64,000 nt of DNA from the NCBI RefSeq assembly GCF_030269365.1, contig NZ_BSTF01000011.1, positions 1 through 64,000 of the forward strand, given 5' to 3'. Positions 1 through 64,000 of this stretch are shown piece by piece; position 1 is the stretch's first letter; each line of letters begins with the position of its first letter. This DNA is from Lentzea sp. NBRC 102530 (GTDB lineage Bacteria; Actinomycetota; Actinomycetes; Mycobacteriales; Pseudonocardiaceae). Below the pieces are notes generated by a model, which was not told where the DNA came from, did no database searches, and saw only the letters and a program-made list of their open reading frames with translations. The position numbers and the translations under genes are program-made.

Positions 1-64
1 TATCCCCGCCTCATCGCAGACCTCGCCGCCATACCCAGCACAGCTTGACAATCCATAGGAGCAT

Positions 65-206
65 CTTCGGGGCCCTTGCGAGGCGCTGGTCGTCCGGAAA
101 AGGCCGGGCTGAAAAGCGCCCGGCCGAGCCACAAGTGGTAGCACCTCGCACCCGAAGTCAAGCCCCAATCCCTTCGGGTGCGTGGCTGGGTTCGTTGGCA
201 CGTCAC
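65..206 (-). repeat. Dispersed 142-bp repeat, copy A
   Basis: Read on the minus strand, this stretch matches 34663-34804 nearly base for base and has the same length of 142 bp. Shared landmarks are GTGACGTGCCA at one end, GCTTGACTTCGGGTGCGAGG in the middle, the hairpin GGCCGGGC/GCCCGGCC, and CAGCGCCTCGCAAGGGCCCC at the other end. The outer inverted-repeat arm at 65-72 is cut short here compared with copy B. GCTTGAC occurs just outside it (44-50), as if the arm had been split by a short insertion. Confidence 0.8.
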
Positions 207-410
207 GGGTACCGGCTGGACGGTTCAGCCAAGACGGTCGGCTCGCCTGCGGCATTGCGCTTGTGCCTTGGGTGGCTCGGCTGCTCATCTCCCGGCCGCT
301 GCGCTCCGCGCAGCTCGCCGGAGCCGCACCGCTCCACCGCCATCCTCCGCCGCGGCCCCCACGCGCCGCAGGCCTTCCCCGGCGCGGCCCTCCCCTTCCC
401 GGACACGACG

Positions 411-440
411 AAGGCCGCCCAGGCGGACCTGGGCGGCCTT
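411..440 (-). terminator. Terminator hairpin after rpfB
   Basis: Perfect 13-bp inverted repeat AAGGCCGCCCAGG / CCTGGGCGGCCTT with a 4-nt loop, 29 bp past the rpfB stop codon. The AA/TT ends give a short U tract in either direction. Confidence 0.75.
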
Positions 441-468
441 GTCAGGGGACCGAGAGGGTGGTGCGGGT

Positions 469-2182
<1,714 letters not shown>

Positions 2183-3004
2183 TCAGTCCCCGAGTCCGAA
2201 CACTCGTTGAGCAGTACGGGTGACAGCGGAGCAGAGTTCAGAAAGATCTTCACCACGGAGAGTAGCGAGATCCCGAATTGTGTAATTCACACAATAGGGT
2301 TCGTTTGGACGCCCGCGGAACGGATGAGGGGTCAGGAACGGCGCATCGGTCTCGACGAGGAGCTGGTCCTGCGGTACGAGCACCGCCGCCTCCCGCAGCG
2401 CACGGGCGTTCTTGAACGTCACCGGGCCCGCGAACGACAGCACGTACCCCGCGTCGACGCACCGCCGGGCGAAGTCCGCGTCGCCGGAGAAGCAGTGGAA
2501 CACCACAGTGGACGGTGCGCCCTCGGCGTCGAGGATCTTGAGGATGTCCTCGTGCGCGTCCCGGTCGTGGATCATCAACGGCTTCCCGACGCGCTTGGAA
2601 AGGTCGATGTGCCAACGGAAAGCCTCGTGCTGGGCGGCCGGCGGCGAGTAGTCCCAGTAGTAGTCGAGACCCGTCTCGCCGATCGCCACGACGCGATCCA
2701 GCACGGCCAGGCGCTCCAGTTCGGCCTTCTCGACCTCACCGAAGGTGGAGGTTCGCGTCGGGTGCACGGCGACCGCCGCGTAGACCCTCGGGTCCCAAGT
2801 GGACGCCTCGGCGGCCCACGTGGCGGAGGCCAGGTCGTCCGCGACGGTGATCACGTGCGAGACGCCGGCGGCGCCTGCCCGGTCGAGCAGAACGGCCACG
2901 CCGGCGGCATCGGTGGCGCCACACGCGTCGAGATGCGTGTGAGCGTCGATCACCGGTGCCGGAAGAGCTTCCGGCACCGGCGGTCGTTCGCGCTGGTCCG
3001 CCAC
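2183..3004 (-). CDS. tatD: TatD family metal-dependent hydrolase (DNase)
   Basis: TIM-barrel metallo-hydrolase of the TatD family, likely a 3'-5' exonuclease or deoxyribonuclease in repair or quality control. It shows the metal ligand motif VIDAHTHLD near the N-terminus, AIGETGLDYYWD, MIHDRDAHEDIL, VFHCFSGD and LVETDAPFLTPHPFRG, all in family order. The GTG start overlaps the metG stop (TAGTG), giving 273 aa, the usual family length, and implying translational coupling. The downstream neighbour is rpfB. Confidence 0.95.
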   Translation of the reverse strand: MADQRERPPVPEALPAPVIDAHTHLDACGATDAAGVAVLLDRAGAAGVSHVITVADDLASATWAAEASTWDPRVYAAVAVHPTRTSTFGEVEKAELERLAVLDRVVAIGETGLDYYWDYSPPAAQHEAFRWHIDLSKRVGKPLMIHDRDAHEDILKILDAEGAPSTVVFHCFSGDADFARRCVDAGYVLSFAGPVTFKNARALREAAVLVPQDQLLVETDAPFLTPHPFRGRPNEPYCVNYTIRDLATLRGEDLSELCSAVTRTAQRVFGLGD

Positions 3005-4797
3005 TAGTCGGTGACGATCGGAGCCCACTCGGGCCCGGTCTCGCCCAGCTTCGCGTCGAGCTTGCCGAACAGCGGCGACGGCTTCTCCAGCGGGCGGCCC
3101 ACCTCGAGCGGCGTGGACTCCCACCTGGCCTGCTCACCGGCGTAGTCACCGGTCAGCACCGGGTAGGAGCGCTCGGGGACGTCGAGGTCCTGGACCTCGT
3201 TCATCTGCGGCTGCGCGGCCCACACGCCCGTGCCGCCCAACGCCTCGTGCACCTTCTGCGCCGAGTGCGGCAGGAACGGCGTCATCAGCGTGTTCGCGTC
3301 CTGCACGACCTGCAGAGCCGTGTGCAGCACCGAGTCGCGGCGGTCCGGGTCGTCCTTGAGCTTCCACGGCTCCTGGTCCGACAGGTACTTGTTCGCCGCC
3401 GAGATGACCCGCATGGCCTCGCCCGTGGCCTGCTTGAACCGCGACCGGCGCAGGTGCGCGCCGACCGTGTCGAACGCCGCGCGGGACTGCGCGAGCAGCT
3501 CGTGGTCGGCGGGCGTCAGCGAGACGGCCTTCGGGATCGCGCCCACGTTCTTGTGCGCCATCGAGATCGAGCGGTTGACCAGGTTGCCCCACTCGTTCGC
3601 CAGCTCGAAGTTCGTCCGCCGGACGAACTCCTCCCAGGTGAAGTCCGTGTCCTGGTTCTCCGGGCCCGCGACGGAGATGAAGTACCGCAGCGCGTCCGGC
3701 CCGAACTCCTTCAGGAAGTCGCCGACGTAGATCACGGTGCCGCGCGAGGTGGAGAACTTCGAGCCGGACATCGTCAGGTACTCCGACGACACGACCTCGG
3801 TCGGCAGGTTCAGCGTGCCGAACCGGCCGGGCTCCCCGCCCTTGTCGCCCGCGCCGTTCTGCCCGAGCAGCAGCGACGGCCAGATCAGCGAGTGGAAGAC
3901 GATGTTGTCCTTGCCCATGAAGTAGTAGCCCTGGGCGTCACCCGTCCAGAACTCCTTCCAGGCATCGGGGTCGCCGGTGCGCCGGGCCCACTCGACCGAC
4001 GCCGACAGGTACCCGATGACCGCGTCGAACCACACGTAGAACCGCTTCATCGGCTGGTCGCTCCACCCGTCGAGCGGGATGGGGATGCCCCAGTCGAGGT
4101 CGCGGGTGATCGCGCGCGGCCGCAGGTCCTTGATCAGGTTCTGCGAGAACTTGAGCACGTTCGGGCGCCAGTCGGCGCGCGTGCCCATCCAGCCCGACAG
4201 CGAGTCGATGAACGCCGACAGGTCGAGGAACAGGTGCTCGGTCTCGACGAACTTCGGCGTCTCGCCGTTGATCCGCGAACGCGGGTTCTTCAGGTCGATC
4301 GGGTCGAGCTGGTTGCCGCAGTTGTCGCACTGGTCGCCGCGCGCGCCGTCGTACCCGCAGATCGGGCAGGTGCCCTCGATGAAGCGGTCGGGCAGCGTGC
4401 GGCCGGTCGACGGGCTGATGGCGCCCATCTCGACCTTGGGCACGACGTAGCCGTTCTTCCACAGCGCGAGGAAGAGGTCCTGCACCACCCGGTAGTGGTT
4501 GCCGGTGGTGGTGCGGGTGAAGAGGTCGTAGGAGAGGCCGAGGCCCTGCAGGTCAGAAGCGATGACGCGGTTGTACTTGTCGGCGAGCTCGCGGGCCGTC
4601 AGGCCCTCCTTCTCGGCCTGCACCTGGATGGGTGTGCCGTGCTCGTCCGTGCCGCTGACCATGAGCACCCGGTGTCCGGACATTCGCATGTAGCGGGAGA
4701 AGACGTCGGACGGGACACCGAAACCGGAGACGTGACCGATGTGCCTGGGGCCGTTGGCATAAGGCCAGGCCACCGCGGTCAGTACGGAGGCACTCAT
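3004..4797 (-). CDS. metG: Methionyl-tRNA synthetase
   Basis: Charges tRNA-Met. Class I signature PRHIGH is close to the N-terminus. A zinc knuckle [18 protein letters not shown] sits in the connective domain, and the KMSKS-type loop is present as GSKFSTSRG. The anticodon-binding helical domain fills the C-terminal third. About 597 aa, without the C-terminal tRNA-binding extension seen in some bacteria. Two ATGs lie six bases apart; the inner one (4797) has the better spacing from an upstream TAGG. It diverges from padR with 54 bp between starts. Confidence 0.96.
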
Positions 4798-4851
4798 GCA
4801 CATAGCCTACGGAGGCGGTGCCAGGCGGTTTTCACCGAGTGGGAGGTCTGA

Positions 4852-5403
4852 TTGTCCGCGACCAGAATGCTGGTGCTCGGGATCGTCAAGCTGGTCGGCG
4901 AGGCCCACGGCTACGTGGTGCGCCGCGAGCTCAAGTCGTGGTCGGCCGACTCCTGGGCGAACGTGCAGCCGGGGTCGATCTACCACGCGCTGAAGTCGCT
5001 GGCCAAGGACGGACTGCTGGAGCCGGTCGGCGTCGAGTCCGGCGAGGGCCCGGCCCGCACCACGTACCGGATCACGGCCGCCGGTGAGCACGAGCTGGAC
5101 GACCGCATCGGGCACGCGCTGGCGAACCCGACGGCGGGCAACGACGAGGTCTCCGCGGCCGTGGCCATGCTCAACCTCGTCCCCCGCAAGCAGGCCGTCG
5201 TGCTGCTGAAGAACCGGCTGGCCGGCCTCGAAGGCCAGCTCACCCCCACCCGCCACGGCATCTCCTCGATGCCGGAGATGGGCAAGCCCGCGCACGTCAG
5301 CGAGCTCTTTCGACTGTGGCTCGTCCATCTCGAAGGTCAGGTCCGGTGGACTCGGGAGTTGATCGAGCGCCTAGAGGCCGGCGAGTACGAGCTGACGGAC
5401 TAG
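4852..5403 (+). CDS. PadR family transcriptional regulator
   Basis: Winged-helix repressor of the PadR type. The N-terminal PadR domain covers about residues 1-85 (VLGIVKLVGEAHGYVVRREL...VQPGSIYHALKSLAKDGLLEP), and a C-terminal helical dimerisation domain (Vir_act_alpha_C type) completes 183 aa. It starts at TTG, 7 nt after GGGAGG (4841-4846). It lies directly upstream of a two-gene ABC exporter. Two near-identical palindromes at its 3' end are the likely operators, so autoregulated control of efflux is the simplest reading. Confidence 0.9.
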   Translation: MSATRMLVLGIVKLVGEAHGYVVRRELKSWSADSWANVQPGSIYHALKSLAKDGLLEPVGVESGEGPARTTYRITAAGEHELDDRIGHALANPTAGNDEVSAAVAMLNLVPRKQAVVLLKNRLAGLEGQLTPTRHGISSMPEMGKPAHVSELFRLWLVHLEGQVRWTRELIERLEAGEYELTD

Positions 5404-5448
5404 TCAAACTTGATTAGTCGGGGCTAGCCTCTAGTCAAACTTGACTAG
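5400..5448 (+). promoter_or_regulatory. Twin palindromic operators (probable PadR sites)
   Basis: CTAGTCAAACTTGATTAG at 5400-5417 and CTAGTCAAACTTGACTAG at 5431-5448, 31 bp apart (about three helical turns). The second has perfect 8-bp arms around a 2-nt centre; the first has one mismatch and overlaps the padR stop codon. The second ends 13 bp before the ABC ATPase start codon, next to its ribosome binding site. Confidence 0.8.
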
Positions 5449-5461
5449 AGGGGGTTTCGTC

Positions 5462-6394
5462 ATGATCGAGGCACGCGGTCTCGCGCGCCGGTTCACGACC
5501 AAGACCGGTCCGGTGGACGCGGTGCGGGGTGTGGACATCGACGTCGCGGAAGGCGAGCTCGTCGGGTTCCTCGGCCCGAACGGCGCCGGCAAGTCCACGA
5601 CGTTGCGCATGCTCACGACACTGCTGCAACCGACGGCGGGCACGGCGACGATCGCCGGGCACGACCTGTTGAAGGACCCGGCGGGCGTGCGCCGCAACAT
5701 CGGCTACGTCGGCCAGAAGGGCGGCGGCGGCCTCGACCAGCGGGTCGGCGACGAGCTGGAGTTCCAGGCCCGCTTCTACGGCCTGGCGAAGCACGACGCC
5801 CGCCGCAAGGTCGCCGACCTGCTCGACCGGTTCGACCTCACGGGTCTGGAGAAGCGCGGCGTCGTCACGTTGTCCGGCGGCCAGCAACGCAGGCTCGACA
5901 TCGCGATGGGCATGCTGCACGACCCGCGGCTGCTGTTCCTGGACGAGCCGTCGACCGCGCTCGACCCGCAGAGCCGCCGCAACCTGTGGGACCACATCCG
6001 CCAGCTCAAGGCGGACGGCACCACGGTCTTCCTGACCACGCACTACCTGGACGAGGCCGACTTCCTGAGCGACCGGCTGCTGGTCATCGACCACGGCGCG
6101 ATCGTCGGCGAGGGCTCGCCGGACGACCTCAAGCACCGCGTCTCCGGCGACCTGGTCGAGCTCGGCACGGCCCAGGCTGCCGTCGTCGCCTCCAAGTTCG
6201 AGGACGCCGTGGTCGACGGCGAGAAGGTCAGCTTCCGGATCCCGAACGGCGACCGCGCGTTGCCGGGCCTGCTGCGCGACCTCGACAACATCGGCGTCGA
6301 GCTGCACTCCGTCCAGGTGCACCGGCCGACGCTCGACGACGTGTTCCTGACCATGACCGGCCGATCACTGCGGGAGGGCAGCAATGCCGCATAG
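5462..6394 (+). CDS. Daunorubicin-resistance (DrrA-type) ABC transporter ATPase
   Basis: Nucleotide-binding subunit of a multidrug-type exporter. Walker A GPNGAGKST, signature LSGGQQRRLD, Walker B LLFLDEPS, and an H-loop in TTHYLDEADFLSD. The C-terminal extension ending in TLDDVFLTMTGRSLR is typical of DrrA-like proteins. ATG at 5462 is preceded by a GGGGG Shine-Dalgarno; an upstream in-frame start at 5441 would lie inside the operator and is unlikely. The 3' end overlaps the permease start by 11 bp. The substrate is unknown. Confidence 0.93.
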   Translation: MIEARGLARRFTTKTGPVDAVRGVDIDVAEGELVGFLGPNGAGKSTTLRMLTTLLQPTAGTATIAGHDLLKDPAGVRRNIGYVGQKGGGGLDQRVGDELEFQARFYGLAKHDARRKVADLLDRFDLTGLEKRGVVTLSGGQQRRLDIAMGMLHDPRLLFLDEPSTALDPQSRRNLWDHIRQLKADGTTVFLTTHYLDEADFLSDRLLVIDHGAIVGEGSPDDLKHRVSGDLVELGTAQAAVVASKFEDAVVDGEKVSFRIPNGDRALPGLLRDLDNIGVELHSVQVHRPTLDDVFLTMTGRSLREGSNAA

Positions 6395-7112
6395 GAACCT
6401 TCTGCGCGACACCTGGCTCGTCTTCTGCCGCGTGATGCTGCCGGTGCTGCGCAACCCCGTCGCGGTCGTGTTCGGCATCGCCCAGCCGTTGCTCTACCTC
6501 GGGCTCTTCGGACCGCTGCTGGGCGAGGGCGGCTGGCAGTGGTTCGTGCCGGGCCTGCTGGTGCAGATGGCGTTGTTCGGCACGGCCTACGCGGGCTTCT
6601 CGCTGCTGCCGGAGGTCCGCACGGGCGTGATGGAACGGCTGCGGGTCACCCCGGTCAGCCGGGTCGCGCTGCTGGTCGGACGGGTCGGCAAGGACGTCGT
6701 GCTGCTGGTCGTGCAGAGCCTGCTGATCATGCTGGCCGCGATGCTGTTCGGGTTCCGCGCGTCGGCCGGCCAGATGCTGCTCGGGCTCGGGCTGGTGGCG
6801 GTGCTCGGCATCGCGATCGGCTCGGTGTCGTACGCGATCGCGTTGAAGGTGAAGCTGGAGTACGTCTTCGCGTCGGTGCTGTCGGCGTCCATCGTGCCGT
6901 TGATGCTGCTGAGCGGCGTGCTGCTGCCGATGTCGAACGGCCCGGAGTGGCTCTACTGGCTGTCGCGGATCAACCCGCTGGCGCACGTCGTGGACGCCGA
7001 ACGCTCGATCTTCAACCCCGGCACGATGACGTACGGGCTGGTCTCGGTCGCGGTGCTCGTGCTGGTCGGCGTCTGCTACGGCGTGCGCACGTTCAACAAG
7101 GAGTCAGCTTGA
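6384..7112 (+). CDS. ABC-2 type (DrrB-like) exporter permease
   Basis: Membrane subunit partnering the preceding ATPase. 242 aa with about six hydrophobic segments (for example QWFVPGLLVQMALFGTAYAG, MLLGLGLVAVLGIAIGSVSYAIAL and the final LVSVAVLVLVGVCYGVRTF). The conserved ABC-2 coupling region LLPEVRTGVMERLRVTPVSR is also present. It overlaps the ATPase by 11 bp, so the two are co-translated. Its 3' end overlaps rsmI convergently by 9 bp. Confidence 0.92.
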   Translation: MPHRNLLRDTWLVFCRVMLPVLRNPVAVVFGIAQPLLYLGLFGPLLGEGGWQWFVPGLLVQMALFGTAYAGFSLLPEVRTGVMERLRVTPVSRVALLVGRVGKDVVLLVVQSLLIMLAAMLFGFRASAGQMLLGLGLVAVLGIAIGSVSYAIALKVKLEYVFASVLSASIVPLMLLSGVLLPMSNGPEWLYWLSRINPLAHVVDAERSIFNPGTMTYGLVSVAVLVLVGVCYGVRTFNKESA

Positions 7113-7949
7113 CCTGACCGCCGCGTCGTAGAGGGTCTTCTTGCTGATCCCGGCCGCTTCCGCGACCTCGGCGGCGGCCGACTTCATCCGCTCCCCGTCG
7201 GCGACGCGCTGCTTGACCTCGGCGACCAGCGTGTCGAGGTCCGGCGTGTCCTGCACCGGCGCGGGACCGAGCACCACGGTGATCTCGCCGCGTGCGCCCT
7301 CCACGGCCCATGCGGCGAGTTCTTCGAGGGTTCCGCGCACGACCTCTTCGTACTTCTTCGTCAGTTCGCGGCACACGGCGACACGGCGGTCCGGCCCGAG
7401 CACCTCGACGGCGTCGGCGAGGGTGTCCGCGAGCCGATGGGGTGCCTCGAAGAAGACGACCGTCCGTTGCTCGGTGGCCAAAGGTGCGAACCAGCGCTTG
7501 CGTTCGCCGGACTTGCGCGGCGGGAAGCCGTCGAACGCGAACCTGTCGCTCGGCAGGCCGGACAACGCGAGCGCCGTCGTGACCGCGGACGGCCCCGGCA
7601 GGCAGGTGACGGTGATGTCCTGCTCGACGCACGCGGCGACCAGCCGGTAACCCGGATCCGACACGGACGGCATTCCGGCGTCCGTCACGAGCAGCACCGT
7701 CTCGCCCTTGTGCAGCGCTTCGAGCAGTTGCGGCACGCGCCCGACCTCGTTCTGGTCGTAGAAGCTGAGCACCCGCCCGGACGGCTTGACCTGCAACGCG
7801 GCCGCGAGGCTGTGCGTTCTCCTGGTGTCCTCGGCGGCGATCACGTCGGCGGTCTCGAGCGCCTCGATCAGGCGCGCGGAGGCGTCGCGGATGTCGCCGA
7901 GAGGGGTGGCTGCCAGGACCAGACGGCCTGAACCGGATACAGGACTCAC
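7104..7949 (-). CDS. rsmI: 16S rRNA (cytidine(1402)-2'-O)-methyltransferase RsmI
   Basis: SAM-dependent tetrapyrrole-methylase-fold enzyme that 2'-O-methylates C1402 of 16S rRNA. Family motifs: ATPLGDIRDASARL, ADVIAAEDTRRT, LVTDAGMPSVSDPGY, CLPGPSAVTTALALSGLPSDRFAFDGFPPRKSGER, FFEAPHRLADTL and CRELTKKYEEVVRGT. The GTG at 7949 sits 5-8 nt after TAGGGTGA; a GTG three codons upstream (7958) is the alternative. It is divergent from pmt, a common actinobacterial arrangement. Confidence 0.94.
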   Translation of the reverse strand: MSPVSGSGRLVLAATPLGDIRDASARLIEALETADVIAAEDTRRTHSLAAALQVKPSGRVLSFYDQNEVGRVPQLLEALHKGETVLLVTDAGMPSVSDPGYRLVAACVEQDITVTCLPGPSAVTTALALSGLPSDRFAFDGFPPRKSGERKRWFAPLATEQRTVVFFEAPHRLADTLADAVEVLGPDRRVAVCRELTKKYEEVVRGTLEELAAWAVEGARGEITVVLGPAPVQDTPDLDTLVAEVKQRVADGERMKSAAAEVAEAAGISKKTLYDAAVRSS

Positions 7950-7973
7950 AAGGTTCACCCTACGATCGGCGGC

Positions 7974-9512
7974 GTGACAGTCCTCGTGCAGCCAGGTGAG
8001 GCGCCCGTCGTCGTCGAGGAGCCGCGCACGGATCGTGCGGCCGCGCTCGACCCGCCTCCTTATGGAGACCGGATGCGCGGGTGGCTCATGACGGCCGTCG
8101 TGACCCTCATCGGTGCCGTCGTGCGCTTCTGGAACGTCGGGTATCCGACGGACAAGGGCACGCCGATCTTCGACGAGAAGCACTACGTGCCGCAGACGGC
8201 GCAGGTGCTGCGCAACGGCGGCTACGAGGACAACCCGGGCTACGAGCTGATCGTCCACCCGCCGCTCGCCAAACAGCTGATGGCGATCGGCCAGGACCTC
8301 TTCGGCTACGACGGCCTCGGCTGGCGGTTCGCCTCGGCGCTGGCCGGTGCGATCACGATCCTGCTGATCGTGCGGATCGCCCGCCGTCTGACCCGCTCGG
8401 ACCTGCTGGGTGCTCTCGCGGGCGTGTTGCTCATCGCGGACGGCGTGTCGCACGTCCAGTCGCGGATGGGCATGCTCGACATCTTCCTGGCGTTGTTCGT
8501 CGTCGCCGCGTTCGGCTGTCTGGTGGTCGACCGCGAGCAGGTGCGCGAACGACTGGCCGTGGCCGTGCGCGAGGGGTTCGTCAACAACTCGGCGTTCGGG
8601 CCGTGGCTGGGCTTCCGCTGGTGGCGCTTCGGCGCGGGCGTGATGCTCGGTGCCGCGTGCGGCATCAAGTGGTCGGGCATCTGGTACATCGCCGCGTTCG
8701 GCCTTCTGACGGTCGTGTGGAGCGCGCTGGCCCGCCGTGCGGCCGGTGTCGAGGAACCGTGGCTGGGCGCGCTGGTGAAGGACGTGCTGCCGTCGCTGGG
8801 CGGTCTGGTCGCGATCCCGGTGCTCGTCTACGTCGTGACGTGGTTCCCGTGGATGGCCAGCGAGACCGGCATCGACCGGCACGTGGTCGGCGGCAAGGTC
8901 AAGGACGTCTCCTACATCCCCGACGTGCTGCAGTCGCTCTGGTACAACGCCCAGAACGTCTACAAGTTCCACGTCGGCCTGGTCACCTCGGCGACCAACA
9001 CGCACCCGTGGGAGTCGAAGCCGTGGACGTGGCCGATGGGCCTGCGTCCGATGCTCTACTACTACGACAACACCGTCACGGGTTGCGGTGCGGCGTCGTG
9101 CCTCGGCGCGATCATGCTCATCGGCACGCCCGCGATGTGGTGGCTGGCGTTCCCGGTGATCGGCTGGGCCCTGTACCGCACGATCGGCCGGATGGACTGG
9201 CGCTACGCCGCCGTCCTGGTCGGGTACGCCGCCGGTCTGCTGCCGTGGTTCCTGAACCTCGACCGGCAGATGTACTTCTTCTACGTCACGCCGATGGCGC
9301 CGTTCCTGGTGCTGCTGATCGTGCTGGCGCTGGGCGAGGTCCTGGGTCGTTCGTCCGCCGGTTCGGAACGGCGCGGCACCGGGATGCTCGTCGTCGCTCT
9401 GTACGTGGGCATCGTGGTGGCGAACTTCGTGTGGCTGTGGCCGATCCTGAACGGCGTGCCGATCACACCCGAGCTGTGGCAGCAGCAGCTGTGGTTGCCT
9501 AGCTGGCGCTGA
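7974..9512 (+). CDS. pmt: Dolichyl-phosphate-mannose-protein mannosyltransferase (PMT)
   Basis: Polytopic GT39 enzyme that transfers mannose from a polyprenyl phosphate donor to Ser/Thr of exported proteins. The first extracytoplasmic loop carries the catalytic acidic motif IFDEKHYVPQ followed by YELIVHPPLAKQLMAIG. Later hallmarks are MLDIFLALF, CGIKWSGIWY, THPWESKPWTWP and LPWFLNLDRQMYFFYVTPMAPF. About 512 aa with roughly ten or more membrane spans, GTG start. The 3' end overlaps the convergent anti-sigma-like gene by 14 bp. Confidence 0.94.
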   Translation: MTVLVQPGEAPVVVEEPRTDRAAALDPPPYGDRMRGWLMTAVVTLIGAVVRFWNVGYPTDKGTPIFDEKHYVPQTAQVLRNGGYEDNPGYELIVHPPLAKQLMAIGQDLFGYDGLGWRFASALAGAITILLIVRIARRLTRSDLLGALAGVLLIADGVSHVQSRMGMLDIFLALFVVAAFGCLVVDREQVRERLAVAVREGFVNNSAFGPWLGFRWWRFGAGVMLGAACGIKWSGIWYIAAFGLLTVVWSALARRAAGVEEPWLGALVKDVLPSLGGLVAIPVLVYVVTWFPWMASETGIDRHVVGGKVKDVSYIPDVLQSLWYNAQNVYKFHVGLVTSATNTHPWESKPWTWPMGLRPMLYYYDNTVTGCGAASCLGAIMLIGTPAMWWLAFPVIGWALYRTIGRMDWRYAAVLVGYAAGLLPWFLNLDRQMYFFYVTPMAPFLVLLIVLALGEVLGRSSAGSERRGTGMLVVALYVGIVVANFVWLWPILNGVPITPELWQQQLWLPSWR

Positions 9513-10152
9513 TTTCGAGAGCTCGTTCCTTGGTCAGGTCACCTTCGAGCCGGAAGGTGACCTGATCTCTTTGCCACAGCAGGGTTTGGCCCGCCTTCTG
9601 CGGTTCCTCGGTGCGCCACTCGCCGGTGCGGTCGACGTAGAAGAACACGTGCGGGTACGGGATCCAGATCTTGTCGTCGATCTGCTCGACGCCGTCCTGG
9701 TGGACCAGCTTGCCGACGGTCGAGCTGATGGTGCCGTCGAACTGGTCGAGCCTCAGGTCGCCGTAGTGCAGGGTGACGAACCGTCCTTCGTGGACGGTCA
9801 CCTGGTCCGGGGTGCCGAGCTGTCGCGGCAGGTGGATCTCGAAAGGCATCTGCTTGCGCGCCTCTTCGAGTGAGACGTCCTGGCTCGGCAGCGGCGGCGC
9901 GATGCTCCGCGGCGCTTCCGTGCGGAACTCGACGCCGGCGAACTCCAGGAGTTGCTGCACGCCCGCGCGGACGGCCGGGGACACCGCGAACGCGATGGCG
10001 AACGCCGTTGCCGCCGCTACGAGTGCTCTCAGCCAGGTGCGGCGCTTCGGCTCGTTGATCTCCGCGAGGACCTGTGCGCTGATGTCCGGTGGATCCGGCA
10101 CGTGCAGGTGGCGGCCGAGGTCGCGCAGGGCTTCCGCCTGGTCATCGATCAT
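9499..10152 (-). CDS. Membrane protein, probable anti-sigma factor partner
   Basis: 217 aa, with a short cytoplasmic N-terminus (about 36 residues, MIDDQAEALRDLGRHL...), one membrane segment (LRALVAAATAFAIAFAVSPAVRAGV) and an extracytoplasmic domain of about 150 residues resembling DUF4367-type sensors. Its ATG overlaps the end of the ECF sigma gene by 11 bp, the usual layout for a sigma and its cognate antagonist. There is no zinc-binding HxxxCxxC motif in the N-terminus, so it is not a ZAS-type anti-sigma. The role is inferred from context. Confidence 0.7.
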   Translation of the reverse strand: MIDDQAEALRDLGRHLHVPDPPDISAQVLAEINEPKRRTWLRALVAAATAFAIAFAVSPAVRAGVQQLLEFAGVEFRTEAPRSIAPPLPSQDVSLEEARKQMPFEIHLPRQLGTPDQVTVHEGRFVTLHYGDLRLDQFDGTISSTVGKLVHQDGVEQIDDKIWIPYPHVFFYVDRTGEWRTEEPQKAGQTLLWQRDQVTFRLEGDLTKERALEISAS

Positions 10153-10729
10153 GGGCCACCTCCTCCAGCATCGGGCGCAGCTTGTGCAGCGCTCTGGACA
10201 GCCGCGACTTCACGGTTCCCTTGGCGAGCCCCAGGGTCTGCGCGGTCTCGGCCTCGCTCAGGTCCAGCAGATACCGGCACGTGACGACCTGCCGGTCGCT
10301 CTCGCTCAGGCTCTGCACGGCCTTGAGGAGTTGTGTGCGCGAGTCGTCCACCAGCGTGCCGGGATCGTCGTGGTCGACGGTATCGGTGATGGTGGCGAGC
10401 CTCAGCTCCATCAGGTTGCGCCGCCTCCTGCTGCGGTGCAGGTTCTTGGTCTCGTTGGCGACGATCTTGAGCAGCCACGGCTTGAAGTCCGCGCCCGTCT
10501 TGAACGTGTGGAGCTTCCGGTACGCCTTCACGAACGCCTCCTGCACCACGTCCCCGGCGTCCGCACCGGCCCCGAGCAGGTACGCGGTCCGGTGCGCGAG
10601 CGCGGTGTACCGGACGACCAGCTCGCCGTAGGCCGCCTGGTCGCCTGCGATCGCCCGTGCCACCGCTTCGTCCGTGATGCCCTCTCTACACCGGGAACCC
10701 GCGGTCGGTTCCCGGTGTATCCGCACCAT
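10142..10729 (-). CDS. ECF-type RNA polymerase sigma factor
   Basis: Region 2 is present (AYGELVVRYTALAHRTAYLLG...DVVQEAFVKAYRKLHTF...FKPWLLKIVANETKNLHR), and region 4 ends in LSESDRQVVTCRYLLDLSEAETAQTLGLAKGTVKSRLSRALHKLR. The start is uncertain. ATG at 10729 shares its CATG with the divergent ATG at 10728 and would place a 12-bp palindrome inside the coding region. The protein homologous to other ECFs begins near ITDEAVARAIAGD, where only GTG at 10663 is available and it lacks a well-spaced RBS. The adjoining membrane protein is the probable anti-sigma. Confidence 0.88.
   Translation of the reverse strand: MVRIHREPTAGSRCREGITDEAVARAIAGDQAAYGELVVRYTALAHRTAYLLGAGADAGDVVQEAFVKAYRKLHTFKTGADFKPWLLKIVANETKNLHRSRRRRNLMELRLATITDTVDHDDPGTLVDDSRTQLLKAVQSLSESDRQVVTCRYLLDLSEAETAQTLGLAKGTVKSRLSRALHKLRPMLEEVAHDR
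10688..10718. promoter_or_regulatory. Palindrome with GGGAACC cores between sigma gene and divergent gene
   Basis: Perfect 12-bp inverted repeat ACACCGGGAACC / GGTTCCCGGTGT around a 7-nt centre. GGAAC is the usual -35 element of ECF sigma factors and occurs here facing both ways, so this could be a pair of autoregulated divergent promoters or an operator. A hairpin in RNA is the alternative. Confidence 0.6.
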
Positions 10730-11315
10730 GAGGATTCTCGCCTTGATGTGCGCTTTCCTGCTGATCAGCACACCCACCGCGGTCGCCGGCGGCTGGGCGG
10801 TCACCTACCTCGACCCGGTCCCGTCGATCCAGCCGTCCGTCGCCCACACCGTCGGCTACTGGGTGCTGCAACACGGCACGCACCCGGCGTCCGGCGACCT
10901 GGGCAAGACGGGCCTGCGCTTCCAGTCCGGCGCTGACGCGCGTTCGTTCGTGGGCGTCGCCCTCGGCGAACCCGCGCACTACGCCGTCACCTTCGCGCTG
11001 CCGGCCGGCACCTACGAGGTGTTCGGGGTGCAGGGGTGGTTCGAGGAGCACCCACTCGGGACGTTGACGGTGCCGGGCACGTTGCTGGTGAAACCCGTGG
11101 ACCCGCAGGTGGTGCAGGGTCTCGACGACGCGGGGTGGCCGTGGCAGGAGATCGCACCGCCGCTGGCTAAACCCGCTTCGCCCGCGCCGGCCGCCGCGGT
11201 GTCGCCGTCTTCGGGAAAGCCCTTGCCGGTGTGGCTCGCCGGACTCGTGGTCCTCGGCGCGGCAGGGCTGTTCTTCTTGCTGCGCAGGAGGTTGCGGCCG
11301 TCCGGCCGAAGGTGA
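10728..11315 (+). CDS. Secreted, C-terminally membrane-anchored protein of unknown function
   Basis: 195 aa. A clear signal peptide (MRILALMCAFLLISTPTAVAGG) is followed by an extracytoplasmic domain of about 115 residues (WAVTYLDPVPSIQP...YEVFGVQGWFEEHPLGTLTVPG), an Ala/Pro-rich spacer, and a C-terminal membrane helix with a basic tail (LAGLVVLGAAGLFFLLRRRLRPSGRR). No family was recognised. It is divergent from the ECF sigma gene with touching start codons, so it may belong to that regulon. No strong RBS is visible before the ATG. Confidence 0.8.
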   Translation: MRILALMCAFLLISTPTAVAGGWAVTYLDPVPSIQPSVAHTVGYWVLQHGTHPASGDLGKTGLRFQSGADARSFVGVALGEPAHYAVTFALPAGTYEVFGVQGWFEEHPLGTLTVPGTLLVKPVDPQVVQGLDDAGWPWQEIAPPLAKPASPAPAAAVSPSSGKPLPVWLAGLVVLGAAGLFFLLRRRLRPSGRR

Positions 11316-11351
11316 GTGGTGAGGCGATCGGCGGAAACCGCCTCACCACTC
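11314..11351 (+). terminator. Terminator hairpin
   Basis: Perfect 13-bp inverted repeat GAGTGGTGAGGCG / CGCCTCACCACTC with a 12-nt loop, starting within the stop codon of the secreted-protein gene. Confidence 0.75.
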
Positions 11352-11870
11352 TTCGCATGGCATCCCGTGAGATGCCGGGGCTTGCGGGTGAACCACGACC
11401 TAGGTCGTTGAAGGCTGAACCACCGTTACGGACCGGTCCAACGTTCACCCGGTTCGCCTAAGCGTCGACCGGAACGTCGGACGACTCCTGCACCGGAACC
11501 GCGACCGGCGGGTGGAGTCCGGGCCCGTCCTGCGACGACGGCGGGCAGCACGAACGCGGCCTCCGCATGGCATCGTGATCTCCACCCGGATTCCTCGGAT
11601 CTTCTACTGCGGGTCGGCGATGAGCAGCGCGGGGTTCGCCCAGACCGCAGCCGGCAGTTCGGACGCGCCGGCTCCCCTACCGTGCGCCACGAACTGCGTG
11701 AGCCGCCGGGAAGCCGGACCCGGGGTTCGGCGAGGTCCTTGCGAGACAACGCCGGCCTGACGTCCGTGCCGACGCCACGGTCGAGTTGCCGCGCCACCGC
11801 CACGACAGCCGTCGCGGTGCCGAGTCCTTCTTTCCCTTCGGCACCGCTGACGGCCGCGCGAGCCGTTCGC
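11352..11870 (-). pseudogene. Intergenic stretch with possible decayed coding sequence
   Basis: No intact gene is seen. On the minus strand, short protein-like runs occur in different frames and are broken by stops. GASELPAAVWANPALLIADPQ ends in TAG near 11600; a run ending HPPVAVPVQESSDVPVDA stops near 11460. This pattern suggests a frameshifted gene remnant, but no parent family could be named. Chance coding in GC-rich DNA is the alternative. Confidence 0.3.
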
Positions 11871-13835
11871 CTACATCGGCATGTGCCTCGTCGGCGGCGG
11901 ACCCGGCTTGGTGATCATCTTGGTCACCGGGCCCTCCTTGCTCATCCCCTGCTGGTCGAGGAACGAGGACAACTGCCCCCGCACCTGCGCCAGCGACGGA
12001 CGACGACCCGGTTCGGGGTCCATCGCCGCCAGCAACAGCCGCGCGTGCGCGCTGTTCTGCGGCAGCTTGGTGATCGGCTCACCCTGGGCCGCGGCCATCA
12101 GCGAGGAGATCGGGTTCTCGCGGGAGCCGCGCGGCGGGTGGCCCGTCAGCGCGTACGACACGGTGGCCGCCAGCTGCCACGAGTCCGAGGCCGGTGACGC
12201 CGTCTCGCCCCGTGCCGTCTCGGGCGCGAGGAAGTCGGGCGTGCCCACCATCATGCCGGTGGCGGTGAGGGTGCTGTCGCCCTTGGAGCGGGCGATGCCG
12301 AAGTCGATCAGGTGCGCGGTGCCCTGGCCGTCGACGATCACGTTGGACGGCTTCACGTCGCGGTGCAGGACGCCCCGGTCGTGGGCCGCTGCCAGGGCGT
12401 CGGCCATGTTCAGCCAGAGGCGGGCGGCGAGCTTGTCGTCGATCAGGCCGTTCTTCAGCACCGTCTCGGACAGCGAGGCGCCCTCGATGTACTCCATGAC
12501 CAGGGCGAGGCCGTCCGGGTCCTGGACGATGTCGAACACGCGCACGCAGTTCGGGTGGCGGACGGCGGCCAGCGCGCGGGCCTCGCGGAGCATGCGGGCC
12601 TCGGTCTCGTTGTCCGGGGCGTGCGCGAGCTTCACGGCGACGGTGCGGTCGAGCTGTTCGTCGACGGCGAGCCAGACCGTGCCGAAGCCGCCGGAGCCGA
12701 GCTGGCGGACGCGGCGGAACCGGCCGTTGCCCGGGTTCCAGACCTTGCCCGACTTCTGCACGGGTGCGGGTGACTCGGCGTTGGCGGCGCCCGGACCGAA
12801 CGGCAGCGGGCCCGGCGTGTCCGCGAGCACCGCCGGGTTCGACGGCTGGGGCGGACCGGGCTGCGGCACGACCTCGGCGACGCGGGTCGGCGGGTACTGG
12901 CGCGGCGGCTGGTTCTGCGGCGGCTGCTGCGGCTGGGTGACCGGGCGCATCGGCCGGTTCATCGGCGCCGGCTGGTACTTCGGCACCTGCGCCGGCTGGT
13001 AGGGCGGCGGGTTCTGGCCGGGCGGCTGGTGCTGCGCGGCCGTGATCGGCTTGGTCGGCGCCTTCTGCTTCGGCTGACCCTGCGGCAGCTGGTTGTTCTG
13101 GGGCTGCGGCGTGCGCGCCACCGGCTGCGGTGGCGGGTTCTGCGAGTTCCGGTCCTGGGACCGGTCGCGGCCGGGGCGGTTGAGCATGGCGGTAGTCAAC
13201 CCGAAAATCCGCACGACGATTGACCCGATTACCGCAATCGGCAGAAACCCGAGGAGCACATGGCCCACCAGGGTCACGGGGAATGCCGACGTCGTCACCA
13301 GCAGTACCAGGAACATCGGCCAGAACACCCGGCGCGGCCAGTTCGGCCCGAGCCGGAACGCCGAGCCCGACTGCAGCATGACGAACAGCAGGCAGAGCAG
13401 GGCGAGCACGATCGTGATGCCCGCGGCGACCAGGAAGACGACGGACTGGCCGGGCCGCTGGATCACGCCGATGATCGACGGAGCCCCGTCGACCAGGTAG
13501 TTGCCCTGGGAGAACGTCCCGAAGCAGGTGGCCGCGTCGAGCGAGTCGGCACCGATGATGCTGCGGTCCTTCAACCCCTCGACGGTCCCGCGCATGATCA
13601 GCCACGGCAGCACCAGGCAGCTGGCGACGCCGAGCACGGTGAAGATGGCACCGGTCACGGGTCCGTAGGAGTTGCCGACTACGCGGCGCACCGCGATGGA
13701 CAGCAACGCACCTATGGTCGGGAACAACCCGAGCACCGCACCGAGCGCCGTGGTGGTCCACACCCAGTCACCGGGGCAGACACTCGCACCCACGAAGCCG
13801 TGCAGCCACGTGAGCAAGGACTCAGCGAGCCCCAC
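11871..13835 (-). CDS. Membrane Ser/Thr protein kinase with C-terminal kinase domain
   Basis: 654 aa with domain order reversed from the usual PknB type. About five N-terminal membrane segments (residues about 20-225) come first. A Pro/Gln-rich low-complexity linker (about 225-370) follows, and then the kinase domain at the C-terminus. Kinase motifs: P-loop LGSGGFGTV, VAVKLA lysine, catalytic loop HRDVKPSN, DFG in LIDFGIAR, APE in FLAPETARG, all intact. No PASTA or other sensor domain is seen, so sensing would have to involve the membrane part. Confidence 0.9.
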   Translation of the reverse strand: MGLAESLLTWLHGFVGASVCPGDWVWTTTALGAVLGLFPTIGALLSIAVRRVVGNSYGPVTGAIFTVLGVASCLVLPWLIMRGTVEGLKDRSIIGADSLDAATCFGTFSQGNYLVDGAPSIIGVIQRPGQSVVFLVAAGITIVLALLCLLFVMLQSGSAFRLGPNWPRRVFWPMFLVLLVTTSAFPVTLVGHVLLGFLPIAVIGSIVVRIFGLTTAMLNRPGRDRSQDRNSQNPPPQPVARTPQPQNNQLPQGQPKQKAPTKPITAAQHQPPGQNPPPYQPAQVPKYQPAPMNRPMRPVTQPQQPPQNQPPRQYPPTRVAEVVPQPGPPQPSNPAVLADTPGPLPFGPGAANAESPAPVQKSGKVWNPGNGRFRRVRQLGSGGFGTVWLAVDEQLDRTVAVKLAHAPDNETEARMLREARALAAVRHPNCVRVFDIVQDPDGLALVMEYIEGASLSETVLKNGLIDDKLAARLWLNMADALAAAHDRGVLHRDVKPSNVIVDGQGTAHLIDFGIARSKGDSTLTATGMMVGTPDFLAPETARGETASPASDSWQLAATVSYALTGHPPRGSRENPISSLMAAAQGEPITKLPQNSAHARLLLAAMDPEPGRRPSLAQVRGQLSSFLDQQGMSKEGPVTKMITKPGPPPTRHMPM

Positions 13836-14080
13836 GACTCACACCACCCCTTCCGAGATCACCCCCAGCCTAGGCGCCCTGTCAGCTTACGGTGCGTAAT
13901 TGGCCTGCGGTTGACGCCACAGCAACCCTTTCCTTGATCACCGCGTTGTACCTCCGCCCAGCGCACGTTCGGCCTGTTGGCTCTTACACGTTGCGATGGA
14001 CGGCTCCGTTGACAGGAGTCGGCCTTTTTGCGCGATTCGTTATCGAAGACACGCCGAAGGACGCCGTGGCGAACGGGTGA

Positions 14081-14623
14081 TCAGGAACGGGTCTGGTGAT
14101 CGATCCTGGTGAGGGTGCTCCCCCGCCCCGCCGACGCGCTGGAGGTCTGCACAGCCGGGTCGGGCGCCACGGGCAGGTCACCGAGGCCGGCGACGAACTC
14201 GACGGTCCACAGGTGCGAGCCGGTCTTCTCCGCGTAGGAGTCGGAAAGGCCGTAGGTGGCGACGCGGGTGTTCTTCTGGTCGAACATCTCGACGGTGGTC
14301 TGCGAGCCGGCGTGGCCCTTCTCACCGGGTCCACAGGTCAGCTGCAGGCGGGCGCGGATCCACTGCGGCTCGGTGGCCGGGTCCGCTTCGAGTTCCTCGG
14401 CGAGCGCGCTGCACTGCGTGCCGTGGGCGCGGAAGGTCAGGGCGGCCCGGAAGACGACGAGCTCACCGGCCGTGCAGCCGGTGAGAACGCGCGCTTCGAC
14501 AGCTGTCTCCGTGCTGGAGACGACGGGGCGGGCGGCCGTGCACCTGGCGGCAGGGGCCTCGGAGGCCGTCGCACCGCTGGAGGTGACGGCCCCGAGTAAT
14601 AACGCGGCGACCACAGATCTCAT
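14081..14623 (-). CDS. Secreted protein of unknown function
   Basis: 180 aa with a signal peptide (MRSVVAALLLGAVTSSGATASEA). The mature region has four Cys (RCTAARP, TGCTAGE, TQCSALAE, LTCGPGE), probably two disulfides, and ends in a Ser/Gly-rich polar tail. No family was recognised. It lies 245 bp upstream of the kinase gene in the same direction; the gap is likely to hold the kinase promoter. Confidence 0.75.
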   Translation of the reverse strand: MRSVVAALLLGAVTSSGATASEAPAARCTAARPVVSSTETAVEARVLTGCTAGELVVFRAALTFRAHGTQCSALAEELEADPATEPQWIRARLQLTCGPGEKGHAGSQTTVEMFDQKNTRVATYGLSDSYAEKTGSHLWTVEFVAGLGDLPVAPDPAVQTSSASAGRGSTLTRIDHQTRS

Positions 14624-14768
14624 GAGAGAAAACTATTTGTCGACGCCGCGTTCTTCACCCAACTTCACCCCATAGATGGGTGAGCGCGAAAAAGAGGTTC
14701 TACCCCAGGTGGGCGCGGTTGTCGCCGCGCCCGTCAGGACGTCCGGACCGCGCGGAAACGGCGGCCTG

Positions 14769-15143
14769 TCAGTGGTCGTGATCGTGGTCGTGCTCGGCGG
14801 TCGGCTGGTAGATGTAGAACATCGTGACCGGCTCGTCGCCCGCGACGGTCTCGTGGTCCACGCCCGGCGGCACGAACGCGTACGAACCCGCCGTCGCCTC
14901 CACGCCCCCGATGCTCACCGTGCCGTCGACGACCCACGTGTGCTGCGTGGCCGACGGGTGGTTGTGGCCGACGTCGCGCGCGCCCGGTGCCATCTGGAGC
15001 AGGCCGACGATGGTGCCCCCGTCGGGGGACTTCCACAGCAGCTTGTTCTTCAGCCGTTCGTCGCCGTGCAGCGGGAACGCCTTCATCTGTGCAAGGGCAT
15101 CGGCGGACAGGACCGTGACCTTGTCCTGCGGCGCGTCGCTCAT
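14769..15143 (-). CDS. Cupin domain protein with His/Asp tail
   Basis: 124 aa, single small beta-barrel cupin. Metal-binding motif 1 is seen around GHNHPSATQHTWVVDGTVSIGG, with a second His in PPGVDHETVAGDEPV. The C-terminus HDHDHDH is a potential metal-binding tail. The substrate is unknown; single-domain cupins of this type range from dioxygenases to sugar-binding proteins. A TATATA -10-like box at 15185-15190 lies upstream on the coding strand. Confidence 0.85.
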   Translation of the reverse strand: MSDAPQDKVTVLSADALAQMKAFPLHGDERLKNKLLWKSPDGGTIVGLLQMAPGARDVGHNHPSATQHTWVVDGTVSIGGVEATAGSYAFVPPGVDHETVAGDEPVTMFYIYQPTAEHDHDHDH

Positions 15144-15194
15144 GGGTGCAGCCTTTCGCGGGAGCTGAAGGAACGTACGGCCTCTATATAGACG

Positions 15195-15228
15195 AAAGTG
15201 CCGCTCACATTACGGTGAACGGCCCTTT
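15195..15228. terminator. Imperfect hairpin between cupin and lipoprotein genes
   Basis: AAAGTGCCGCTCAC pairs with GTGAACGGCCCTTT apart from two internal mismatches. It lies 10 bp past the end of the lipoprotein gene and upstream of the cupin start. The A/T ends suit termination. Confidence 0.4.
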
Positions 15229-15238
15229 CCCGGTCAGC

Positions 15239-15994
15239 TCAGACGCACTCGGCCGAGGCGTTGAACAGCATGAACGTCGTGACCTTGCCGTCGGCGACGT
15301 GGAAGCTCAGCACGACGTCGGTCCGGTCGGGCACCGGCACCTCGAACGTCTTGCCGGACTCCTTCTCCACGGCGTTCGGGTAGGCGGCCTTGAGCTGCTC
15401 GACCGTCGCGCCCTTGGCGATGTCCTTCGTCGTCGTGACGCCCGGCGGCGGCAGGATCATGCGGATCTTGTCGCCCGCGAACAGCACACCACCGCCTGCC
15501 TCCCTCGCCTCCGCCCGCGCGACCATCCGCTTCGTGGACTCCGAGATGAGTTCGGTCGCCTTGGCGCTGAGCTCGGCCGACGCCGCGGACTTCTCGGCGT
15601 AGGCGGCGAACTCGGCGGCACCCGCGTTCGCGCCCGGCGCCGGGCCCAGCGCCGCCTCCGCGTCGTCGGCGGCCTTCTGCGCGGCCTCGTACTTCTTCTC
15701 GAACTCGGCCTCTTCCGCGAGCTGTGCCGCGTCCGGCTGCGGCGCGCCCGCGTACCGGTAGTCCTCGCACTTGCCGGTCCTGCCCGCGGCGCTCGCGGCG
15801 AGCTCGCCGGTCGCCAAGGCGTCCTGTTTGGACATTCCCGGCTTCAGCTTCCCGAAACCGCTGACGTCGAGGACCTTCTTGTCCGGCGCGGGCTGCTGGT
15901 CCCCCGACCCCGAGCCCGGTCCCGCCGAACAACCGACGGCGGTGAGTGCCACCGCCACGACGCACGCTGCTTTCAATCCCCCAAGGATGTTCAC
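15239..15994 (-). CDS. Lipoprotein of unknown function
   Basis: About 251 aa from GTG at 15994. The signal peptide NILGGLKAACVVAVALTAVGC has a lipobox-type AVGC and is followed by a Gly/Ser spacer, marking a lipidated exported protein. The middle is Ala/Glu/Lys-rich and predicted helical, possibly coiled coil (EEAEFEKKYEAAQKAADDAEAAL). The C-terminus (KDIAKGATVEQLKAAYPNAVEKES...) resembles small exported domains such as SmpA/BamE-like folds, without a firm match. No clear RBS is seen before the GTG. Confidence 0.75.
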   Translation of the reverse strand: MNILGGLKAACVVAVALTAVGCSAGPGSGSGDQQPAPDKKVLDVSGFGKLKPGMSKQDALATGELAASAAGRTGKCEDYRYAGAPQPDAAQLAEEAEFEKKYEAAQKAADDAEAALGPAPGANAGAAEFAAYAEKSAASAELSAKATELISESTKRMVARAEAREAGGGVLFAGDKIRMILPPPGVTTTKDIAKGATVEQLKAAYPNAVEKESGKTFEVPVPDRTDVVLSFHVADGKVTTFMLFNASAECV

Positions 15995-16134
15995 GCCGCA
16001 CAAGGTATCCGGCGCAGCGCACCGAGCCGAACGGGTTTCCCGAGGTCCGCAGCACTCGTCCACATCGGACGGACGCAGAACCCCGACCCACCGGTCAACC
16101 TACGGGGGTCCGGGGCGTGCCCCCGGCGTGGGGC

Positions 16135-16205
16135 CTGGGGGCTCGGCCCCCAGAAAACACTTCGGGCCGAGCAGTCTGCGCTTTCTGCAGACGTACTCGG
16201 CCCGA
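16135..16205. terminator. Two hairpins downstream of tRNA-Ala
   Basis: CTGGGGGC-TCG-GCCCCCAG at 16135-16153, and a longer structure with outer arms TCGGGCCGAG (16162-16171) and CTCGGCCCGA (16196-16205). The second begins 11 bp past the tRNA 3' end in its direction of transcription and is the likely terminator. Confidence 0.6.
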
Positions 16206-16215
16206 GGAACGAACG

Positions 16216-16288
16216 TGGAGCTGAGGGGAATCGAACCCCTGACCTTCTCGATGCGAACGAGACGCGCTACCAACTGTGCTACAGCCCC
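16216..16288 (-). tRNA. tRNA-Ala(CGC)
   Basis: Full cloverleaf on the minus strand. Acceptor GGGGCTG/CAGCTCC, D arm GCAC...GCGC, anticodon stem TCTCG/CGAGA with loop TTCGCAT (anticodon CGC), T arm AGGGG-TTCGATT-CCCCT. The discriminator is A and CCA is not encoded. Confidence 0.93.
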
Positions 16289-16346
16289 TTGCTGCCTTAC
16301 GAAGAGAACTATAGCAGTCCCGAGAGGGGTGTTTTCACCACCCCCT

Positions 16347-17069
16347 CTAAGCCCCGACAGCACCCCTGTACCGCAGCGACTCCAGTCCCTCTAACTCGAC
16401 GAAGACCGGGTCCTCGTCGTCGGAGTCGACCGGGATCGTGCCGGGACGGACGTGGTGTTCGAAGCGCGGCAACGGCGGCAGCGCGGGACGTTCCTCGACG
16501 ACCTCGACCTGCGTGGTCTCCTGCTCGTCGGCACCGGCCTGCTTCGGCAGGTCCGCGACGACCGGAGCCGGCGCCTCCTGCGGCTGCGGGCCCGTCGCCC
16601 GGCGGCGGCGCACCTGCTGCAGGCGGGCGAGGCGGCGGGCGCGGATCTCCTCCTCGATCCGCACCTGCCGGCGCAGGTACGTCAGGTACCCGACGAGCAG
16701 CAGGTCGATCGCGGCGTGGCCGTACCAGAGCTTCGCGAAGAAGACCCCGGCGACGATGCCCGACACCACGGCGGCGACGAACAGGAACGCGACCACTCTG
16801 CGCCGGAACGCGTACTTGGCCTGGGCGACCAACGCCGCGGTCTCCGGGTCGTAGCCACCGCGGCCACGCCGGAACGGGCGCTCGACGTACTCCTCCTCGT
16901 CGAAGTAGTCGTCGTCGATGTCGTGGATGTCGTCGTACTCGGCGTCTGGCATGGCGTCGTACTCCTCCCCCACGCTGCGCGCACTCTCCTGGCGCTTGCG
17001 GGCCATCATGGGGACGAGGACCACGAGCCAGGCGACGACCAGCGCAACGATGATCAGCGAACTCGGCAT
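16347..17069 (-). CDS. sepX: Divisome protein SepX/GlpR
   Basis: 240 aa. An N-terminal membrane helix (SSLIIVALVVAWLVVLVPMMARKR) leads to an acidic Asp/Glu/Tyr-rich cytoplasmic stretch. Two further membrane helices follow (about residues 92-130), then a basic helical region (RIEEEIRARRLARLQQVRRRR) and an acidic tail. This matches actinobacterial SepX/GlpR, the membrane receptor of the gephyrin-like protein Glp at the FtsZ divisome. The nearby glp(moeA)-rimJ-galU order supports it. Confidence 0.85.
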   Translation of the reverse strand: MPSSLIIVALVVAWLVVLVPMMARKRQESARSVGEEYDAMPDAEYDDIHDIDDDYFDEEEYVERPFRRGRGGYDPETAALVAQAKYAFRRRVVAFLFVAAVVSGIVAGVFFAKLWYGHAAIDLLLVGYLTYLRRQVRIEEEIRARRLARLQQVRRRRATGPQPQEAPAPVVADLPKQAGADEQETTQVEVVEERPALPPLPRFEHHVRPGTIPVDSDDEDPVFVELEGLESLRYRGAVGA

Positions 17070-17225
17070 TCCCCGTTCACCTCCCCCGGCCCACGCGTGG
17101 TGCTGCCAACCACGCTAGTCACAACAGTCACACCTGTCTCGGAGGCTCGCCGGACTCGGTGCGTACGAAAGTGTGGTGTATCACCCACTTTTGGGTGAAG
17201 TGATTACGACGAACGGAAGCGCGGA

Positions 17226-17879
17226 TCAGGGAAGACGGGCCTCTCCGCGTGCGACCAAACGGCGCACTAGGCCATCAGTGACCTCTTCGGACGTGAGCGC
17301 GAAACAGAGGTGGTCGCGCCACAGTCCGGCAACATCCAGATAACGCTTGAAGAGGCCTTCCTCGCGGAAGCCGGACTTCTGCAGCACCCGGATCGAGGGG
17401 CCGTTCTCGGGTCGCACGGTCGCTTCGAGCCGGTGCAGACCGGCCTCGCGGAAAGCGTGGTCGGTGAGCAACGCCACGGCCGCCGTCGCGACGCCGCCTC
17501 CCGCCCGATCAGCGGCTACCCAATAGCCGATCCACGCGGACAGCAGCGAGCCGCGCACGATGTTGCCGACGGTGATCTGACCGGCGACCTCGCCGTCCAC
17601 GAGGATCATGAACGGCAGCGTGGTGCCGCGCCGGGCCATGCCCCGCAGCGACGACCACTGGGCGGGCCAGGAGAGCGCCGCGTTGCGCTCGTCCCAGCCC
17701 TCCTGCGCCGTGGGTTCCCAGTTTTCGAGGTAGGAGCGGTCGCGGATGCGCAGCCTCGACCACTTCGAGCCGTCGAAGAACCTGGGCCCGCGCAGTTCGA
17801 CGGTGCCCGCGCGCACCTGGAGGGGCCCCAGCCGGGCAGGCCAGCCGGGGTGTCTGCCCAGATCGGCGAAAGCGTTCAT
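17226..17879 (-). CDS. rimJ: GNAT family N-acetyltransferase (RimJ-like)
   Basis: 217 aa, acetyl-CoA dependent, RimJ/RimL-type fold. Conserved features are the acetyl-CoA loop region SAWIGYWVAADRAGGGVATAAVALLTDHAF, LHRLEATVRPENGPSIRVLQKSGFREEGLFKRYLDV and the aromatic motif WRDHLCFAL. It overlaps glp/moeA by 4 bp and is co-transcribed with it. The target is unknown; ribosomal S5 acetylation is the family precedent, not proven here. Confidence 0.85.
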   Translation of the reverse strand: MNAFADLGRHPGWPARLGPLQVRAGTVELRGPRFFDGSKWSRLRIRDRSYLENWEPTAQEGWDERNAALSWPAQWSSLRGMARRGTTLPFMILVDGEVAGQITVGNIVRGSLLSAWIGYWVAADRAGGGVATAAVALLTDHAFREAGLHRLEATVRPENGPSIRVLQKSGFREEGLFKRYLDVAGLWRDHLCFALTSEEVTDGLVRRLVARGEARLP

Positions 17880-19099
17880 CCACGCTGCGCTAGGAAGCTG
17901 ACCAGCACCTCTTCACCGACGGAGATCTCGGTGACGTCCTCGTCGACCATGATCAGGCAGTTGGCCTCCGCCAGTGAGGCGAGCAGGTGCGACCCGGACG
18001 TGCCGAGCGGCTGCACCAGGTACTCGCCGTTGTCCGCGTCGCGCAGCAGCTGGCCGCGCAGGAAGCCCCGGCGGCCCTTCGCCGACTGCAACGGCGAGAG
18101 CAGGCGCGCGGACACGGCGCGGCGGTACGGGTTCTTCTTGCCGAGCGCGGCCCTGATCAGGGGCCTGACCAGCACCTCGAACACCACGAGCGCGCTCATG
18201 GGGTTCGCCGGCAGCAGGAACGTCGGCACGGCGTCGGGCCCGAGCCTGCCGAATCCTTGCGCGGAGCCGGGGTGCATGGCGACGCGGTTGACGTCCATGT
18301 CGCCGAGGTCGGCCAGCGCCGCCTTGACCTCGTCGCCGACGGTGCCGCCGACGCCGCCGGCGATCACGACGATCTCCGAGAGCAGCAACCTGCCCTCGAC
18401 CACCTCGCGCAGCCGGCGCGGGTCGGCCGACATGATGCCGACCCGGCTGACCTCGGCGCCCGCGTCGCGGGCGGCGGCGGCCAGCGCGTACGAGTTCACG
18501 TCGTAGACCTGGCCCTGACCGGGCGTGCGGTCGACGTCGACGAGTTCCTCGCCGAGCGAGATGACGGACACGCGCGGACGTGGGTGCACGAGCACCTTGT
18601 TGCGTCCGACGGCGGCCAGCAGGCCCACCTGAGCGGCACCGATGGACGCGCCACGGCGCACCGCGACGTCACCGGTCTGCACGTCCTCGCCGGTGCGGCG
18701 GACGAACCCGGCGGACGGCACGCTGCGGTTGACGGTCACCTTGGCCTGGTGACCGTCGGTGTAGCCGAGCGGCACGACGGCGTCCGCGAGCGTCGGCAGC
18801 GGCGCGCCCGTGGCGATCCGCACCGCCTGACCGGGCTGCAGCCGCCGCGGCTGCCGCGACCCGGCCGGGATCTCGCCCACGACCGGCAGCTGCACCGGGC
18901 TCGCGTTCGCGCCGGACACGTCGACGCTGCGCACCGCGTAGCCGTCCACGGCGGCCTGGTCGAAGCCGGGCAACGCGCGTTCCGCGACGACCTCCTCAGC
19001 GCAGAGCAGGCCCTGCGACTCCGAGATCGCGACTCGCACGGGTGCGGGCCGCACCGCGGCCGCGATCACCCGAGCGAGCTGCTCGTCCACTGACCTCAT
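17876..19099 (-). CDS. glp: Gephyrin-like molybdotransferase Glp (MoeA family)
   Basis: 407 aa MoeA/gephyrin-fold protein. It shows LPGFDQAAVDGYAVRS, GEIPAGSRQPRRLQPGQAVRIATGAPLPTLADAVVPL, GLLAAVGRNKVLVHPRPRVSVISLGEELVD, AGGVGGTVGDEVKAAL, GSAQGFGRLG and LPANPMSALVVFEVLVRP. The context with sepX/glpR points to the cell-division-associated Glp rather than only molybdenum cofactor synthesis. ATG at 19099 follows GCGAGGA, 18 bp after the galU stop. Confidence 0.9.
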   Translation of the reverse strand: MRSVDEQLARVIAAAVRPAPVRVAISESQGLLCAEEVVAERALPGFDQAAVDGYAVRSVDVSGANASPVQLPVVGEIPAGSRQPRRLQPGQAVRIATGAPLPTLADAVVPLGYTDGHQAKVTVNRSVPSAGFVRRTGEDVQTGDVAVRRGASIGAAQVGLLAAVGRNKVLVHPRPRVSVISLGEELVDVDRTPGQGQVYDVNSYALAAAARDAGAEVSRVGIMSADPRRLREVVEGRLLLSEIVVIAGGVGGTVGDEVKAALADLGDMDVNRVAMHPGSAQGFGRLGPDAVPTFLLPANPMSALVVFEVLVRPLIRAALGKKNPYRRAVSARLLSPLQSAKGRRGFLRGQLLRDADNGEYLVQPLGTSGSHLLASLAEANCLIMVDEDVTEISVGEEVLVSFLAQRG

Positions 19100-19116
19100 G
19101 TGATTGGTCCTCGCGC

Positions 19117-20001
19117 TCAGGAGTTGTCGAGGCGTTCCCGCAACCACTCGCGCAGATCGGGTCCGTACTCCGGGGTGTTGAGTGCGAAGTCAACCGCAGC
19201 CCGCAGGAATCCGGCGGGATTGCCGAGGTCGTGTCGCCCGCCGCGGTGGACGACGACGTGCACCGGGTGCCCCTCGTTGATCAGCAGCGCGATGGCGTCG
19301 GTGAGCTGCAGCTCGCCGCCCGCACCAGGCGTGATGCGCTTGAGGGCGTCGAAGATCGCCCGGTCGAGGAGGTACCGGCCGGCCGCGGCGAACGTCGAGG
19401 GCGCGTCCTCGGGCTTCGGCTTCTCGACCATGCCGACGACCTGCTTGACGTCGTCGCTGCCGGTGTCGCGGACGTCGAACACGCCGTACGCGGAGATCTG
19501 CTCGCGCGGGATGTCGAACGCCAGCAGGACGCTGCCGCCCTTCTCCTCGCGGACCTTCGCCATCTTCTGCAGGGCGTCGCCCGGCAGGATGATGTCGTCC
19601 GGCAGCAGCACCGCGACGGCCTCGTCCTCGCCGGTCAGGTTGCCCTCGGCGCACCCGACGGCGTGGCCGAGCCCGAGCGCCTTCTCCTGGATCGCCGTCT
19701 CGGCCTTGATGAGCTTCGGGGCGCGCTGGATCTTCTCGACCAGGTCGGTCTTGCCCTTGGCGGTCAGCGACTCCTCGAGTTCGGGGTTCTCGTCGAAGTA
19801 GTTCGCGACCGACCCCTTGGTCGGCGACGTCACGATGACCAGCTTCTTCGCTCCCGCCTCGGCCGCCTCGCGCGCCACGTACTCGATGGCGGGGGTGTCG
19901 ACCAGGGGCAGCAGTTCCTTCGGCACGGCTTTGGTCGTGGGGAGGAAACGGGTGCCCAGACCGGCCGCGGGCACGATAGCGGTGTGGAAGGCGCTGCTCA
20001 T
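19117..20001 (-). CDS. galU: UTP-glucose-1-phosphate uridylyltransferase
   Basis: Makes UDP-glucose for glycan and cell-wall synthesis. Nucleotidyltransferase motif TAIVPAAGLGTRFLPTTKAVPKELLPLVDTP, then FVTSPTKG-like VIVTSPTKGSV, GLGHAVGCAE, LLPDDIILPG and GMVEKPKPEDAPS. 294 aa from ATG 20001. First gene of the galU-glp-rimJ-sepX run; it is divergent from the 5-FTHF cyclo-ligase with 38 bp between starts. It could also feed UDP-glucose into the GalT reaction encoded at 27 kb. Confidence 0.95.
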   Translation of the reverse strand: MSSAFHTAIVPAAGLGTRFLPTTKAVPKELLPLVDTPAIEYVAREAAEAGAKKLVIVTSPTKGSVANYFDENPELEESLTAKGKTDLVEKIQRAPKLIKAETAIQEKALGLGHAVGCAEGNLTGEDEAVAVLLPDDIILPGDALQKMAKVREEKGGSVLLAFDIPREQISAYGVFDVRDTGSDDVKQVVGMVEKPKPEDAPSTFAAAGRYLLDRAIFDALKRITPGAGGELQLTDAIALLINEGHPVHVVVHRGGRHDLGNPAGFLRAAVDFALNTPEYGPDLREWLRERLDNS

Positions 20002-20039
20002 GGGCTGCGATGCTAACGACATACCGAGGGGTACCCGAC

Positions 20040-20606
20040 ATGACGTCCGATCTTCGTGACCGGAAGGCCACGTTGCGTTCACAGTTGCTGGCCGCTCGGC
20101 GTTCCCTTCCTCCCGAGGTTCGCGCATCTGACTCTCGCGCCCTGGCCGCACACGTGGCTTCGCTGGACGTTTCCGCTGATCAGACCGTGTGCGCCTTCAT
20201 CCCGGTCGGATCGGAGCCCGGTGAGGCGTCCTGGCTGGAGGGGTTGCGGTGCCGCGTCCTGCTACCGATCGTGACCGGGCCTTCCGCGCTGGACTGGGCG
20301 GTGTACTCGGGCCCCTCCTCGCTCGCGCCCGCCGGGTTCAAGTTGCTCGAGCCGACCGGTGAGCGGCTCGGCGCCTCGGCGATCGCTGGAGCCTCGCTGG
20401 TGCTCGTGCCCGCGCTGGCCGTGTCGGTGACCGGGGTGCGGCTGGGGAAGGGGCAAGGTCATTACGACCGGTCGTTGCCGCTGGTCACCGCGCCGCTGGT
20501 GGGTGTCGTCCGGGATTGCGAGGTGCTTTCCGAGGTCCCCGGCGAGCCCCACGACGTGCGGATGAACGGCGTGCTGACCCCCTCGGTGGGCCTGCGATGG
20601 CTGTGA
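20040..20606 (+). CDS. ygfA: 5-formyltetrahydrofolate cyclo-ligase
   Basis: ATP-dependent conversion of 5-formyl-THF to 5,10-methenyl-THF. N-terminal basic ATP-binding motif DLRDRKATLRSQLLAARRSL, central PGEASWLEGL region, and C-terminal GVRLGKGQGHYDRSL plus PHDVRMNGVLTP are the family signatures. 188 aa from ATG 20040, which follows CGAGGGG. The partner promoter lies in the short divergent gap with galU. Confidence 0.93.
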   Translation: MTSDLRDRKATLRSQLLAARRSLPPEVRASDSRALAAHVASLDVSADQTVCAFIPVGSEPGEASWLEGLRCRVLLPIVTGPSALDWAVYSGPSSLAPAGFKLLEPTGERLGASAIAGASLVLVPALAVSVTGVRLGKGQGHYDRSLPLVTAPLVGVVRDCEVLSEVPGEPHDVRMNGVLTPSVGLRWL

Positions 20607-20700
20607 CGTTGACCTGGGGTGTTTGCGCTCCGGGAAGGTCCTGAGCGAAAATCGTGTTGGCACTCACAACGGTCGAGTGCCAGAGCTAGGAGCAAACCCA

Positions 20701-21030
20701 GTGCCTACGTACCAGTACGCCTGCACCGCGTGTGAGCACCGGTTCGAGGCTGTGCAGTCGTTCAGCGACGCCTCCCTCACCGAGTGCCCGGAGTGCTCGG
20801 GCAAGCTGCGCAAGCTCTTCGGCGCCGTCGGCGTCGTGTTCAAGGGCAGCGGTTTCTACCGCACGGACAGCCGCTCGGGCTCGTCGAAGAGCACGTCCTC
20901 GTCGACGACCTCCTCTTCGGACTCGAAGTCCTCGTCGTCGTCCTCTTCGACCTCGTCCTCGTCGTCGGAGAAGAAGTCCACGTCGTCCTCTTCGTCTTCG
21001 TCGAGCGCTCCGGCGGCCGCCGCGTCCTGA
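20701..21030 (+). CDS. FmdB family zinc-ribbon protein with long serine tract
   Basis: 109 aa from GTG 20701 (AGGAG 8-10 nt upstream). The N-terminal zinc ribbon VPTYQYACTACEHRFE...LTECPECSGKLRKLFGAVGVVFKGSGFYRTD has two CxxC pairs and is the FmdB regulatory-protein fold of unknown molecular role. The second half is an almost pure Ser/Thr/Lys tract with roughly 40 serines, encoded by TCG/TCC repeats, ending APAAAAS. The tail is low complexity and likely disordered. Confidence 0.9.
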   Translation: MPTYQYACTACEHRFEAVQSFSDASLTECPECSGKLRKLFGAVGVVFKGSGFYRTDSRSGSSKSTSSSTTSSSDSKSSSSSSSTSSSSSEKKSTSSSSSSSSAPAAAAS

Positions 21031-21040
21031 AGATCGCAAG

Positions 21041-21067
21041 TTGTCCACAACTCACGAGTTGTCCACA
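21041..21067. promoter_or_regulatory. Pair of DnaA-box-like TTGTCCACA motifs
   Basis: TTGTCCACA at 21041-21049 and 21059-21067, 18 bp apart in the same orientation. Each is embedded in an imperfect palindrome AGTTGTCCACAACT. TTGTCCACA is the preferred DnaA box of high-GC actinobacteria. The sites follow fmdB and precede the SAF gene. Confidence 0.5.
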
Positions 21068-21090
21068 ACTTGGACTTCAGCCCGGTCTGA

Positions 21091-21123
21091 CATGCCTCCG
21101 ACCCCCCTACGGTCGGAGGCATG
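21091..21123. terminator. Perfect 13-bp hairpin upstream of SAF gene
   Basis: CATGCCTCCGACC / GGTCGGAGGCATG with a 7-nt loop. The right arm includes the ATG of the SAF-domain gene, so it may terminate fmdB transcription or modulate translation of the next gene. No separate RBS is visible outside the right arm (GGAGG lies within it). Confidence 0.55.
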
Positions 21124-21675
21124 ACCTTTTCCGCCACCCTCCCCGACCGCCTCCGCGCCCTCCTCCGCCGCCCGCTTTCCGTTGCGTGGCGCCGTTTCCT
21201 GGCGCTGGGTCTGGCTTCGCTAGCTCTGGTCACGTTCTTCTGGCCCGACGTGGGCCATCCCGCGGTGGTCGCCACCCGCGACCTGCCGGCAGGTGTACCC
21301 CTGGCCGCGGCAGACCTGCGTCTGGTCTCCCTGGCCTCACCCGTAGAGGGGACTTTCGCGGATTCCACCGATCTGGTGGGCAGACCGCTCGCGTCCCCGA
21401 CCAGAGCAGGCATCCCGCTGACCGACGTCGACCTGGCCACCACCCCGCCGAACCAGGCCGCGGCCGCCGTACAGCTGGCTGACCAGGCCCTGGCCGCTGT
21501 GATCCGCCCGGGTGCACGAGTGGACGTGATCTCACCGTCCGGCGAGGTGCTGGCCGAAAACGCCACGGTCCGCGAAACCCAGGGCCGAGTGGTGGTCCTG
21601 ACGTTGCCCAGACTCAATGCGACTCGTGTGGCCGCGATGTCACTGGACCAAGCGTTAGCCGTTACTCTCCGCTGA
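21121..21675 (+). CDS. SAF domain protein (CpaB/RcpC-like)
   Basis: 184 aa. A basic N-terminus and one membrane segment (FLALGLASLALVTFFWP) are followed by a SAF domain (VVATRDLPAGVPLAAADLRLVSL...GRPLASPTRAGIPLTDVDL) and a second beta-rich segment (IRPGARVDVISPSGEVLAENATVRETQGRVVVLTLP). It resembles the pilus-assembly CpaB/RcpC family, but no tad pilus genes are nearby. The start codon sits inside a hairpin. It overlaps mscL by one base (TGATG). Confidence 0.85.
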   Translation: MTFSATLPDRLRALLRRPLSVAWRRFLALGLASLALVTFFWPDVGHPAVVATRDLPAGVPLAAADLRLVSLASPVEGTFADSTDLVGRPLASPTRAGIPLTDVDLATTPPNQAAAAVQLADQALAAVIRPGARVDVISPSGEVLAENATVRETQGRVVVLTLPRLNATRVAAMSLDQALAVTLR

Positions 21676-22115
21676 TGCTGAAGGGATTCAAAGACTTTCT
21701 GATGCGCGGAAACGTCGTCGACCTGGCCGTGGCCGTGGTCATCGGCGCCGCGTTCGGCGCGATCGTCACCGCGTTCACCACGAACATCATCAACCCCTTG
21801 GTGGCGCTGTTCGGCGGCAACAACGTCGAAGGTCTCGCGTTCAAGCTCATCGAGGCGAACGAGAAGACGAAGATCGACCTCGGCGCGTTGATCACGGCGA
21901 TCATCAACTTCGCGATCGTCGCGGCCGTCGTCTACTTCATCTTCGTGCTGCCGATGAACAAGATCAAGGAGCGCCGCGAGAAGGGCGTGGAGCCGGGCCC
22001 GTCCGAGCCCACCGATGTCGAACTGCTCAAGGAGATCCGCGACCTCCTGCAGGCCCAGGCGGCGGCAACCCAGTCGGCGCCCCAGCACCCCGAGCGCCGC
22101 GGCCCCGCGGTCTGA
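21675..22115 (+). CDS. mscL: Large-conductance mechanosensitive channel MscL
   Basis: Osmotic safety valve in the inner membrane. 146 aa: MLKGFKDFLMRGNVVDLAVAVVIGAAFGAIVTAFTTNIINPL gives the amphipathic N-terminal helix and TM1. TM2 is ALITAIINFAIVAAVVYFIFVLPMNKI, and the C-terminal bundle helix is TDVELLKEIRDLLQAQ. Start overlaps the SAF stop by one base, so translation is coupled. Confidence 0.96.
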   Translation: MLKGFKDFLMRGNVVDLAVAVVIGAAFGAIVTAFTTNIINPLVALFGGNNVEGLAFKLIEANEKTKIDLGALITAIINFAIVAAVVYFIFVLPMNKIKERREKGVEPGPSEPTDVELLKEIRDLLQAQAAATQSAPQHPERRGPAV

Positions 22116-22164
22116 CCACCCTCGTCCCCGCCGAGACGAAGCGCGCCGCCTCCGGGCCCGCGCG

Positions 22165-22450
22165 CTTTGTCGAGGCAACGCCGGCGAGATGCGGCGACCG
22201 CACCGCGGTACGACCGACGCGGGTCGACCGGCAACACCACGCGCAACGGAATGCGGGGCCGAACCGCGCGACCGGCGCAGGCCGACCAAGTGGCGCCACA
22301 CGCGACCGGATGCGGCGGCCGAGCCACGGCACACCTGACGCGCACCGCCCAGACAACGCCAGCGGGATGCGGGGGACGAGCTGCCGTGCGGCTGGCGCGC
22401 ACCAACCAGGCACCGCCACACGCAACGAGATGGGGCGGCCGCCCCAGAGC
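22165..22450. repeat. Degenerate ~60-bp tandem repeat (about 4.7 units)
   Basis: The motif (G)ATG-CGG, followed by GCCGAGC...GGC-GCGCACCGACCA-like sequence, recurs with ATG at 22189, 22251, 22310, 22367 and 22430, spacing 57-63 bp. The surrounding 521-bp gap between mscL and the small gene at 22637 holds no recognisable gene. Plus-strand translation gives a roughly 20-residue repeat (CGGRA.. / LTRT.. / PHAT..) but no coding evidence otherwise. Confidence 0.65.
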
Positions 22451-22636
22451 GCGTTGTACGGCTCGCGACTCAAAGTTTCAGACAGCGCGGCGGAGGCGAC
22501 ACCAACCGCGATCGGCACCCCAGCCCGGCCACGCACACAACACCAGGCACTCAGTGCCGAAAACCAGGCGTTCAGCGGCAACCGCGGTCATCGACGCGAG
22601 ATCTGGCCGCGGTCTCGGCCGGCGCACGGCGCCGAC

Positions 22637-22819
22637 TCACCCGCCGTGGTGCGGCGGCCGGTTCTCGCGGTACCAGGATTCGCGGTCATCGGACCCACGC
22701 TCACCGCGCTCGTCCGATGTGGTCTCCGGCAGCACGTCACCGAACACCTCTGCCAACCGGCGACGGCGCTGCACGGCAGCGTCGTCGCCGGACGGCTTCG
22801 GCTCGTCACTCCTCGTCAA
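22637..22819 (-). CDS. Small conserved-looking hypothetical protein
   Basis: 60 aa: short, charged, ending in SWYRENRPPHHGG, with a central RRRRLAEVFGDVLPETTSDER motif. I recall similar small proteins behind moaB-type genes in related actinobacteria, but this is from memory only. The start overlaps the end of moaB by 14 bp, so it is probably the last gene of that operon. Function unknown. Confidence 0.65.
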   Translation of the reverse strand: MTRSDEPKPSGDDAAVQRRRRLAEVFGDVLPETTSDERGERGSDDRESWYRENRPPHHGG

Positions 22820-23306
22820 GACCGCTCAGCTGCTCGATCACGTAGGGCACCAGGGCCGACAACGTCGCCATGCCGTCGCGGACCGCGGAACGCGAGCCCG
22901 CGAGGTTCACGACGAGCGTGCTGCCGGAGACACCGGCGAGGCCGCGCGAGATGCCCGCGTCGACCGCGCCGGCGGCCAGGCCGGAGGCGCGGAGTGCCTC
23001 GGCGATGCCGTGGATCGGGCGGTCGAGGACACCCTGCGTGGCGTCGGGGGTGACGTCGCGCGGGGACACACCTGTGCCGCCCACGGTGACCACGAGGTCG
23101 ACGCCACCGATGACTGCCGTGTTGAGGGCTGCCCTGATGTCGACCACCTCACCCTCGACCGCAACGGTGCCGTCGACGATGAAGCCCACTTCCTCCAGAA
23201 GCTCGGTGACGAGAGGCCCGGAGTTGTCATCCTGCTCACCGTGCGCCACCCGGTCGTCCACGATCACGACCAAAGCGCGGCCAAGGCGCTGCGCGCTGCG
23301 TTCCAT
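22806..23306 (-). CDS. moaB: MogA/MoaB family molybdenum cofactor biosynthesis protein
   Basis: 166 aa with the MoCF-binding fold: RALVVIVDDRVAHGEQDDNSGPLVTELLEEVGF, then LVVTVGGTGVSPRDVTPDAT (nucleotide/molybdopterin-binding loop), and a C-terminal SRGLAGVSGSTLVVNLAGSRSAV. The family adenylylates molybdopterin. In mycobacteria the relative MoaB2 sits beside mprAB-pepD and mscL, like here. The two-component genes lie just upstream (5 bp gap to the histidine kinase stop). Confidence 0.92.
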   Translation of the reverse strand: MERSAQRLGRALVVIVDDRVAHGEQDDNSGPLVTELLEEVGFIVDGTVAVEGEVVDIRAALNTAVIGGVDLVVTVGGTGVSPRDVTPDATQGVLDRPIHGIAEALRASGLAAGAVDAGISRGLAGVSGSTLVVNLAGSRSAVRDGMATLSALVPYVIEQLSGLDEE

Positions 23307-23311
23307 ACCGA

Positions 23312-24211
23312 TCACCGTAGCGGGAGTCTGACTTCGAAGCGGCAGCCAGGACCGTGGTTCTCGACGCCGATCCGGCCGTGGTGGGCTTCGACGAGGCCAC
23401 GCGCGATGGAAAGGCCCAGCCCGGCGCCGGACGGGTTGCGCGCCGACGAGCCGCGGAAGCCCACGTCGAAGACCTGTGGCAGCACGTCTTCGGAGATGCC
23501 GCCGCACGCGTCGTCCACGCGCACCACGGCATCGGGTCCGTCCACATCGACCTGGACGGCCACCGAGCCACCCTCCGGTGTGTGGCGGATGGCGTTGGAC
23601 ACAAGGTTGCGCACGACACGCATCAGTTCCGGATCGGAACCGCGCACGACCGGCCATTCACGAGCGTCCGCCCGCAACTCCACGCCCTCGCGCGCCGCCA
23701 CCGGACGGGACGCCGCCACGACGTCGGAGACCACGTCGGCCAGGCTCACGTCGTGCATCGAGAGGTTCAGGGCGCCGGCGGTGATGCGGGAGAGCTGGAA
23801 GAGGTCGTCCACGAGCTTCGCGAGGTGATCGGCTTCCAGCGCGATCTGCTTCGCGTAGACGGCGACCTCGCCCGGTTCCGAGACGACGCCGTCCTCCAGC
23901 GCCTCGGTCATCGCGCGGATCCCCGCCAGCGGCGTGCGCAGGTCGTGCGAGATCCACGCGACGAGCTGCCGCCGGGCCGCCTCCGCCTCGCGCTCCCACA
24001 TCGTCCGCCGCGCGATGGCACGGCCCAGCATGATCGAGAACGGCACCGCGACGACGGCGACGACCGTGCACACCATCAGGGCCGCGCCGAGCATCGGCGT
24101 GAACATGAACCCGCTGACCACGACCACTCCGGCGATGGTGGCCACCACCGGCACGATGACCATCACGGTCATCACGGTGGTCAGCGAGACGCGGCTCAGT
24201 CGGTCGAACAC
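23312..24211 (-). CDS. Sensor histidine kinase
   Basis: 299 aa from GTG 24211, which overlaps the response regulator end by 16 bp. Two membrane helices (about residues 11-33 and 36-58) are separated by almost no extracytoplasmic loop, so it is an intramembrane-sensing type. H box [16 protein letters not shown] box [14 protein letters not shown] boxes VDDACGGI and [18 protein letters not shown]. It pairs with the OmpR-family regulator directly upstream. Confidence 0.93.
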
Positions 24212-24879
24212 GGGTCGTACCTGTAGCCGACGCCCCACACGGTGCTCAGCCGCCGGGGCTTCGCGGGGTCCTCCTCGATCTTCTCCCGCAACCGTCGCAC
24301 GTGAACGGTGACGGTCGACTGGTCGCCGAACTGCCAGCCCCACACCCGTTCCAGCAGCTCGGACCGGCCGAAGGCCTTGCCGGCGTTGCCGATGAAGAAC
24401 GCCAGGAGATCGAACTCGCGGGTCGTCAGCTGCAACGGCCGCCCGTCCAGCGTCGCGGTGTGCGCGGCCACGTCCAGCACGAGGTTCCCGTCCCGCACCA
24501 CCCTGGGCTCGAACGCGCGGTGCGCCCGCCGCAGCACGGACGAGACGCGCAACGCCAGCTCACGCGGGCTGAAGGGCTTCGTGACGTAGTCGTCCGCGCC
24601 GATCTGCAGCCCGGCGATCCGGTCTTCCTCCTCGCCCAGGGCCGTCAGCATCACCACGGGCGTGCTGCCGCGCTCCCGGATCCTCCTGCACACCTCGAGG
24701 CCGTCCATGCCGGGGAGCATCAGGTCCAGCACCACGATGTCCGGCTCCTTCGCGGCCAGCAGCCGCAACGCCTGCTCCCCGTCACCGGCGAGCTCGACCG
24801 CGTAGCCGGCGTGCTCGAGGTAGCGGCGCACCACGTCGCGCACCGTCGTGTCGTCGTCGACGACCAGAACCTGTTCCAC
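24196..24879 (-). CDS. OmpR family response regulator
   Basis: 227 aa from GTG 24879. Receiver domain [15 protein letters not shown] with phospho-acceptor Asp in [14 protein letters not shown] and conserved Lys in [11 protein letters not shown]. The C-terminal winged helix ([52 protein letters not shown]) binds DNA. A TTG 16 codons upstream (24927) could also serve. Cognate of the kinase with which it overlaps; its operon continues into moaB. Confidence 0.93.
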
Positions 24880-25095
24880 GTCGCCACGATAAGCCTCGCG
24901 CGACGGGCGGCTCAGATCCGTAATCAACTGGCAACAGTTAAAACATCAATTTGTTCCCAATGCATCTTCGAGCCCTGGCGCACAGGGCTACGGTCGAAGC
25001 CGTTCTCGCTTGGAGGATGACTTCCACAGAAGGACGCATCTCCTCGGCGAGAATTGAAACGAACTGAAGTAAAAAAGTGTCCTGGGGGATTCATA

Positions 25096-25536
25096 GTGAA
25101 GACGAAACTAGCCGTGGCGTGCGCTTTTGTCGCGTTCGCCTTCATGGGCGCGAGCCCGGCGGGCGCCGAACCGGCCCCTGCCACCCCGTCCGGTGCGGCG
25201 ATTCAGCAATCCGGTGAAATGTCGGCGCAGGCGTGTTTCCCGCGTCGTGCCACCTCCGGCAACAAATGGCAGACCTCGTACTGCGACGACGGCCAGCTCA
25301 GCGGAAAGATGATCACCACCCCGACCGGTCAGTGCGTGGTGGGGCGCTGGGAGTGGTGGCGCGAACGGTCTTTCCCCAACCGCATCGTCCTCGGCGACCA
25401 GTACCTCTGCGTCGACAGCTGGAACAAGATGGCCGACAAGGTGTACGCGGATGACAGCCTCAAGATCTGCGCCCGCGTGATGCTCAGGCAGGGCGACGGC
25501 TCCTACGTCGAGTGGGGCAGCGCGGCCTGCGCGTGA
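25096..25536 (+). CDS. Small secreted cysteine-rich protein
   Basis: 146 aa from GTG 25096, 6-7 nt after GGGGGA. Signal peptide MKTKLAVACAFVAFAFMGASPAGA, cleaved before EPAPA. The mature domain has six Cys (ACFPRR, YCDDG, QCVVG, YLCVDS, KICARV, SAACA), consistent with three disulfides, and several Trp. No family was recognised. It is divergent from the response regulator operon (216 bp between starts), so it is a candidate target of that system. AT-rich sequence upstream (24930-25090) likely holds the promoter. Confidence 0.8.
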   Translation: MKTKLAVACAFVAFAFMGASPAGAEPAPATPSGAAIQQSGEMSAQACFPRRATSGNKWQTSYCDDGQLSGKMITTPTGQCVVGRWEWWRERSFPNRIVLGDQYLCVDSWNKMADKVYADDSLKICARVMLRQGDGSYVEWGSAACA

Positions 25537-25558
25537 CCGGCCGCGAGGACGTGAGAAG

Positions 25559-25603
25559 AGGCCCGGGCCTGTGTGCGGGGCAGGTGCGCACAGGTCCGGG
25601 CCT
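25559..25603. terminator. Bidirectional terminator between secreted protein and htrA
   Basis: 15-bp inverted repeat AGGCCCGGGCCTGTG / CACAGGTCCGGGCCT, one G-T wobble, 15-nt loop, between two convergent genes. Confidence 0.75.
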
Positions 25604-25669
25604 CAGCTGGGGTCGCAACGCCTCGGCTCGGACGGGCGGCGGTTGTCCGAGACGAGGCGTTCCCCCGAC

Positions 25670-27277
25670 CTATCCCACCTCGACACCGTCGAGGGTGGCT
25701 TCCACGGTCTTGTTGTCGGACAGCGTGATCGTGACCTTGTCGCCGGGTGCCTTGGACCGGACGGCGGCCACCAGCGTGTCCGACTCGTCGATGCGGCGGT
25801 CACCGAACTTGGTGATCACGTCACCGGCCTTCAGACCGGCCTTCTCGGCCGCGCCACCGGAGGTGATCTCCGAGATGCGCGCGCCCTGCTCGGTGTTCTC
25901 GACCTTCACGCCGAGCACGGTCTGCTTCGGCTTGCCGGTCTTCACGATCTCGTCGATCGTGCGGCGCGCCTGGTCCATCGGGATCGCGAAGCCGATGCCG
26001 ACGGAACCGGCCTGGCCCTGTCCCTGGCTCGGGCTGTAGATCGCCGAGTTGATGCCGATGACCTGGCCCTTCATGTTCACCAGCGGCCCGCCCGAGTTGC
26101 CGGGGTTGATCGCGGCGTCGGTCTGGATGGCGTTGAGGACGGTGGCCTGCGAGTTGCGGTCGCCGCCGGCGGAGACCGGGCGGTCGAGCGAGCTGACGAT
26201 GCCGGAGGTGACGGTGCCGGCCAGGTCGAACGGCGAACCGACCGCGACGACGTTCTGGCCGATCTTCATGTCACCGGAGTTGCCGAGGTCCACGACCGGG
26301 AGGCCGGAGACGCCGTCGGCCTGGATGACGGCGATGTCGGAGCTCGGGTCGCGGCCCAGGATCTTGCCGGAGACGGTCTTGCCGTCCTGGAAGACGACCT
26401 TGATGTCGCCGCCGGTCGCGGCACCCTCGATGACGTGGTTGTTCGTCACGATCTGGCCGTTGCTGGAGATGATGAAGCCGGAGCCCTCGCCGGCGCCGGA
26501 GCGCGTGGTGACGCGGATCTGCACGACGGACGGCAGCAGCTTGTTCGCCACCTCCTCGACCGAGCCCGCGGGAGCGTTGGACGTCTGCGAGGCGGGGCGC
26601 GGCGAGTCGAGCGAGCTCACCGACGACGACTCGTTCGCGAAGTTGTAGCCCAGGTAGCCGCCGATGCCGCCGGAGAGGCCTCCGACGAGCAGCACGAGGG
26701 CCGCCACACCGGCCACGACCTTGCCGCGGCCCTTGGGACGTGCGGGCGCGGGCGGCAGCTGGCCGGGCGGGAGGTAGTACTGCCCCGTCTGGGTGCCCTG
26801 CTGACCGGGCGCGGCGAACGGGTTGGGCTGCTCGAACGACCCGGAGTGCGGTCCCGCGTGCTGCTGCGCGAACGGACCGGAGTGCGGTCCCGGCTCCGCG
26901 CCGAACTGCGCGGTCGTGGCGCCGAGGCCGAGCGGGTGAGGTTGGCCGGACCCGGAGGGTGAGGAGTGCTGCCGGCCGGGTCCGGACCCGCCGAGCTGCG
27001 TCTGGCCCGCGTCAGGTGAGGGCACCTGCGGCTGAGCCGAAGTGAAGGAGGCGGGAACGTCGCCCAGCCCCGCCGGCGCGGCCGGAGCCGCCGCCTGCTG
27101 CGCTGCTGGTGCGGAAGGTGCCCCAGCCTGGCCGGATCCCCCCTGCAAAGGATCCGGCTGGCCGGGTTCCGGCTGCGACGGGCCCTGCTCCCGCGCACCG
27201 GAGTCTGTCTGACCGGCGCTCGTCGGCACGGAGTTGGCGTCTTCCGGCTGTGGCGCGGGCTTGTTGCTCTCGGTCAT
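25670..27277 (-). CDS. htrA: HtrA/DegP-like membrane serine protease with PDZ domain
   Basis: About 535 aa. A long Pro/Gln/Gly-rich cytoplasmic N-terminus (about 190 residues, repeats such as GPHSGPF and GPHSGSF) leads to one membrane helix (VVAGVAALVLLVGGLSGGIGGYLGY). An extracytoplasmic trypsin-like protease follows with His in TNNHVIEG, Asp in SSDIAVIQ and Ser in NPGNSGGPLV. A C-terminal PDZ domain (AAEKAGLKAGDVITKFGDRRI) completes it. It corresponds to mycobacterial PepD/HtrA quality-control proteases. ATG 27277 is better spaced from GCGAG than ATG 27283. Confidence 0.94.
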   Translation of the reverse strand: MTESNKPAPQPEDANSVPTSAGQTDSGAREQGPSQPEPGQPDPLQGGSGQAGAPSAPAAQQAAAPAAPAGLGDVPASFTSAQPQVPSPDAGQTQLGGSGPGRQHSSPSGSGQPHPLGLGATTAQFGAEPGPHSGPFAQQHAGPHSGSFEQPNPFAAPGQQGTQTGQYYLPPGQLPPAPARPKGRGKVVAGVAALVLLVGGLSGGIGGYLGYNFANESSSVSSLDSPRPASQTSNAPAGSVEEVANKLLPSVVQIRVTTRSGAGEGSGFIISSNGQIVTNNHVIEGAATGGDIKVVFQDGKTVSGKILGRDPSSDIAVIQADGVSGLPVVDLGNSGDMKIGQNVVAVGSPFDLAGTVTSGIVSSLDRPVSAGGDRNSQATVLNAIQTDAAINPGNSGGPLVNMKGQVIGINSAIYSPSQGQGQAGSVGIGFAIPMDQARRTIDEIVKTGKPKQTVLGVKVENTEQGARISEITSGGAAEKAGLKAGDVITKFGDRRIDESDTLVAAVRSKAPGDKVTITLSDNKTVEATLDGVEVG

Positions 27278-27328
27278 GGCCATAGTCTCGCGGCCCGTCC
27301 TGAGAGAACCCTTAAACCAGCCTGGGAG

Positions 27329-28417
27329 CTACTTGTGTGTTCCCCGGAGGCGCTCGGCGATCTGCTCCGGCGTCACGTCGTTGATCCAGACGGCCTCGCC
27401 CGACTCGGACCCGGCGAGGTACTTGAGCTTGTCCTTCGTCCTCAGCACCGAGAAGACCTGCAGGTGGAGCCACATCTCCTCGCGCCCGGCGTTCACCGGC
27501 GCCTGGTGCCACGCGGCGATGTAGGGCAACGGCCGGTCGTAGAGCGCGTCCAGGCGGTGCAGCACCTGCAGGTAGAGCGACGCGAAGTCGTCACGCTCCA
27601 CAGAGGACAAAGCGGCGATGTCGGGCACCTGCCGGCGCGGTGCCAGCACGACCTCGACGGGCCAGCGGGCGGCGGCGGGCACGAACGCGACCCAGTGCTC
27701 GGACGTCTCCACCACGCGCGCGCCCGCGCGGAGCTCGGCCTCCAGCACGTCGCCGAACAACGGCCGACCGTGCTCGGCGTGGTAGTCGAGGGCCGCGGAG
27801 AGCATGCGCTCGGTCCGCGGCGTCACGAACGGGTAGGCGTAGATCTGGCCGTGCGGGTGCGACAGGGTCACACCGATCTCTTCGCCGCGGTTCTCGAACG
27901 GGAAGACCTGTTCGACCCCTGGCAACGTTGACAAGAAGGCAACGCGATCCGCCCACGCGTCCACCACGGTGCGCACGCGCTCCTGGGACAGCTCACCGAA
28001 GGACTTGTTGTGGTCGGAGGTGAAGCACACGACCTCGCAACGACCACGCCCCGGCGCGCGCGGGAACACCGACTCGCCGTCCACAGTGGACGGCACGTCG
28101 GGCACGTTCTGCGCCAGCGACGGGAAGCGGTTCTCGAACACCACGACGTCGTAGTCGGCCTCGGGGATCTCCGTGGGACGACCGGGCGTCGACGGGCACA
28201 ACGGGCAGAGGTCCGCCGGTGGCTTGTAGGTGCGCGTCTGGCGGTGGGCCGCCATGACGACCCACTCGCGGGTCAACGGGTCCAGCCGTGCTTCGGACAT
28301 CGGCTGGGTCTCGGGAAGGTCCCGGGTGTCCACCGCGACTCTCGGTGGCGCCTCAGCGCTGTCGTCGAAGTAGATGATCTCCCGGCCGTCCGCCAGTTTG
28401 CCCGCGGTACGCCTCAC
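27329..28417 (-). CDS. galT: Galactose-1-phosphate uridylyltransferase
   Basis: Leloir pathway enzyme. The N-terminus RRTAGKLADGREIIYFDDSAE is typical. CPLCPS is the zinc/structural CxxC, FENRFPSLAQ and CFTSDHNKSFGEL follow, and the catalytic motif is GVTLSHPHGQIYAYPF (HPHGQ). 362 aa from GTG 28417, which overlaps the deoR stop (GTGA). Third gene of lacZ-deoR-galT; galK and galE are not in the window. Confidence 0.95.
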   Translation of the reverse strand: MRRTAGKLADGREIIYFDDSAEAPPRVAVDTRDLPETQPMSEARLDPLTREWVVMAAHRQTRTYKPPADLCPLCPSTPGRPTEIPEADYDVVVFENRFPSLAQNVPDVPSTVDGESVFPRAPGRGRCEVVCFTSDHNKSFGELSQERVRTVVDAWADRVAFLSTLPGVEQVFPFENRGEEIGVTLSHPHGQIYAYPFVTPRTERMLSAALDYHAEHGRPLFGDVLEAELRAGARVVETSEHWVAFVPAAARWPVEVVLAPRRQVPDIAALSSVERDDFASLYLQVLHRLDALYDRPLPYIAAWHQAPVNAGREEMWLHLQVFSVLRTKDKLKYLAGSESGEAVWINDVTPEQIAERLRGTHK

Positions 28418-29211
28418 GCCAACTCCTCGCCACTTCCCGGTACATGAGCCAACACCAACTCGCCGACCTGCTCGGAGAGGATCGCCCGTGCGTCGTCCGG
28501 CAAACCCTCGTCCGTCACCAGGACGTGCGCCTCGTCGAGGTCGGCGATCGTGGAAATGCCCACGGTGCCCCACTTCTCGTGGTCCGCCACCACGACGACG
28601 CGCCCGGCGGCGTCGACGAGCGCGCGGTCCGTCTCGCTCTCGTTGAGGTTCGGGGTGGTGAAGCCGGAGCGCTCGGCCATGCCGTGCACGCCCAGGAACA
28701 CCACGTCGAGGTGCAGCGACCGCAACGCCTGCACGGCCACGGGGCCCACCAGCGCGTCGGACGGCGTGCGCACGCCACCGGTCAGCACGACCGTGCGGTC
28801 CGTGCGCCCGCTCTGCTGCAACACGTCGGCGACGCGGATGGAGTTCGTGACGACCGTGAGGTCCGGGATGTCGTCGAGGAACCGGGCGAGCGTCCACGTC
28901 GTGGTGCCCGCGGACAGACCGATGGCGGTGCCGGGACGCACGAGGCCCGCGGCGGCGGCCGCGATCGCCTCCTTCTCCGGCAGCTGGCGGACCGACTTGG
29001 CCTCGAACCCGGGCTCGTCGGTGGAGCGGCCGACGACGGACGTGGCGCCGCCGTAGACCTTCTCCACCAGGCCGCGCGCGGCGAGCACGTCGAGGTCGCG
29101 GCGCACGGTCATGTCCGAGACGCCGAGCCGCACGACGAGGTCGCTGACGCGCACCGCCCCGGTGCGGCGGACCTCTTCGATGATCACGGCTTGCCGTTGA
29201 CGTGCCAGCAC
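28414..29211 (-). CDS. DeoR family transcriptional regulator
   Basis: 265 aa. N-terminal HTH (ARQRQAVIIEEVRRTGAVRVSDLVVRLGVSDMTVRRDLDVLAARGLVEKVYGGA) and a C-terminal DeoRC sugar-phosphate sensor domain (GTAIGLSAGTTTWTLARFL...TVVTNSIRVADVL...GVHGMAERSGFTTPNLNESETDRALV). It lies between lacZ and galT, 1 bp after the lacZ stop. It probably represses the galactoside operon and is released by a phosphorylated sugar intermediate. Confidence 0.92.
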   Translation of the reverse strand: MLARQRQAVIIEEVRRTGAVRVSDLVVRLGVSDMTVRRDLDVLAARGLVEKVYGGATSVVGRSTDEPGFEAKSVRQLPEKEAIAAAAAGLVRPGTAIGLSAGTTTWTLARFLDDIPDLTVVTNSIRVADVLQQSGRTDRTVVLTGGVRTPSDALVGPVAVQALRSLHLDVVFLGVHGMAERSGFTTPNLNESETDRALVDAAGRVVVVADHEKWGTVGISTIADLDEAHVLVTDEGLPDDARAILSEQVGELVLAHVPGSGEELA

Positions 29212-29212
29212 C

Positions 29213-31195
29213 TCACACCTCTTCCCTGAGGACTACGACGTCCCCGGCTCGCACGGTGAGGCGTCCGGAGACCTGCGTGCCGGACAACACGTCGACGCCG
29301 GTCGCTTCGATCTCCGCGTCGGCGTCCGTGTGGTTCACGGCGAAGAGAAACGATACGTCTCCCCTGCGCCGCACGAGCTCGATCGGCGAACGCGACACCG
29401 CAACGCCCGCACCGGAAAGCGCGTTTTCCACCGTTCGGCCGAGACCTGCCCCGTCGAGATCGCAGGCCACGTACCAGGCGGTGCCGTTGCCGAACGCGTT
29501 GCGTGTCACCGCCGCCACACCGGGCAACGGCCCGTCCGCATAGGAGACAACGACGTCGGCGGTGCGGGTGTGCAGGTGCTCCGTCCACAACGAGGCGGTC
29601 GAGCCGTCGCTCAACGAGACCGTCTCGCCCTCCTTCAGCGGGTGGAACTCCTCCGACCACACGCCGAGGACGTCCCGGAACGCGCCGGGGTACCCGCCGA
29701 GTCGTACCCGCGTGTACTGGTCGGTGACGCCGGACAGGTACGTGACGACGACGTGCCCGCCGCCCGCCACGTAGTCCGCGACGACGGCCGCGTGCGCGTC
29801 GGACACCGCATAGAACGCGGGCACGACCACGAGGGCGTACTTCGAGAGGTTCGTGCCGGGTGCCACGAAGTCGACGGTGACGCCGAGGTCCCACAGCGCC
29901 TTGTAGTACCCGAGGACGTGCTGCCAGTAGTCGAAGTCCTGCGTCGGGTGGGCGTCTTGGCGCAGCGCCCAGCCGGACTGGAAGTCGAACAGGACCGCGA
30001 CCTGAGCGTCCACAGTGGAACCGACGACGTCGGCGAGCTTCGCGTACTCGGCGCCGACCTCGCAGACCTCCCGGTACACCTTGGTGTCCGTGCCGGCGTG
30101 CGGCACCATCGCCGAGTGGTAGCGCTCGCTGCCGCCGCGCGACTGCCGCCACTGGAAGAACAACGTGCCGTCCGCGCCGCGCGCGACGTTCTGGAACGAG
30201 TGCCTGCGCTGCTCGCCCGCCGTCTTGGCGATGTTGCGCCGCTGCCAGTTCACCGCCGAGGTCGAGTTCTCCATGAGCAGCCACGGCTTGCCGCCCGCGA
30301 GGCCGCGCACGAGGTCGGCGGACATGGCGAGTTCGACGTGCCGGTCCGGTGACTGGGCCTGCGTGTAGTGGTCGTTGGAGACGAAGTCGACCTCGCGCGC
30401 CCACTTCCAGTAGTCGAGGTCGCCGAACGTCCAGTTGACCATGAAGTTCGTGGTGATCGGCACGTCCGGTGTGATCAGCCGCAGCGCGTCCCGCTCGGCC
30501 TTGTACAGCTCCAGGATCGCGTCGTCGGAGAACCTGTCGTAGTCCAGCACGTGCGCCGGGTTGGAGAACGTCGGCGTCACGCGCGGCGGCAGGACCTGCG
30601 CGAAGTCGGTGTAGCCCTGGCTCCAGAACGCCGTGGACCACGCGTCGTTGAGCTGGTCGAGCGTGTACCGGGCCGCCAGCCACTCGCGGAACGAGGCCGC
30701 GCACGTGTCGCAGTAGCAGCGCTTCACGTGGCACGCGTACTCGTTGCCGACGTGCCACGCGGCCAGCGCGGGGTGGTCCCGGTAGTGCGCGGCCATCTCG
30801 GCGGCGAGCGCCGTCGCCCGGTCGCGGTAGATCGGCGACGTCGGGCAGTACGCCTGCCGTGAACCGTGCGAGAGCCGCACGCCGTCCGCGCGGACGGGCA
30901 GCATCTCGGGGTACTCGGTCGTGAGCCACGGCGGGGGCGCGGCGGTGGCGGTCGCGAGGTCGACCCGGATGCCGCCCTCGTGCAGCAGGTCCATCACGCG
31001 GTCGAGCCAGTCGAACCGGTACTCGCCCTTGCTCACCTCGATCTTGGCCCAGCTGAAGATGCCCAGGCTGACCATGGTGACGCCGGCCCGCCGCATGAGC
31101 TCGACGTCCTCGGCCCAGACGTGTTCGGGCCACTGCTCGGGGTTGTAGTCGGCCCCCCAGCCGAGCCCGGGCAGGTCCGTTGGCCATGTCGTCAC
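29213..31195 (-). CDS. Beta-galactosidase, GH42 family
   Basis: 660 aa from GTG 31195. GH42 signatures: LGWGADYNPEQWPEHVWAEDVELM near the start; acid/base Glu in AWHVGNEYACH (about residue 151); zinc-site cysteines CHVKRCYCDTC; nucleophile Glu in LLMENSTSAVNWQ (about residue 308). The trimerisation domain follows (YYKALWDLGVTVDFV...YALVVVPAFY) and a small C-terminal beta domain. No signal peptide, so a cytoplasmic enzyme acting on imported galactosides. It heads the lacZ-deoR-galT operon. Confidence 0.93.
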   Translation of the reverse strand: MTTWPTDLPGLGWGADYNPEQWPEHVWAEDVELMRRAGVTMVSLGIFSWAKIEVSKGEYRFDWLDRVMDLLHEGGIRVDLATATAAPPPWLTTEYPEMLPVRADGVRLSHGSRQAYCPTSPIYRDRATALAAEMAAHYRDHPALAAWHVGNEYACHVKRCYCDTCAASFREWLAARYTLDQLNDAWSTAFWSQGYTDFAQVLPPRVTPTFSNPAHVLDYDRFSDDAILELYKAERDALRLITPDVPITTNFMVNWTFGDLDYWKWAREVDFVSNDHYTQAQSPDRHVELAMSADLVRGLAGGKPWLLMENSTSAVNWQRRNIAKTAGEQRRHSFQNVARGADGTLFFQWRQSRGGSERYHSAMVPHAGTDTKVYREVCEVGAEYAKLADVVGSTVDAQVAVLFDFQSGWALRQDAHPTQDFDYWQHVLGYYKALWDLGVTVDFVAPGTNLSKYALVVVPAFYAVSDAHAAVVADYVAGGGHVVVTYLSGVTDQYTRVRLGGYPGAFRDVLGVWSEEFHPLKEGETVSLSDGSTASLWTEHLHTRTADVVVSYADGPLPGVAAVTRNAFGNGTAWYVACDLDGAGLGRTVENALSGAGVAVSRSPIELVRRRGDVSFLFAVNHTDADAEIEATGVDVLSGTQVSGRLTVRAGDVVVLREEV

Positions 31196-31435
31196 GGCCG
31201 CAAGCGTGGCCGACAACAACCCCCAACGTCAACACAAGCAAACATAACTCTGCGTTGAGGTCTGTTCATAAAGTTCCCGGTACGAGTACCGGGAACCGCC
31301 CAGAACGGTGCTACGCACTGGTTTAACAGCTCCGTAACGACACTTGACAGGATGTGTGCCTGGGACCACATTGTGCGCAACTTTGTTTGAGTCCTGTTCG
31401 GTTCGCACGAGCGAGTGTCACCCGTAGGAGCGATG
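31196..31435. promoter_or_regulatory. Divergent control region of lacZ operon and sugar importer
   Basis: A perfect 10-bp inverted repeat TTCCCGGTAC (31274-31283) / GTACCGGGAA (31286-31295) with a 2-nt centre sits in the middle. A consensus -35 TTGACA lies at 31344-31349 with a weak -10 (CACATT, 31367-31372) towards the importer. On the lacZ side the DNA carries repeated AAC/ACAA steps (31214-31250), as seen in some DeoR operators. The palindrome may be a shared operator. Confidence 0.6.
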
Positions 31436-32746
31436 ATGGTTCTGCACACGCCTGGTTCCACTCCGTTACCGCACTTCGGTCGGCGCACCATGCTGCGAGT
31501 CATGCTGGCCGGTGCCGGCGTCGCCGCTACCAGCGGTCTTCTGTCGGCGTGCGGCGGCGGCGCGAGCTCGGGCGGTGACTCGAAGGTCGTCACCTTCGGC
31601 AACAACCTGTCCGACCAGGTGCCGAAGGACGCGATCACGGCCGCGGTGAAGGCTTTCGAGGCCCAGTCGGGCGGCCTGTCCGTCACGATCAACACGAAGC
31701 AGCACGAGCAGTACCAGGAGCAGATCAACAACTACCTGCAGGGCAAGCCGGACGACGTGCTCGCGTGGTTCGCCGGCTACCGCATGCGCTTCTTCGCGGA
31801 CAAGGGCCTCACGAGCGACCTCAGCGACCTGTGGGGCAAGGTCGGCGGCAACTACTCCGACGCCCTCAAGCAGGCCTCCACCGGCACCGACGGCAAGCAG
31901 TACTTCGTGCCGTTCACGCAGTACGCGTGGGGCATGTTCTACCGCAAGAGCCTCTGGCAGGAACGCGGTTACGCGGTGCCGAAGACGCTCGACGAACTCG
32001 TGGCGCTCTCGACGAAGATGAAGGCCGACGGCCTCATCCCGATCGCCTTCGCGCAGAAGCAGGGCTGGCCCGCCATGGGCACGTTCGACCAGCTCAACTT
32101 CCGCGTCAACGGCTACCAGTTCCACGTCGACCTGCTGGCCGGCAAGGAGGACTGGCAGGACAAGCGGGTCAAGGACGTGTTCGACACCTGGAAGCGGCTG
32201 CTGCCGTTCCACCAGGAGAACGCGCTGGGCCGCGAGTGGCAGGAAGCCGCGCAGACGTTGCAGCAGAAGAAGTCCGGCATGTACCTGCTCGGCGCGTTCG
32301 TCGGCCAGCAGTTCCCGGACGCCGACAAGGACGACCTCGACTTCTTCCCGTTCCCGGAGATCAACCCGGAGCACGGCACCGACACCGTCGAGGCACCGAT
32401 CGACGGCTACATGATGGCGAAGAAGCCGTCCAATTCGGACGGTGGCCTGAAGCTGCTGGAGTACCTGTCCTCGGCCGAGCCGCAGCTCGCCTACCTGAAG
32501 GCCGACCCGACCGCGGTCGCGACCAACCAGAAGGCGGACCAGGCGAGCTACAGCCCGCTGCAGAAGAAGGTGGCGGACACCATCAAGAACGCCAAGCACA
32601 TCACGCAGTTCCTGGACCGCGACACCGACCCCGGCTTCGCGAGCGAGGCGGCCACCAACGGCCTGATCGCGTTCATCAAGGACCCGAACAGCGTCGACTC
32701 CGTGCTCAAGGGCATGGCTGACCAGGCGAAGAACATCTTCAAGTGA
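31436..32746 (+). CDS. Carbohydrate ABC transporter substrate-binding lipoprotein
   Basis: CUT1-type periplasmic-binding-fold lipoprotein. Signal sequence FGRRTMLRVMLAGAGVAATSGLLSAC has a twin arginine and a lipobox, suggesting Tat export and lipidation. The mature part is about 400 aa: VTFGNNLSDQVPKDAITAAVKAFEAQSG, DVLAWFAGYRMRFFADKGL, YFVPFTQYAWGMFYRKSLWQERGYAVPKTLDELVALSTKMK. ATG 31436 lies 5 nt after GGAG; ATG 31433 is also possible. It is co-transcribed with two permeases. A beta-galactoside or related oligosaccharide is suggested by the neighbouring lacZ operon. Confidence 0.9.
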   Translation: MVLHTPGSTPLPHFGRRTMLRVMLAGAGVAATSGLLSACGGGASSGGDSKVVTFGNNLSDQVPKDAITAAVKAFEAQSGGLSVTINTKQHEQYQEQINNYLQGKPDDVLAWFAGYRMRFFADKGLTSDLSDLWGKVGGNYSDALKQASTGTDGKQYFVPFTQYAWGMFYRKSLWQERGYAVPKTLDELVALSTKMKADGLIPIAFAQKQGWPAMGTFDQLNFRVNGYQFHVDLLAGKEDWQDKRVKDVFDTWKRLLPFHQENALGREWQEAAQTLQQKKSGMYLLGAFVGQQFPDADKDDLDFFPFPEINPEHGTDTVEAPIDGYMMAKKPSNSDGGLKLLEYLSSAEPQLAYLKADPTAVATNQKADQASYSPLQKKVADTIKNAKHITQFLDRDTDPGFASEAATNGLIAFIKDPNSVDSVLKGMADQAKNIFK

Positions 32747-33699
32747 CCGCGGTGCAGGAGAAGCCGAAGGCGGTGGCCCCCTCCGGGCCGCCGCCTCGTC
32801 GGCGTGGAAAGCGTGCCACGGCCCTCGCCGGCACGGACAAACTGGTGCTGGCGCTCATGCTCGGCATCCCCACGATCGTGCACCTGCTGTTCGTGTGGAT
32901 CCCGACGCTGGGCTCGGTCGCGTTGTCGTTCAGCGAGTGGAACGGCATCGGCGGCTTCGAGGACATCGAGTGGATCGGTGTCGGCAACTACGTGGAGATC
33001 TTCACCGAGTACCCGCGCTTCTGGCCCGCGGTGCAGCACAACCTGATCTGGCTGGTCTTCCTGCTGGTCGTCCCGACCTCGGCGGGCCTGCTGCTGGCCG
33101 TGCTGCTGGACCGCGAACTCCGGTTCAGCCGCATCTACCAGAGCGCGCTGTACCTGCCGATGGTGCTGTCGCTGGCCCTGGTCGGCTTCATCTGGCAGCT
33201 GATCTACACCCCGGACGGCGGCCTGCTGAACTCGTTGCTGGGCCTGAGCGCCAACCCGGTCGACTGGATCGGCGACTCGGACATCAACCTGTACGCGGTC
33301 CTGGTGGCCGCCGCGTGGCGGCACACCGGCTACATCATGCTGCTGTACTTGGCGGGCCTGAAGTCCGTCGACCCGGCCCTGAAGGAAGCAGCGGCCCTGG
33401 ACGGCGCCTCCTCGGCGCAGACGTTCTTCCGCGTCACGTTCCCGGTGATGAAGCCCGTCAACATCGTCGTCCTCGTCGTGACGGTCATCGAGGCGCTGCG
33501 CGCGTTCGACATCGTCTACGTCATCAACAAGGGCCGCAACGGCCTGGAACTGCTGTCCGTCCTGGTGACCGACAACATCATCGGCGAGGCCTCCCGCATC
33601 GGCCGCGGCTCCGCGGTCGCCGTGGTCCTGCTGACGATCTCGCTCGGCTTCATCATCACGTACCTGTACCAGGTGTTCAGCAAGGAGAACCGGACGTGA
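32743..33699 (+). CDS. Carbohydrate ABC transporter permease (MalF-like)
   Basis: 318 aa from GTG 32743 overlapping the binding-protein stop (GTGA). Six membrane helices after a basic, Pro-rich cytoplasmic N-terminus. The EAA loop is LKEAAALDGASSAQTFFRVTFPVMKP (EAAALDGA...F...P), for contact with the ATPase. It partners the following permease in a CUT1 importer. Confidence 0.93.
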   Translation: MTAVQEKPKAVAPSGPPPRRRGKRATALAGTDKLVLALMLGIPTIVHLLFVWIPTLGSVALSFSEWNGIGGFEDIEWIGVGNYVEIFTEYPRFWPAVQHNLIWLVFLLVVPTSAGLLLAVLLDRELRFSRIYQSALYLPMVLSLALVGFIWQLIYTPDGGLLNSLLGLSANPVDWIGDSDINLYAVLVAAAWRHTGYIMLLYLAGLKSVDPALKEAAALDGASSAQTFFRVTFPVMKPVNIVVLVVTVIEALRAFDIVYVINKGRNGLELLSVLVTDNIIGEASRIGRGSAVAVVLLTISLGFIITYLYQVFSKENRT

Positions 33700-34592
33700 C
33701 GGCCACCTTGGAACGCCCAGCACCAGCCCGCAAGCGCACGGTGACGCCTGCCCGGATCGCCCTGCACGTGTTCCTGGTCCTTACGTGCCTGATGACGCTG
33801 GCCCCCTTGCTGTGGGCCGTCTACGCGTCACTGCGCACCTACGAGGACACGTCGGTCAACGGCTACTTCTCGATCGCCAAGTCGCTGACGTTCGAGAACT
33901 TCGCCAAGGCGTGGGAGATCGGCGACCTGCCGCACTTCTACTGGAACACGCTGCTCATCACGATCCCCGCGCTCGTCGTCACCCTGCTGCTGAGCTCGAT
34001 GGTGGCGTTCGGCGTCTCGCGGTTCAGCTTCAAGTTCAACATCGCGCTGCTGATGCTGTTCACCGCCGGAAACCTGCTGCCGCAACAGGTGATCGTGACG
34101 CCGCTCTGGCGCCTCTACCGGTTGATCGTGGTGCCGGAATGGGTCTCCGAGAGCGGCTCGCTGATCGACTCGCAGCTCGGCGTGATCCTGATCCACATCG
34201 CGTTCCAGATGGGCTTCTGCACGTTCGTGCTGTCGAACTACATGAAGACCATCCCGTACGAACTCACCGAGGCGGCCCGGGTGGACGGGGCGTCGGTGTT
34301 CCGGCAGTACTGGCAGCTGACGCTGCCGCTGTGCCGTCCGGTGCTGGCCGCCCTGGCGACCCTGGAGTTCACCTGGATCTACAACGACTTCCTCTGGGCG
34401 CTGGTGCTGATCCAGGACGGCGACAAGATGCCGGTCACCTCCGCACTCCAAAACCTCAAGGGCACGTTCTTCACCGACAACAACCTGATCGCAGCGGGCT
34501 CTCTCCTGGTCGCGCTGCCGACGCTGGTGGTGTTCTTCGTGCTGCAACGGCAGTTCGTGGGCGGCCTGACCCTCGGCTCCACCAAGGGCTGA
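33696..34592 (+). CDS. Carbohydrate ABC transporter permease (MalG-like)
   Basis: 298 aa from GTG 33696 overlapping the previous stop (GTGA). Six membrane helices; EAA loop YELTEAARVDGASVFRQYWQLTLPLCRP; typical MalG end QRQFVGGLTLGSTKG. No ATP-binding subunit follows, so the importer probably relies on a shared MsiK-type ATPase encoded elsewhere, as known for actinomycete sugar importers. Confidence 0.93.
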   Translation: MTATLERPAPARKRTVTPARIALHVFLVLTCLMTLAPLLWAVYASLRTYEDTSVNGYFSIAKSLTFENFAKAWEIGDLPHFYWNTLLITIPALVVTLLLSSMVAFGVSRFSFKFNIALLMLFTAGNLLPQQVIVTPLWRLYRLIVVPEWVSESGSLIDSQLGVILIHIAFQMGFCTFVLSNYMKTIPYELTEAARVDGASVFRQYWQLTLPLCRPVLAALATLEFTWIYNDFLWALVLIQDGDKMPVTSALQNLKGTFFTDNNLIAAGSLLVALPTLVVFFVLQRQFVGGLTLGSTKG

Positions 34593-34662
34593 CCAGCAAG
34601 CCAGACCCACGCGAAGCCGAAGGCGAGCCCGAACGAGCACCGCACATCGAACCAGCGGTGTG

Positions 34663-34816
34663 GTGACGTGCCAGCACAAACCCAGCCACGCACGCTTGGG
34701 ATCGGGGCTTGACTTCGGGTGCGAGGTGCTACCCCTCGCGGATCGGCCGGGCGCTTTTCAGCCCGGCCTTTCCGGTCGACCAGCGCCTCGCAAGGGCCCC
34801 GAAGTCAAGCCCCGAT
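34663..34816 (+). repeat. Dispersed repeat, copy B, with 19-bp inverted termini
   Basis: Positions 34663-34804 match the 142-bp copy A (65-206, opposite orientation). Within it lie perfect 19-bp inverted repeats ATCGGGGCTTGACTTCGGG (34701-34719) and its complement (34798-34816), bounding a 116-bp unit. In the centre is the hairpin GGCCGGGC / GCCCGGCC (34745-34768). There is no coding capacity. The layout resembles a MITE or an actinobacterial repetitive palindromic element. Confidence 0.8.
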
Positions 34817-34906
34817 CTCTGTCGTCGCGAAGCGGCGATGAATTGACCCGGCTCGTCTCAAGTCTTTGCTCCCCAACGCAACCACCCGCCCAAGGTGACG
34901 TGACAA

Positions 34907-34946
34907 CACGAAGGGCGCAGGACCGCCAGGTCCTGCGCCCTTCGTG
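34907..34946 (-). terminator. Terminator of lepB operon
   Basis: Perfect 18-bp inverted repeat CACGAAGGGCGCAGGACC / GGTCCTGCGCCCTTCGTG with a GCCA loop, 12 bp past the lepB stop codon. Confidence 0.8.
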
Positions 34947-34958
34947 TCTGCTTCTTGG

Positions 34959-35816
34959 CTACTTCCCGCCGGTCTGCGGGTTGTAGTCCGAGATCGTCCC
35001 CCACCGGCCGACCGGGATCACGATCACCCGAGCCTTGCCGACCACGTTCGAAATCGGGATCGCACCATCGGCCGGAGTCGGATCCCCGTGCTTGCGCGAG
35101 TCCGACGAGTTGTTCCGGTTGTCACCCATCACCCACAACTTGCCCGCGGGCACGGTGACCTTCTCGAACGCTTCCTGCTGCCGGGGACCACCACCGAAGT
35201 TCAGGTAGGGCTCGTCCAACGGCTTCCCGTCGACCATCACCCGGCCCTGGTCGTCACAGCACTCCACGGTCTGCCCACCCACCGCGATCACGCGCTTGAT
35301 GAAGTCGGTCCCGGAAGGCTCCGACAGGTTCACCATCGACCCGAGGTCCTGCAGCGTCCCGACGACGAAGTTGGGCGGCTCCTGGCCCCCGGTCCAGTTC
35401 GGCGGACCGCGGAACACGATCACGTCACCGGGCCGTGGGTCGTTGAACAGGTACGTGATCTTCTCGACCAGCACCTTGTCGTTCACGCACCCGGTGCACC
35501 CGTGCAGCGTCGTCTCCATGGAGGCGGACGGGATGACGAAGACGCGCGCGACGAACGTCTGGATGACGACGGTCAGCAGCAGCGCCACGCTGAAGATGAC
35601 CAGCAGTTCCTTCCAGAACGGCTGCTTCTTCTTCTTTTTGCGGAACCGGGGTTCCGGGGCTTCTTCCTCGTAGGCGGAGGAACGCGACGAACGGTCCTCG
35701 TACGACGAAGCGCGCGAAGCGGACGTCGAGAAGCGTGACGTGGGCTCGGCGGGGCCGTCTCCGGAGGGAGGGGTGGTCTCCCAGGTCGACGAATCGTCGT
35801 TCACGCGATGACTCAC
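34959..35816 (-). CDS. lepB: Signal peptidase I
   Basis: 285 aa from GTG 35816. A Ser/Glu-rich cytoplasmic N-terminus (about 60 residues) and a Lys cluster (FRKKKKKQPFWKE) lead to one membrane helix (LLVIFSVALLLTVVIQTFVARVFVIP). The catalytic Ser is in PSASMETTL, the general base Lys in DFIKRVIAVGG, and GDNRNNSSDSR is box E. It cleaves signal peptides of exported proteins. It follows the MprB-like kinase by 10 bp, so it may be controlled by that two-component system. GTG 35804 is an alternative start. Confidence 0.93.
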   Translation of the reverse strand: MSHRVNDDSSTWETTPPSGDGPAEPTSRFSTSASRASSYEDRSSRSSAYEEEAPEPRFRKKKKKQPFWKELLVIFSVALLLTVVIQTFVARVFVIPSASMETTLHGCTGCVNDKVLVEKITYLFNDPRPGDVIVFRGPPNWTGGQEPPNFVVGTLQDLGSMVNLSEPSGTDFIKRVIAVGGQTVECCDDQGRVMVDGKPLDEPYLNFGGGPRQQEAFEKVTVPAGKLWVMGDNRNNSSDSRKHGDPTPADGAIPISNVVGKARVIVIPVGRWGTISDYNPQTGGK

Positions 35817-35826
35817 ACGCCCCACC

Positions 35827-37212
35827 TTACGGACGTCCGGGTAGGCGCAACGTGAACAGGGCCCCGCCCTCGGGGGCTCTGCCCGCCGTGGCCGTGCCGC
35901 CGTGCCGTTGTGCCACCTGCTTGACGATGGCGAGTCCGAGTCCGGAACCCGGCAGGGTCCGCGCCTCGGACGAACGGTAGAACCGCTCGAAAACGTGAGG
36001 TAGATCGGCGTCCGCGATGCCGGGGCCCGCGTCCGCGACCTCCACGATGGCGCTGCCGTCACCCATCTGCCGAAGGGTCAGGCGCACCGCCGAGCCCGAC
36101 GGGCTGAACTTCACCGCGTTGTCGAGGAGGTTCAGCACGGCGCGCTCCAGGGCACTGGAATCACCCAGAAGTGTCCACGGTTGCAGCTGCACGTCGAACG
36201 TCACGGTGTTCGAGGCGCGGCGGCGCGCGCGGTCCAGGGACCGTTCTACCACCTCGACGAGGTCGACCGGCTCGTGCACGACCTGCGGGGCGTCCTCACG
36301 GGCGAGTTCGACCAGGTCACCGATCAGCGTGGTCAGTTCGTCGATCTGGGCGCGCACGTCGGCCTGGATCTCCGATTTGTCCTCCTGCGACAACGTCGGG
36401 GAGCCGGGGCGTTCCGAGGCGAGCAGCAGTTCGAGGTTGGTGCGCATGGACGTCAACGGCGTGCGCAGCTCGTGGCCCGCGTCGGCGACCAGCCGGCGTT
36501 GCCGTTCCTGCGACTCGGCGACGGCGCCCAGCATCGCGTTGAAGCTGTGCGTCAACCGCGCCAGCTCGTCGTCGCCCGACACCGGGATCGGCGTCAGGTC
36601 GCCGGTGTTGGCGACGCGCTCGGTGGCTTCGGTGAGGCGCTGGACGGGTCTCAGGCTCGTCCTCGCCACGGCCGTGCCCGCGATGGCCGCGAGCAGCACG
36701 CCCGCGCCGCCGATCAGCAACAACACCACGCTGAGCTGCGCCAGCGTCGTCCGCTGCGGCACCATCGACTGGGCGATGATGATCGCCTGACCCGACTGGT
36801 ACGGCACGGCGATGACGCGCGACTCGGTCTTGTGGTCGGTCCAGATGAACTCGAGACGGTCGCCGTCCGCGACGTCCCAGGCCTCCTGGACCGTCGGCGG
36901 CGGCTCGGACTCCTTCGGGTACGAGAGCTTGCCGGAGTCCGCCATCAGCACGCCCATCTTCACGTCGCCGGCCGCGAGGAACGCGGCCGGGTAGTTGATG
37001 AGCTCGTTCGGGTCGTTGACCTTCTTGCCGTTGGCGACCGTGGCGGCGCGCTGGCGCAGACCGTCGTCCAGCGCGTCGTACGTGCTCTTGCGCACCACGA
37101 CGTACGCGCCGAGGGACACCAACGCGACGGCGCCGGCGACGCAGAACGCCGCGAGCCAGGTGACCCGGGCCCGCAGCGACGCCCTCTGCAGGCGCCCCTG
37201 CGGTTCGATCAC
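35827..37212 (-). CDS. Sensor histidine kinase (MprB-like)
   Basis: 461 aa from GTG 37212, overlapping the response regulator stop (GTGA). TM1 [24 protein letters not shown], extracytoplasmic sensor (about 120 residues), TM2 [31 protein letters not shown], HisKA with [16 protein letters not shown], HATPase with N box [11 protein letters not shown] and G boxes DAGPGIAD and [18 protein letters not shown]. The arrangement matches mycobacterial MprB, an envelope-stress sensor, but here lepB follows instead of a protease gene. Confidence 0.93.
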
Positions 37213-37904
37213 GGAGGGGTCTCCCGCAGGACGTAGCCCACCCCGCGCACCGTGTGGATCAGCCTCGGCTCGCCCTCCAGCTCCGTCTTGCGGCGCAGGT
37301 AGCCCACGTAGACCTCGAGAGCGTTGCCCGAGGTCGGGAAGTCGTATCCCCACACGTCCTCCAGGATGCGGCTGCGGGTGAGCACCTGGCGCGGGTGCGC
37401 CAGCAGGAGCTCGAGCAGCGCGAACTCGGTGCGGGTGAGGCTGATCGGACGCTCGCCGCGGCGGACGTCGCGGGTGGACGGGTCCAGCTCCAGGTCGGCG
37501 AACTTCAGCGCGGCCGCGGACTGCTGGGCCGCGTCGTCGTCGTGCGCGGCCCTGCGCAGCAACGCGCGCAACCGGGCCAGCAACTCCTCCAGAGCGAACG
37601 GCTTGGGCAGGTAGTCGTCGGCGCCGGCGTCCAGACCGGACACCCGGTCGCTCACGGCGTCCCGCGCGGTCAGCACGAGGATGGGCAGGTCGTCACCGGT
37701 GCTGCGCAGCCTGCGGCACACCTCGAGGCCGTCGAGGCGGGGCATCATCACGTCGAGCACCATCGCGTCCGGCCTGGCGGCGGTCACCGACTCCAGGGCC
37801 TGCATGCCGTCTCCGGCAGTCTCGACCTGGTAGCCGTTGAACTGGAGCGAGCGGCGGAGTGACTCCCTGACCGCCCGATCGTCATCGACAACGAGGATGC
37901 GCAT
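37209..37904 (-). CDS. OmpR family response regulator (MprA-like)
   Basis: 231 aa. Receiver [33 protein letters not shown] with Asp in [13 protein letters not shown] and Lys in [11 protein letters not shown]. Winged-helix [53 protein letters not shown]. Close in sequence feel to MprA/PrrA-type regulators. First gene of the regulator-kinase-lepB operon. Confidence 0.94.
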
Positions 37905-37973
37905 GAGGGCAGTCTTGCCGAGGCATCTGAGAAGTGCCTGAGAAGGGCCTCAACAGCGGGTGTGAGTTCGGCG

Positions 37974-38585
37974 TTAACCTTCCAAGCCACGCGCGACCGG
38001 TGCGTTCCACTTCCGCCAGAGCGCGATCAGCCTGATGGTGATGATTGTTGACGCACCGATCAGCGCGACCAGGCCTTTCGGGAATCCGGCCCATTCACCA
38101 GCAGCGACGATGACCGCACCGGACAGCGCGGCCACGGCGTAGATCTCTCTCCGCAGGACCAACGGGATCTCCCGAAGAAGAAGGTCACGCAGCGCGCCAC
38201 CGCCGATTCCGGTCGTCATACCGATCAGGCACGCCGCGTAAGGAGTCGCGCCAAGTGTGAGGGCAGTTGACGTTCCGGACGTCACGAACAGACCGAGCCC
38301 CACGGCGTCGAGCAGCAGCACGGAGCGGCGGAGCTTGGCGACCTGCGGGTGGAACCAGAAGACGATCAGGCCCGTGCCGCCGGCGACCAGCAGGTACGGC
38401 CAGTTCCGCAGCGATGTCGGCGGGTGCACGCCGAGCAGCACGTCGCGGATGATGCCGCCGCCCAACGCCGTGGTGAGCGCCAGGATGATCACGCCGAACA
38501 CGTCCAGGCGGGCCCGCACCGCGGCGACCGCTCCGGAGGCGGCGAAGACCGCGATACCGATCAGCTCCAGGACGATGAGCAGCAC
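37974..38585 (-). CDS. TRIC-like (UPF0126) membrane channel protein
   Basis: About 203 aa, two repeats of the UPF0126/YicG type, each with the glycine-kinked helix motif: TTALGGGIIRDVLLG and TTGIGGGALRDLLLREIP. Seven hydrophobic segments. The family forms trimeric intracellular cation-type (TRIC) channels. GTG 38585 lies 20 bp after the upstream nucleotidyltransferase gene, so this is likely the last gene of a six-gene operon. Confidence 0.88.
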   Translation of the reverse strand: MLLIVLELIGIAVFAASGAVAAVRARLDVFGVIILALTTALGGGIIRDVLLGVHPPTSLRNWPYLLVAGGTGLIVFWFHPQVAKLRRSVLLLDAVGLGLFVTSGTSTALTLGATPYAACLIGMTTGIGGGALRDLLLREIPLVLRREIYAVAALSGAVIVAAGEWAGFPKGLVALIGASTIITIRLIALWRKWNAPVARGLEG

Positions 38586-38604
38586 GAACGGAGAGAATAG
38601 TGCC

Positions 38605-39603
38605 TTACTTGGGCAGCGCTTCCCGGCGGTAACCGGCTTCCATCCGCCCGCCCGCGGCCATGAGGATCCCCTCCACGGCCGCGATGAACCGGTCGGCACC
38701 GGACCCGCGCACCAACTCCCGGTAGGAGTCCACGAGCTCGTCCTCCCCCGCGTCCCGCAACCGCCGCAGCAGCCACTTGCCGTGCCCGAGCCACCGGTTC
38801 CGCACGACCAGCGCCAGCTCGCCCGCGCGGGTCAGCAGCTGGGCAGCGACGAACAGCCGTTCGTCCTCGTCCCGCGCCCCGATGAGGTCCTCGAGCAGGT
38901 CGGTGGCGCCGTACCGGCGGTCCTCCAGTTCGGACGCGCTCGCGGGCGCCGGTCCGGCGTCGAGCAACGACCGCGCCTCTGCCCGCATGCGCTGCCCGGT
39001 GCCGTCGGAGTCGAGCATGAGGAACCCGTCGGCGCACATGTTCAGCAACGGCGGCCGGCGGCCCTCGGCGTCGCGGGCCACGAAGTCCCAGAACGACTCG
39101 ATCGTGTGACAGAACAGCTCGACCGGCCAGCCCCGGTGCCGCAGCGTCTCGCGGAACGCGCCGGGCAGGTCGCGCACGATGACGATCATGTCGAGGTCGG
39201 AGTTGGCCGTGTAGGTGCCGGCCGCCACGCTGCCGCCGAGGAACGCCGCCGTCGCCAGCGGGTAGTACGTGTCGAGCAGGTCCCGCGCCACCTGCACCGG
39301 GTCCTTGTCCCAGTCCAGCGGGTGGCCGGTGACGTAGTAGTCCTCGTCGGGGTTCAGCGGGCCGAGCACGTGCTCGACGCACGGCCGGATCGCCGGCAGC
39401 ACCTCGTTCAGGTCGACGAGCCAGGGGTTGTCCTCGGCGTCGAAGAACGGCCTGATCATCAGGAACTCGGTGCGCGAGATCTCCCGCACGCTGACGGGGG
39501 CGCCACTGAGGTGCCTGGCATAGCCCTTCAGGCGCCAACCCATGTTGTCGCCGTAGGCATGCCTGACCTCGTCCTGGTCCCCCGCCACAAGGCCATTGTT
39601 CAC
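38605..39603 (-). CDS. Nucleotidyltransferase domain protein
   Basis: 332 aa if it begins at the GTG overlapping the methyltransferase stop (GTGA); ATG 39543 (MGWRLKGYARHLSG) would give 312 aa. The polymerase-beta-fold core is AAFLGGSVAAGTYTANSDLDMIVIV (GGS...DLD), followed by a helical C-terminal region (LLTRAGELALVVRNRWLGHGKWLLRRL). Aminoglycoside nucleotidyltransferases share this core, but the target here is unknown. It sits directly after a methyltransferase and an acetyltransferase with overlapping starts. Confidence 0.8.
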   Translation of the reverse strand: MNNGLVAGDQDEVRHAYGDNMGWRLKGYARHLSGAPVSVREISRTEFLMIRPFFDAEDNPWLVDLNEVLPAIRPCVEHVLGPLNPDEDYYVTGHPLDWDKDPVQVARDLLDTYYPLATAAFLGGSVAAGTYTANSDLDMIVIVRDLPGAFRETLRHRGWPVELFCHTIESFWDFVARDAEGRRPPLLNMCADGFLMLDSDGTGQRMRAEARSLLDAGPAPASASELEDRRYGATDLLEDLIGARDEDERLFVAAQLLTRAGELALVVRNRWLGHGKWLLRRLRDAGEDELVDSYRELVRGSGADRFIAAVEGILMAAGGRMEAGYRREALPK

Positions 39604-40385
39604 ACGCGTGCAACCGCCAGCAAATACCCCAGTGACGGTTGGATGGCGAGCGGCGACAGGATCTCGTCCAAATAGCGTCGTGCTTCTTCTCCGTGCGCCG
39701 CAACGAGAGCGTCGTAATGCCTGCGTGCGCCCTCCTGCATCCGCGGCACGGTCCTGCGCGTCTCGTTGCTCAGGTCCAGCAGCTCGACCACCTGCAAACC
39801 GGCCGCCGCCAACAGCTTCGGATATCCGGCGAACGTCGGCAGCTCGTCGATGTCGTACGTGGTCAAAATGGACTGGATGTCGTCGATCAGGCCGTCCGGA
39901 ACCGGTCTGCGCTGCACGAAGTCCGACACCACCACCAGACCGGACGGCTTCACGACACGGGCGAACTCGCGCAACACGCCGACGCGGTCCCCCAAGTGCG
40001 GCAACGTCTCCAAGGCCCACGCCGCGTCGAACGCGTCGTCCGGGAACGGCATCGCGTGCGGGTCGGCGTGCACGAACCGCACCTGCTCGTCCACGAACAA
40101 CGCTTCGGCCCGCGAGTTGGCCGCCGAAACGTGCTCGGCGAACGGCGACACCGACACGATGTCCGCGTGCGAGGCCTCGGCCAGCCGGAACGCGGACGTG
40201 CCGACGCGCCGGCCCAGGTCCAGCACGCGCGAGCCGTGCCACGCGCCGAGCTTGTCGATGTGCAGCGCCGTCATGCGTTCGGCGGCGATGCGGTTGGAGG
40301 AGTCGTCCTCTTCGGACGTCCACAGGCCGAAGTGGAGGTTGTGGTCCCAGATCGTCCGCATGACCTCGTGGTAGACGTCGGCCAT
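39600..40385 (-). CDS. SAM-dependent methyltransferase with altered motif I
   Basis: 261 aa. Class I methyltransferase: motif I reads VLDLGRRVGTSAFRLAE, where the usual GCGTG is GRRVG. Later motifs are conserved (VRFVHADPHAMPFPDDAFDAAWALETLPHLGDRVGVLREFARVVKPSGLVVVSDF). It resembles small-molecule O/C-methyltransferases of the UbiE/sarcosine type. Its ATG overlaps the acetyltransferase stop by one base (TGATG). The changed motif I may weaken SAM binding. Confidence 0.85.
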   Translation of the reverse strand: MADVYHEVMRTIWDHNLHFGLWTSEEDDSSNRIAAERMTALHIDKLGAWHGSRVLDLGRRVGTSAFRLAEASHADIVSVSPFAEHVSAANSRAEALFVDEQVRFVHADPHAMPFPDDAFDAAWALETLPHLGDRVGVLREFARVVKPSGLVVVSDFVQRRPVPDGLIDDIQSILTTYDIDELPTFAGYPKLLAAAGLQVVELLDLSNETRRTVPRMQEGARRHYDALVAAHGEEARRYLDEILSPLAIQPSLGYLLAVARV

Positions 40386-41542
40386 CAGAAGAAGTCCGCG
40401 AGCCGGGGACCACCGGACGTGCCGGTGAGCTGGTCGAGCACCACCGCGTCGGCCGGGTCGCCCTCCAGCAAACCCGCGCGCCGCAACGCATGCGTGTTCT
40501 GCGCGCCGGAGAACCACGGCCCCAGGGCGCGGGCGTGCAGCCGGACCGCGCCGGTGCCGCCGGGTTCGAGGCGCACCGCGCCGTCCTCGACGACGAGCCG
40601 GTGCAGGCCGGCGTGCCACGGCGCGTGGGCGTCGACGACCTCCAGGTCCACCACGGTGTCAGCGAGCCGTGGCCAACCGCGGGCGGCCACGGCGGCGGGC
40701 AGGTCCACGACGCGTTGCATCCACGTCGAGCTCCACACCGAGTGGCGCATCGGGGTGCTGCCGAGGAAGTTCACCGTGGCCGGGTCGGTGATCCGCACGT
40801 CGATCGCCTCCAGCGTGCCCGCCCACGACGCGAGCGAGGCGAGGAGGGTCAGCTGGGCGTCCACGTCGACGGCGATGAGGTCGAACACCTTGAGGCGGCC
40901 CATGTCACCGCCGGGCTCACGCTTCGCGGTCAGGTACCCGCGCAGGCCGTTCGGGCCGGGCAGCACCGTCACCAGGTCCATCTCCAGCACCTTCTCGACG
41001 TCGATGCGCGGTGGGCGGCGGTCCGCCATGCCGTCGATCGTCCTGGCCACTTCGAGATAGCAGTCGTGCAGCGCGGTGAGATCGCTCCCGGTCGCCGGGC
41101 GCGAAGCTATCAGCTCGGAGGGCTTCGGAACTGAGAGCAGCCTGTCCATCGGCAGCTCGACCCACTCGAAGACCCCGGCCTTCTCCCAGCCGCGGCCCCG
41201 GTACAGCGCGGGCACCGTCGGGTAGAGCGCGGAGATCGGCTGGCCGTGCTCGCGCATGACGTGCAGCGCCGCGTCGAGCAACGCGTTCGCGACTCCCCTG
41301 CCGCGGAACGAGCCATCGACGGCGACGCCGCCGATCCCGCCCATGGGGACCGCGGCGCCGCCGTAGAACTGGGCGAACGCACCGATGCCGAGCACACCCG
41401 CGGCCTGGCCGTCGATCTCGGCGAGGAGACCGCGGGTGCCCTCGCGCACGAGCCTTTCCGGCAGTTCGGTCGCGTTGAACGCCACCTTGCGGAGCCGGAA
41501 CACGGCGTCGCGGTCGTCCTCGGTGTACTCGCGGATGTGCAC
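40385..41542 (-). CDS. Eis-like GNAT acetyltransferase with SCP2-type C-terminus
   Basis: About 385 aa. N-terminal GNAT domain (IREYTEDDRDAVFRLRKVAFN...GGIGGVAVDGSFRGRGVANALLDAALHVMREHGQPISALYPT), a second GNAT-like domain and a sterol-carrier-like C-terminus (GAVRLHARALGPWFSGAQN). This is the enhanced intracellular survival (Eis) architecture; Eis proteins multi-acetylate aminoglycosides and some peptides. GTG 41542 or TTG 41548 are both possible starts; it lies about 10 bp after the dehydrogenase stop. Confidence 0.88.
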   Translation of the reverse strand: MHIREYTEDDRDAVFRLRKVAFNATELPERLVREGTRGLLAEIDGQAAGVLGIGAFAQFYGGAAVPMGGIGGVAVDGSFRGRGVANALLDAALHVMREHGQPISALYPTVPALYRGRGWEKAGVFEWVELPMDRLLSVPKPSELIASRPATGSDLTALHDCYLEVARTIDGMADRRPPRIDVEKVLEMDLVTVLPGPNGLRGYLTAKREPGGDMGRLKVFDLIAVDVDAQLTLLASLASWAGTLEAIDVRITDPATVNFLGSTPMRHSVWSSTWMQRVVDLPAAVAARGWPRLADTVVDLEVVDAHAPWHAGLHRLVVEDGAVRLEPGGTGAVRLHARALGPWFSGAQNTHALRRAGLLEGDPADAVVLDQLTGTSGGPRLADFF

Positions 41543-41552
41543 GGACAACTAT

Positions 41553-42370
<818 letters not shown>

Positions 42371-42374
<4 letters not shown>

Positions 42375-42691
42375 GACTCGACCACCTCGGCGGCGAACAT
42401 GGCCACGAGCTCCATGCCGCCGATCTCGGCGAGGTTGGCGCCCGACGTGGCCCACTCCGGGGACTTCAGGGCAGCCTTGAAGGTCTCCTCGGACGTGAAG
42501 TACATCTCGGCGATGAGGTGCGGCTCGGTGTCCCCGAGGAACCCGGCCAGGAACACCTGCTGCACCTTGGCGACCTCGGCGCGGACCAGGCCGGGAACGG
42601 AGTTCACGACCGGCAGGTGCGACTCGAAGTACTTCCGGTCGAAGCCCTCGGGGTCGTCGGGCCGCCGGTACAGCGCGATGTACTTGATCAT
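42371..42691 (-). CDS. EthD family protein
   Basis: 106 aa, single ferredoxin-like EthD domain (MIKYIALYRRPDDPEGFDRKYFESHLPVVNSVPGLVRAEVAKV, later PHLIAEMYFTSEETFKAALKSPEW). The family is of uncertain enzymatic role and is often paired with degradative or redox enzymes. Good RBS GGAGGA 9 nt before ATG. First gene of the six-gene minus-strand operon; it is divergent from the phosphatase gene. Confidence 0.9.
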
Positions 42692-42765
42692 GTGACACCA
42701 TCCTCCTCGACTCGCCGAGCACTGTAACGCCCGGAGCACCCGGCGAGCTGAGGCACGATGGTGGA

Positions 42766-43413
42766 GTGCGGATCATCCTGCTGCGCCACGGACAGAGCCT
42801 CGGCAACGTCGACGAGCTCGCCTACTGCCGCATCCCCGACCACGCCCTCCCGCTGACGGCGGTGGGCGAGGACCAGGCGCGGGCGGCCGGAACGACGATC
42901 AAGGAGCTCGTCGGCGCCGGCCCGGTCGCGGCCTACGTCTCGCCGTACAAGCGCACCAAGCGGACGTTCGAACTGCTCGGCCTCGACGCGGAGCGGATCG
43001 TCACCGAGCCGCGGGTGCGCGAGCAGGACTGGGGCAACCTGCAGGACCCGGTGCAGCAGGAGGTGCTCAAGCACCAGCGGCACGCGTTCGGGCACTTCTT
43101 CTTCCGGCTGCCCAACGGCGAGTCGGGCGCGGACGTGGACGACCGGGTGGCGGCGTTCCTCGACGGCCTGACCGTGCGGATGCACAAGGACGACCACCAC
43201 CCGAAGACGGTGCTGGTCGTCACGCACGGCCTGACGATGAGGTTGTTGTGCCGCAGGTTCTTCGACTGGAGCATCGACCTGTTCGAGTCGCTGTCCAATC
43301 CGGACACCTGCGAGCACCGCGTGATCGACCACGACGGTGCCGGGTGGAGGCTGGACCGCCCCTTCGACCAGTGGCGCGACTCACCGGACGGAACGGTCCA
43401 GCACCCGGTCTAG
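42766..43413 (+). CDS. Histidine phosphatase family protein
   Basis: 215 aa from GTG 42766. Phosphoglycerate-mutase-like fold: RHG motif [12 protein letters not shown], acid/base region [11 protein letters not shown], second His in [18 protein letters not shown]. The substrate is not evident. The 3' end overlaps rpmF convergently by 4 bp. Confidence 0.92.
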
Positions 43414-43571
43414 ATCAGGCCCCGCTGGTAGGCCGCCACGAGCCGGCGAGGCACGAGGAGTTCCTTGCCGTCCAGCGTCCGCACGGTCACCAGGTCCGGG
43501 GCGACGGCCTTCCACTGCGACCGGCGGTGGCGCGTGTTGGACCGGGACGTCCTGCGCTTGGGAACGGCCAT
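43410..43571 (-). CDS. rpmF: 50S ribosomal protein L32 (zinc-free form)
   Basis: 53 aa, [23 protein letters not shown] start typical of L32. It lacks the CxxC zinc ribbon of the usual form, so it is the C-minus paralog. ATG overlaps the rpmE2 stop (TGATG). Last gene of mrf-rpmE2-rpmF. Confidence 0.93.
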
Positions 43572-43822
43572 CAGCGCTCTCGCTTTCCATAGCGGCGGTT
43601 GAACTTCTCGACCCGGCCCGCGGTGTCCATGACCCGCTGGGTACCGGTCCAGAACGGGTGCGAGTCGGCGGTGATGTCGACGACCAGCAACGGGTAGGAG
43701 TTGCCGTCCTCCCACTCGATCGTCTTGGCCGACGTCGCGGTCGACCGGGTCAGGAAGGTCTTGCCGGTGGACGCGTCCTGGAAGACGACGGGGTGGTAGT
43801 CGGGGTGGATTCCTGGCTTCAT
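43571..43822 (-). CDS. rpmE2: 50S ribosomal protein L31 type B
   Basis: 83 aa, [28 protein letters not shown]...[27 protein letters not shown] is characteristic of type B L31, with no cysteines. Replaces the zinc-binding L31 under zinc limitation. It overlaps the mrf stop by 4 bp (ATGA). Confidence 0.95.
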
Positions 43823-44703
43823 ACGTCCAGCTTTCGGATCGAGTCCACGAAGGACAGTTCGTCGTCGGTGAGCAGAGCCTGGGCGAACGCCGCCGTGATC
43901 GTGTCCGGCTCGCCGAGGGTGATCGCCACGATCTGGGTGGTCTTGCCGCCGCGCGGCCCGCCCTCGCCGACGTGCAGGCCGCAGCCCGCGGATTCCAGGT
44001 GCAGCGCCACGTCCGGTTCGTCGGCGACCCAGAGCCGGCCGCGCGAGCGCACGACCGTTCCGTCCAGCAACGAGTCGAGCGCGTCGTTCAACCGGGCCGG
44101 GTGGAACGGCCGGTCGGCCGTGAAAACCGCCGTCGAGACACCGCACTCCGGTGTCAACGGCACCAGTCGCGGCCGTGCGGACCGCCGCACGCACACCGTG
44201 TCCGGCGTGCAGCGGTGCGCGCCGGGAGCGAGCCGGTCGAGCACGGCGATCGTGCGTTCGTCCGCTTCTCCCTGCAGCACCAGCACGTCCGCGGCCTCGG
44301 CCTGCGCGACGACGACCTGCGCCACCGTCCGCTGGTCGCTGACCATGGACGCGTCGCCGAGGGCGTCGTCCAGCCAGGTGGCCGCGTCGAGCACGGTGAT
44401 CACGCACTCGACGTCGACGTCGAGCTTGCGCCGCACCGCGTCGGGTTCCAGCAGCGGGTCCAGGTGCAGCACGACCGTGTGGCCCTCGAGGCTCTCGAGC
44501 AGCTCACGCAGGTCTTCGCGCACCGTGCAGGACACGCAGCCGTGCAGCAGTTCGACGTCGGTCGCGATGCCGTCGACCCACCGCCGCACGCACGTTTCCT
44601 CGGCGACGTGCCGCACGAGCACCGAACCGGGCCGGTCGCGCCACACCCGCACGGCGACGTCGTGGTCCACCAGCCCCGCCACCATGACGACAACGGTTTC
44701 CAT
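43819..44703 (-). CDS. mrf: CobW-like ribosome remodelling factor (Mrf type)
   Basis: 294 aa. COG0523/CobW-like protein with the C-terminal CobW_C domain ([30 protein letters not shown]). It keeps a CxxC metal motif ([17 protein letters not shown]). The N-terminus [21 protein letters not shown] has no GxxGxGKT Walker A, so classical GTPase activity looks lost. Position at the head of rpmE2-rpmF and opposite a Zur-like box matches mycobacterial Mrf, which acts on C-minus ribosomes during zinc starvation. Confidence 0.85.
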
Positions 44704-44718
44704 GTGGGGTACCGTAGA

Positions 44719-44738
44719 TGAAAACGAAAGTCGTTTCA
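44719..44738. promoter_or_regulatory. Zur box in divergent ribosomal promoter region
   Basis: TGAAAACGAAAGTCGTTTCA, an inverted repeat close to actinobacterial Zur operators. It lies in the 49-bp gap between mrf and rpmB starts, so it can repress both directions while zinc is sufficient. Confidence 0.82.
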
Positions 44739-44752
44739 ATCTGGAGGTACTC

Positions 44753-44983
44753 GTGCGCTGCCAGCTGACCGGCCGGGAGCCGGGCTTCGGCAACCGCGTC
44801 TCGCACTCGCAACGCAAGACGCGGCGCCGGTGGGACCCGAACGTCCAGCGCAAGCGGTACTTCGTGCCGTCGCTGAACAGGTTCGTGACGCTCACGCTGT
44901 CCGCGAAGGGCATCAAGACCGTGGACAAGATCGGCATCGAGGCCGCCGTGGCGAAGTTGAGGCAACAAGGGGTGAAGGTCTGA
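44753..44983 (+). CDS. rpmB: 50S ribosomal protein L28 (zinc-free form)
   Basis: 76 aa from GTG 44753 (GGAGG 6 nt upstream). [38 protein letters not shown] is the L28 core. Only one Cys remains, so the zinc-binding CxxC pairs are absent. Heads the rpmB2-rpmG2-rpsN2-rpsR2 set. Confidence 0.95.
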
Positions 44984-45150
44984 TGGCCAAGAGCACGGAC
45001 GTCCGGCCGATCATCAAGATGAGGTCGACCGCCGGCACCGGGTACACGTACGTGACCCGCAAGAACCGCCGCAACGACCCCGACCGCCTGGTGCTGCGCA
45101 AGTACGACCCGGTCGCGCGCAAGCACGTCGAGTTCAAAGAGGAGCGCTGA
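44983..45150 (+). CDS. rpmG: 50S ribosomal protein L33 (zinc-free form)
   Basis: 55 aa, [53 protein letters not shown]; no cysteines. ATG overlaps the rpmB stop by one base (TGATG). Confidence 0.96.
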
Positions 45151-45151
45151 C

Positions 45152-45445
45152 GTGGCGAAGAAGTCGAAGATCGCCGCGGATCAACGGCGCCGCGAGGTCG
45201 TGGCGAGGTACGCGGAGCGGCGGGCCGAGCTCAAGGAGAAGCTGCGGCACCCGGAAACGCGCGAGGAAGCGTTGCGGGGCCTGCAGAAGCTGCCGCGGGA
45301 CGCGTCCCCGACCAGGCTGCGCAACCGGGACGTCGTGGACGGACGGCCGCGTGCCTACAACCGGAAGTTCGGCCTGTCCCGCGTCAGGCTCAGGGAAATG
45401 GCCCACCGCGGCGAACTGCCCGGCGTGTCGAAGGCGAGCTGGTGA
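45152..45445 (+). CDS. rpsN: 30S ribosomal protein S14 (long, zinc-free form)
   Basis: 97 aa from GTG 45152. Long-type S14: [30 protein letters not shown]...[51 protein letters not shown]. Lacks the CxxC pairs of the short zinc form. Confidence 0.96.
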
Positions 45446-45675
45446 TGCGCGAACGGAAGCCGCTCAAGCGCAGGGTCAACCTGCTCGCGAAGGAGGGCGT
45501 GGCCGTCGTCGACTGGAAGGACGTCACGCTGCTGCGCAAGTTCATCTCGGACCGGGGCAAGATCCGGTCCCGCCGGGTGACCGGCCTGACGCCGCAGCAG
45601 CAGCGCCAGGTCGCCACGGCCATCAAGAACGCACGGGAGATGGCCCTGCTGCCGTACCCGTCACAAGGGCGATGA
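45445..45675 (+). CDS. rpsR: 30S ribosomal protein S18 paralog
   Basis: 76 aa. [67 protein letters not shown] is the S18 core. ATG overlaps the rpsN stop by one base. No zinc-site cysteines, consistent with the C-minus set. Confidence 0.95.
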
Positions 45676-45970
45676 CGCGGATCGCCGCGCTGGCCAGGAA
45701 CGCCAGCGCGGCGAGCTGCACCAGCAACGCGAGCGCCCAGGTCGTGTGTTCGTCGACCGTCAGATCGCCACGAACACCCACCAAGAAGGTCGCGTAGAGG
45801 CCCCAGCACTGCACGGCGGCCAGTCCGGCTCCGACGATCGTGGTCTTGAGCGAAACGACGACCACGACCGCGGCGAGGAGCATCAGGGCCGGCAGCGGCC
45901 AGGCCCCGGTGAACGTGGTCACGCCGACTCCGCCGCCGAATCCGAGCGCGGAGCCGTAACCACCCTTCAT
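45623..45970 (-). CDS. Small membrane protein of unknown function
   Basis: 115 aa from ATG 45970. About three or four hydrophobic segments ([65 protein letters not shown]). It overlaps rpsR convergently by 53 bp, which is more than usual here, so the end or the gene itself is less certain. No family was recognised. Confidence 0.55.
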
Positions 45971-46063
45971 TCTGCGCATCCGATCGGTGTATCGCGTCAG
46001 GTGAGATCAGCGCCACCTCCCAGGCGTGAAGTTGGTGCTTTCGAGTGAGGCACGATCGGTCGA

Positions 46064-46696
46064 ATGAGCCTGTACGACGTGGTCCACCGCCGCAGGGACA
46101 CCCGCGCCGAGTTCTCCGGTGAAGAAATCCCGGAGGACGTCCTCCGCCGCGTGCTGACGGCCGCGCACGCCGCCCCGAGCGTCGGGTTGTCGCAACCGTG
46201 GGACTTCGTGCTCGTGCGGGACGAGTCGATCCGGCGCTCGTTCCGCGACCACGTCCACGCCGAGCGCAGCGTCTTCGCGGCGCAGCTCGACGAGGAGCGC
46301 GCGGAGACGTTCGCGCGGATCAAGGTCGAGGGCGTCATGGAGTCGTCGCTCGGCATCGTGGTCACCTACGACCCCGACCGGGGCTCGCCGGCGGTGCTCG
46401 GCCGGCACGCGATTTCGGACGCGGGCTTGTACTCGGTGTGTCTGGCCATCCAGAATCTGTGGCTCGCCGCCACCGAAGAGGGCCTCGGTGTCGGCTGGGT
46501 GAGCTTCTACCGAGAAGATGTGCTGCGCCGCCTGCTGGACATCCCTGCCAGAGTCCGCCCGGTGGCGTGGTTGTGCGTGGGACCGGTTCGATCGCTGCCC
46601 GATGCGCCCGATTTGGAACGTCACGGATGGCGCAACCGGCTACCCCTCGACGACGTCCTGCACCACGATCGGTACGGGGCGCGGCACACCCGGTAG
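46064..46696 (+). CDS. bluB: 5,6-dimethylbenzimidazole synthase BluB
   Basis: 210 aa nitroreductase-fold flavoenzyme that cannibalises FMNH2 to make DMB, the lower ligand of B12. Signatures are YDVVHRRRDTRAEFSGEEIPEDVLRRVLTAAHAAPSVGLSQPWDFVLVRD, ISDAGLYSVCLAIQNLWLAATEEGLGVGWVSFY and the C-terminal PVAWLCVGPV. No other cobalamin gene is adjacent. Confidence 0.93.
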   Translation: MSLYDVVHRRRDTRAEFSGEEIPEDVLRRVLTAAHAAPSVGLSQPWDFVLVRDESIRRSFRDHVHAERSVFAAQLDEERAETFARIKVEGVMESSLGIVVTYDPDRGSPAVLGRHAISDAGLYSVCLAIQNLWLAATEEGLGVGWVSFYREDVLRRLLDIPARVRPVAWLCVGPVRSLPDAPDLERHGWRNRLPLDDVLHHDRYGARHTR

Positions 46697-46740
46697 CCTG
46701 TGCGGGCCGCTCGGCGAGTCGGAACGGAGTCGATGAACGA

Positions 46741-48225
46741 GTGGAGCAGCGCGATCCGCTGGTAGCGGGCCAGATTCCGCGATTGGACCTCGAAGTCCGC
46801 GCGTTGTACAACGCTGGCCGCGTGCCGGAGGCGAACAGCCTCTTCGACGAGGTGGTCACGAAGGTGTCCCCCGGCGCTGACCGGTGGGTCCGGTCCGCCG
46901 TGCTGGTCAACCGGGCCGTGATGGCGTGGCGGCTCGGCCGCATCCCCCTCGCCCTGGAACTGGCCGCCGAGGGCTGGACCGACCTCGACGCCGAACGGTC
47001 GGACAGCCCGGCCGTGGCCCACACGATGGGCTCCCTCGGTTATCTGATGGAGGGCATCGGCAACCGCCGCGCCGCCCTGGACATGCTGCGGCTGTCCGTC
47101 CAGGTGGCGCGGCGCGCGGGCAACACCGACGTGCTGGCCCAGTGCCTGCAACGCCTCGGTGGCTCCCTCAACTTCCGCGCCTGCTCCGGACCTCCCGCCG
47201 CGGCGCCCGCGATCTTCGAGGAGGCCCTGGCCTACCTGGACGAAGGCCTGGGCATCGTCAAGGACGAGGGGCACCGGCGTGCCCTGCTCGGAGCGTGCGG
47301 GCGGTCGCTCGCCGGTGTCGGCCAGCTGGACAAGGCCGAGGAGATGGGCGAGGAGACCCTGCGGCTGTCGGTCGACGCCGAGGACCTGTGGGGCATCTCG
47401 GTCGGCAACTGGGTCCTGTCCGTCGTGCGCCGCGAACAGGGCGATCTCGACGAGGCACGCACACTCGCGTCCCGTGCGGTGTCCCACGCCGAACGCATCA
47501 ACGACACGTCCCTGCTGCTGCGGTTCTCCACGGAGCTCGCGGACATCTGCCACGGGCTCGACGACGCGCAGGGCGAGGCCGAGGCGTTGCGCCGGTCCAT
47601 GCAGGCGTCCCGCACGGCCAGGGAGACGTTGCAGGAGGGCCTCGGCCAGGCGCTGGAACAGCGGCGTGTGGCCGTTCAGGCGCAACGCCTCGCGGTGGCG
47701 GCGCAGGAGGCCGCGGCGCGGGACCCGTTGACCGGCCTCGCGAACCGGCTCGGGCTGGAACGGGCGGCCGCGGCGCTGCTGGAGTCGACGGCGGCGCGCG
47801 GGCGGGTGCCGTGGCTGGTGCTGGTCGACGTGGACTGGTTCAAGAACGTCAACGACGACGCCGGGCACGCGACGGGCGACGCAGCGTTGCGCGAGATCGC
47901 GACGCTGCTGCGGCGCGAGTGCCGTGCGGACGACCTGGTGGCGCGCTGGGCCGGTGACGAGTTCGTGGTGCTGCTGGGCGACACCGGGCCGAACATGGAC
48001 GTCGGCCCGAACGTGGCCGAGCGGATCCGCGCGGCCGTCGACGGCCACGACTGGACGATGGTGCTGGGCGCGGTCCGCCGCCCGACCGTGAGCATCGGCG
48101 TGGCGGCGGGACCGGCCAAACTGGACCAGCTGTTCGCGGCCGCGGACATGGCGCTCTACCGCGCCAAGCGCCACGGCCGCAACAGGGTCGAGGTCGAGCC
48201 CTCGGTGGACGAGGTCGTTCCCTAG
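46741..48225 (+). CDS. TPR-GGDEF protein (probable diguanylate cyclase)
   Basis: 494 aa from GTG 46741 (GGAG 11 nt upstream). Residues about 20-290 form helical TPR-like repeats (LEVRALYNAGRVPEANSLFDE, LNRRAALDMLRLSVQVARRAGN-type units). A short coiled linker (EQRRVAVQAQRLAVAAQEAA) leads to a GGDEF domain: DPLTGLANRLGLERA, LVDVDWFKNVNDDAGHATGDAAL, and the active-site loop WAGDEFVVLL. The loop is AGDEF rather than GGDEF, a tolerated variant. Cytoplasmic; it probably makes c-di-GMP. Confidence 0.9.
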   Translation: MEQRDPLVAGQIPRLDLEVRALYNAGRVPEANSLFDEVVTKVSPGADRWVRSAVLVNRAVMAWRLGRIPLALELAAEGWTDLDAERSDSPAVAHTMGSLGYLMEGIGNRRAALDMLRLSVQVARRAGNTDVLAQCLQRLGGSLNFRACSGPPAAAPAIFEEALAYLDEGLGIVKDEGHRRALLGACGRSLAGVGQLDKAEEMGEETLRLSVDAEDLWGISVGNWVLSVVRREQGDLDEARTLASRAVSHAERINDTSLLLRFSTELADICHGLDDAQGEAEALRRSMQASRTARETLQEGLGQALEQRRVAVQAQRLAVAAQEAAARDPLTGLANRLGLERAAAALLESTAARGRVPWLVLVDVDWFKNVNDDAGHATGDAALREIATLLRRECRADDLVARWAGDEFVVLLGDTGPNMDVGPNVAERIRAAVDGHDWTMVLGAVRRPTVSIGVAAGPAKLDQLFAAADMALYRAKRHGRNRVEVEPSVDEVVP

Positions 48226-48243
48226 TGCAGCACCAGCGGCAGG

Positions 48244-48891
48244 TCAGGCGATCAGGCCGCCGCGGTAGGCCACCAGCGCGGCCTGCACGCGGTTGACCGC
48301 GCCGATCTTGCCGAGCACGGACGAGACGTAGCCCTTCACCGTCGCCTCCGACAGGTGCAGGGTGCCGCCGATCTCCGCGTTGGACATGCCCTGGCCGATC
48401 AGCACGAGCACCTCGCGCTCGCGTTCGGACAGGCTCTGCAGGAGCCGTCGCGCCGGCTCCGCCATTCGTTCGCCGTCGGCCACCGCCGCGAGAACTCTCG
48501 CCGCGACGCCGGGGTCGAGAACCGCTCCTCCGCGCGCGAGATCGCGCACGGCTTTGACGAGCTGTTCCGGTTCGGTGTCTTTGAGAAGGAAGCCGGCCGC
48601 GCCGAGGCGCAGTGCTTCCGAAACGTATTCGTCGACGTCGAACGTGGTCAGGATGCAGACCCTGGGTGGGTCCGGCAGGGTCCGCAGCCTCCGCAAAGCC
48701 ACGAGCCCGTCCGAGGTGCGCATCCGGATGTCGAGCAGAACCACGTGCGGACGGTGCTGGCGCGCCAGGTCGGCTACCAGGTGCCCGTCATCGGCCTCAG
48801 CAACAACTTCGATGTCTCCGACGCTGCTCAGGATCATGCGAAGGCCGGAACGGACGAGATCCTCGTCGTCGGCCAGCAGAACCTTGATCAC
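48244..48891 (-). CDS. Orphan NarL/LuxR family response regulator
   Basis: 215 aa from GTG 48891 (GGGAGG upstream). Receiver IKVLLADDEDLVRSGLRMIL with Asp in VVLLDIRM and Lys in FLLKDTEPEQL; LuxR HTH LSEREREVLVLIGQGMSNAEIGGTLHLSEATVKGYVSSVLGKIG. No histidine kinase adjoins it. It is convergent with the GGDEF gene. Confidence 0.93.
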   Translation of the reverse strand: MIKVLLADDEDLVRSGLRMILSSVGDIEVVAEADDGHLVADLARQHRPHVVLLDIRMRTSDGLVALRRLRTLPDPPRVCILTTFDVDEYVSEALRLGAAGFLLKDTEPEQLVKAVRDLARGGAVLDPGVAARVLAAVADGERMAEPARRLLQSLSEREREVLVLIGQGMSNAEIGGTLHLSEATVKGYVSSVLGKIGAVNRVQAALVAYRGGLIA

Positions 48892-49342
48892 GACGCCTCC
48901 CGCATTGGCGTTCCGTGCTCCCTCATGTTCGTGATCTTCGCGTACGCACGCCGAAGGTCACGTTAATTCTCAGTTATCTCATCATGTGGTAACGGATTTT
49001 CGAGATCACCCGCAACGTTCACAGTTACCGGAATTGGCGCCCGACTTCGCTGCGTAGGCATGCCACCAGGGCTTTAGAGGGGCCATCGGAACTGTGTGTG
49101 ACCAAAACTGGAAATCCCACTGAGTGGAATGGCGTACCAGAAACACGAGTCCACCCTCGGTAATCCGATTCAGATGTCTCGCTTCGCCTCGTTTCTGCCC
49201 ATATGGCTTTTCAATGGGCTCCCGTACCGATACAGAAGCGTCAGCTGGGTCACGGAAAACGCGAAGGTCTTTCGCAATAGCTGTACCGGAAAGTAACGTG
49301 CGTCACAACAGCCCTGCCCTGCACGGAGAGGAGCTTCGCGCG
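48892..49342. other. AT-richer upstream region of the secreted acylase gene
   Basis: 451 bp without a convincing gene and visibly less GC-rich than its surroundings (48960-49040, 49140-49300). A GGTAAC (48988-48993) / GTTACC (49024-49029) inverted pair is present. It probably contains divergent promoters for the LuxR regulator and the acylase. Confidence 0.45.
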
Positions 49343-52300
49343 ATGCGGAGAGCCAATCCGGTGACGTCCCTGCTGGCGACAGCCACCGTCACCGCCTCCC
49401 TTCTGATCGTTCCCACCGCCGCCGCCGAGGAGCCGCCGCGCGCGGCCGCGTTCGCCGCCGACGACTACTGTCTCGGGCAGTGCGGCGACATCGTGCCGCC
49501 CGGCAACAACGGCAACGCGACGCTGGCCGAGATCCTCACGCACAAGGCGTTCGGCACCAGGCCCGCGCACTCGGCCGACCAGCTGGGCAAGTACGACGCC
49601 CTGGTGTCCGGTTACTCCGGCCTGACCAACTCCCAGCTGACCGACTTCTTCAACGACGCGTCGTTCGGGGTGCCGTCGGACCAGGTGGAGAGCACCCTGA
49701 AGCCGCGGTCGGACGTGACGATCGTGCGGGACAAGAAGATCGGCATGCCGCACATCACCGGCACCACGAGGTCCGGGACGATGTTCGGCGCCGGGTACGC
49801 GGCCGGCCAGGACCGGCTGTGGCTGATGGACCTGTTCCGCCACCTCGGCCGCGGCCAGCTGACCGGGTTCGCGGGCGGCGCGCCGTCCAACCGGGTGCTG
49901 GAGCAGAGCTTCTACAACCAGATCCCGTACACCGAGGAGGACCTGCAGCGGCAGATCGACTCGGCGGCGGCGAACGGCGGTGAGCGCGGACGGCAGGCGC
50001 TGGCCGACGTCAACGACTACATCTCGGGCATCAACGCGTACCTGACGGCTTCGGTGGCCGCGCGGAACTTCCCCGGCGAGTACGTGCTGACCGGGCACGC
50101 CGACGCGATCACGAACTGGAACGACATCCAGCCGTTCAAGTCGACCGACATGGTGGCGATCGCCGCGGTGGTCGGCGGCCTGTTCGGCGCGGGCGGTGGC
50201 GGTGAGGTGCAGTCGGCGCTGGTGAAGCTGGCCGCGCAGAACCGGTACGGCGCCGCGGTCGGTGAGCAGGTGTGGCGGGCGTTCCGGGCGCAGAACGACC
50301 CCGAGGCCGTGCTGACCCTCCACGACGGACAGTCGTTCCCGTACTCCGCCTCGCCTGCTTCGCCCCAGGGCGTGGCGCTGCCGGACGGCGGTTCGGTCAC
50401 GCCGGAGCGGATGGTCTACGACGAGGTGGGCGGGACGGGTGCCTCCGTCGCCGTTCCGGCGTCCGCCGAGGTCGCGAAGGCCCGTGGGATCTTCGAGGAC
50501 GGGGTGTTGCCGCCCGACCTGCTGAACAAGAAGCACGGCATGTCGAACGCCCTCGCGGTGTCGGGTGCTCACACGGACTCCGGCAACCCCGTCGCCGTGT
50601 GGGGGCCGCAGACCGGGTACTTCGCGCCGCAGTTGCTGATGCTGCAGGAGCTCAACGGGCCCGGCATCCGTTCGCGCGGGGTGTCGTTCGCCGGCGTCTC
50701 GATGTACGTGCAGCTCGGCCGCGGTGTCGACTACTCGTGGAGCGCGACCTCCTCCGCCCAGGACATCATCGACACCTACGCCGTCGAGCTGTGCAACGCC
50801 GATGGTTCTCCTGCTTCTGCCGCTTCCACGTCGTACGTGTTCCACGGTGCTTGTGTGCCGATGGAGCGGTTGGAGCGTCGTAACGCCTGGAAGCCGACCG
50901 TCGCGGACGGGACGCCGGCCGGGTCGTACACGCTGGTGATGTACCGGACCAAGTACGGGCTGGTGACGTCGCGGGCGACCGTGGGCGGGAAGGTCGTGGC
51001 GTACACGACACTGCGGTCGACGTACATGCACGAGGTCGACTCGATCATCGGGTTCCAGGAGCTCAACGATCCTTCGGCGATCCGCTCGGCCGCGGACTTC
51101 CAGCGGGCGGCGCACAAGATCGGGTACGCGTTCAACTGGTTCTACGTGGACTCCCGCGACACGGCGTACTTCAACTCGGGCCTGAACCCGCTGCGCCGGT
51201 CCACTGTGGATCCGAACCTGCCGACCTGGGGCCGGGCCGAGTACGAGTGGGTGGACTGGAACGGCGAGGAGAACGTCAGCGCCGTGCTGCCGTTCGCCGC
51301 GCACCCGAACTCGATCAACCAGGACTACTACGTCTCGTGGAACAACAAGCAGGCCAAGGACTTCACGTTCGGCGGGTTCGGTCACAGCGCCGTGCACCGC
51401 GGTGACCTGCTGGACCGCCGGGTCAAGGCACTGCTCGCGTCCGGGCAGAAGGTGACCCGGGCCGCGCTGACCCGCGTGATGGCCGAGGCGGCCGTGGCCG
51501 ACCTGCGGGCCGAGCAAGTGTTGCCCGAGTTGCTCAGGGTCGTGGAGTCCGCTCCCGTCGATCCTTCGCTGGCCCCGGCCGTGAGCGCGTTGAAGGCGTG
51601 GCAGGCCTCCGGCTCGTTGCGCAAGGAGACCGCGAAGGGCAGCAAGACCTACGGGCACGCCGAAGCCATCCGGATTCTCGATGCCTGGTGGCCGTTGCTG
51701 GTCGAGGCGCAGTTCAAACCATCGCTGGGTGATGGGTTGTACAACGCCGTCGTGGCGGCGCAGCAGGTGGACGAGTCACCGTCCGACACGCACGGTGCCG
51801 CGCCGCACAAGGGTTCCTCGTTCCAGTACGGCTGGTGGGGTTACGTGGACAAGGACCTGCGCAAGGTCCTGGGCGACCCGGTGCAGGGCGCGTTCCCGCA
51901 GTCCTACTGCGGTGGCGGCGCGTTGTCCGGCTGCCGCACGGCCCTGGTGGCTTCTCTGTCCGCCGCCGTGGCCAAGCCCGCTGCGACCGTCTACCCGGGC
52001 GACGCCGACTGCGCCGCAGGCGACCAGTGGTGTGCCGACACGATCATCCACCGCGCCATGGGCGGCATCACCCAGGACAAGATCCACTGGCAGAACCGCC
52101 CGACGTACCAGCAGGTCGCGCAGTTCCCGTCCCGCCGCGGCCAGAACACCACCAACCTGGCAGCGGGTCGCGCGGCCACCGCGTCGTCGCACGAAACGGG
52201 CTGGAACAACCTGCCGCCGTCGCACGCGGTCGACGGGAACCCGACCTCCCGCTGGGCCAGCGACTGGAACGACAACCAATGGATCCAGGTAGACCTTGGC

Positions 52301-52543
52301 TCTGTGCAACGGATCGGTCGCGCCGTGTTGCGCTGGGAGTCGGCGTTCGGCAAGAGCTACCGCATCGAGATTTCCAATGACGGCACGAACTGGCGGAACG
52401 TTTTCTCCACAAGTGCTGGCGATGGCGGCGAGGATGTCGTAGCGTTCTCACCACAGGACGCGAGATACCTCCGGATGACCGGTACCCAACGGTCGGGTCA
52501 GTACGGATACTCCCTGTACGAGCTTGAGGTCTACAGCTTGTAG
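49343..52543 (+). CDS. Secreted penicillin-acylase family hydrolase with discoidin domain
   Basis: 1066 aa. Signal peptide RRANPVTSLLATATVTASLLIVPTAAAEEP. The alpha-chain has DVTIVRDKKIGMPHITGTTRSGTMFGAGYAAGQDRLWLMDLFRHLGRGQL. The beta-chain nucleophile is Ser401 in KHGMSNALAVSG, followed by WGPQTGYFAPQLLMLQELNGPG; the long beta chain ends near residue 925. A C-terminal F5/8-type (CBM32-like) domain follows (about 936-1066, TNLAAGRAATASSH...RWASDWNDNQWIQVDLGSV). Ntn-hydrolases of this class deacylate penicillins, acyl-homoserine lactones or lipopeptides; the substrate is unknown. ATG follows GGAGAGGAG. Confidence 0.92.
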   Translation: MRRANPVTSLLATATVTASLLIVPTAAAEEPPRAAAFAADDYCLGQCGDIVPPGNNGNATLAEILTHKAFGTRPAHSADQLGKYDALVSGYSGLTNSQLTDFFNDASFGVPSDQVESTLKPRSDVTIVRDKKIGMPHITGTTRSGTMFGAGYAAGQDRLWLMDLFRHLGRGQLTGFAGGAPSNRVLEQSFYNQIPYTEEDLQRQIDSAAANGGERGRQALADVNDYISGINAYLTASVAARNFPGEYVLTGHADAITNWNDIQPFKSTDMVAIAAVVGGLFGAGGGGEVQSALVKLAAQNRYGAAVGEQVWRAFRAQNDPEAVLTLHDGQSFPYSASPASPQGVALPDGGSVTPERMVYDEVGGTGASVAVPASAEVAKARGIFEDGVLPPDLLNKKHGMSNALAVSGAHTDSGNPVAVWGPQTGYFAPQLLMLQELNGPGIRSRGVSFAGVSMYVQLGRGVDYSWSATSSAQDIIDTYAVELCNADGSPASAASTSYVFHGACVPMERLERRNAWKPTVADGTPAGSYTLVMYRTKYGLVTSRATVGGKVVAYTTLRSTYMHEVDSIIGFQELNDPSAIRSAADFQRAAHKIGYAFNWFYVDSRDTAYFNSGLNPLRRSTVDPNLPTWGRAEYEWVDWNGEENVSAVLPFAAHPNSINQDYYVSWNNKQAKDFTFGGFGHSAVHRGDLLDRRVKALLASGQKVTRAALTRVMAEAAVADLRAEQVLPELLRVVESAPVDPSLAPAVSALKAWQASGSLRKETAKGSKTYGHAEAIRILDAWWPLLVEAQFKPSLGDGLYNAVVAAQQVDESPSDTHGAAPHKGSSFQYGWWGYVDKDLRKVLGDPVQGAFPQSYCGGGALSGCRTALVASLSAAVAKPAATVYPGDADCAAGDQWCADTIIHRAMGGITQDKIHWQNRPTYQQVAQFPSRRGQNTTNLAAGRAATASSHETGWNNLPPSHAVDGNPTSRWASDWNDNQWIQVDLGSVQRIGRAVLRWESAFGKSYRIEISNDGTNWRNVFSTSAGDGGEDVVAFSPQDARYLRMTGTQRSGQYGYSLYELEVYSL

Positions 52544-52554
52544 GCCTTCGAGAT

Positions 52555-52590
52555 GAGGACGCCGATCCACCCCCAGGGGTCGGCGTCCTC
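52555..52590 (+). terminator. Terminator after the acylase gene
   Basis: GAGGACGCCGATCC pairs with GGGTCGGCGTCCTC (one T-G wobble) over 14 bp and is followed by a TACTTTT tract. 11 bp past the acylase stop. It overlaps the end of the convergent gene at 52590. Confidence 0.75.
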
Positions 52591-53009
52591 TACTTTTCCG
52601 GCCACTTTGCGAAGTGCGCGTCAATGAGTGCGACGTGCTCGAGGTCCCGCGGTCGCCCCAACCTCGCCTTGGTCGCGCGGATGACGCCGAGCCGCACGAA
52701 CCTCAGTCCGTGCAGGACATCCGCCTCGTCGATGAGCGCCGCAGTGTTCCAGCCGGGAAACCACCTGTCGAGGATCTGGATGTCTCCCAAGGTGATCTCG
52801 GCTCCCACGGCCAGCGGAGTCGGTTTCGGTTCACCCAGCCTCCGTGCCCGTTCCCACGCGGCGCCGCGTGCCAGCACGTCGAGATCCCGGGGATCGTCGA
52901 TCAGGCCGTGGGCGTACAGCACCGCGCTTCCCGTGACCGCGAAGTCCTCGACCGGCAGCTCGAGGGCAAGCAGGGCGCGGAAGTACTCGTGCTCCCAGAA
53001 CCTGTTCAT
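52590..53009 (-). CDS. Nucleotidyltransferase-fold protein
   Basis: 139 aa. Core FAVTGSAVLYAHGLIDDPRDLDVLARG shows the GS...DxD pattern of minimal or AbiEii-like nucleotidyltransferases, with KARLGRPRDLEHVALID at the C-terminus typical of that group. ATG 53009 has GAAGG 7 nt upstream; a GTG one codon earlier is possible. It lies 8 bp after the membrane protein gene. The target is unknown. Confidence 0.75.
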   Translation of the reverse strand: MNRFWEHEYFRALLALELPVEDFAVTGSAVLYAHGLIDDPRDLDVLARGAAWERARRLGEPKPTPLAVGAEITLGDIQILDRWFPGWNTAALIDEADVLHGLRFVRLGVIRATKARLGRPRDLEHVALIDAHFAKWPEK

Positions 53010-53017
53010 CACAACCT

Positions 53018-53785
53018 TCAGAGCGGCGACAGTCCCAGCCCGAGCCGCACGACGATCGCCACGGTCGTCGCGAGCACCACGCTGGTCAGCGTGCCGACCA
53101 GGTAGTACTCGGTGAAGTCACGGGTGCGATCCGTACTGATCCGGAACAACGCTTTGATCGTAATGGCCAGCGCCGCCGCATCCGCCTGTCCACCCGCGAC
53201 CAGGATGAACACCAGAGCCCTTTCCATCCATCCGATGTGCGCGCTGGTGGGTGCGAGCGAGGCCACGTCGACCCCGTGCTCCTTGAGCTGCCGCACGAAA
53301 GGCCTCAGCACAGCGCGGATCAGGTCGTCACCGACGAACACGGCCGTGATCAACCCGGACAGCACGACCGACCAGCGGTCGTTGCCCAGCGCCCCGGTCA
53401 CGAGGTCCATCGTCTTCGCACCCCGGCTGGTGAGCAGCGCCGCGAACAACGTGCCGGCCAGGGCCAGCGTCAAGGTGACCGGCCACCACTGCCGCCGGAA
53501 CCACCGTGCGACGTCACGGGCCGACCGCCGCGGCCGTACGACCACCGGTTTCTCGCCGGCGCGGCGGCTCAGCACGCCGAGGAGCGCGGTCGCCACGCCG
53601 GCACACAGCCAGCAGACGACGCCGGCCACCCCGTCCACCACCGGGAACACGACGTAAGCCGCGTACGCCAAGCCGACGATCGTGCACACCCACAGCCGTT
53701 GCCCACGCCTGGCGACCCCGACGGGCACCATGACGGCGACGAGCAGCCCGAGGCTCAGCCGGGCGATCTCCAAGTTCTCCTGCAC
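53018..53785 (-). CDS. Multi-span membrane protein of unknown function
   Basis: About 255 aa from GTG 53785 (GTG 53800 is an alternative). Some six hydrophobic segments. The C-terminus (IKALFRISTDRTRDFTEYYLVGTLTSVVLATTVAIVVRLGLGL) resembles the tail of membrane proteins linked to DUF3307 families, but this is a weak recollection. Co-directional with the nucleotidyltransferase-fold gene. Confidence 0.7.
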   Translation of the reverse strand: MQENLEIARLSLGLLVAVMVPVGVARRGQRLWVCTIVGLAYAAYVVFPVVDGVAGVVCWLCAGVATALLGVLSRRAGEKPVVVRPRRSARDVARWFRRQWWPVTLTLALAGTLFAALLTSRGAKTMDLVTGALGNDRWSVVLSGLITAVFVGDDLIRAVLRPFVRQLKEHGVDVASLAPTSAHIGWMERALVFILVAGGQADAAALAITIKALFRISTDRTRDFTEYYLVGTLTSVVLATTVAIVVRLGLGLSPL

Positions 53786-53847
53786 ACCCGTCAGACGCAC
53801 CCCGGATCGTCGCCGTGCAACGACAACCCCAGGTTCGCTCGCCTGGC

Positions 53848-54585
53848 CTAAGCGCGGAAGAGGTAGTTCCTGACGTCGTCCCCGATGACGTTGGTGGGCA
53901 CCCACTCGCTGCCGTGCCACGTGCTCATCCGGTACCCGCGGCCGGTGAGGAAGTCCGCGACGTCCTTCGCGTGGTACCCGAAGCGCTCCACGTGCCGTTC
54001 CTCGATCTCGAGCAGGAACGCCGGCTTGAGCCGCGCGATCGTCTCGACGGCCCCTTCGAGCACTTTCAGCTCGGCCCCCTCGACGTCGGCCTTCACGAAG
54101 TCCAGCTTCGTGATCCCCTGCTCCTCGACGAAGTGGTCGAGCGTGTCCGTCTTGACCAGAACGTCCAGGTGCTGGTCGAACTCCTCGTTGGACCCCAGCC
54201 CGTTCGCGCCGACCGTGAGGAACGACCGCCCGGTGACCGGACTCCCGTGCCGCACGGGAACCGACATGACCTCGCGCCCCTGCTTCTCGGCCCCGAGCGC
54301 AACCGAGTGCCGCACGATGTTGGCCCCTTCCCGCGGCCGCAGGACGTACGAAAGGGCGGGGTGCGCGAAAACCAGGGGCTCCACGCTGTGCACAGTCCCT
54401 TGTGGACCGACCAGCCTGGACAACGTCGCCGTGTAGAGCCCCAACGCGGCCCCGACGTCCACGCAGACGTCTCCAGGCTTGACGACCTTGCGGAGCCCGA
54501 TGAGCTCCGCCTCGGCGTAGGGCGTGAGCCGGGCCAGCGCCCGCAACCCGGCGACAACCGCGGCACTGCGAAGTTGGGTCAACAC
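53848..54585 (-). CDS. FkbM family methyltransferase
   Basis: 245 aa from GTG 54585. FkbM signatures: VKPGDVCVDVGAALGLYTATLSRLVGPQGTVHSVEP (SAM motif I) and LDFVKADVEGAELKVLEGAVETIARLKPAFLLEIEERH. These methylate hydroxyls of sugars or secondary metabolites. The acceptor is not evident from neighbours. Confidence 0.9.
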   Translation of the reverse strand: MLTQLRSAAVVAGLRALARLTPYAEAELIGLRKVVKPGDVCVDVGAALGLYTATLSRLVGPQGTVHSVEPLVFAHPALSYVLRPREGANIVRHSVALGAEKQGREVMSVPVRHGSPVTGRSFLTVGANGLGSNEEFDQHLDVLVKTDTLDHFVEEQGITKLDFVKADVEGAELKVLEGAVETIARLKPAFLLEIEERHVERFGYHAKDVADFLTGRGYRMSTWHGSEWVPTNVIGDDVRNYLFRA

Positions 54586-54595
54586 CCGGTCCAGC

Positions 54596-55432
54596 CTAGA
54601 CGTGCCCGTTCGAGTGCCGTTCGCCCGCAGGCAACCCGACCCGATCAGCGAACTCGGCAGCCACCCGAGCCCCTCCGTACACGCTGAGGGCCTTGACCAG
54701 GTGCACCTTCAGGTCCCGCCGATGAGCGTCCTCGAGCTCAGGCATGGCCCGTTCCACGCTGCTGACCAACGACTCGGCCCAATGAGCACTGGGCTCCCGT
54801 TGCGCGATCTTCACCAGCTCACCCAGCTGATCGGCCAGCCGCACGGCCTCCTCGACCCGATACCCGTTGCGCTGCAACCACCAGATCGTCGCCGTGCCGA
54901 CGTCCGTCAGCACCTCGTCCCTCAGGTACCGGATCTCAGCCCGCTCGACGTCCCGCTCGGCCAACTTGAGCGTGGAGTTGCGCAGCAGCTCGACGTGCTT
55001 CTTGGCCATCTCCAGGTCGTCGCCGTCAACGCTGATCTTCACCTGCTCGGCCCGAGCCCACACATGAGTGCCGGGCACCTGCCGCTCAGTGGCGAGCTCA
55101 TCCCCCAACTGCACCTGCAGGGCGGCGTGATGCACCAACATCGCCTTGCCGCTGATCTCCTTGGCCCGCTGCAAAACGTGGTGGATGGCAGCACTCTTGG
55201 GCGAGTTGTGCCGCAACCCGGTAGCCAGATCCAACCGCCACACCACCGTCAGCTTGAGCTGGAAGTCCAGCCCGTAGACCGCACTGGCCAAGGGCGTCTC
55301 GAACTCCTGCTGATGGCTGCTCACCGGCGGCACGAACGTGATGTCGTCACCACGCCTCGGCACCCGCCGCCGCCACCAAGCCTTGAGGGCGCCAAGGGGT
55401 CCAGGACGGAAGTCGGGCCAGGGTCTGCTCAC
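54596..55432 (-). CDS. Hypothetical protein
   Basis: 278 aa, soluble, without signal peptide or membrane segment. A basic N-terminus (AWWRRRVPRRGDD) is followed by a mixed alpha/beta region (FETPLASAVYGLDFQLKLTVVWRLDLATG). A long helical part follows (LAERDVERAEIRYLRDEVLTDVGTATIWWLQRNGYRVEEAVRLADQLGELVKIAQ). No family was recognised. GTG start, 10 bp upstream of the FkbM gene. Confidence 0.65.
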   Translation of the reverse strand: MSRPWPDFRPGPLGALKAWWRRRVPRRGDDITFVPPVSSHQQEFETPLASAVYGLDFQLKLTVVWRLDLATGLRHNSPKSAAIHHVLQRAKEISGKAMLVHHAALQVQLGDELATERQVPGTHVWARAEQVKISVDGDDLEMAKKHVELLRNSTLKLAERDVERAEIRYLRDEVLTDVGTATIWWLQRNGYRVEEAVRLADQLGELVKIAQREPSAHWAESLVSSVERAMPELEDAHRRDLKVHLVKALSVYGGARVAAEFADRVGLPAGERHSNGHV

Positions 55433-55604
55433 AAGCCCTCCCTACCTGACGTTTGTGCCCGGCAGAAGGTGGCCTGGCTCACTTCCCTCCAACGGCCGCA
55501 GGCCCCCGACAGCACTCCTCACGGTGCGTGAGCAGCCCTGCCGGCCGGCTAGCCGGGGGCGCTGGTCAACTCGGTAGCGGCACCCCGCTAGACTGCTGTC
55601 GCCA

Positions 55605-55680
55605 GCCCTAGTAGCTCAGGGGATAGAGCATCGGTTTCCTAAACCGTGTGTCGCAGGTTCGAATCCTGCCTGGGGCACCA
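55605..55680 (+). tRNA. tRNA-Arg(CCT)
   Basis: Cloverleaf: acceptor GCCCTAG/CTGGGGC, D arm GCTC...GAGC, anticodon stem TCGGT/ACCGT with loop TTCCTAA (anticodon CCT), T arm GCAGG-TTCGAAT-CCTGC, CCA encoded (55678-55680). A TAGACT -10-like box lies at 55589-55594. It is the likely integration site of the element to its right. Confidence 0.94.
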
Positions 55681-55699
55681 CCTTTCGCCGGGTGAAACT

Positions 55700-55735
55700 A
55701 AGGGCTCTGACCAGTGCAAACAGGTCGGAGCCCTT
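55700..55735. terminator. Hairpin between tRNA-Arg and integrase
   Basis: AAGGGCTCTGACC / GGTCGGAGCCCTT, 13 bp with one T-G wobble and a 10-nt loop, then TTGGTCTTT. Terminates the tRNA transcript. Confidence 0.7.
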
Positions 55736-55816
55736 GGTCTTTAGCCGGGACTGAAGTTGATCTCGTCGCCCGTTCGTGGGGCTAGACGTGGTGCGAGTTC
55801 GGCGTAGTTTCGCACC

Positions 55817-57391
55817 ATGAGCACCCCGAAGCGCCCCGCCAAGGGCCGCCAGCGAGGGGAGATCGAGCCCCTCCCGAGCGGTTCGCTGCGCGTCAAGGTC
55901 TACGCCGGCATCGACCCGATCAGCGGTCGTCGGCACTACATCACCGAGACCATCCCGGCCGGTCCGAACGCTGACAAAGAAGCCGAGAAGGCACGCACTC
56001 GGATCATCAACGAGATCGATGAGCAGCGGAACTCGAAGACCAAGGCCACGGTCAACCGGCTCATGGATCGCTACCTCGAACTGCTCGACGTCGACAAGAA
56101 GACGCGGAGGAGCTACGAGGGCTATATCCGCAACCACATCCGGCCGATCCTCGGGAAGCTTCAGGTAGGCAAGCTCAACGGCGAGACGCTGGACTCGTTC
56201 TACAGCGTGCTCCGCCGCTGCCGCGCCCACTGCGACGGCAGGCCGTACATCGAGAAGCACAAGACCACCGACCCCCACGACTGCGCGGAGCAGCAGTGCA
56301 AGCCGCACGTGTGCAACCCACTCGCGAAGTCGTCCATCCGACAAGTGCACTGGTGTCTAAGCGGTGCGCTGAAGCGGGCCGTCAAATGGCGTTGGACCGC
56401 AACGAATCCGCTCGCACAGGCAGAGACGCCTAGGCCCGTCGCAGCCGACCCTCACCCACCCACGCCGGAACAGGCGGCGGCCATCGTCAACGAGGCCTTC
56501 AAAGACCTCTCCTGGGGAATGTTCGTGTGGTTGGCAATGACCACGGGCGCCCGACGCGGCGAGATGTGCGCCTTGCGCCTCGATCTGCTCGACCTGGAGA
56601 ACGCCGTACTGCCGGTCAAGACCAGCATCAGTCAGGACGGCGCAGCCACGGAGGAGAAGGACACCAAGACCCACCAGCAACGCCGAATCGCACTTGACCA
56701 AGAAACCGTCGGGCTTCTACGCGCGTACCTCCAGTACCGCGGGACGAAGGCAGCCGAGTTGGGCGTGAAGGTCGCGAAGGACGGTCGCCTCTTCTCCCCC
56801 GGCTTCGATCACGCGGACTGGATCAAGCCAGACACCGTGACGCAGCGATATCGCCGTATGTGCGCACGGCTCGGTTGGGACATGCACATTCACTCGCTCC
56901 GCCACTACTCCGCGACGGAACTGATCGCGTCCGGTGTGGACGTCCGCACGGTCGCCGGACGACTTGGCCACGGCGGAGGAGGCGCAACCACCTTGCGCGT
57001 CTATTCCGCATGGGTCTCAGAAGCAGACCAGCGCGCGGCAGGAACCATCGGCGGACGGATGCCCACCCCGCCGATCAAGGTCGACATTTCCGGTGCCCCG
57101 GTCTCCACTCTTGAACCAGCAGCAGACAACCCGTACCAGAAGATCGCGGCCGACTTGCGCGGAGCGATCACCTGCGGCGCTCTCAAGCCCGGAGACCTTC
57201 TCCCTACGGTCATCGAACTGAAAGCGCGGTATGGGGTGTCAGCAGGCACTGCCAACCGCGCCATAGCCGAACTGAAGGCGTCCGGACTCGTAACCGCCAG
57301 TCGCGGCAAACGTGCCGTGGTGCTCGCACCAGGAGAAGAACCTGACGTGGCAGACGTCGTGATCATCAAACGCAAGCGAAAGGCCGAGTGA
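55817..57391 (+). CDS. int: Tyrosine integrase with C-terminal GntR-type domain
   Basis: 524 aa. N-terminal arm-binding and SAM-like core-binding domains; a Cys/His-rich insertion (about residues 135-168, CRAHC...HDC...CKPHVC) sits in the core-binding region. The catalytic domain has Arg in TGARRGEMCALR, HxxR in HSLRHYSATEL, GHGGGG and the nucleophile Tyr in RVYSAW (about 396). After it, residues about 437-510 form a GntR-type winged helix (NPYQKIAADLRGAITCGALKPGDLLP...YGVSAGTANRAIAELKASGLV). It drives integration at the adjacent tRNA-Arg. The extra domain may let it bind and regulate its own element. Confidence 0.92.
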   Translation: MSTPKRPAKGRQRGEIEPLPSGSLRVKVYAGIDPISGRRHYITETIPAGPNADKEAEKARTRIINEIDEQRNSKTKATVNRLMDRYLELLDVDKKTRRSYEGYIRNHIRPILGKLQVGKLNGETLDSFYSVLRRCRAHCDGRPYIEKHKTTDPHDCAEQQCKPHVCNPLAKSSIRQVHWCLSGALKRAVKWRWTATNPLAQAETPRPVAADPHPPTPEQAAAIVNEAFKDLSWGMFVWLAMTTGARRGEMCALRLDLLDLENAVLPVKTSISQDGAATEEKDTKTHQQRRIALDQETVGLLRAYLQYRGTKAAELGVKVAKDGRLFSPGFDHADWIKPDTVTQRYRRMCARLGWDMHIHSLRHYSATELIASGVDVRTVAGRLGHGGGGATTLRVYSAWVSEADQRAAGTIGGRMPTPPIKVDISGAPVSTLEPAADNPYQKIAADLRGAITCGALKPGDLLPTVIELKARYGVSAGTANRAIAELKASGLVTASRGKRAVVLAPGEEPDVADVVIIKRKRKAE

Positions 57392-57822
57392 CCTACCAGA
57401 TCTCGCCTGCGACTCACCTGCTAGTTGATCTTTTGCGCACCGCCCTCCTCTCGAAGCACAGTCTGTTGCTCCAAGCACCGTTGCACCAGCGAGGCTGTGA
57501 CGCGCGTCGCACACAAAATGTTGCCGCGCGCCCTTCACTGCGGGACAATGGAGTAGCTGCGGACTTCCGAGTCTCGGCATTAGGGCCAGGTGGATTCCGA
57601 CGACGCCTCGCCTGCCACCCAGGCCAGATCGGCTTGGGGCTGCACTGGGATACGTCCCGTGAGTGAGCCTTGCCCGCGATCTGATATCGGCCTAGCGAGC
57701 CGACTTGAGTTCTAGCCCGTCGGAGGCGGACCTCGGTTCAACCAGCATGAGCTGGTCGAGCTGAGGACGCCTGAGATCGTCAAAGCTTCTCGGCTCGACC
57801 CTCGTTGAGACAAAGGACGAGG
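57392..57822. other. Intergenic region after the integrase
   Basis: 431 bp with no gene I can support. Short plus-strand frames (57388-57666) look non-coding. Nothing else is recognised. Confidence 0.5.
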
Positions 57823-58062
57823 ATGTCGACCTTCTTAATGATCACGGCTGTAGTTCCATCGGTGTGCGCGCTGCTGCGATGGGTCGTGTATTTGTTGCTT
57901 GTCAAACATGTGCTCGACACTCACGGACCCAATGCCGTCAAGAGTGCGATCCCTCCGGCTGTTCGCGCCTTCCCTCGATTGCGTTCAGTCGTGCCTCATT
58001 GGACACAAGCGAGACCCGCTGTAGATCAAGCTCAACAACCAGGTGAGTCATCAGCGATGTGA
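57823..58062 (+). CDS. Small membrane protein (possible)
   Basis: 79 aa from ATG 57823, with a GAGG immediately upstream. One or two hydrophobic segments (TFLMITAVVPSVCALLRWVVYLLLVKHVLDTHG) and a polar C-terminus. No family was recognised; small membrane proteins are common in AICEs. Coding evidence is moderate only. Confidence 0.45.
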   Translation: MSTFLMITAVVPSVCALLRWVVYLLLVKHVLDTHGPNAVKSAIPPAVRAFPRLRSVVPHWTQARPAVDQAQQPGESSAM

Positions 58063-58100
58063 TACGCGGCCGCGTTCGGCAGCTGCTATCTGATGTGCCG

Positions 58101-59258
58101 TCAGCCCGCGAGTGCAGCAAGCCGCTTCTGTTGCCTCCGCGAGCCAACCCGAGCAGCTAGCAGCCGCGCACGCTCAATGTGTGCGGCTGCTGCGTCTTTG
58201 GCACCGATTGCCGTGAACACCTCGACAAGATCCACTCGGAGTGTGGTCTCGGCGCGAGCAAAAGTCGGATCGAGGCGCTCAAGAACGTCCGAGAGCACCT
58301 CGATAGCTTCCGGGTCGCCAAGTCGAGCAAGCGCGTTTCCGCGCCACCGTGCAAGGTGCGTGGAATCGAACACCAGGTACGGCGTTTCCGATACATCGAC
58401 CTGCGCCGGCATCGCCCGAAGAGCGTCATCGAACGCGATCAGACATCGTGCACGCTCGCCGCTCGCGGCGCACGCTTCGCCGTAGCCCGCAGACAGCCAC
58501 GAGTAGAGCAGACTCGGCACTCGACCACGAGCAAGTTCGAGCGCGTGCCGCGTCAACTGCACGGCGGCATCCGCTTCACCGATGTCAAGCAGAACCACGG
58601 CCTGCCCAGCGCACGCATACGCCTCAAGCTCGACCGACCTAGCTTCCCGAGCGGCGGCCTTCGCGGTGTCGTAGTGGTTCCAAGAATCGTTGACCAGTGC
58701 CTGGTCGAGCGACTGCCACCCGGCAAGCGCAGCCGCGTCTACCAAGAGTTCGGCCAACGCTGCACGAATCGGTTGGTCGAGCACGTCCCGGAGTGCGCGC
58801 TCCATGTGATCGATCTGTGCGCACAACTCACTGCGCAGAGCAGACGCGCCCAGTTTCCTGTCAATGACCCGAGTGATGTCGAGCTTCTGCCGCATCAAGC
58901 CCACGGTGCCCAGGTCGAGGGCACGACTCGCCGCGAACCTTGCACGCAACGCGAGTTCATCTTCCGTGGCCGTGGGAGCGACCTGTTCGACCGACTCCAG
59001 CAGACGTTCGATCGGCACGCCCAACATCTCTTCGAGAAGACGCCCAGTCGCAGCCGTGACGGGTCCAAGGTCGCGGCCGTCATCGCGTTTGCCGGATGCC
59101 AAGCGGCGCACGTGTCGAGGGCTGATCGTGCCTTTCAGTCCGTGGTCGCGCGCGAACACCTCGGCAGCCTCGCTGAACTCTTCGGCGGTCTGCCTGCGCT
59201 GCCGCAGCAGCTCGCCGAACAGCGTCTGTGCCCGTTCCTGCCCGCGTGCCGAGCCCAT
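58101..59258 (-). CDS. HTH regulator with TPR-like repeats
   Basis: 385 aa from ATG 59258 (GAGAGGT upstream). The N-terminus (TLFGELLRQRRQTAEEFSEAAEVFARDHGLKGTISPRHVRRLASGK) is an HTH-like domain; the rest is TPR-like helical repeats (EAYACAGQAVVLLDIGEADAAVQLTRHALELARGR, ALARLGDPEAIEVLSDVLERLDP). Such proteins are common regulators in actinomycete elements. It is divergent from the gene set to its right. Confidence 0.82.
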   Translation of the reverse strand: MGSARGQERAQTLFGELLRQRRQTAEEFSEAAEVFARDHGLKGTISPRHVRRLASGKRDDGRDLGPVTAATGRLLEEMLGVPIERLLESVEQVAPTATEDELALRARFAASRALDLGTVGLMRQKLDITRVIDRKLGASALRSELCAQIDHMERALRDVLDQPIRAALAELLVDAAALAGWQSLDQALVNDSWNHYDTAKAAAREARSVELEAYACAGQAVVLLDIGEADAAVQLTRHALELARGRVPSLLYSWLSAGYGEACAASGERARCLIAFDDALRAMPAQVDVSETPYLVFDSTHLARWRGNALARLGDPEAIEVLSDVLERLDPTFARAETTLRVDLVEVFTAIGAKDAAAAHIERARLLAARVGSRRQQKRLAALAG

Positions 59259-59407
59259 CGGTCGACCTCTCATGCGCCAATGTCAGCGTTGCTTAGCTCA
59301 GGTCCAATCATGGCATGCCAGGGCAATACCAGGTCATTTACACCTCAGGTCAGTCGCGTGAAAGCTGATGTCTGCGGTTCCGAGGTGATGATCTGAGGTG
59401 ATGAGCA

Positions 59408-59710
59408 GTGAAGTCGAACGAAGACTGGTGGGCCAAAGCCGCACGCGCAGAAACGCTGATGCAGGCCCACGAGGCACTGAGCCGTGCACGTCCGCGGCCA
59501 GGCACGGCCGACCCGCGCGTGTGGCGTGACTACCACCTACGCAGCGCGGCCATCTACACCGAAGTTGCCCAGATCGACCGGGGTCACTTCCACGAAGCAA
59601 CGGCGTGGGCCACGTGCGAGCGGCAACGCGGCGAAGAGTTCGACAAGCAGATCAAGTCCAAGAAGACGGAGACGGCAGCGGCTTCATCCTCAGTGGACAA
59701 AGCGAGCTGA
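59408..59710 (+). CDS. Small AICE-associated protein
   Basis: 100 aa from GTG 59408. Charged, helical: EDWWAKAARAETLMQAHEALSRARPRPGTADPRVWRDYHLRSAAIYTEVAQIDRGHFHEATAWATCERQRGEEF. It resembles the small AMED_5909-type proteins found in mobile elements of Pseudonocardiaceae (from memory, not checked). Lies 4 bp before the first XRE regulator, so co-transcribed. Function unknown. Confidence 0.72.
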   Translation: MKSNEDWWAKAARAETLMQAHEALSRARPRPGTADPRVWRDYHLRSAAIYTEVAQIDRGHFHEATAWATCERQRGEEFDKQIKSKKTETAAASSSVDKAS

Positions 59711-59714
59711 CGAC

Positions 59715-60602
59715 ATGGCACAGAAACTCGTCAAAGGCAGAGCAAGCCTGGAGCTACGTGCGTTGGGCCGAACCGTCCTGGGATGGCGCCACATCCGGAA
59801 CTGGTCTCTCGCCGAGTTGGGCGAACTGGTCGGCTACTCCACCGCAACGATCTCCGAAATCAGCAGGGCCGTGATACGACCATCCCCGAGCGACGTCCTG
59901 AGGATCGGCGCTGCGTGTCACGCACCGGAAGACGAGATCGAACTCTGCATCCGCGTGGCACAGCGGGCGAACGACCCTCTGATGTGGGACCGGATCAACG
60001 GCGACGCATGGGCTCGTCTGACGTGGACACCTTGGGACGTCATGGCGGAGGCCAACGAACTACTGATCATCGCGTCCGAGGTAGTGCCCGAACTGTTCCG
60101 CATCAGCACATATCACGAGGCGCTGTGCCAGGCAGGTGCGGCAACCACCGGCCTCAATCTCGATCAGCAGCAGAGCGTGCAGGCACGGCTGGACATGGAC
60201 GCCAAGGAAGCAGCACGACCGGGCAACCACGGACCGCTACACGTGCGTCTTCTTGTGACCGAAGCTGTTCTCACGGACAACGTCGGCGGAGCTCGGACCA
60301 TGATCGAACAGCTTGGACACCTGGAAGACCTCACCGAACGGACAAGCTTCGAGTTCGGCGTAGTGGACAGCAGCGCAGGGCCGTACTTCGGGATGAACCA
60401 GTCGTTCACCGTCATGCGTTTCCGAGCACCACGCTTCGATGACGTCGTCCTCACCCGCACGCTGCACGACGGCGACGTATGGCTTGAGTCTGCCGTTGAA
60501 CGCGCACCGTACGAACGCGCGCTTCTCGCGCTCAACGACGTCGTCAGGTCGCGGCAAGACTCTTCGCACTGGCTCAGCCGAGCGTCACTGGCCCTGCAAT
60601 AA
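59715..60602 (+). CDS. XRE family regulator with DUF5753-like C-terminus
   Basis: 295 aa. HTH_3-type N-terminus (ALGRTVLGWRHIRNWSLAELGELVGYSTATISEISRAVIRPSPSDVLRIGAAC) and a DUF5753-like C-terminal domain (VVPELFRISTYHEALCQAG...LHVRLLVTEAVL...PYFGMNQSFTVMRF). Possible element-specific control gene. No DUF397 partner is seen next to it. Confidence 0.85.
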   Translation: MAQKLVKGRASLELRALGRTVLGWRHIRNWSLAELGELVGYSTATISEISRAVIRPSPSDVLRIGAACHAPEDEIELCIRVAQRANDPLMWDRINGDAWARLTWTPWDVMAEANELLIIASEVVPELFRISTYHEALCQAGAATTGLNLDQQQSVQARLDMDAKEAARPGNHGPLHVRLLVTEAVLTDNVGGARTMIEQLGHLEDLTERTSFEFGVVDSSAGPYFGMNQSFTVMRFRAPRFDDVVLTRTLHDGDVWLESAVERAPYERALLALNDVVRSRQDSSHWLSRASLALQ

Positions 60603-60676
60603 CCGTTGCCTGACAACAACTCTGAACGTCGCCAGCGTCGGCTGCGCACGGATACTGCCCAGGCGGGAACCCAAAC

Positions 60677-61570
60677 ATGCCAAAGAGAATGTCCACCGCA
60701 CGCGGTCGCGAGTTCGGGGCAGGAGTTCGAGCGCTGATCGAACGCACCGGGCTCAGCTCACGTGAGATCGCAACGATCATGGGCTGTCACGAGTCCAAGG
60801 TTTCGGATGTCGTGAACGGCAAAGGTGGGGTCACTCAGGTCGAGGTCGCTGTACTGCTGGGAGTCTGTCGCGCCAAGTCGCCAGAAGCCGACCACTTGAT
60901 GAACCTGTTCCCCCAACGACACGACGGCCGTGGTTGGTGGCAGCAGCACGGCGCTTGCCCGCCCATCAAGCTGCGCACGGCCTTCGAGAACCTGAAGGCC
61001 TCCAAGACACTCGTCAGTTGGCACGCGAGCATGGTCCCGTTCTTCCTTCAGACGGCCGACTACCTCCGCGAAGTGCTGCGCGCCTCCGCCACGATCCCCG
61101 GCGAAGAACTCGAAGAGCGCGCCAAAGCACAACTTGAGACGCAACAGGCCCTGCCGAGCAACGCTAAGCGTCTGTTCTTCGTCCACGAATCCGCGTTGCG
61201 CCTGCAAGTTGGCGGACCCGAGGTGCACGCGTGGCAGATGCAGCACCTCGCCGTCACCGCTAACCAACCGAACACCACCGTCAGGATCGTCCCTGCGGCA
61301 CGCGGTGCACACGCGGGTATGGCCGGACCGTTCACCCTCTTGACCTTCGGGAAGTTCGAGCCGCTGGTGTGGGTGGACACGGAGAACTCAAGCCTGTTCG
61401 CCGAAACCAGTGACGCAGTGGAGGGCTATCACCTGGTCATCAGCGCGCTCACCGCCGCGAGCCTGAGCGAAGCCGAATCCAAGGAGTTGATCGCCGAGTT
61501 GTCTGAGAACGCATGGACTCTTGCGGACCTAAGCGCAGGGTTGCAGGCGCCTCACCCACCAGTGCCGTAG
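60677..61570 (+). CDS. XRE family regulator with DUF5753 domain
   Basis: 297 aa. HTH (REFGAGVRALIERTGLSSREIATIMGCHESKVSDVVNGKGGVTQVEVAVLLGVC) and a clear DUF5753 domain (LVSWHASMVPFFLQTADYLREVLRASATIP...FFVHESALRLQVGGPEVHAWQMQHLAVTANQPNTTVRIVPAARGAHAGMAGPFTLLTF). Paralogous in architecture to the preceding gene but only distantly similar. Followed by a strong hairpin and the 8-mer cluster. Confidence 0.9.
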   Translation: MPKRMSTARGREFGAGVRALIERTGLSSREIATIMGCHESKVSDVVNGKGGVTQVEVAVLLGVCRAKSPEADHLMNLFPQRHDGRGWWQQHGACPPIKLRTAFENLKASKTLVSWHASMVPFFLQTADYLREVLRASATIPGEELEERAKAQLETQQALPSNAKRLFFVHESALRLQVGGPEVHAWQMQHLAVTANQPNTTVRIVPAARGAHAGMAGPFTLLTFGKFEPLVWVDTENSSLFAETSDAVEGYHLVISALTAASLSEAESKELIAELSENAWTLADLSAGLQAPHPPVP

Positions 61571-61635
61571 GCGGCACCCTGAACGGCCGGCCTTGGCATC
61601 CTCCGTCACATGCCCCGCCAAGGCTGGCACCCGAA

Positions 61636-61681
61636 GGCCGTCGCGGTACCCGATTTCATGTCATCGGGTACCGCGACGGCC
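61636..61681. terminator. Perfect 19-bp hairpin
   Basis: GGCCGTCGCGGTACCCGAT (61636-61654) and its exact complement (61663-61681) flank an 8-nt loop. It lies between the convergent XRE and TraB-type genes. It may be a terminator, but the length and perfection also fit a recombination or replication-type cruciform. Confidence 0.65.
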
Positions 61682-61685
61682 GCAT

Positions 61686-61811
61686 GTGACGGGACGACCC
61701 GTCACGCGTCACACCCGTCACGGTGGATCGTTCGCGCAGGTAGAGCACCGTTTCGAACCCGTCACAGAGCTTGTGACAGCGTGACGGGTCCGCGGGACAG
61801 GCTGTGACGGG
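61686..61811. repeat. Cluster of GTGACGGG 8-mers near the TraB-type gene
   Basis: Six exact copies of GTGACGGG or its complement CCCGTCAC: 61686, 61698 (rev), 61714 (rev), 61758 (rev), 61781 and 61804, plus partial CGTCAC and GTGACA copies near 61707 and 61773. The first two form a palindrome. The last abuts the traB-type stop codon. This resembles the 8-bp repeat clusters (clt) recognised by TraB translocases in actinomycete conjugation. Confidence 0.7.
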
Positions 61812-63971
61812 TCAGCGCTCACCGTCGATCACCTCGCCTTCAATGACAGCCGCGCCCCGCAGACGCTCGGCAACCGCGAGCAGATCGGCGACGGCGTAAC
61901 CGCGCACCTGCCTCACACCTTCAGCCGTAGCCACGCGGTCCCGAGTCGACCGGCAGCCCAACTCCACCATGTCGCGGCCGAACGTGGTCATCTCCAGCCC
62001 CAACGCCTCCACAAGCTCAGACGTGGGAACGAAGTCGCGGCTATCACCTCCGTCCGCTACGTAGTCCACAACGGACGCCAAAGGCTCAGGAAGTTCAACT
62101 TCCTCTGCGCGAACAGCCTCTGCTGCCATCGACACTCCGCTACCGATCGCCTTCGCGACGGCAGCGTGATCGAGCATCGGCCGTGCCTCCTGCCCTGCCG
62201 CGTGCCCAGTCAACGTCCCCTCTGCCTCACGCAGCCCACGGCCGCGCTCGCACAACTCCCTCCAGTCCTCGTTCGGCATGTAGAACGTGCGCACGGTCAG
62301 CGCGAGCACATCGGCGCCTGCCTCCGTCTCGCCGTCCGGCCGCAGGATGCCCACGCCCTTGTGCGACGGCAGCAGTCGACTGCTGTCGTAGCCGCGGGTG
62401 TTCATCTGCTCGCCCAGAACGATGTTGCTGTCACGCCAGTCGATGACCCGCAGCGCGAACCGTGAGCCGAGCACCGCGCGCAGCTTGGACGGGATGGTCT
62501 TGCTGTCCGGCCGCTGCGTGGCGAGCACCAGGACCAGCCCGGCCGCCGGCGCCTTCTTGGCGAGCCACGTCAGCAACTCGCCGATGTACTCCCCCGCCGT
62601 GAGTTTCTTTCCCTGCACCTCAACAGGAGTCCGGTCCTCCAGCGGTAGCTGAACCTCATCGATGAACACGGCCGTGATCGGCATGTCGAGCGCTCGATCA
62701 CGGGACATGTCCGGCGTGACCTTCGATTCCGGGCACGTGAGGTCGTCCAACTCCTGCATCCGTCGGTAGCGCCCCTGGACCTCACCTACGAGTTCCACGA
62801 GCCAGTCAATGAGCGCCAGAACGTGTTCTGTGTCGTCGCCGGACATGAACCGGTGCGCCACCTGCGCCGCTGAAATCCAGTCCTTTCCTGCCTTGAAGTC
62901 AGCGACGTACAGCCGTACGTGTGGGTCCAAGATCAAGGCCGCAGCGACCAGTCGAGCAGCCATCGTCTTGCCCTGCCGGGGAATCGCACCGATGAGCAGC
63001 GACGTCCACACCAACGGAAGGTCGATCCGCCGATCACGAGCGTCCCGCCCGAACGGCAACGGCCGCCAGGCGTCCCACCTCTGCACGGCGAGCAAGGGCG
63101 TCCGCAACGGAGGTGCCGCGTACGGGTCTTCATCAGCAACCCACATCGCCACCCGGCCGGCGTGACCGCCGTTTCCCCGGACTCGTTCCACGATGAGCTG
63201 CACCTCATCGACCGCGAGCGCGGAGGCCAAAGCGTCCCGGTTCTTCACGACGTCCGCGGCCTTGCGGGTGGCCGGTAGGTCCACGGTGATGGCCCACCCG
63301 TCGCCCTGCCTGGTCGCCCGCTCGACCAGGCGCAGCGTCTCGTCCTTCCCGATCAGCTTCGCGTCCCGGAACGCGTCCACGAGCACCTGAGGGTCCATCG
63401 TCCACGTCAACGTGCGCGGTCCGGCAAGCACCGCCTTACGCCCAGGACTGCCGTCCTTCCTCCTACCGAGGACAGCGAGCGCCACTGCAACGACACCGCC
63501 ACCGATCCACAGCGCTCGGTGCCTGTACACGAGATCGGCGACGGCACCGACGATCGCCGCACCTGCGAGCACGGCCGCGGTGACCTTCCACCGGAAGAGC
63601 GTCAGTTCACGGATGTCTCCGAACTTGTCCGCGAGCTTCTCCGACTGCTCGGCTGCCTCCCGGTAATCCCGCACGGTGACCCACGACCGCCACCAGCGGA
63701 CGGCGACCATCAGGCCACCCACTACCGCCCCGAGGAACCGGAACGGTGAACGCAGCAGAGCCACCACGAGATCCTTCGCGGCCTGCACCGCGTGAACGCG
63801 ATCCTTCGCCCACAGCGGCACGCGCGGTGAACGCTTCCACCAGTTCATGAACCGGCGCACCCACGTGGCGCGCGGCGCCCGTGGACCGTCGTTCACGAAC
63901 TCACCTTCGAGCACCGCGCGCACCGGCAGACGCGGGTCCGTAACAGCCAACTCCTGATCATCGGTGCTCAT
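61812..63971 (-). CDS. FtsK/SpoIIIE (TraB-type) DNA translocase
   Basis: 719 aa from ATG 63971 (GAAGGTGG upstream). An N-terminal region with membrane helices (LVVALLRSPFRFLGAVVGGLMVAV; WKVTAAVLAGAAIVGAVADLV; IGGGVVAVALAVLG) leads to an FtsK motor domain with Walker A GAIPRQGKTMAARL, Walker B AVFIDEVQ and the arginine-rich LVLATQRPD segment. A C-terminal winged-helix-like part follows (SELVEALGLEMTTFGRDMVELGCRSTRDRV). It would pump double-stranded DNA between cells in conjugation. The coding strand opposes the integrase. Confidence 0.9.
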   Translation of the reverse strand: MSTDDQELAVTDPRLPVRAVLEGEFVNDGPRAPRATWVRRFMNWWKRSPRVPLWAKDRVHAVQAAKDLVVALLRSPFRFLGAVVGGLMVAVRWWRSWVTVRDYREAAEQSEKLADKFGDIRELTLFRWKVTAAVLAGAAIVGAVADLVYRHRALWIGGGVVAVALAVLGRRKDGSPGRKAVLAGPRTLTWTMDPQVLVDAFRDAKLIGKDETLRLVERATRQGDGWAITVDLPATRKAADVVKNRDALASALAVDEVQLIVERVRGNGGHAGRVAMWVADEDPYAAPPLRTPLLAVQRWDAWRPLPFGRDARDRRIDLPLVWTSLLIGAIPRQGKTMAARLVAAALILDPHVRLYVADFKAGKDWISAAQVAHRFMSGDDTEHVLALIDWLVELVGEVQGRYRRMQELDDLTCPESKVTPDMSRDRALDMPITAVFIDEVQLPLEDRTPVEVQGKKLTAGEYIGELLTWLAKKAPAAGLVLVLATQRPDSKTIPSKLRAVLGSRFALRVIDWRDSNIVLGEQMNTRGYDSSRLLPSHKGVGILRPDGETEAGADVLALTVRTFYMPNEDWRELCERGRGLREAEGTLTGHAAGQEARPMLDHAAVAKAIGSGVSMAAEAVRAEEVELPEPLASVVDYVADGGDSRDFVPTSELVEALGLEMTTFGRDMVELGCRSTRDRVATAEGVRQVRGYAVADLLAVAERLRGAAVIEGEVIDGER

Positions 63972-64000
63972 GGCCGTCACCACCTTCGGCGATCTCCGCG

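Follow-up and report, generated by a model that had tools for sequence, protein, structure and literature searches.

An integrase–GntR fusion protein in a tRNA-integrated mobile element of Lentzea and its relatives

The window, a 64,000-nucleotide stretch of the Lentzea sp. NBRC 102530 genome, encodes a 524-amino-acid protein in which a tyrosine recombinase is joined in frame to a GntR-family winged helix-turn-helix domain. Comparison with related proteins indicates that this integrase–GntR fusion is real, old and conserved. We give roughly even chances to the reading that the GntR part is an added DNA-contacting domain of the recombinase, likely working in the att complex, and does not replace a KorSA-type repressor.

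The fusion protein and its element

The fusion gene and the domains of its product are located as follows.

55817..57391, +, integrase–GntR fusion, single ATG frame, 524 aa
55838..56026, +, N-terminal arm-binding domain (residues 8–70); three strands and a helix in the AF2 model, and the residue 17–base 3 association
55865–55867, +, codon of residue 17 (N-terminal domain)
56219..56314, +, Cys/His-rich insertion in the core-binding domain (residues 135–166), from alignments
56495..56977, +, catalytic domain (residues 227–387), from Pfam
57002–57004, +, codon of the catalytic Tyr396
57131..57322, +, GntR winged helix-turn-helix (residues 439–502); PF00392, and Foldseek matches to the AraR and YvoA DNA-binding domains

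The original prediction described a complete tyrosine recombinase with its tyrosine in the motif RVYSAW and a GntR-type domain beginning about 40 residues later, and both statements held. Pfam matched Phage_integrase (PF00589) at residues 227–387 (E 1.9e-18, 67.2 bits against a cut-off of 27.1) and Phage_int_SAM_3, a SAM-like core-binding domain, at residues 78–128 (E 1e-5). Tyr396 lies in RVYSAW, and R246/R247, H359, R362, H385 and Y396 were invariant in an alignment of 16 fusions; the PF00589 match and the R, HxxR, H and Tyr residues together identify a predicted tyrosine recombinase. The suggested HMM search of the C-terminus returned GntR (PF00392) at residues 439–502, beginning 43 residues after Y396 and covering the entire 64-position profile (1–64; E 4.2e-14, 52.4 bits against a cut-off of 27).

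Structure prediction, also suggested, agreed with a GntR winged helix at the C-terminus. In the AlphaFold model (mean pLDDT 71, pTM 0.50), residues 439–502 formed three helices followed by a wing, and Foldseek matched this end of the protein to the DNA-binding domains of YtrA, YvoA and AraR (rmsd 0.9 Å and TMt 0.88 for AraR). The full-length profile match and the winged-helix fold point to a GntR-family DNA-binding domain. The recombinase body matched the Tn1549 integrase best, and also the lambda and Xer recombinases; model confidence was low at about residues 363–435, so that the surroundings of the catalytic tyrosine are poorly modelled. The N-terminal sheet consisted of strands 15–18, 24–32 and 39–46.

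By sequence, the best solved-structure match to the GntR part was 1v4r (E 2.7e-11), which we take to be the repressor TraR of pSN22. T478, R481, A482, R496 and G497, located in the recognition helix and wing, were invariant in the 16 aligned fusions. Three arginine positions, presumably the base contacts of FadR-type GntR proteins, are absent from the fusion GntR domain in the alignment, and likewise from 1v4r. There was no UTRA match in the three fusions scanned in Pfam. An internal start codon producing a free GntR domain found no support, since residue 415, the Met in the GRMP motif, is conserved as well in non-fused proteins whose chains stop a few residues further on.

The fusion gene adjoins a tRNA gene, as the original prediction had suggested looking for, and lies on a mobile element of about 15 kb, referred to in the following as element 1. 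Its other features within the window are listed here.

55605..55680, +, tRNA-Arg (anticodon CCT), the integration target, from ARAGORN
55636..55697, +, left att repeat of 62 bp, from an exact repeat search; identical copies at contig positions 70615–70676 and 85354–85415, outside the window
55698..55737, +, strong hairpin adjoining the left att on its inner side; terminator-like or an att feature
58101..59273, −, backbone gene tpr390, 390 aa; no Pfam family over cut-off
59715..60602, +, HTH_31–DUF5753 regulator; PF19054/PF13560 on ORF 59484–60602
60677..61570, +, HTH_31–DUF5753 regulator; PF19054, E 6.6e-44
61812..63983, −, FtsK/SpoIIIE (TraB-like) transfer protein; PF01580, 27.8 bits against 24

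Besides the int–GntR gene, the two DUF5753 regulators and the TraB/FtsK gene, element 1 carries WhiB-like, HTH_17 Xis-like (L062:1461–1931), NUDIX and CHAT genes, and two further putative regulators with sub-threshold HTH and TPR matches only. The NCBIfam plasmid_TraB match of the FtsK/SpoIIIE protein (E 2.1e-6) was far under its cut-off. The CHAT-domain protein (L062:4265–6451, contig 68265–70451; 32 bits against 24) lies near the right end and is possibly cargo. The sequence at 55698–55750 folded with −29.8 kcal/mol, and the hairpin could insulate int from tRNA read-through; similar inverted repeats were seen in several related elements.

Because the 62-bp att repeat recurs at contig 70615 and 85354, this one tRNA-Arg gene appears to carry two tandem elements (L062, L063) whose integrases differ. 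The integrase of element 2 is accompanied by a small Xis-like ORF and RepSA. At locus L085, a RepSA/Xis set was also found behind the element. ARAGORN, run on 49 loci of which some represent the same place twice, detected a tRNA gene in 43; wherever found beside the integrase, it was just upstream and in the same direction.

Element 1 resembles AICEs such as pSAM2 in being tRNA-integrated and actinobacterial and in having an Int, an Xis-like gene, FtsK/TraB and NUDIX, but differs in having int at the tRNA end, reading away from the tRNA; moreover, none of its scanned ORFs was recognised as a replication gene. The available text of PMC3218068 gives Int plus Tra plus Rep as the AICE working definition. 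By sequence, element 1 has an Int and an FtsK-type Tra, and no Rep family (RepSA, RepAM, Prim-pol) was detected in its ORFs scanned in Pfam, a scan that left out small ORFs such as L062:800–1129. The AICE setting originally assumed was thus not upheld under that definition.

Distribution and evolution of the fusion

We aligned 88 distinct integrase ORFs and dropped three with broken frames (L022, L036 and L056). The remaining 85 relatives comprised 66 integrases fused in frame to the GntR domain and 19 non-fused ones. A profile built only from 18 separate GntR domains recognized all 66 fused proteins at E < 1e-6 and none of the 19 non-fused proteins at E < 1e-3. A sequencing error between two genes, which the original prediction had named as a possible source of the fusion, is excluded by these 66 in-frame relatives out of 85, as is chance read-through. 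In at least one of the 66 fusions (L119) the end of the GntR domain appears altered. In Saccharomonospora (L052), the GntR part is in a different frame from the integrase, and L036 is split in the same way.

Judged by length, 21 of the 66 fusions (e.g., L033–L035, L037, L098–L102, L104 and L120–L123) have an extra C-terminal extension after the GntR domain, which gave no Pfam match in the two extended fusions scanned. Many of these proteins share a similar segment of about 80 residues.

The Cys/His-rich stretch at residues 135–166 had been singled out as a further unusual element. The stretch is real, but it is not linked to the fusion, since five Cys are present in 19/19 non-fused integrases and several fused ones, such as L048 and the seven of clade III, have a shorter, three-Cys form.

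A protein 94% identical to that of the window is encoded by L. aerocolonigenes. Fused and non-fused together, relatives at E ≤ 1e-40 occurred in at least 139 of 249 sampled Pseudonocardiaceae genomes, a lower bound because at most 5 candidates were scored per genome. In a sample of the whole phylum at E ≤ 1e-60, 2 of 396 genomes had a match, namely the genome itself and one matched at residues 192–418 only. By their ORFs, 17 of 24 named loci contain an in-frame fusion. The fusion hosts are Lentzea, Pseudonocardia, Amycolatopsis, Prauserella, Actinoplanes, Catenuloplanes, Salinispora and a Micromonosporaceae bin; the named hosts belong to the Pseudonocardiaceae and the Micromonosporaceae, Salinispora among the latter. 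No plasmid or phage record had one place covering 80% of the fusion query, and viral contigs yielded one distant relative, matched at residues 12–420 only.

In the integrase tree, made by a quick method that leaves deep branches weak, two changes separate fused from non-fused proteins: 16 of the 19 non-fused integrases fall in one clade and L064–L066 in another. All 66 fused GntR domains lie on one side of a branch from the 18 separate GntR domains (SH-aLRT 91), in a tree with few columns in which this branch was not starred. The simplest reading of these trees is one fusion followed by one or two losses, the root of the tree not being fixed.

Eleven close pairs were compared, ten of which were computable for the GntR domain. 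Its dN/dS was 0.04–0.16 in nine pairs and 0.29 in one, within the range of 0.03–0.19 found for the catalytic domain in close pairs by all but the last value, which shows the GntR domain to be under purifying selection. In clade I, mean pairwise identity was 0.62 for the GntR domain, 0.27 for the linker and 0.12 for the tail. Between the window and L038, linker and tail had dN/dS of 0.14 and 0.08; these segments thus do not seem uniformly relaxed in the closest pairs, and their contrast with the GntR domain rests on the wider alignment. Compared with L084, from the same genus, the window was 89% identical across 10 kb of backbone and, in nucleotides, 82–88% in the GntR part and 59–77% in the integrase core. 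The step falls at about residue 430, so the two halves are exchangeable at the linker.

Arm repeats and the int promoter

The region between the hairpin and int contains short repeats and a promoter-like box, and further repeat copies lie at the right end of the element.

55777..55784, +, R1, first left copy of the arm-type repeat (TGGGGCTA); period of 12 bp, also conserved among relatives
55789..55796, +, R2, second left copy of the arm-type repeat (TGGTGCGA); period of 12 bp, also conserved among relatives
55805..55810, +, TANNNT −10-like box, 6 nt 5′ of the start codon; putative leaderless int promoter
55810..55817, −, inverted third arm-repeat copy over the start codon; 8/8 match to the reverse complement of R2
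contig 70502, 70514 and 70552 (starts), outside the window, right-end arm repeat copies

Two 7-mers at least 6/7 alike and exactly 12 bp apart were present upstream of int in 76 of 85 relatives, compared with 2–14 of 85 for each other spacing from 8 to 19 bp. The register of the repeats was set by a script favouring TG and not blind. Right ends were located for 20 elements through the exact att repeat; a relaxed search gave 20/75, one of them doubtful (L048). Among the 20 right ends located through the exact repeat, the pair recurred at roughly −112 and −100 relative to the core in 11/11 fused and, by script, 6/9 non-fused elements. The script found one or no copy in the remaining three non-fused right ends, where degenerate copies are visible in the sequence. 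From one element to the next, the right-end repeats vary together with those on the left.

Base 3 of the repeat followed residue 17 of the integrase, which the AF2 model places in the first N-terminal strand. Glu went with G in 50/53 cases, Asp with A in 9/10 and Arg or Val with T in 9/10 (counts from the 85-row table; the tests used 80 rows). Among the 400 columns from 8 to 407, residue 17 was the best predictor of base 3, with an accuracy of 0.95 against 0.84 for the next column and a baseline of 0.725. Independent pairs, taken from a tree without the N-terminal columns, averaged 6.5 in favour and 0 against, 4.5 being undecided (median p 0.016); the Asp–A association alone comprised only 4 independent pairs. 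In a mutual-information scan of columns 8–510 over 70 of the 85 rows, residue 17 was an outlier for base 3 (z 18.9), followed by R481 of the GntR domain (8.5) and R25 (8.3), and in the 55 fused rows it had a z of 12.2 versus 6.5.

At none of the remaining repeat bases did an N-terminal column in the scan stand out like residue 17. When all 70 rows were used, mean z at these bases was highest for the GntR columns (5.1 versus about 3), which we put down to gaps in the non-fused rows; among fused rows alone it was lowest for them (1.1 versus 1.4–1.6). Since residue 17 predicts base 3, the N-terminal domain is predicted to read the arm repeats, possibly by a one-residue, one-base recognition rule, and the three-strand N-terminal domain of the model and the repeats at both ends suggest a heterobivalent integrase. 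Both the repeats and the residue 17 rule hold in non-fused proteins, and therefore the GntR domain is not needed for the repeats. As the main reader of the int-promoter repeats it was rejected: these occur without it, and base 3 follows residue 17.

A TANNNT box ending 4–10 nt, mostly 6–7 nt, before the start codon was found in 70 of the 83 relatives covered by the start-codon counts (shuffled mean 3.7, maximum 9), and in 12/19 of the non-fused alone. From this position, the int transcript is probably leaderless and driven by a promoter that lies within the left att, beside the repeats. The inverted copy over the int start matched at 6/8 or better in 27/35 members of clade I, and 0 of 2000 shuffles did as well; elsewhere it was seen in 3/22 of clade II (not above shuffles), in 3 of a further 7 and in 1/19 non-fused relatives. 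The clade II count speaks against a simple link of this copy to the GntR domain. A third right-end copy, direct and 50–52 bp after the first, was present in 9 of the 12 clade I right ends found, and of 8 non-fused right ends three had an exact inverted copy at 54–56 and two more had one elsewhere. Such differences in arm geometry between fused and non-fused elements are confounded with the tree.

The distance from the tRNA end to the first arm repeat was 40–43 bp in most of clade I and 47–54 bp in most of the rest, so that the two differ by close to one helical turn; in some Lentzea-type elements it was 70–90 bp.

The role of the GntR domain

The direction of recombination by tyrosine recombinases is normally controlled by separate proteins. 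The original prediction was that regulation and integration may be united in this one protein. The fusion itself is real; that it has taken over the job of a separate KorSA was not borne out by a comparison of elements sharing four or more of five backbone genes (17 fused, 16 non-fused). A separate GntR ORF was present within 15 kb in 2/17 fused and 1/16 non-fused elements. Being rare both with and without the fusion, it gives no sign that the fusion compensates for a lost KorSA, and the GntR domain as a stand-in for such a repressor is not supported. An Xis-like HTH_17 gene was present in 17/17 fused and 16/16 non-fused matched elements and TraB in 15/17 and 16/16, respectively, indicating that both kinds of integrase ride a common backbone. 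Since non-fused integrases do so, the GntR domain is dispensable. An ORF with two consecutive GntR domains follows the integrase directly, or at a distance of about 1 kb, in two loci (L103:14957–15631 (−) and L120:12868–13911 (−)).

For the GntR domain, the most likely function is an additional contact with DNA in the att complex. The integrase lineage of the tRNA-Arg(CCT) element would have acquired a C-terminal winged helix like those of plasmid and ICE repressors, apparently in a single event. The N-terminal domain would read the 12-bp-spaced arm sites at both element ends, and the core-binding and catalytic domains would work at the core in the tRNA gene. The GntR domain, on its variable linker, would most likely help to build or direct the att nucleoprotein complex, and would affect int expression too because the int promoter lies inside that same complex. 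We infer that the domain binds DNA, at some site, with a role in assembly or direction. Against this explanation stand the loss of the FadR-type arginine positions, the dispensability of the domain and the lack of any DNA site found to go with it: no fusion-linked palindrome was detected in the xre–xis divergent region or element-wide (perfect arms of 4–7, present in at least 40% of fused elements; best p 0.15).

Rather less probable is a built-in autorepressor, in which an operator, whether at the int promoter or at another place in the element, would be bound by the GntR domain to repress transcription, and the recombinase would double as a Kor-type repressor. The closeness of the GntR part to 1v4r among solved structures would fit, as would its plasmid matches, which are annotated GntR regulators in the three records examined, one divergent from an FtsK gene. 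The int promoter does lie within the left att region, beneath the arm repeats, and in the comparison with L084 the GntR half goes with the backbone. However, those promoter repeats follow the N-terminal domain, the palindrome search gave nothing specific to fused elements, and non-fused elements on the same backbone lack a separate GntR equally often, leaving no repressor in need of replacement. The originally proposed tying of excision and integration to operator occupancy is plausible, but the repeats over the int promoter also occur where the GntR domain is missing and follow the N-terminal domain, and no GntR operator was found. A protein with three DNA-reading parts, whose GntR domain has its own operator and makes it both an integrase and a transcriptional or directional switch, alongside a residue 17 code by which elements within one family maintain private arm sites, is possible, though on balance doubtful.

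If the domain had no specific DNA target, it might be mainly a protein–protein or structural module that, for example, holds Xis or some other protein of the element, or stabilises the integrase. The missing canonical arginine contacts, the failure to find an operator and the dispensability of the domain on the same backbone would suit such a module, yet the invariance of T478, R481, A482, R496 and G497 in the 16 aligned fusions and the fold matches to DNA-bound AraR and YvoA domains make it unlikely. A chance read-through product without function, as passive passenger or assembly artefact, might be suspected from L036 and L052, which hold the two parts in different frames, and from the existence of non-fused integrases; 66 in-frame fusions in many genera and the low dN/dS of the domain render it highly improbable.

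Among known systems, the fusion most resembles the heterobivalent integrases of the IntTn916/pSAM2 type, with which it shares an N-terminal arm-binding sheet, a SAM-like core-binding domain, an R..HxxR..H..Y catalytic domain, a tRNA 3′ end as target and arm-type repeats flanking the core; its top fold match was also to Tn1549. It differs from them by the extra C-terminal GntR winged helix and the Cys/His insertion in the core-binding domain, and the main text of PMC8138268, in the part available, makes no mention of GntR. KorSA of pSAM2, SCO3932 and 1v4r likewise have GntR winged helices of mobile elements but are separate proteins, whereas here the winged helix is joined to a recombinase; SCO3932 carries a UTRA ligand domain, according to the available portion of PMC8584621. 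In AICEs, the tyrosine integrase and GntR regulators are described as separate in the accessible text of PMC11706625. RdfS, in the part of PMC11963761 available, is a winged-helix protein that works with an ICE tyrosine integrase and is tied to both recombination and transcription, but it is a separate protein, and the fusion's element also has its separate HTH_17 Xis-like gene. Neither an integrase–GntR fusion nor the residue 17 rule was found described in the literature searched, which left out most subscription papers.

The 66 fused and 19 non-fused integrases, 17 and 16 of them on matched backbones, form a natural set that makes the contribution of a built-in winged helix directly testable. 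For integrase arm-binding domains, the arm-site data likewise provide a testable recognition rule for base 3, in which E17 would go with G, D17 with A, and R17 or V17 with T.
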